Positions 1 through 13,618 of a DNA stretch of 13,618 bases are shown piece by piece. The first letter of the stretch is position 1; every line of letters begins with the position of its first letter. A program made the translations under genes and the position numbers. Below the pieces are notes generated by a model. That model had not been told where the DNA came from. It made no database searches and saw nothing but the letters and a program-made list of their open reading frames with translations. The DNA comes from Elusimicrobiaceae bacterium (GTDB taxonomy: Bacteria > Elusimicrobiota > Elusimicrobia > Elusimicrobiales > Elusimicrobiaceae): contig JAGCKY010000006.1 of assembly GCA_017647245.1 (NCBI GenBank), forward strand, positions 1-13,618. The letters run 5' to 3'.

Positions 1-178
1 AAGCGTGCTTTTGTGCCCGGGGTATGTGATCGGCTTGGAAGAAGCGCAGTTGTTGCGTGCGCAAAGTACCAAATATCCGCAGTGGTTTTTATTCCCGTTA
101 GAAAGCGGCGTGCCGTCTTGCGAATATGACGAAGGGTCTTTGGTTGGTCCGCGGTTGTGTGCGGCCGTGCAGAAATAG
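1..178 (+). CDS. C-terminal tail of an unidentified protein (5' end outside window)
   Basis: Reading from base 2, the frame is open from the left edge to a TAG at 176-178 and gives 58 residues (start SVLLCPGYVIG, end LVGPRLCAAVQK). Its codon usage resembles the real genes nearby, and the stop is followed directly by an AT-rich gap with a promoter-like element, which fits the end of a gene. The piece has three cysteines and no motif I recognise. No clear terminator hairpin follows it, so read-through into the hydrogenase operon cannot be excluded. Function unknown. Confidence 0.55.
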   Translation, partial: SVLLCPGYVIGLEEAQLLRAQSTKYPQWFLFPLESGVPSCEYDEGSLVGPRLCAAVQK

Positions 179-183
179 GCCCT

Positions 184-212
184 TTTCTTTCAAATTCCAA
201 ATTATATATAAT
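184..212 (+). promoter_or_regulatory. Candidate promoter of the hydrogenase operon
   Basis: A perfect TATAAT sits at 207-212 in an AT-rich stretch 75 bp before the hydC start. The matching -35 region (around 184-189, T-rich) is a poor fit to TTGACA, so this is a -10-driven guess. A start point near 219 would put the imperfect inverted repeat at 217-239 at the very 5' end of the transcript. Confidence 0.4.
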
Positions 213-216
213 GTAA

Positions 217-239
217 GGGAAGGATAAATTCCTTTTCCC
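217..239 (+). promoter_or_regulatory. Imperfect inverted repeat in the hydC leader
   Basis: GGGAAGGA (217-224) is mirrored by TCCTTTTCCC (230-239) across a 5-base centre, with a two-base bulge. The core AAGGA/TCCTT arms (220-224 and 230-234) match perfectly. It lies just downstream of the -10 box and could be an operator or a 5' leader hairpin. TTCCTT (229-234) could also pair with the hydC Shine-Dalgarno AAGGAG at 274-279. It does not resemble the Rex redox-repressor consensus. Function is not shown by sequence alone. Confidence 0.3.
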
Positions 240-286
240 GTGTTTAACTGCGGGTCTGTTTTGTAATTATCTTAAGGAGACTTCCC

Positions 287-772
287 ATGACAGAAAAATT
301 TGCCCCTACGGACAAAATACTGGAAGAGCACGGCTACGACGCCACTAAGCTTATTCCCATTCTACAACAAGTGCAGGAAATCTACCGCTATTTGCCGGAA
401 GATGTCATGCGCCATATCGCCGATAAACTCAACATTTCCCCGGCCAAAGTGTTTGGGGTGGCGACGTTTTTTGCGCATTTTGCCATTACGCCGAAAGGTA
501 AACATATCATTAAGGTTTGCAACGGTACGGCCTGCCACGTAAAAGGTTCGGCTAATTTGATTAATGCCGTTAAAACCAAACTGAAATTAACTGGCAACCA
601 AGAAACAACTGCCGACGGTATGTTTACATTAGAATGTGTGTCTTGTTTGGGTGCGTGCGGGCTGGCGCCTGTTATGGTCATTGATGAAACCGTACACGGC
701 CAATGCACGCCGGAACTGGTTTCTAAATATATTGACGAAGTCATCGCCGCGGAGGCCAAAAATGCCAAATAA
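287..772 (+). CDS. hydC: HydC: NuoE-like [2Fe-2S] subunit of electron-bifurcating [FeFe] hydrogenase
   Basis: 161 residues, matching the thioredoxin-like [2Fe-2S] ferredoxin family of NuoE/HndA. A helical N-terminal half (about 1-70, with the family-typical stretch LPEDVMRHIADKL) leads into the cluster-binding fold. The likely ligands are C78 and C83 (CNGTAC), C120 and C124 (CLGAC). In HydABC enzymes this subunit works beside the flavin subunit HydB in a soluble cytoplasmic complex that couples NADH and reduced ferredoxin to H2. The start is set by AAGGAG at 274-279, seven bases before the ATG. It is the first gene of a three-gene operon in the usual order C-B-A and overlaps hydB by 11 bp, suggesting translational coupling. 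The family call is firm; direction of electron flow in vivo is inferred. Confidence 0.95.
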   Translation: MTEKFAPTDKILEEHGYDATKLIPILQQVQEIYRYLPEDVMRHIADKLNISPAKVFGVATFFAHFAITPKGKHIIKVCNGTACHVKGSANLINAVKTKLKLTGNQETTADGMFTLECVSCLGACGLAPVMVIDETVHGQCTPELVSKYIDEVIAAEAKNAK

Positions 773-2639
773 ATCCATTGAACAAATTAAGAAAGACTAC
801 AACGAGGCCTATAAAAATGTGACCGGCCGCGTAACTATTTGCGGTGGTACCGGTTGTATGGCCGGCGGCAGTATGAAGGTATACGATGCTTTTGAAGCTG
901 AATTTAAGAAACACAATATCGGCTATTGCTTAAACATCACCAAAGGTTGCCATGAAAATTATTTAAGTATCAGCGGATGCCGCGGTTTCTGCGCCGCCGG
1001 GCCGCTGGTGAGCGTAAACGATGTTTTCTATACCCATGTAAAGCCGGAAGATGTGCCGGAAATCGTTGAAAAAACGGTAATGAAAGGCGAAGTAGTGGAC
1101 CGCTTATTATACGCAGATCCCGCTACCAAAGTACATTACAAAACGACTGCTGAAATTCCGTTCTATTCTAAACAAGAACGTATTTTGCTCGCAGATTGCG
1201 GCCGCATTAACCCCGAAGACATCAATGAATATATTGCGCACGGTGGTTATGCCCAAGCCAAACGCGCGTATTTGGAAATGACCGACGAGCAAGTCTGCCA
1301 AGAAATGATTAAATCGGGACTACGCGGACGTGGCGGTGGCGGTTTCCCGACGGGCAAAAAATGGGATTTTACACGCATTGAAAAAGGTCCGAAAAAATAT
1401 GTTATCTGCAACGCCGACGAGGGTGCCCCGGGTGCGTTTATGGACCGCAGTGTCATGGAGGGTAACCCCAATGCCGTTATTGAAGGTATGATGATTGCCG
1501 CGCGCGCTATCGGTGCCGACGAAGGATATGTCTATGTGCGTATGGAATATCCGCTCGCGGTGGTGCGTATGCGCAAAGCCATTAAGCAAGCCGAGGAACT
1601 CGGTGTGCTCGGCGAAAACATTTTCGGCTCCGGCAAGAATTTCAAAATTAACGTCATGGAAGGCGCGGGCGCGTTTGTGTGCGGGGAAGAAACCGCTTTA
1701 ATCGCGTCTGTAGAAGGTAAACGCGGTATGCCCAAAGTTAAACCGCCGTTCCCGAGCCAAAGCGGTCTGTTCGGTAAACCGACCGTGATTAACAACGTGG
1801 AAACATTAGCTACCGTTGCCAAAGTATTGGAAATGGGCGCGGAAAAATTTGCCGCTATCGGTCCGAAAACCAGCCCGGGAACAAAGACCTTTGCCGTAAC
1901 CGGACACGTAGCCAATACGGGTTTGGTGGAAGTGCCGATGGGCACGACCTTGCGCCAAGTAATTGACGAAGTGGCCGGCGGCACGACCAATAACGACGGT
2001 ACCGTCAATAAAGCCGCTTTCAAAGCCGCGCAAATCGGCGGTCCTTCGGGCGGTTGTTTAACCAAAGAACATTTGGATGTGCCCCTTGATTTTGACTCCC
2101 TCAAATCCGTGGGCGCGATGATTGGCTCCGGCGGGTTGGTCGTGATGAACGAGCATACCTGTATGGTAAACGTGGCGCGTTTCTTCTTGGAATTTACCAA
2201 ACGCGAGTCCTGCGGTAAATGCGTTCCGTGCCGCGAGGGTACGGACCAGATGTTGGCCTTACTGACTGACATTACCGAAGGCCGCGGCACGATGAAAACC
2301 TTGGAAACCTTGGAAGAATTAGCCAAATCGGTGCAAAAGGCTTCCTTGTGTGCGTTGGGTAAAACCGCGCCGAACCCGGTGCTGTCTACCTTAAAATACT
2401 TCCGTGATGAGTATTTGGCACACGTACAAAAGAAAGAATGTCCTGCGGGTGTTTGTAAAGCTTTGTCTAAATACCGCATTGACGCGGCCAAATGCAAGGG
2501 CTGCGGTATGTGCAAAAAAGCTTGCCCGGTGCAAGCTATTTCGGGTGAGGTGGGCAAACCCCATCAAATTGACCCCAAAAAATGTATCAAATGCGGCGCC
2601 TGCGCACGCACTTGTAAATTCGGTGCGGTGACACGCTAG
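762..2639 (+). CDS. hydB: HydB: NuoF-like flavin and Fe-S subunit of bifurcating [FeFe] hydrogenase
   Basis: 625 residues in four parts. (1) A thioredoxin-like [2Fe-2S] domain, about 20-110, with C27/C32 and C73/C77. (2) The NuoF core binding FMN and NAD(H), with the glycine-rich GRGGGGFPTGKKW near 189-201 and CNADEGAPGAFMDR near 216-229, followed by a SLBB-like region. (3) A [4Fe-4S] site with C484, C487, C490 and C530. (4) A C-terminal double [4Fe-4S] ferredoxin with C578/581/584/588 and C608/611/614/618. This layout is that of HydB of trimeric bifurcating hydrogenases, where the flavin exchanges electrons with NADH and ferredoxin. I chose the ATG at 762, six bases after GGAGG at 751-755 and overlapping the end of hydC; the open frame extends back to 636, but that stretch lies inside hydC and has no family similarity. 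All expected cofactor ligands are present. Confidence 0.95.
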   Translation: MPNKSIEQIKKDYNEAYKNVTGRVTICGGTGCMAGGSMKVYDAFEAEFKKHNIGYCLNITKGCHENYLSISGCRGFCAAGPLVSVNDVFYTHVKPEDVPEIVEKTVMKGEVVDRLLYADPATKVHYKTTAEIPFYSKQERILLADCGRINPEDINEYIAHGGYAQAKRAYLEMTDEQVCQEMIKSGLRGRGGGGFPTGKKWDFTRIEKGPKKYVICNADEGAPGAFMDRSVMEGNPNAVIEGMMIAARAIGADEGYVYVRMEYPLAVVRMRKAIKQAEELGVLGENIFGSGKNFKINVMEGAGAFVCGEETALIASVEGKRGMPKVKPPFPSQSGLFGKPTVINNVETLATVAKVLEMGAEKFAAIGPKTSPGTKTFAVTGHVANTGLVEVPMGTTLRQVIDEVAGGTTNNDGTVNKAAFKAAQIGGPSGGCLTKEHLDVPLDFDSLKSVGAMIGSGGLVVMNEHTCMVNVARFFLEFTKRESCGKCVPCREGTDQMLALLTDITEGRGTMKTLETLEELAKSVQKASLCALGKTAPNPVLSTLKYFRDEYLAHVQKKECPAGVCKALSKYRIDAAKCKGCGMCKKACPVQAISGEVGKPHQIDPKKCIKCGACARTCKFGAVTR

Positions 2640-2648
2640 GAGCGATTT

Positions 2649-4382
2649 ATGGAAAAGAAAGAACTAGGATTTGTAACCATTGAAGGTAAAAAAGTAGCCA
2701 TTGAAGGCGAACGCAATTTATTGGAACTCGTGCGCAAAGCCGGTTTTAATATGGTGACGTTCTGCTATCAGCCGGAATTGGAAATTTACGGGGCGTGCCG
2801 CTTGTGCTTAGCCGAAGTGGAAGGCATGGGCATTTTGGCCACCTGTACCGTAAAACCCAAAGACGGTATGGTCGTGCATATTAATACCGATGAAGTGCGC
2901 AAACTGCGCCGCATGAATTTGGAACTCTTGTTGGCGTCGGGCAACCATGAATGTACTTTGTGCGGCAAATCGGGCAACTGCAAACTCCAAAAACTTGCCA
3001 AAGATATGGGTATTACCGATATCCGCTTTAAACGCAAAGTGACCACCACGCAACTGGATAACACTTCTGCCGCTTTAGTGCGCGACAGCAGCAAATGTAT
3101 CCTCTGCGGTAACTGCGTACGTACTTGTAATGAAGTACAAGGTATCGGCGCGATTGATTTTGCGTTCCGCGGCTACAAAGCCAAAATCGCTACCGCTTTT
3201 AACAAAAATATGGGTGAGAGCAAAGAATGCGTGGGCTGCGGTCAGTGCGCGCGTGTTTGTCCTGTGGGTGCTTTGATGCCCAACTCTGAGGAAATTGAAC
3301 TCGTGCAACAAGCCATTAATCACCCGACGAAAAAAGTGGCCGTGCATATTGCTCCGGCGGTGCGCGTGGGACTGGGCGAAATCTTCGGTATTAAACCGGG
3401 TGTTTCCGTAGACGGCAAAATTGCCGCGGCCTTGCGTATGCTGGGCTTTGACTATGTGTACGATACGTCTTTCGCTGCTGATTTGACCATCGTGGAAGAA
3501 GCGAGCGAATTTATCCGCCGCTTTACCGAAAAAGATCACCTGCCGCAATTAACCAGCTGCTGCCCGGCGTGGGTCAACTATGTAGAAAAATTTGTACCGG
3601 AATTTATCCCGAACTTGTCTTCTGCGCGCTCTCCGATGCAGATGATGGGCCCGGTGCTCAAAGCCGATTTTGAACAAAAAGGCGGCAAACGCGAGGACCT
3701 CGTGGTCGTGGCGATTATGCCCTGCACGGCTAAGAAAATGGAAGCCAAATTGGACAAATTCTATGTGGACAAAAACCCGGATACGGACCATGTAGTAACG
3801 ACCGTTGGTTTGGCTAACATGATTAAAGCCGCGGGCATTGATTTCGCCAATTTGCCTGACGAAGAATTTGATGCTCCGTTCGGTACTAAAACCGGCGGCG
3901 GCGTGATTTTCGGTGCGTCCGGCGGTGTAATGGAAGCGGCACTGCGTTTTGCCGCGGCTGAATTGGACCCCAAACGCAAAGGCAGAGTCATTTTTGAAAC
4001 CTTGCGCGAAACCAAAGAGTTCCGCGAGGCAGAACTGAAAGTGGGCGACATTACGGTACGCGTGGCGGTTACGAGCGGTCTACGCAATGCACGCAAACTG
4101 TTAGAAGATGTCAAAGCGGGTAAAGCACATTATGACTTTATTGAAGTCATGTCCTGCCCGGGTGGTTGTGTGGCCGGTGCAGGCCAACCGCAATACGAAG
4201 GTTGGAAAATCCGCAAAGAACGCGCCAAAGGTTTGTATGACGAAGATGCAACCTTGGACTACAAATCCCAAGACAACAAAGATGTAATGGCGTTGTATGG
4301 GAAAGTGTTAGACAAGATTGGTGGTCCGGTGGCGCACAAGCTCTTGCACACCCACTACAAATCACAGAAAGAGCAGAATTAA
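2649..4382 (+). CDS. hydA: HydA: catalytic H-cluster subunit of bifurcating [FeFe] hydrogenase
   Basis: 577 residues with complete [FeFe] hydrogenase architecture. An N-terminal plant-type [2Fe-2S] domain uses C39, C50, C53 and C66. A His/Cys [4Fe-4S] site follows (H100, C102, C105, C111). Two further [4Fe-4S] clusters have C150/153/156/160 and C194/197/200/204. The H-cluster domain carries all three signatures: TSCCPAW at 302-308 (C304 the proton-relay cysteine, C305 a ligand), MPCTAKKMEA at 357-366 (C359) and MSCPGGCVAGAGQP at 501-514 (C503, C507). The tail (about 515-570) is the small-subunit-like region. The enzyme makes or uses H2 in the cytoplasm together with HydB and HydC. AGGAG at 2638-2642 sits six bases before the ATG and overlaps the hydB stop. 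It requires HydEFG maturases, which are not in the window. Oddity: the histidine of the His/Cys cluster is one residue from the first cysteine rather than the textbook three. Confidence 0.97.
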   Translation: MEKKELGFVTIEGKKVAIEGERNLLELVRKAGFNMVTFCYQPELEIYGACRLCLAEVEGMGILATCTVKPKDGMVVHINTDEVRKLRRMNLELLLASGNHECTLCGKSGNCKLQKLAKDMGITDIRFKRKVTTTQLDNTSAALVRDSSKCILCGNCVRTCNEVQGIGAIDFAFRGYKAKIATAFNKNMGESKECVGCGQCARVCPVGALMPNSEEIELVQQAINHPTKKVAVHIAPAVRVGLGEIFGIKPGVSVDGKIAAALRMLGFDYVYDTSFAADLTIVEEASEFIRRFTEKDHLPQLTSCCPAWVNYVEKFVPEFIPNLSSARSPMQMMGPVLKADFEQKGGKREDLVVVAIMPCTAKKMEAKLDKFYVDKNPDTDHVVTTVGLANMIKAAGIDFANLPDEEFDAPFGTKTGGGVIFGASGGVMEAALRFAAAELDPKRKGRVIFETLRETKEFREAELKVGDITVRVAVTSGLRNARKLLEDVKAGKAHYDFIEVMSCPGGCVAGAGQPQYEGWKIRKERAKGLYDEDATLDYKSQDNKDVMALYGKVLDKIGGPVAHKLLHTHYKSQKEQN

Positions 4383-4410
4383 CGGCTTTTTCAGTTGAAA
4401 CGATATTCGC

Positions 4411-4443
4411 ACAAAAAACGCAACGTAAAGTTGCGTTTTTTGT
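4411..4443. terminator. Bidirectional terminator between hydA and the first pilin gene
   Basis: A perfect 14-bp hairpin: 4411-4424 pairs with 4430-4443 around a five-base loop (GTAAA). The GC-rich centre CGCAAC/GTTGCG is flanked by A6 on the left and T6 on the right, so it can terminate transcription from either strand. It lies between two convergent genes. Confidence 0.9.
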
Positions 4444-4470
4444 ACAACGGTTAAACGTACACACCAATGA

Positions 4471-5043
4471 TTATTTACAATTTGCTACAAACGTTTCATC
4501 ATCTGCTGCTACGTATTTTTCTACAATCGGGCATATAACCTCGCCCGCTTGTTTGTCCTCGGCATCGGTACTGTTTTTGTTTATGTTGTTTAGTCTGGAC
4601 ACTTCCCACTTCCCTCCGGGTGAGGTTTTGTCCAGATACAGCCAGGTACTTTTAGACGACAGCCAAGTATTTTGGGGGCTATATGTACCATCTGCAGAGT
4701 AGTAGTACTCTGTAGATAGCCGACAGAAGGAAGATTTACAATAAAGATTCAATCCCCATCCATCCATATAGCAGTTGTTGTCCTGACTGCAATTGCCAGG
4801 CATGGCAATCGGTGAAACACTATTCTTTCCGGTTAAATAGACCTTGCCACTACTATTATCTGGCAAACCATTTTCCAAGAGATACATATCTACTGCTTTG
4901 GTCGCCGTATTGATTATCACATCCAGTTGAGCGGCTCTTGCTTTCTTAACCGTTTTTCCATATTGTGGCAGGGCAATTGCGGCTAAAATGCCGATGATGA
5001 GTACAACGACCAACAGTTCTATTAGCGTAAAACCTTTTTTCAT
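4471..5043 (-). CDS. Type IV pilin / pseudopilin-like protein 1
   Basis: 190 residues. The short leader MKKG is followed by FTLIELLVVVLIIGILAA, the class III signal of type IV pilins and type II secretion pseudopilins. Prepilin peptidase should cut between G4 and F5; E9 is the conserved glutamate (position 5 of the mature protein). The hydrophobic helix (5-28) anchors the protein in the inner membrane before assembly. The globular part (about 40-190) carries six cysteines (85, 91, 102, 107, 171, 189), enough for three disulfides. AAGGAG upstream supports the ATG at 5043. It stands alone, with its own promoter and terminator and no assembly genes nearby. The first 24 mature residues are identical to those of the pilin at 10078, while the rest has diverged. 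Whether it is a major pilin, minor pilin or pseudopilin cannot be told. Confidence 0.9.
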   Translation of the reverse strand: MKKGFTLIELLVVVLIIGILAAIALPQYGKTVKKARAAQLDVIINTATKAVDMYLLENGLPDNSSGKVYLTGKNSVSPIAMPGNCSQDNNCYMDGWGLNLYCKSSFCRLSTEYYYSADGTYSPQNTWLSSKSTWLYLDKTSPGGKWEVSRLNNINKNSTDAEDKQAGEVICPIVEKYVAADDETFVANCK

Positions 5044-5080
5044 AAAAAATACTCCTTTGCTTAAAATTGACCACCACTAT

Positions 5081-5108
5081 ATTTTGTTTTTTTTTTTTGA
5101 TTTGTCAA
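5081..5108 (-). promoter_or_regulatory. Promoter of pilin 1 with a 12-base A tract in its spacer
   Basis: On the minus strand a perfect TTGACA lies at 5108-5103. Sixteen bases later comes CAAAAT (5086-5081), which aligns with the TACAAT of the other pilin promoter. The spacer is AATC plus twelve A residues. A better -10 match, TATAGT (5081-5076), lies 21 bases from the -35, too far in the present state but well placed if the A tract were about four bases shorter. A single-base repeat here is expected to change promoter strength when its length slips. Confidence 0.6.
5087..5098. repeat. Homopolymer tract, 12 T on + strand
   Basis: Twelve consecutive T on the + strand (A on the pilin coding strand) between the -35 and -10 of the pilin 1 promoter. 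With the equal-length tract at 10022-10033 it is one of the two longest single-base runs I see in the window. Runs this long are prone to slipped-strand mispairing. Confidence 0.9.
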
Positions 5109-5160
5109 GCGTTTTTTGTAAAAATCAAAATTTGGCGCTGTTTTGATTAAAAGAGGCGTA

Positions 5161-5189
5161 TTTTGGCTGTGCTTTTGCTACAATATAAG
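5161..5189 (+). promoter_or_regulatory. Candidate promoter of the lipoprotein cluster
   Basis: The stretch TTGCTACAATATAAGG contains two overlapping -10-like hexamers, TACAAT (5179-5184) and TATAAG (5184-5189), about 60 bp before the LpoB-like gene. A convincing -35 is not visible; the best partner is TTTTGG at 5161-5166, 17 bp before TATAAG. It lies back to back with the pilin 1 promoter in a 204-bp divergent gap. Confidence 0.4.
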
Positions 5190-5247
5190 GGTGTAAAGCC
5201 GCCGTGTTTGAAAGCTGTTGCGGCGCTACTTAATCAAGGAGAAGAAC

Positions 5248-5838
5248 ATGAAAAAATTAGCAAGTGCCTTACTGATTTTACCGCTTTTATTTGCGTGTGC
5301 CACCAAGGTAAACCGCATTAACAGCGCAGAAGTAAAAGATGTCAGCGGCCGCTGGAACGATACCGATTCGCAACTGGTCGCCGAGGAAATGATTAATGAC
5401 TGTTTGAACTCCGGCTGGTACAACAAAAGTGTAGCCAAGCTGGGCAAAGAACCCGTGGTCATCGTGGGTACGGTTAAAAATGAAACCATGGAGCACATCA
5501 ATACCGCTACTTTTGTAGAAGAAATGGAACGTGCTTTAATCAATTCCGGCAAAGTGGAATTTGTCGCCAGCAAAGATGAACGCGGCGAATTGCGCCAAGA
5601 ACGTTTGGAACAAGATGAATTTGCTTCCGAAGAAACACGCAAAGCGTTCGGGCGTGAAATCGGCGCAGATTATATGCTTTCGGGTGTACTCAATTCTATT
5701 GTAGATTCCCAAAGTTCTAAAGCCGTGGTCTATTATCAAGTGAATATGAAACTACTTGATATTGAAACGAATAAAATCGTTTGGAACGGCCAAAAGAAAA
5801 TTAAAAAGTACGTAAAACACAGCAAAACCAGCTGGTAA
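5248..5838 (+). CDS. LpoB-like lipoprotein (penicillin-binding protein activator family)
   Basis: 196 residues. It begins with a lipoprotein signal peptide, MKKLASALLILPLLFAC, with lipobox LFAC (C17). The body matches the LpoB/COG3417 family: GRWNDTDSQLVAEEMI near 34-49, PVVIVGTVKNET near 69-80, an INSGKVEFVA segment near 98-107, GADYMLSGVLNSIVD near 139-153, and a closing IETNKIVWNGQKKIKK. In E. coli LpoB is an outer-membrane lipoprotein that activates the peptidoglycan synthase PBP1b; here that role is inferred, and family members in other phyla are largely uncharacterised. Length is close to E. coli LpoB, but a long Pro-rich linker is missing. The ATG at 5248 is preferred over an upstream in-frame start at 5218 because AAGGAG (5236-5241) lies six bases before it and it begins the signal peptide. 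It leads the lipoprotein cluster. Confidence 0.85.
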   Translation: MKKLASALLILPLLFACATKVNRINSAEVKDVSGRWNDTDSQLVAEEMINDCLNSGWYNKSVAKLGKEPVVIVGTVKNETMEHINTATFVEEMERALINSGKVEFVASKDERGELRQERLEQDEFASEETRKAFGREIGADYMLSGVLNSIVDSQSSKAVVYYQVNMKLLDIETNKIVWNGQKKIKKYVKHSKTSW

Positions 5839-5843
5839 TTTTT

Positions 5844-7145
5844 ATGCACAAGGCGCGCTTTTTGACACTGCTTGTAGCGGCATGTATTTGCTGCGCGGCG
5901 TGCGGCGCGCCTTCTTTACGCCATAAACAAGAAGTAAATAAACTGCTCGCCGCCGGAGAATTTGGCGCGGCGGCCCAAAAATTAGAATCTGTTAGAACTA
6001 AACAATACAGCCGGCGCGACCGTGTGTTGTATCAATTAGACTCCGGCGCGGTATTGCAAGACGGCGGTCAATACGACCAAAGCGATGAGCGTTTTTCCGC
6101 CGCACAAGAGCGTATTGATGAACTGTTTACGCGCAGTGTTTCGGCTTACAGCGCACGGTTTTTTATCAATGATTTAACGGCCCCGTATCAACCCGCTATC
6201 TACGAGCAAATGCTTACTTATTATTACCGTGCGATGAATTTTTTGGCGCGCGGCGATTTGCAAGGCGCACTGGTGGAAGCCAACCGCGCGGTGTTTTATT
6301 TGGATCATTTGTCCGATAAAAATGCCGCTCATTGGCAAAACGATGCGTTTGTACAATACTTTATGAGTTTGGTGTTTGAATCGGCCGGCAAGCGTGACGA
6401 TGCGCGCATCGCACGTTCGCGCGCGGCACAAAGTAACGGCGCGGCAGTAGATGCGTTAAAAATGCAGGCGTTGCCTGACGGGTGGGGGGAAGTAGTCATC
6501 GTGCACGCCAATGGAGTAGTGCCGCTTAAAAAGAGCCAAACTTTTCAAATTGCATGGGACCGTATTTGGTTGTGGATGAATGACGCCGCGGAAGGCGAAT
6601 CCAATGTCAGCCCCGAAGTACAAAACGCCATTTCCAGCGGACTGATGGGCCATTCTATCACGCTGTCTTACCCGGTGCTGGAAACGCAAAATTATAGGAT
6701 TGCTTCCTCGGAAGCGGTGACCGCGCAAGGACAAGTGTATCCCACGCAACTATTGGGTAATGTGGCCGATGCGGTAGAAACGGATTTAAAAGAAAAACAA
6801 GCGGGTTACTTTGTGCGTATGGCCACGCGCGCGGCGGCCAAGCGGGTCATGGCCGTGCAGGCCCGGCACGCTACCGAAAAAGCTTCTAAAGATGAAAGTC
6901 TGGGCAATTTGGCGGAATTGTTTGTGGGTATTTTGGGCGCGGCTACGGAAAAAGCCGATACGCGCCAATGGTTTACCTTGCCCGCGCAGTTTCGGCTGAC
7001 CCGTTTTTACGTGCCGGCCGGGCAGCAAGACATTACGCTACGTTTTAAAGACGGAAATGGTAAGATAGTAGGGGAACATACTTTTGAAAAAGTGCCGGTA
7101 CAACCCGGCGGCCGTGTGTATTTGCATTACCGTACGGCCAAGTGA
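5844..7145 (+). CDS. COG3014-like lipoprotein with TPR-like repeats
   Basis: 433 residues. The N-terminus (MHKARFLTLLVAACICCAAC) is a signal peptide with two possible lipoprotein cysteines, C14 in VAAC or C20 in CAAC; the first gives a very short hydrophobic core. Helical repeats resembling TPRs run from about 30 to 200, including GDLQGALVEANRAVFYLD (137-154) and a segment near 167-196. Conserved-looking patches follow: GWGEVVIVHANGVVPLKK (213-230) and the C-terminal WFTLPAQFRLTRFYVPAG (376-393). The pattern fits the widespread but uncharacterised COG3014 family, which I recall often beside LpoB-like genes. It starts five bases after the LpoB-like stop, without a good Shine-Dalgarno, so translation is probably coupled. 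Likely periplasm-facing and membrane-tethered. Biochemical role unknown; a scaffold partner of the neighbouring lipoproteins is a guess. Confidence 0.75.
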   Translation: MHKARFLTLLVAACICCAACGAPSLRHKQEVNKLLAAGEFGAAAQKLESVRTKQYSRRDRVLYQLDSGAVLQDGGQYDQSDERFSAAQERIDELFTRSVSAYSARFFINDLTAPYQPAIYEQMLTYYYRAMNFLARGDLQGALVEANRAVFYLDHLSDKNAAHWQNDAFVQYFMSLVFESAGKRDDARIARSRAAQSNGAAVDALKMQALPDGWGEVVIVHANGVVPLKKSQTFQIAWDRIWLWMNDAAEGESNVSPEVQNAISSGLMGHSITLSYPVLETQNYRIASSEAVTAQGQVYPTQLLGNVADAVETDLKEKQAGYFVRMATRAAAKRVMAVQARHATEKASKDESLGNLAELFVGILGAATEKADTRQWFTLPAQFRLTRFYVPAGQQDITLRFKDGNGKIVGEHTFEKVPVQPGGRVYLHYRTAK

Positions 7146-7152
7146 GGAGAAC

Positions 7153-8094
7153 ATGAAAAAATTATTTGTCTTACTGGCGGCGTGCGGGCTTTGCGCCTGC
7201 GCGGGAGTCAATAAAAATACGGTCAGTTACCAAATGAGTAAATATGACCCGGCGGTGTATTATGTGATTGCGGGCGACGGCGCGGATAAAAAAGCCGCGA
7301 GCGAAAATGCCTTGGCCAATATGCGCCAAAACATTGAGCAAAATGTGCCCGATGTGAAAATGCTTTCCGCACAAGTGGACGATTTGATTGCCAATGCCAA
7401 AGTGGCCAAAGTATGGCGCGATAAAAGCATTAAAAACCCCAAACATTATTTTGCACTGGCGGTGTTAAAACGTGCGGCAGGCGAAAAAGTATTGCAAGGT
7501 ACCGCCGATGATTTGGACGGACGGTTGGGTGCATTGGCAAGCAAGCTGAAAGCTACTGAAGATAAATTTGCGGGATTGCGCGCCGCGTTTGCCATGGAGC
7601 CGCTGATTATTAAGCGCAATGTACTGCAGGATTTGTATATTTTCATCAGCCAAAATCACGAAGGATATGAAACGGAGCGTTTTGACGGTTATAAAAAAGC
7701 ATATAATGACCGTTTAGCCGCCGTCAAAGTAGCCGCCGTGATACGCGGGGAAGAAAATATCACCTTGCTTTCACGCATTACAGATGCGCTTAACAGCATG
7801 GGACTGAGCGTAACCGAGCCGGACGATGAAACGGCCTTGCTGTCGGTGGAAGTGGACGCGCAAGTGGACGGCTATGGCTCTGAAAAAATCAAAGGATTGC
7901 AATGGGCGGCCACCAGCGCGGCAGTCAGTTTGCGCGATTTACAGTCGGGCACCACGTTTGCACGCTTTAACGTGCATGACCGCGCCGGCACCAGCCGCAA
8001 AGATGATTCCGTGCGCAAAAGCATGGAAGGCGTCGGCGATAAAGCGTCGGCAGAAATCGTAGAGCGTTTGACCAATTACTTGAAAACAAAATAA
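7153..8094 (+). CDS. Predicted lipoprotein with LPP20-like N-terminal region
   Basis: 313 residues. The signal peptide MKKLFVLLAACGLCAC has the most likely lipobox LCAC (C16), with LAAC (C11) as a short alternative. The segment YYVIAGDGADKKAASENALANM (in two parts, 36-48 and 49-57) followed by HYFALAVLKR (98-107) resembles the LPP20/FlgP-type lipoprotein fold, in which a surface loop and Ala-rich helix precede a strand. The middle (about 115-200) is helical; the C-terminal half (about 205-310) looks like a second alpha/beta domain, TALLSVEVDAQVDG then VSLRDLQSGTTFARF, reminiscent of a repeated LPP20-like or CsgG-like unit. The ATG at 7153 follows GAGGAG; an upstream in-frame extension to 7084 lies inside the previous gene and lacks a signal peptide. 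Third member of a lipoprotein cluster. Function unknown. Confidence 0.7.
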   Translation: MKKLFVLLAACGLCACAGVNKNTVSYQMSKYDPAVYYVIAGDGADKKAASENALANMRQNIEQNVPDVKMLSAQVDDLIANAKVAKVWRDKSIKNPKHYFALAVLKRAAGEKVLQGTADDLDGRLGALASKLKATEDKFAGLRAAFAMEPLIIKRNVLQDLYIFISQNHEGYETERFDGYKKAYNDRLAAVKVAAVIRGEENITLLSRITDALNSMGLSVTEPDDETALLSVEVDAQVDGYGSEKIKGLQWAATSAAVSLRDLQSGTTFARFNVHDRAGTSRKDDSVRKSMEGVGDKASAEIVERLTNYLKTK

Positions 8095-8103
8095 GGAGAT
8101 TTT

Positions 8104-8787
8104 ATGAGAAAATTTTTATTTTTACTTTGTGTGATTGCTTTCTGTTTACCTGCGTGTGCGCAGCAAAATGATACGCAAAATCAACCCGACCCGGCCGAGC
8201 GCAATAAAATGTTGTACTCGTTGGGATTTCTGTTGGGGGATAATTTAAAACGCCAATTGATTTTGGATAATGACGACGATTACAAGGCCGTTTCCCAAGG
8301 GATGCGCGACAGTCTTTTGAATAAACCCGCGCAAACGGATTTGGAAACGTACAAACCGCAAATCATTGCCAAATATCAAGAAGACGCGCAAAAAATCAGC
8401 CAGAAACGCGAAGAAAAACAACAAGAATTTTTGGAAGATTTTTCTAAAGAAAAAGGCGTGAAAGTATTGGATAACGGCGCGATGATTAAGCTGTCTAAAA
8501 AAGGCAAAGGGGCGGCCCCCAGCGCCAGCAGTAAAGTGACTGTGCATTATGAAGGCAAACTTATTGACGGTACCAAATTTGACAGCTCTTATGACCGCGG
8601 CGAAACATTTACGACTGCTTTGACGGCAGTTATTCCGTGTTGGACCAAAGCGCTGCAACAAATGCACACCGGCGCAAAAGCGACGGTGGTTTGCCCGGCC
8701 AATACCGCATACGGCAACCGCCCGGCGGGTATTATTCCGCCCAACTCGGCCTTGGTGTTTGAAGTGGAATTGTTAAGAATAGATTAA
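8104..8787 (+). CDS. Lipoprotein FKBP-type peptidyl-prolyl cis-trans isomerase (FkpA/Mip-like)
   Basis: 227 residues. A signal peptide ends in lipobox LPAC (C18). Residues about 30-115 are the helical dimerisation-type domain of Mip/FkpA proteins (MLYSLGFLLGDNLKRQ at 36-51, then charged helices). The FKBP catalytic domain covers about 120-227: VTVHYEGKLIDGTKFDSSYD (145-164), VIPCWTKALQQM (176-187), CPANTAYG (197-204), IIPPNSALVFEVELL (210-224). The core aromatic residues, including W180, are kept. In this protein the usual G of VIPGW is C179 and a second cysteine is C197; I recall this paired-Cys variant in other bacterial FKBPs. It should catalyse proline isomerisation and chaperone folding in the periplasm, probably of envelope proteins made by its neighbours. 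AAGGAG overlaps the preceding stop, five bases before the ATG. Confidence 0.92.
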   Translation: MRKFLFLLCVIAFCLPACAQQNDTQNQPDPAERNKMLYSLGFLLGDNLKRQLILDNDDDYKAVSQGMRDSLLNKPAQTDLETYKPQIIAKYQEDAQKISQKREEKQQEFLEDFSKEKGVKVLDNGAMIKLSKKGKGAAPSASSKVTVHYEGKLIDGTKFDSSYDRGETFTTALTAVIPCWTKALQQMHTGAKATVVCPANTAYGNRPAGIIPPNSALVFEVELLRID

Positions 8788-8788
8788 T

Positions 8789-9325
8789 ATGTCTTTGCTC
8801 AGCCGCATTTTAATTGGGATTATCGTGGTCGGGCTGGCGTTTATTGTCGGCGTGCGCATGTACCGCTCGTATGAGCAGGCCGTTACCGAACAAGCCGCAG
8901 AGGAACAAACGCTTGGACAGTCTTTTTCCAATCAGCCGCCTGCGGCTCGTATACAATTACCTGTGTTTCGCGGTGTTCCGGGGCTGGGCGAACAAGAAAT
9001 TTATTTGGAAGATGCACAGCTACCCGCGGATTTGAATAAAGAGCAAGCCCGCTAAACCTTGCAATCCATTATGGCTGATTATCAAGATGATGCGGCGCTG
9101 AAGGCGTTTTATACAGATTTACAGCAAGCCACCGGCGAGCAGTTGGATTTAACTTCTTTAAGCGGAGAAAATATGGCGGGTTTACTGATCAAATACCCGC
9201 AAATACAAGAAGTCATTATGCGCCACAGCAAAGACCCGGCGTTTGCCAAAACTTTGCAGGAAATTTTTTCTAATCCGCAATTTGTGCGCAGTGTGGCGGT
9301 ATTGCAACAAGGCAAACAAAAGTAA
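8789..9325 (+). pseudogene. Membrane-anchored protein broken by an in-frame TAA
   Basis: One frame runs from ATG 8789 to TAA 9323-9325, interrupted only by TAA at 9053-9055. The first part (88 aa) has an N-terminal transmembrane helix, ILIGIIVVGLAFIVGVRM (7-24), then a soluble segment ending KEQAR. After the stop the same frame continues TLQSIMADYQDDAALKAFY to a helical C-terminus of about 88 residues. A single C-to-T change (CAA to TAA, Gln to stop) would explain the break. The second part has only a TTG at 9059 or an ATG at 9071, and neither has a visible Shine-Dalgarno site. Alternatives: two genuine small proteins, stop read-through, or a sequencing error. The ATG lies one base after the FKBP stop, so it belongs to that operon. 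Family not recognised. Confidence 0.6.
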
Positions 9326-9328
9326 ATT

Positions 9329-9357
9329 GTGGCAAACAGACAAAAATTTGCTATTCT
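9329..9357 (+). promoter_or_regulatory. Candidate promoter of the Ala/Pro/Glu-rich membrane protein gene
   Basis: TATTCT at 9352-9357 is a fair -10; GTGGCA (9329-9334, 17-bp spacing) or TTGTGG (9327-9332, 19-bp spacing) could act as a weak -35. The gap before the next gene is 59 bp. It may give that gene its own expression or simply be an A/T-rich spacer within a longer transcript. Confidence 0.3.
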
Positions 9358-9384
9358 GTAAGAGAAGACGTATAGGAGAAATGT

Positions 9385-9948
9385 ATGCTAAAAATTTTAC
9401 TTAAAGCAGCTGTGTTGTTTTTCATCGTGGTAAGTGTGTATTTGATTGTCAATCCGCATGCTTGTTCTAATATGTTAGCGGGGCGCGAGCGGGTAGAACC
9501 CGCCGTCGGCGTGGGTGCAGAATGGCGTCACCCGATGGAAGAACCGGGCCGCACCTTGGAGCCGGCACCGGAAAAACAAGCTCCGGCCGATGAAATGCTG
9601 GACGAAAAACCGGCCGCCGAAAAAGCCGCCGATGCATCTAACGAAGCTACTCAAAAGGATTACTCGCAAGCGGATATTGATTATGCGATTGCCAGCCGTT
9701 ACGTAGAGTTGGAGCGCGAATACGACGCAGACAAACAAATCGGTAAAGATATATCCCAAAAAATTGCATCTACCGTGATGGAAGATTTTGAAATGACAGC
9801 CGATGAGTGGAACGCCTTTTTAGCGCGGGCCGTTTCTTCGGGCTTGTTTGAAAAAGTGCGCCAAGAACAAGCGGCCGCCGCTACGGAAAAACCGGCCGAA
9901 AAACCGGCAGAACAACCCGCGGCGCCTAGCACAGAGCCCGCCAAGTAA
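9385..9948 (+). CDS. Membrane-anchored Ala/Pro/Glu-rich protein of unknown function
   Basis: 187 residues. An N-terminal hydrophobic helix (about 5-23, LLKAAVLFFIVVSVYLIV) anchors it, with the rest likely outside the cytoplasmic membrane. Residues about 45-90 are low-complexity Pro/Ala/Glu. A charged helical core, about 92-165 (DYSQADIDYAIASRYVELER and TADEWNAFLARAVSSGLFEK), is followed by a tail of repeated EKPAEKPAEQPA. It resembles no family I know. The helical core between disordered Pro-rich arms suggests a spacer or docking protein, which is only a guess. The start at 9385 has AGGAG (9374-9378) six bases upstream; an out-of-frame ATG at 9381 is not used. It is followed by a strong terminator and so ends this transcript. 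Confidence 0.75.
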   Translation: MLKILLKAAVLFFIVVSVYLIVNPHACSNMLAGRERVEPAVGVGAEWRHPMEEPGRTLEPAPEKQAPADEMLDEKPAAEKAADASNEATQKDYSQADIDYAIASRYVELEREYDADKQIGKDISQKIASTVMEDFEMTADEWNAFLARAVSSGLFEKVRQEQAAAATEKPAEKPAEQPAAPSTEPAK

Positions 9949-9965
9949 TTGTATCTTTTGTAGAT

Positions 9966-9997
9966 AAAATCCCTGCCTTTGCGGCAGGGATTTTTTT
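9966..9997 (+). terminator. Rho-independent terminator after the Ala/Pro/Glu-rich protein gene
   Basis: AAAATCCCTGCC (9966-9977) pairs perfectly with GGCAGGGATTTT (9983-9994) around loop TTTGC, and the T run continues to 9997. It separates the envelope cluster from the pilin 2 promoter 17 bases downstream. Confidence 0.92.
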
Positions 9998-10013
9998 GAT
10001 TGAAAAAAAGGGC

Positions 10014-10041
10014 TTGACTTGTTTTTTTTTTTTGGTACAAT
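10014..10041 (+). promoter_or_regulatory. Promoter of pilin 2 with a 12-base T tract in its spacer
   Basis: TTGACT (10014-10019) and TACAAT (10036-10041) are separated by 16 bases: T, G, twelve T, then GG. A start point near 10048 gives a leader of about 30 bases before the pilin ATG. The layout matches the pilin 1 promoter: same -35 context (GCTTGAC), same spacer length, same tract length, and a similar GTGG-rich start region. The tract here is T rather than A on the coding strand. Confidence 0.75.
10022..10033. repeat. Homopolymer tract, 12 T on + strand
   Basis: Twelve consecutive T inside the spacer of the pilin 2 promoter. It equals in length the tract at 5087-5098 but has opposite orientation relative to the gene it serves. 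Confidence 0.9.
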
Positions 10042-10077
10042 ACGTGGGTGGGCGACATTAAAACAAAAGGAGAGGTT

Positions 10078-10566
10078 ATGAAAAATTGTGCATTTACGCT
10101 AATAGAGCTGTTAGTGGTTGTATTGATTATCGGTATACTGGCGGCCATTGCCCTGCCGCAATATCAAAAAGCAGTAGAGCGTGCCCGCATGACGGAAGCG
10201 GCTATTGTATTGCGCAGTATTGCCGATGCCAACCGCCGTTATCACTTGGCAACAAACCAGTGGGCCAAAGCTACCGAATTGGATTTATTGGATATAGACG
10301 TTCCCGGCACACAAGATGCCACTTGGGGGGATGGTCGTATGAAAACGAAAGATTTTGTATATTCTCCGTGCGGAAATGATAAAGAAGGTATACAAATTGC
10401 GCGGGCCAACCGCTTAAACGGAATAGAAAACGGACCTAATTCATGGGGCTATTCTTATTATTTATGGTTGGATCAAAATAATACGCTGCATTGTGCGACT
10501 ACTGCCGAGGCAAGCTCTGTGGAAGAAAAACTCTGTGCCAATATAGAAGCCAACGGATCACTCTAG
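10078..10566 (+). CDS. Type IV pilin / pseudopilin-like protein 2
   Basis: 162 residues. The leader MKNCA precedes FTLIELLVVVLIIGILAA; cleavage is expected between A5 and F6, with E10 the conserved mature Glu5. Position -1 is Ala instead of the usual Gly. The membrane helix (6-29) is followed by an amphipathic helix (about 30-58) and a globular domain with C98, C139 and C153; C139/C153 would close a C-terminal loop like the disulfide region of classical pilins. AAGGAG (10067-10072) lies five bases before the ATG at 10078; an upstream in-frame GTG at 10048 coincides with the predicted transcription start and would spoil the leader, so it is rejected. The gene has its own promoter and terminator and no pilus assembly genes nearby. 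It shares its first 24 mature residues with pilin 1, though codons differ, pointing to an old, conserved family rather than a recent copy. Confidence 0.9.
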   Translation: MKNCAFTLIELLVVVLIIGILAAIALPQYQKAVERARMTEAAIVLRSIADANRRYHLATNQWAKATELDLLDIDVPGTQDATWGDGRMKTKDFVYSPCGNDKEGIQIARANRLNGIENGPNSWGYSYYLWLDQNNTLHCATTAEASSVEEKLCANIEANGSL

Positions 10567-10580
10567 TTAAACCTAATTAA

Positions 10581-10609
10581 AAAGCCCCCGCTCAAATTGC
10601 GGGGGCTTT
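10581..10609. terminator. Bidirectional terminator between pilin 2 and the AI-2E family transporter gene
   Basis: AAAGCCCCCGC (10581-10591) pairs perfectly with GCGGGGGCTTT (10599-10609) around a seven-base loop. The stem is very GC-rich and flanked by A and T on either side. It lies between convergent genes and can serve both, though the T runs are short. Confidence 0.88.
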
Positions 10610-10613
10610 GTTA

Positions 10614-11648
10614 TTAAAATTTTCTTGAGATACGCCCGGCCAAAAGTTCGGCAAAAGGCCGGGTGTATTTTATTTTACTTAAAATAATTTTTACGGAAGC
10701 CGTAATGGGCACGGACAAAAATGCGCCCGGGATCCCCCACACAAGACCCCAAAAGATTAAACAAGCAATTACCACGACGGGGTGCAGGTCCATTCCTTCG
10801 CCCATCATTTTGGGTTCAATTAAACTGCCGATAATAAATTGCACGGCGGTCATCGCACCGATAACCACCCAAAATTGCGGGCCCATGCCGTATTGCAAGA
10901 ACAGTACGGGTGCGGGCAAAATAACCGCGATAATAGAGCCGATACTCGGAATAAAATTGAGCAAAAACGTCAGCAGTCCAAACAAGAAAGCTAATTTAAC
11001 TTTAAACGCAATGAGCACCAGCCATACCAAAAAGGCCGTCGCCAGCGAAGTAATAAGTTTGACGGACAAATACTTAGACACATTGGACAACATCTCTTGC
11101 AAGGTGGAATTTTCGGTTTGAGACGGCAGGGCCTTTTTCTCGCCGATAAACAGAAAAATAATAAATAAAATAATCAGCGTCGTGTTAGAAATCAGCGAGA
11201 ACAACCGTTTGCCGAAATTTTGGAACCAGTTCAATAGCGGCAGTTCGCGGATATAATCCATAATGGAAGCTTGGTCCAAATGAATGCCGTGTTGCGCCAG
11301 CTTGCCGACCATATCGGCGGTACTGCTAATTAAATTATCGCGGTATACTTCGGCTTCTTTTATGAAACTGCCGACGGAATTTACCGTAAAATAAATTACT
11401 CCCGCAAAACATAGTGCAAAACATAATACTGATACAGTAACCGCCAACCATGAGGGAAAGGATAATTTTTTATGTAGCAAAGTAGCTACTTGCACCAAAA
11501 TAGTGTAAAAGAAAATCGCGATGACCAGCGGAATCATCAGCGCGCGCGTATATATCAGTGTGGCGGTAATCACGCCTGCGGCAATAATCGTCAGACAAAT
11601 GGCGCTCATTTTTTGATAATACCAAGCGGTTTTATTTGTGTTCAACAT
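10614..11648 (-). CDS. AI-2E/PerM family membrane transporter
   Basis: 344 residues, typical of the family. Hydrophobic helices lie at about 14-35, 38-58, 68-92, 150-169 and in a dense C-terminal block, about 200-325. Family hallmarks are LLNFIPSIGSIIAVILP (229-245), LIEPKMMGEGMDLHPVVV (276-293) and IFWGLVWGIPGAFLSVP (298-314). A soluble loop of about 50 residues (95-145) separates the two membrane blocks. Members include permeases such as YdiK, TqsA (AI-2 export) and Na+/H+ antiporters; the substrate cannot be predicted from this sequence, and the family name does not prove autoinducer transport. GGGGAG sits just before the ATG at 11648. The start overlaps the end of the preceding gene by 17 bp, so it is translationally coupled and last in its operon. 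Confidence 0.93.
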   Translation of the reverse strand: MLNTNKTAWYYQKMSAICLTIIAAGVITATLIYTRALMIPLVIAIFFYTILVQVATLLHKKLSFPSWLAVTVSVLCFALCFAGVIYFTVNSVGSFIKEAEVYRDNLISSTADMVGKLAQHGIHLDQASIMDYIRELPLLNWFQNFGKRLFSLISNTTLIILFIIFLFIGEKKALPSQTENSTLQEMLSNVSKYLSVKLITSLATAFLVWLVLIAFKVKLAFLFGLLTFLLNFIPSIGSIIAVILPAPVLFLQYGMGPQFWVVIGAMTAVQFIIGSLIEPKMMGEGMDLHPVVVIACLIFWGLVWGIPGAFLSVPITASVKIILSKIKYTRPFAELLAGRISRKF

Positions 11649-12153
11649 TTTTTCTCCCCGGCACTTTCCCGGCGTATTTAGTGGTCTCGCGGGAAAGAAA
11701 TAGAATTTTACCCACCAAATGATTTAAATCTTCGCAAACGGAAGTTAATACCCAAACCGGTAATTTCGCCAGCGTGTAGTTTTTGTATAAATTGTTAAAC
11801 CCGTCGTAAGCGGTAATTAAATCGTCAGCTGTGCGCGAAAGTGTTTTAGCGCGCATGACAAAACTTTTCATTTGCAAAGAAAGCGGATATTGTTTGTCGG
11901 TAAATTGCTGACGGGTTTGCTCGCGCAATTGTTGCCAAGCGCTCATAAATTGATCCATTTGCTGGCGTTGTGTGGTGCAAAAAGCGGCAAATTCCGACGG
12001 AAAATCCGTATCGCGTATGGGAATATGTTTGTGGTCTTGGCTTAAAATTAATTCCAGCCGACGCGCAAAATCGCGTAGTTGCTGTGCTGCGCGGCTGACG
12101 TGTGTGTTTAATTGTTCGGCTTGCACCGGTAAGGTGTCAAATACTTCCTGCAT
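11632..12153 (-). CDS. Small helical protein of unknown function
   Basis: 173 residues, no signal peptide and no membrane helix. The sequence is almost entirely alpha-helical in character, rich in Gln, Leu and charged residues (for example QRQQMDQFMSAWQQLREQ at about 62-79), with heptad-like spacing suggesting a helical bundle or coiled coil. Two cysteines (C59 and C139) fall outside any motif. I do not recognise the family. The gene begins one base after the stop of the histidine kinase gene and overlaps the transporter gene by 17 bp, so the three proteins are probably made together. A role as a kinase partner or regulator of the transporter is possible but rests only on position. Being a conserved coding frame rather than a chance one is supported by its tight packing and matched codon usage. 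Confidence 0.75.
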   Translation of the reverse strand: MQEVFDTLPVQAEQLNTHVSRAAQQLRDFARRLELILSQDHKHIPIRDTDFPSEFAAFCTTQRQQMDQFMSAWQQLREQTRQQFTDKQYPLSLQMKSFVMRAKTLSRTADDLITAYDGFNNLYKNYTLAKLPVWVLTSVCEDLNHLVGKILFLSRETTKYAGKVPGRKNVEHK

Positions 12154-12154
12154 A

Positions 12155-12919
12155 TTAATCCACCACGGGGAAATTGAGCGTAAAAATAGAGCCCAGTCCC
12201 CGGTCCGAAATCACGCTGATACTGCCGTGATGCAGGTCCACGATTTTTTTAACCATACTCAGGCCCAACCCCCAGCCGTCTATTTGTCCGGTAAAATAAT
12301 CGTCTACCTGATAGAAACGTTCAAAAATTTTATTTACATCTTGCGGACGGATACCCGCGCCGTAATCACGCACGGAAATAGATACGCTGGCGGGGTGATG
12401 AGCACATTGGATTTTGATAATTTTTTCCGGCTTGTTGTTAAACTTAATGGCGTTAGACAACAGTTCTTCTATCAAAAATGCAATCAATTCCGTATCGGCT
12501 TTAAGTTCCAGTGTGGCCGGACAATCTATTTCAATAAACGTGCCGCGTTTGGTGACATCGGTAGAGTTGGAAATCGGCGTAAGTTCTTGTTCGCGCGAAA
12601 TAGCGTCGTTAGCGCAGGTTTTGAGCAGTTCTTTAAGCGCAATGGTTTTGAGTGCCAAGTCTTTTTCGGACAAAGTGTTTACTTTGTTGAAGAAAAGCAA
12701 CTTATCTACCAAATAGCACAGTTTGGTGCCTTGCTTGTGAATTTCTTCCAATGCCTTGGCCGTAAAAGGGGAAAAATTTTCTTTGCTGGACTGGGATAAA
12801 ATCGCTTCGGAATAGCCGTTAATAATAGACAGCGGGGTCTTTAGTTTGTGCGACACCAAAGACAGCATTTTTCCGTCTTCTTCCGACCCGTTTAATGTTT
12901 TAATGATTTCATTTGCCAT
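12155..12919 (-). CDS. Soluble sensor histidine kinase core without a sensor domain
   Basis: 254 residues. The HisKA dimerisation helix begins almost at once: LVSHKLKTPLSIINGY (21-36) holds phospho-acceptor H24. The HATPase_c domain follows, about 125-254, with N box EELLSNAIKF (151-160; N156), G1 box DYGAGI (185-190), F box IFERFYQVD (198-206) and G2 box GWGLGLSMV (215-223). All catalytic motifs are intact. Only about 20 residues precede HisKA, so there is no PAS, GAF, HAMP or membrane segment; the input must come from a partner protein or the cytoplasm. It should autophosphorylate and pass phosphate to a response regulator, none of which is in view. A weak AGGA lies eight to nine bases before the ATG at 12919. 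It sits between the outer-membrane protein gene and the small helical protein gene in one operon. Confidence 0.93.
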   Translation of the reverse strand: MANEIIKTLNGSEEDGKMLSLVSHKLKTPLSIINGYSEAILSQSSKENFSPFTAKALEEIHKQGTKLCYLVDKLLFFNKVNTLSEKDLALKTIALKELLKTCANDAISREQELTPISNSTDVTKRGTFIEIDCPATLELKADTELIAFLIEELLSNAIKFNNKPEKIIKIQCAHHPASVSISVRDYGAGIRPQDVNKIFERFYQVDDYFTGQIDGWGLGLSMVKKIVDLHHGSISVISDRGLGSIFTLNFPVVD

Positions 12920-12928
12920 ACACTTTTC

Positions 12929-13618
12929 CTAGAAAGCAAAGTTTAAACTGACAAAAAACAAATCGCGTTTGTTTCTGTTACCGCTGTCACGCAAATGGTT
13001 GTAAGCCATATCTGCGTATAGGTTGCGCATCAGATAGAAAGAATTGCCTACTATGAAAGAATGTTCGGGGTCGGCGGTATAAAACTCTTGATAGTGATAT
13101 GCTACGTATAAAGAGGAACGTTTTTCTGCCCATAAGCGGGTGAGCCGAGCGGAAAGTGCGTATTTGCCTAACGCACGGTTGACATCAAAAGATTGCGTAA
13201 AGCCCAAATCTTTTTGGTCTAAAATACCGCGAAAGCCCTGCACGTGACTAATGCCGTCGGGATATTGGTAAACCGTACCGGCCACCTGAAAGGAAAAAGC
13301 ACTGTAAAAATTTTGTCTTAATCCCATCGTAAATGCGGCTTGGTCATAGTATTGATTGTTCCAAGTATTGTCTGCCAGGACGGTTCCTTTTTGACGGGCA
13401 TAAGCGGCCTGCACATACGCTTGTGTGTGCAAGTCGTCCACTTCGTCTTGCACCAAATCCATGGTCAGTTGAAAGGTGATTCCATATGCTAAAGCGTCTT
13501 GGAATTGAGTTTGATGCGATTTGTTTTCAAAATAATAAAAGGGCACTAAGTTAAAATGAGCTGTTTCCAATTCCAATTGCATCGGCACATAGACGGAATA
13601 AACCGGATCTTTCAGTCC
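12929..13618 (-). CDS. Outer-membrane beta-barrel protein, C-terminal part (5' end outside window)
   Basis: The frame is open from the right edge to a stop at 12929-12931, giving 230 residues. An in-frame GTG at 13588 exists, but the frame continues upstream to the edge (GLKDPVYSVY), so the true start is probably beyond the window. Alternating polar/hydrophobic strands rich in Tyr, Phe and Gly, such as LPFYYF-like, AYVQAAYARQ, SSLYVAYHYQEFY and LYADMAYNHLRD patterns, end in DLFFVSLNFAF. A C-terminal aromatic residue in a final strand is the recognition signal of the BAM machinery. This marks a beta-barrel of the outer membrane; ligand or transport role unknown. It lies nine bases before the histidine kinase gene and would be upstream in the same transcript. 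Confidence 0.8.
   Translation of the reverse strand, partial: GLKDPVYSVYVPMQLELETAHFNLVPFYYFENKSHQTQFQDALAYGITFQLTMDLVQDEVDDLHTQAYVQAAYARQKGTVLADNTWNNQYYDQAAFTMGLRQNFYSAFSFQVAGTVYQYPDGISHVQGFRGILDQKDLGFTQSFDVNRALGKYALSARLTRLWAEKRSSLYVAYHYQEFYTADPEHSFIVGNSFYLMRNLYADMAYNHLRDSGNRNKRDLFFVSLNFAF

Follow-up and report, generated by a model that had tools for sequence, protein, structure and literature searches.

Homopolymer tracts of near-constant length in the promoter spacers of about 100 pilin genes in an Elusimicrobiaceae genome

The vlp genes of M. hyorhinis are switched by insertions and deletions in an adenine tract of the promoter region (PMC10502178). As in the present case, each member of a family of genes for surface proteins has its own homopolymer (adenines) in the promoter region. 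The vlp indels, however, track the on and off states, whereas the tract lengths described here are peaked at 11 or 12; the genes described here also encode type IV pilins, number about 100 and carry tracts in both the T and A orientations. The vlp tract is located inside the promoter spacer. In Helicobacter pylori, the T-tract of sabA, located beside the −35 element, works as a rheostat: its length sets the output through DNA structure and the binding of RNA polymerase (PMC4081817). A T/A tract at the promoter, shared by other genes of the genome, is common to sabA and to the promoters described here. The sabA tract, however, adjoins the −35 element and brings UP-like elements into register with the core promoter, whereas the present tract is located between the −35 and −10 elements, inside the spacer, and has a near-constant length. 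At the fimX locus of Bordetella, poly(C) tracts precede fimbrial genes (PMC12952627). The homopolymer upstream of each fimbrial subunit gene resembles the arrangement here; the base (poly-C), the fimbrial type and the small number of genes are different. Bordetella fimbriae are switched by tract length, and Willems (1990) reportedly deals with fimbrial phase variation. In extended −10 promoters of the sigma70 type, TTGAC is followed by a 16-bp spacer and TGN-TANNNT; the sequence of the spacer is normally free, whereas here it is an almost invariant homopolymer. A Tad-like pilus region is present in two genomes of Endomicrobium, in E. proavitum and also in Elusimicrobium minutum (PMC8809381). 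A search of the open-licence literature by title and start of abstract found nothing on this promoter family or on the expansion of pilins in Elusimicrobiaceae. We judge homopolymer promoters of surface genes to be known; new are the nearly fixed length, the location inside the spacer and the occurrence at about 100 pilin genes.

Promoters of the two window pilins

The window, the whole stretch of 13,618 nucleotides analysed here, is contig C56 of a metagenome bin (1.117 Mb, 188 contigs, 78% complete), denoted G000. It contains two pilin genes with homopolymeric promoters and, at 287–4382, an operon that, from the translations, presumably encodes an electron-bifurcating [FeFe] hydrogenase (NuoE-like, NuoF-like and catalytic subunits). 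The features of the two pilin units are as follows.

9971–9997, plus strand: likely intrinsic terminator of the preceding gene (CCCTGCC, loop, GGCAGGG, A, T7), read by eye
10014–10019, plus strand: −35 hexamer TTGACT of the T-type pilin promoter, read directly
10020–10035, plus strand: 16-bp spacer TG-T12-GG (TG 10020–10021, GG 10034–10035)
10022–10033, plus strand: T12 tract within the 16-bp spacer, read directly and backed by copy counts, purity and the genome-wide run count
10033–10041, plus strand: extended −10 element, TGG followed by TACAAT (10036–10041), read directly
10042–10077, plus strand: 5′ leader with a Shine-Dalgarno-like AAAAGGAGAGG ahead of the ATG, read directly
10078–10566, plus strand: pilin 2, type IV pilin-like protein of 162 residues, N_methyl (PF07963) by domain search, ATG at 10078
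5081–5108, minus strand: A-type pilin promoter with TTGACA (5103–5108), 16-bp spacer AATC-A12 (5087–5102; A12 5087–5098) and CAAAAT (5081–5086)
4471–5043, minus strand: pilin 1, type IV pilin-like protein of 190 residues, N_methyl (PF07963) by domain search

The initial annotation had placed TTGACT, a TG-T12-GG spacer of 16 bp and TACAAT at 10014–10041 upstream of a pilin, and direct reading confirms this. The extended −10 element was absent from that annotation. We take the last T of the tract together with the GG to be the TGN of the extended −10 (TGN-TACAAT). By sequence, the promoter has the features of the sigma70 type with extended −10, the hexamers being close to TTGACA and TATAAT and within the range of 15–19 bp apart, and TGN being present ahead of the −10. 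The end of the −10 element (10041) is separated from the ATG of the pilin by 36 bases, and leaders resembling 10042–10077 are found 5′ of many pilin paralogues. The terminator at 9971–9997 likely sets the preceding gene apart from the pilin unit. Both window pilins score above the cut-off for PF07963 and for TIGR02532, the prepilin N-terminal cleavage/methylation motif.

The promoters of pilins 1 and 2 had been regarded as equal in spacer length, tract length and tract position. The tract length is 12 in both, and the spacer of pilin 1 measures 16 bp only when CAAAAT is read as its −10 element. The position is not the same; the tract of pilin 1 starts 4 bp past the −35 element (2 bp in pilin 2) and abuts the −10, a shift of 2 bp. 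The genome contains four A-type promoters, each with A12 and each 5′ of a pilin. The T and A forms coexist both in G000 and in a relative, G010. In these two genomes, the modal spacer of the T form is 16 bp, and that of the A form is also 16 bp if CAAAAT or GATAAT is read as the −10 element.

Tract promoters across the genome

The exact 28-mer of 10014–10041 has 45 copies in the genome as compared to none for a reversed-pattern control; the promoter pattern is therefore not due to chance. The looser pattern TTGACTTG-T6 or more-GGTAYNAT has 79 copies, against 0–5 in each of 60 relatives. The pattern with T12, TTGACTTG-T12-GGTAYNAT, gave no match in viral contigs; a scan of named genomes, which may leave out the window's own genome, found it in four stretches, from an Elusimicrobiales bin of reindeer and an Elusimicrobiaceae bin of roe deer, on which basis we regard the organism as a gut Elusimicrobiaceae. 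A detailed set of 100 stretches (the contigs with pilins plus a small number of others, 687 kb including the window) contains 131 pilin start motifs and 121 T runs of at least nine bases on both strands, 108 of them followed by RNTA. All T runs of at least 10 bases were counted genome-wide to check for bias from the choice of pilin contigs. There are 118, with 116 in the 687-kb set and two listed places outside it. Pilins follow 98 of these runs in the T orientation and four in the A orientation, one run precedes another gene, and 15 are undecided, the contig or stretch ending less than 700 bases away.

The genome-wide set of pilin units with this tract design that the initial annotation had suggested is thus borne out by 102 of the 103 decidable runs, and the set extends through the genus. 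Equally frequent tracts at other genes would have spoken against it; non-pilin genes account for one of the 103. Other pilins mostly do carry the tract as well. A T tract is located within 700 bases upstream of 98 of the 131 pilins, and 24 with enough upstream sequence have none; about 102 of 122 decidable pilins have a tract in either orientation and some 20 (the 24 less the four A-type) do not, figures that are approximate as they join two counts with slightly different start-motif patterns. For a small genome in which the window pilin (10078–10566) has 134 matches, and nearly all long T/A runs lie at the promoters of such genes, the expression of the set needs explaining.

The geometry was derived from 108 tract promoters, a set restricted to tracts followed by RNTA (G or A, any base, then TA). 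In 97 of them the tract is preceded by TTGACTTG, and in 107 the next base after it is G. Four forms of the −10 element, TACAAT (52), TATGAT (16), TATACT (16) and TACGAT (15), make up 99 of the 108, and an A-rich stretch lies 5′ of the −35 element. Of the 100 promoters with a readable TTGAC, 87 have a 16-bp spacer; the others have spacers of 12 (1), 14 (2), 15 (2), 17 (6), 18 (1) and 19 bp (1). At the level of sequence, about 100 pilin paralogues carry a sigma70-type promoter in which T12, or more rarely A12, fills most of the 16-bp spacer; in the T form, an extended −10 is present as well. We infer that sigma70 recognises these promoters and that the pilins are jointly controlled.

Among the paralogues, the tract length ranges from T9 to T15 with a sharp mode at T12. 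T12 is found in 79 of the 98 T-type runs upstream of pilins (19 differ). The pattern TTGACTTG-X-GGTAYNNT has 98 matches, one of which is an unrelated sequence; 83 of the remaining 97 have a pure T12, 11 a pure tract of other length and three a tract interrupted by one base (14 off pure T12). By comparison, the commonest codon at positions of the FTLIELLVV motif in 117 pilins reaches only 36–81%. Neither the −10 element nor the adjoining leader positions nor the synonymous codon positions are as uniform as the tract. However, the copies within a species are not independent, being related by duplication and perhaps gene conversion. Further, the bin is fragmented and its contigs frequently end in or near these modules (15 runs are cut), so some of the uniformity could be made by the assembler; collapse of copies, or chimeras between them, are possible.

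At five loci (L077, L092, L109, L119 and L133), TTGAC is missing, but TTG, T11 to T13 and GG are kept and TATAAT or TACAAT is found further downstream. The sequences look as if the promoter had moved by a few bases, with TTGTTT as the new −35 element.

One explanation of this uniformity is passive copying, in which the promoter was duplicated along with the pilin family, gene conversion keeps the copies alike and the homopolymer has no role. The 79 copies of the species-specific form, against 0–5 in each relative, fit such amplification, as do the leader and start region, which are alike around many copies. The tract, however, is purer than the adjoining −10 and leader and than the synonymous positions in these genes; copying with homogenisation does not by itself readily account for this, and we regard passive copying as quite improbable. 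We take the purity and constant length of the tract to reflect selection on the tract itself, although gene conversion over short tracts might have the same effect.

With barely moderate confidence, we prefer the reading that selection acts directly on the tract as an element of fixed length, within a promoter family by which the pilin regulon of these gut Elusimicrobiaceae is defined; slippage would be secondary. The homopolymer would act as a stiff or bent spacer that sets the geometry of the promoter, and possibly also as a recognition surface for a shared regulator, such that the pilin genes would respond as a group. Slippage by one or two bases would now and then change the output of single pilins in a graded manner, while selection would hold most copies at the working length. 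The off-mode copies (14 of 97; 19 of 98) count against a fixed module, as switching at a modest rate would produce such copies as well.

Phase variation is the serious rival, though we consider it on the unlikely side. Slippage of the polymerase would alter the distance between the −35 and −10 elements and switch single pilins, and cells would differ in the make-up of their pili. A pure 12-base run between the two elements is a classical anatomy, and a homopolymer of at least nine bases at the promoter, as in contingency loci, is present. Off-mode lengths exist in this genome (T10, T11, T13, T14 and T15) and in three relatives (G010, G011 and G035). In addition, mutS looks split in G000 (contig C5:2–2319), with two reading frames in separate pieces and one stop inside a piece; if the split is real, slippage would rise. 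The mutS of another genome, G088 (contig C2:138293–140734), is likewise in separate pieces and frames; both splits may be real loss or assembly error. On the other hand, freely switching loci should spread in length, whereas some 100 loci share a sharp peak in length, and the near absence of interruptions from 97 tracts is hard to attribute to second-order selection for mutability. Across the genus, mutS scores above the cut-off in 63 of 66 genomes. Both this peak and the mutS genes of the genus make it less likely that the tract serves mainly for frequent switching of individual pilins. The suggestion of such one-by-one switching is weakened accordingly, although the window's own genome, with its apparently split mutS, is not among the 63. 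As slippage is expected in any 12-base run and off-mode copies are found, some variation in pilin output is plausible. If tract length sets the output, this would be a very large homopolymer-controlled set of surface genes.

Tract promoters in related genomes

Relatives were searched with a general T-type pattern (TTGA, 2–5 bases, G, T9 or more, G-N-TANNNT). It is found in 54 of 66 genomes of the genus with 1294 matches, as compared to three for the reversed control. Beyond the genus, a second genus of the family has it in 6 of 18 genomes, and none of six genomes from the family's other genera has it. In the sister family, it occurs in 1 of 59 genomes, where the control matches twice. At the loci inspected outside G000 and G010, a pilin start lies within 700 bases for most, but not all, matches. 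The A-type pattern occurs in 10 of the 66 genus genomes (reversed control 0; counts include nested matches). The T-type pattern is missing in 12 of the 66, each with 35 to 135 pilin candidates, two of which have A-type matches; the absence of a T-type match in these 12 genomes indicates that pilins can do without the tract. Over the 66 genomes, the number of T-type matches correlates with that of pilin candidates (Spearman 0.64, uncorrected for phylogeny); the pilin numbers are first-look candidates (23 to 250 per genome, some of them false), of which at most 56 per genome were scored. Some pilin families are very large, with 237 (G010), 250 (G070) and 182 (G031) first-look candidates. The promoter pattern allows pilin units to be found and counted in uncultured Elusimicrobiaceae.

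The flanks of the tract vary from species to species: TTGACATCG-T11-GCTACATT in G010, TTGACACG-T12-GCTACAAT in G032 and TTGATTTG-T12-GATAAATT in G006. In G010 (370 kb), both T11 and A11 forms are located 5′ of pilins. The spacer of its T form, TCG-T11-GC, is 16 bp in 23 of 30 readable cases, and that of its A form is 16 bp if read as TTGACA-AATC-A11-C-GATAAT. Tract length itself was considered as the conserved quantity and dropped in favour of spacer length, as the T11 of G010 reaches 16 bp by an extra flanking base. The persistence of tracts throughout the genus with other flanks, together with the coexistence of the A and T orientations, speaks further against passive copying. The initial annotation had seen in the exchange of T for A an argument against simple copying; the coexistence of the two forms upholds it, whereas the amplification of this particular form within the species goes the other way.

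The T and A forms were also compared within genomes, on the same strand, by commonest length and preceding dinucleotide. They agree in five of the seven genomes with both orientations: G000 (TG, 12), G035 (TG, 12), G010 (CG, 11), G031 (CG, 11) and G004 (TG, 11). The T side of G031 was taken from a fuller list, with CG in 41 of 51. In G075 and G021 the two orientations are not clearly in agreement, and G014 has no T form among the loci used. Outside G000 and G010, the comparison is based on two to seven promoters per form. As the species are related, we regard the agreement as suggestive only.

A candidate regulator and other sites near pilin genes

The single non-pilin gene behind a T run of at least 10 bases in the decidable set is located on the minus strand of contig C149 of G000 (L286:494–862). 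Its product is a small protein of a family predicted to adopt a winged-helix fold, with a histone-H1-like Lys/Ala tail. The protein is, speculatively, a candidate regulator. A special case of the fixed-module explanation is that a dedicated tract-binding protein, encoded by this gene and controlling its own promoter, governs the whole set, which we consider very doubtful. Put as an operator model, the winged-helix protein would bind a tract of fixed length in either orientation at about 100 pilin promoters and at its own, with length and flanks co-tuned in each species; this too is a long shot. If a tract-binding protein does control the set, the regulon would be of an unusual kind. A sequence search of the PDB with the winged-helix family gave four weak matches of about 33 residues (best E 7e-05), one to a designed helical repeat protein, and these were set aside. 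In the fold search, absence of a family from the listed matches does not exclude it.

The distance between tract and pilin varies, with 44 of 95 tracts located more than 150 bases from the pilin core. Long repeats that bear palindromes are found between the promoter and the start codon of many pilins (L117, L140, L112, L088, L062 and others). At some loci, judged by eye, the palindromic repeat appears to lie inside the leader peptide, after an MKKAFTL-like N-terminus and before FTLIELLVV. Palindromic elements inserted in proteins are known from other bacteria, and the repeats in the pilin leaders are reminiscent of these.

The promoters with TATACT as the −10 element (16 copies) are followed by a leader that is conserved and forms two helices, for which the covariation is weak.

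Loci with the structured leader: L070, L072, L074, L084, L087, L101, L102, L107, L125, L127, L128, L134, L136, L139, L144

An Rfam search of six loci, five of them with the structured leader, gave matches to rRNA only and none to the leader. A promoter-like pair without a tract is found in G000 at C2:4472–4502 and C60:10854–10884, each with TTGACTTGGAGT and TACAAT separated by a 19-bp spacer; we take these sites to resemble operators of the MerR family.
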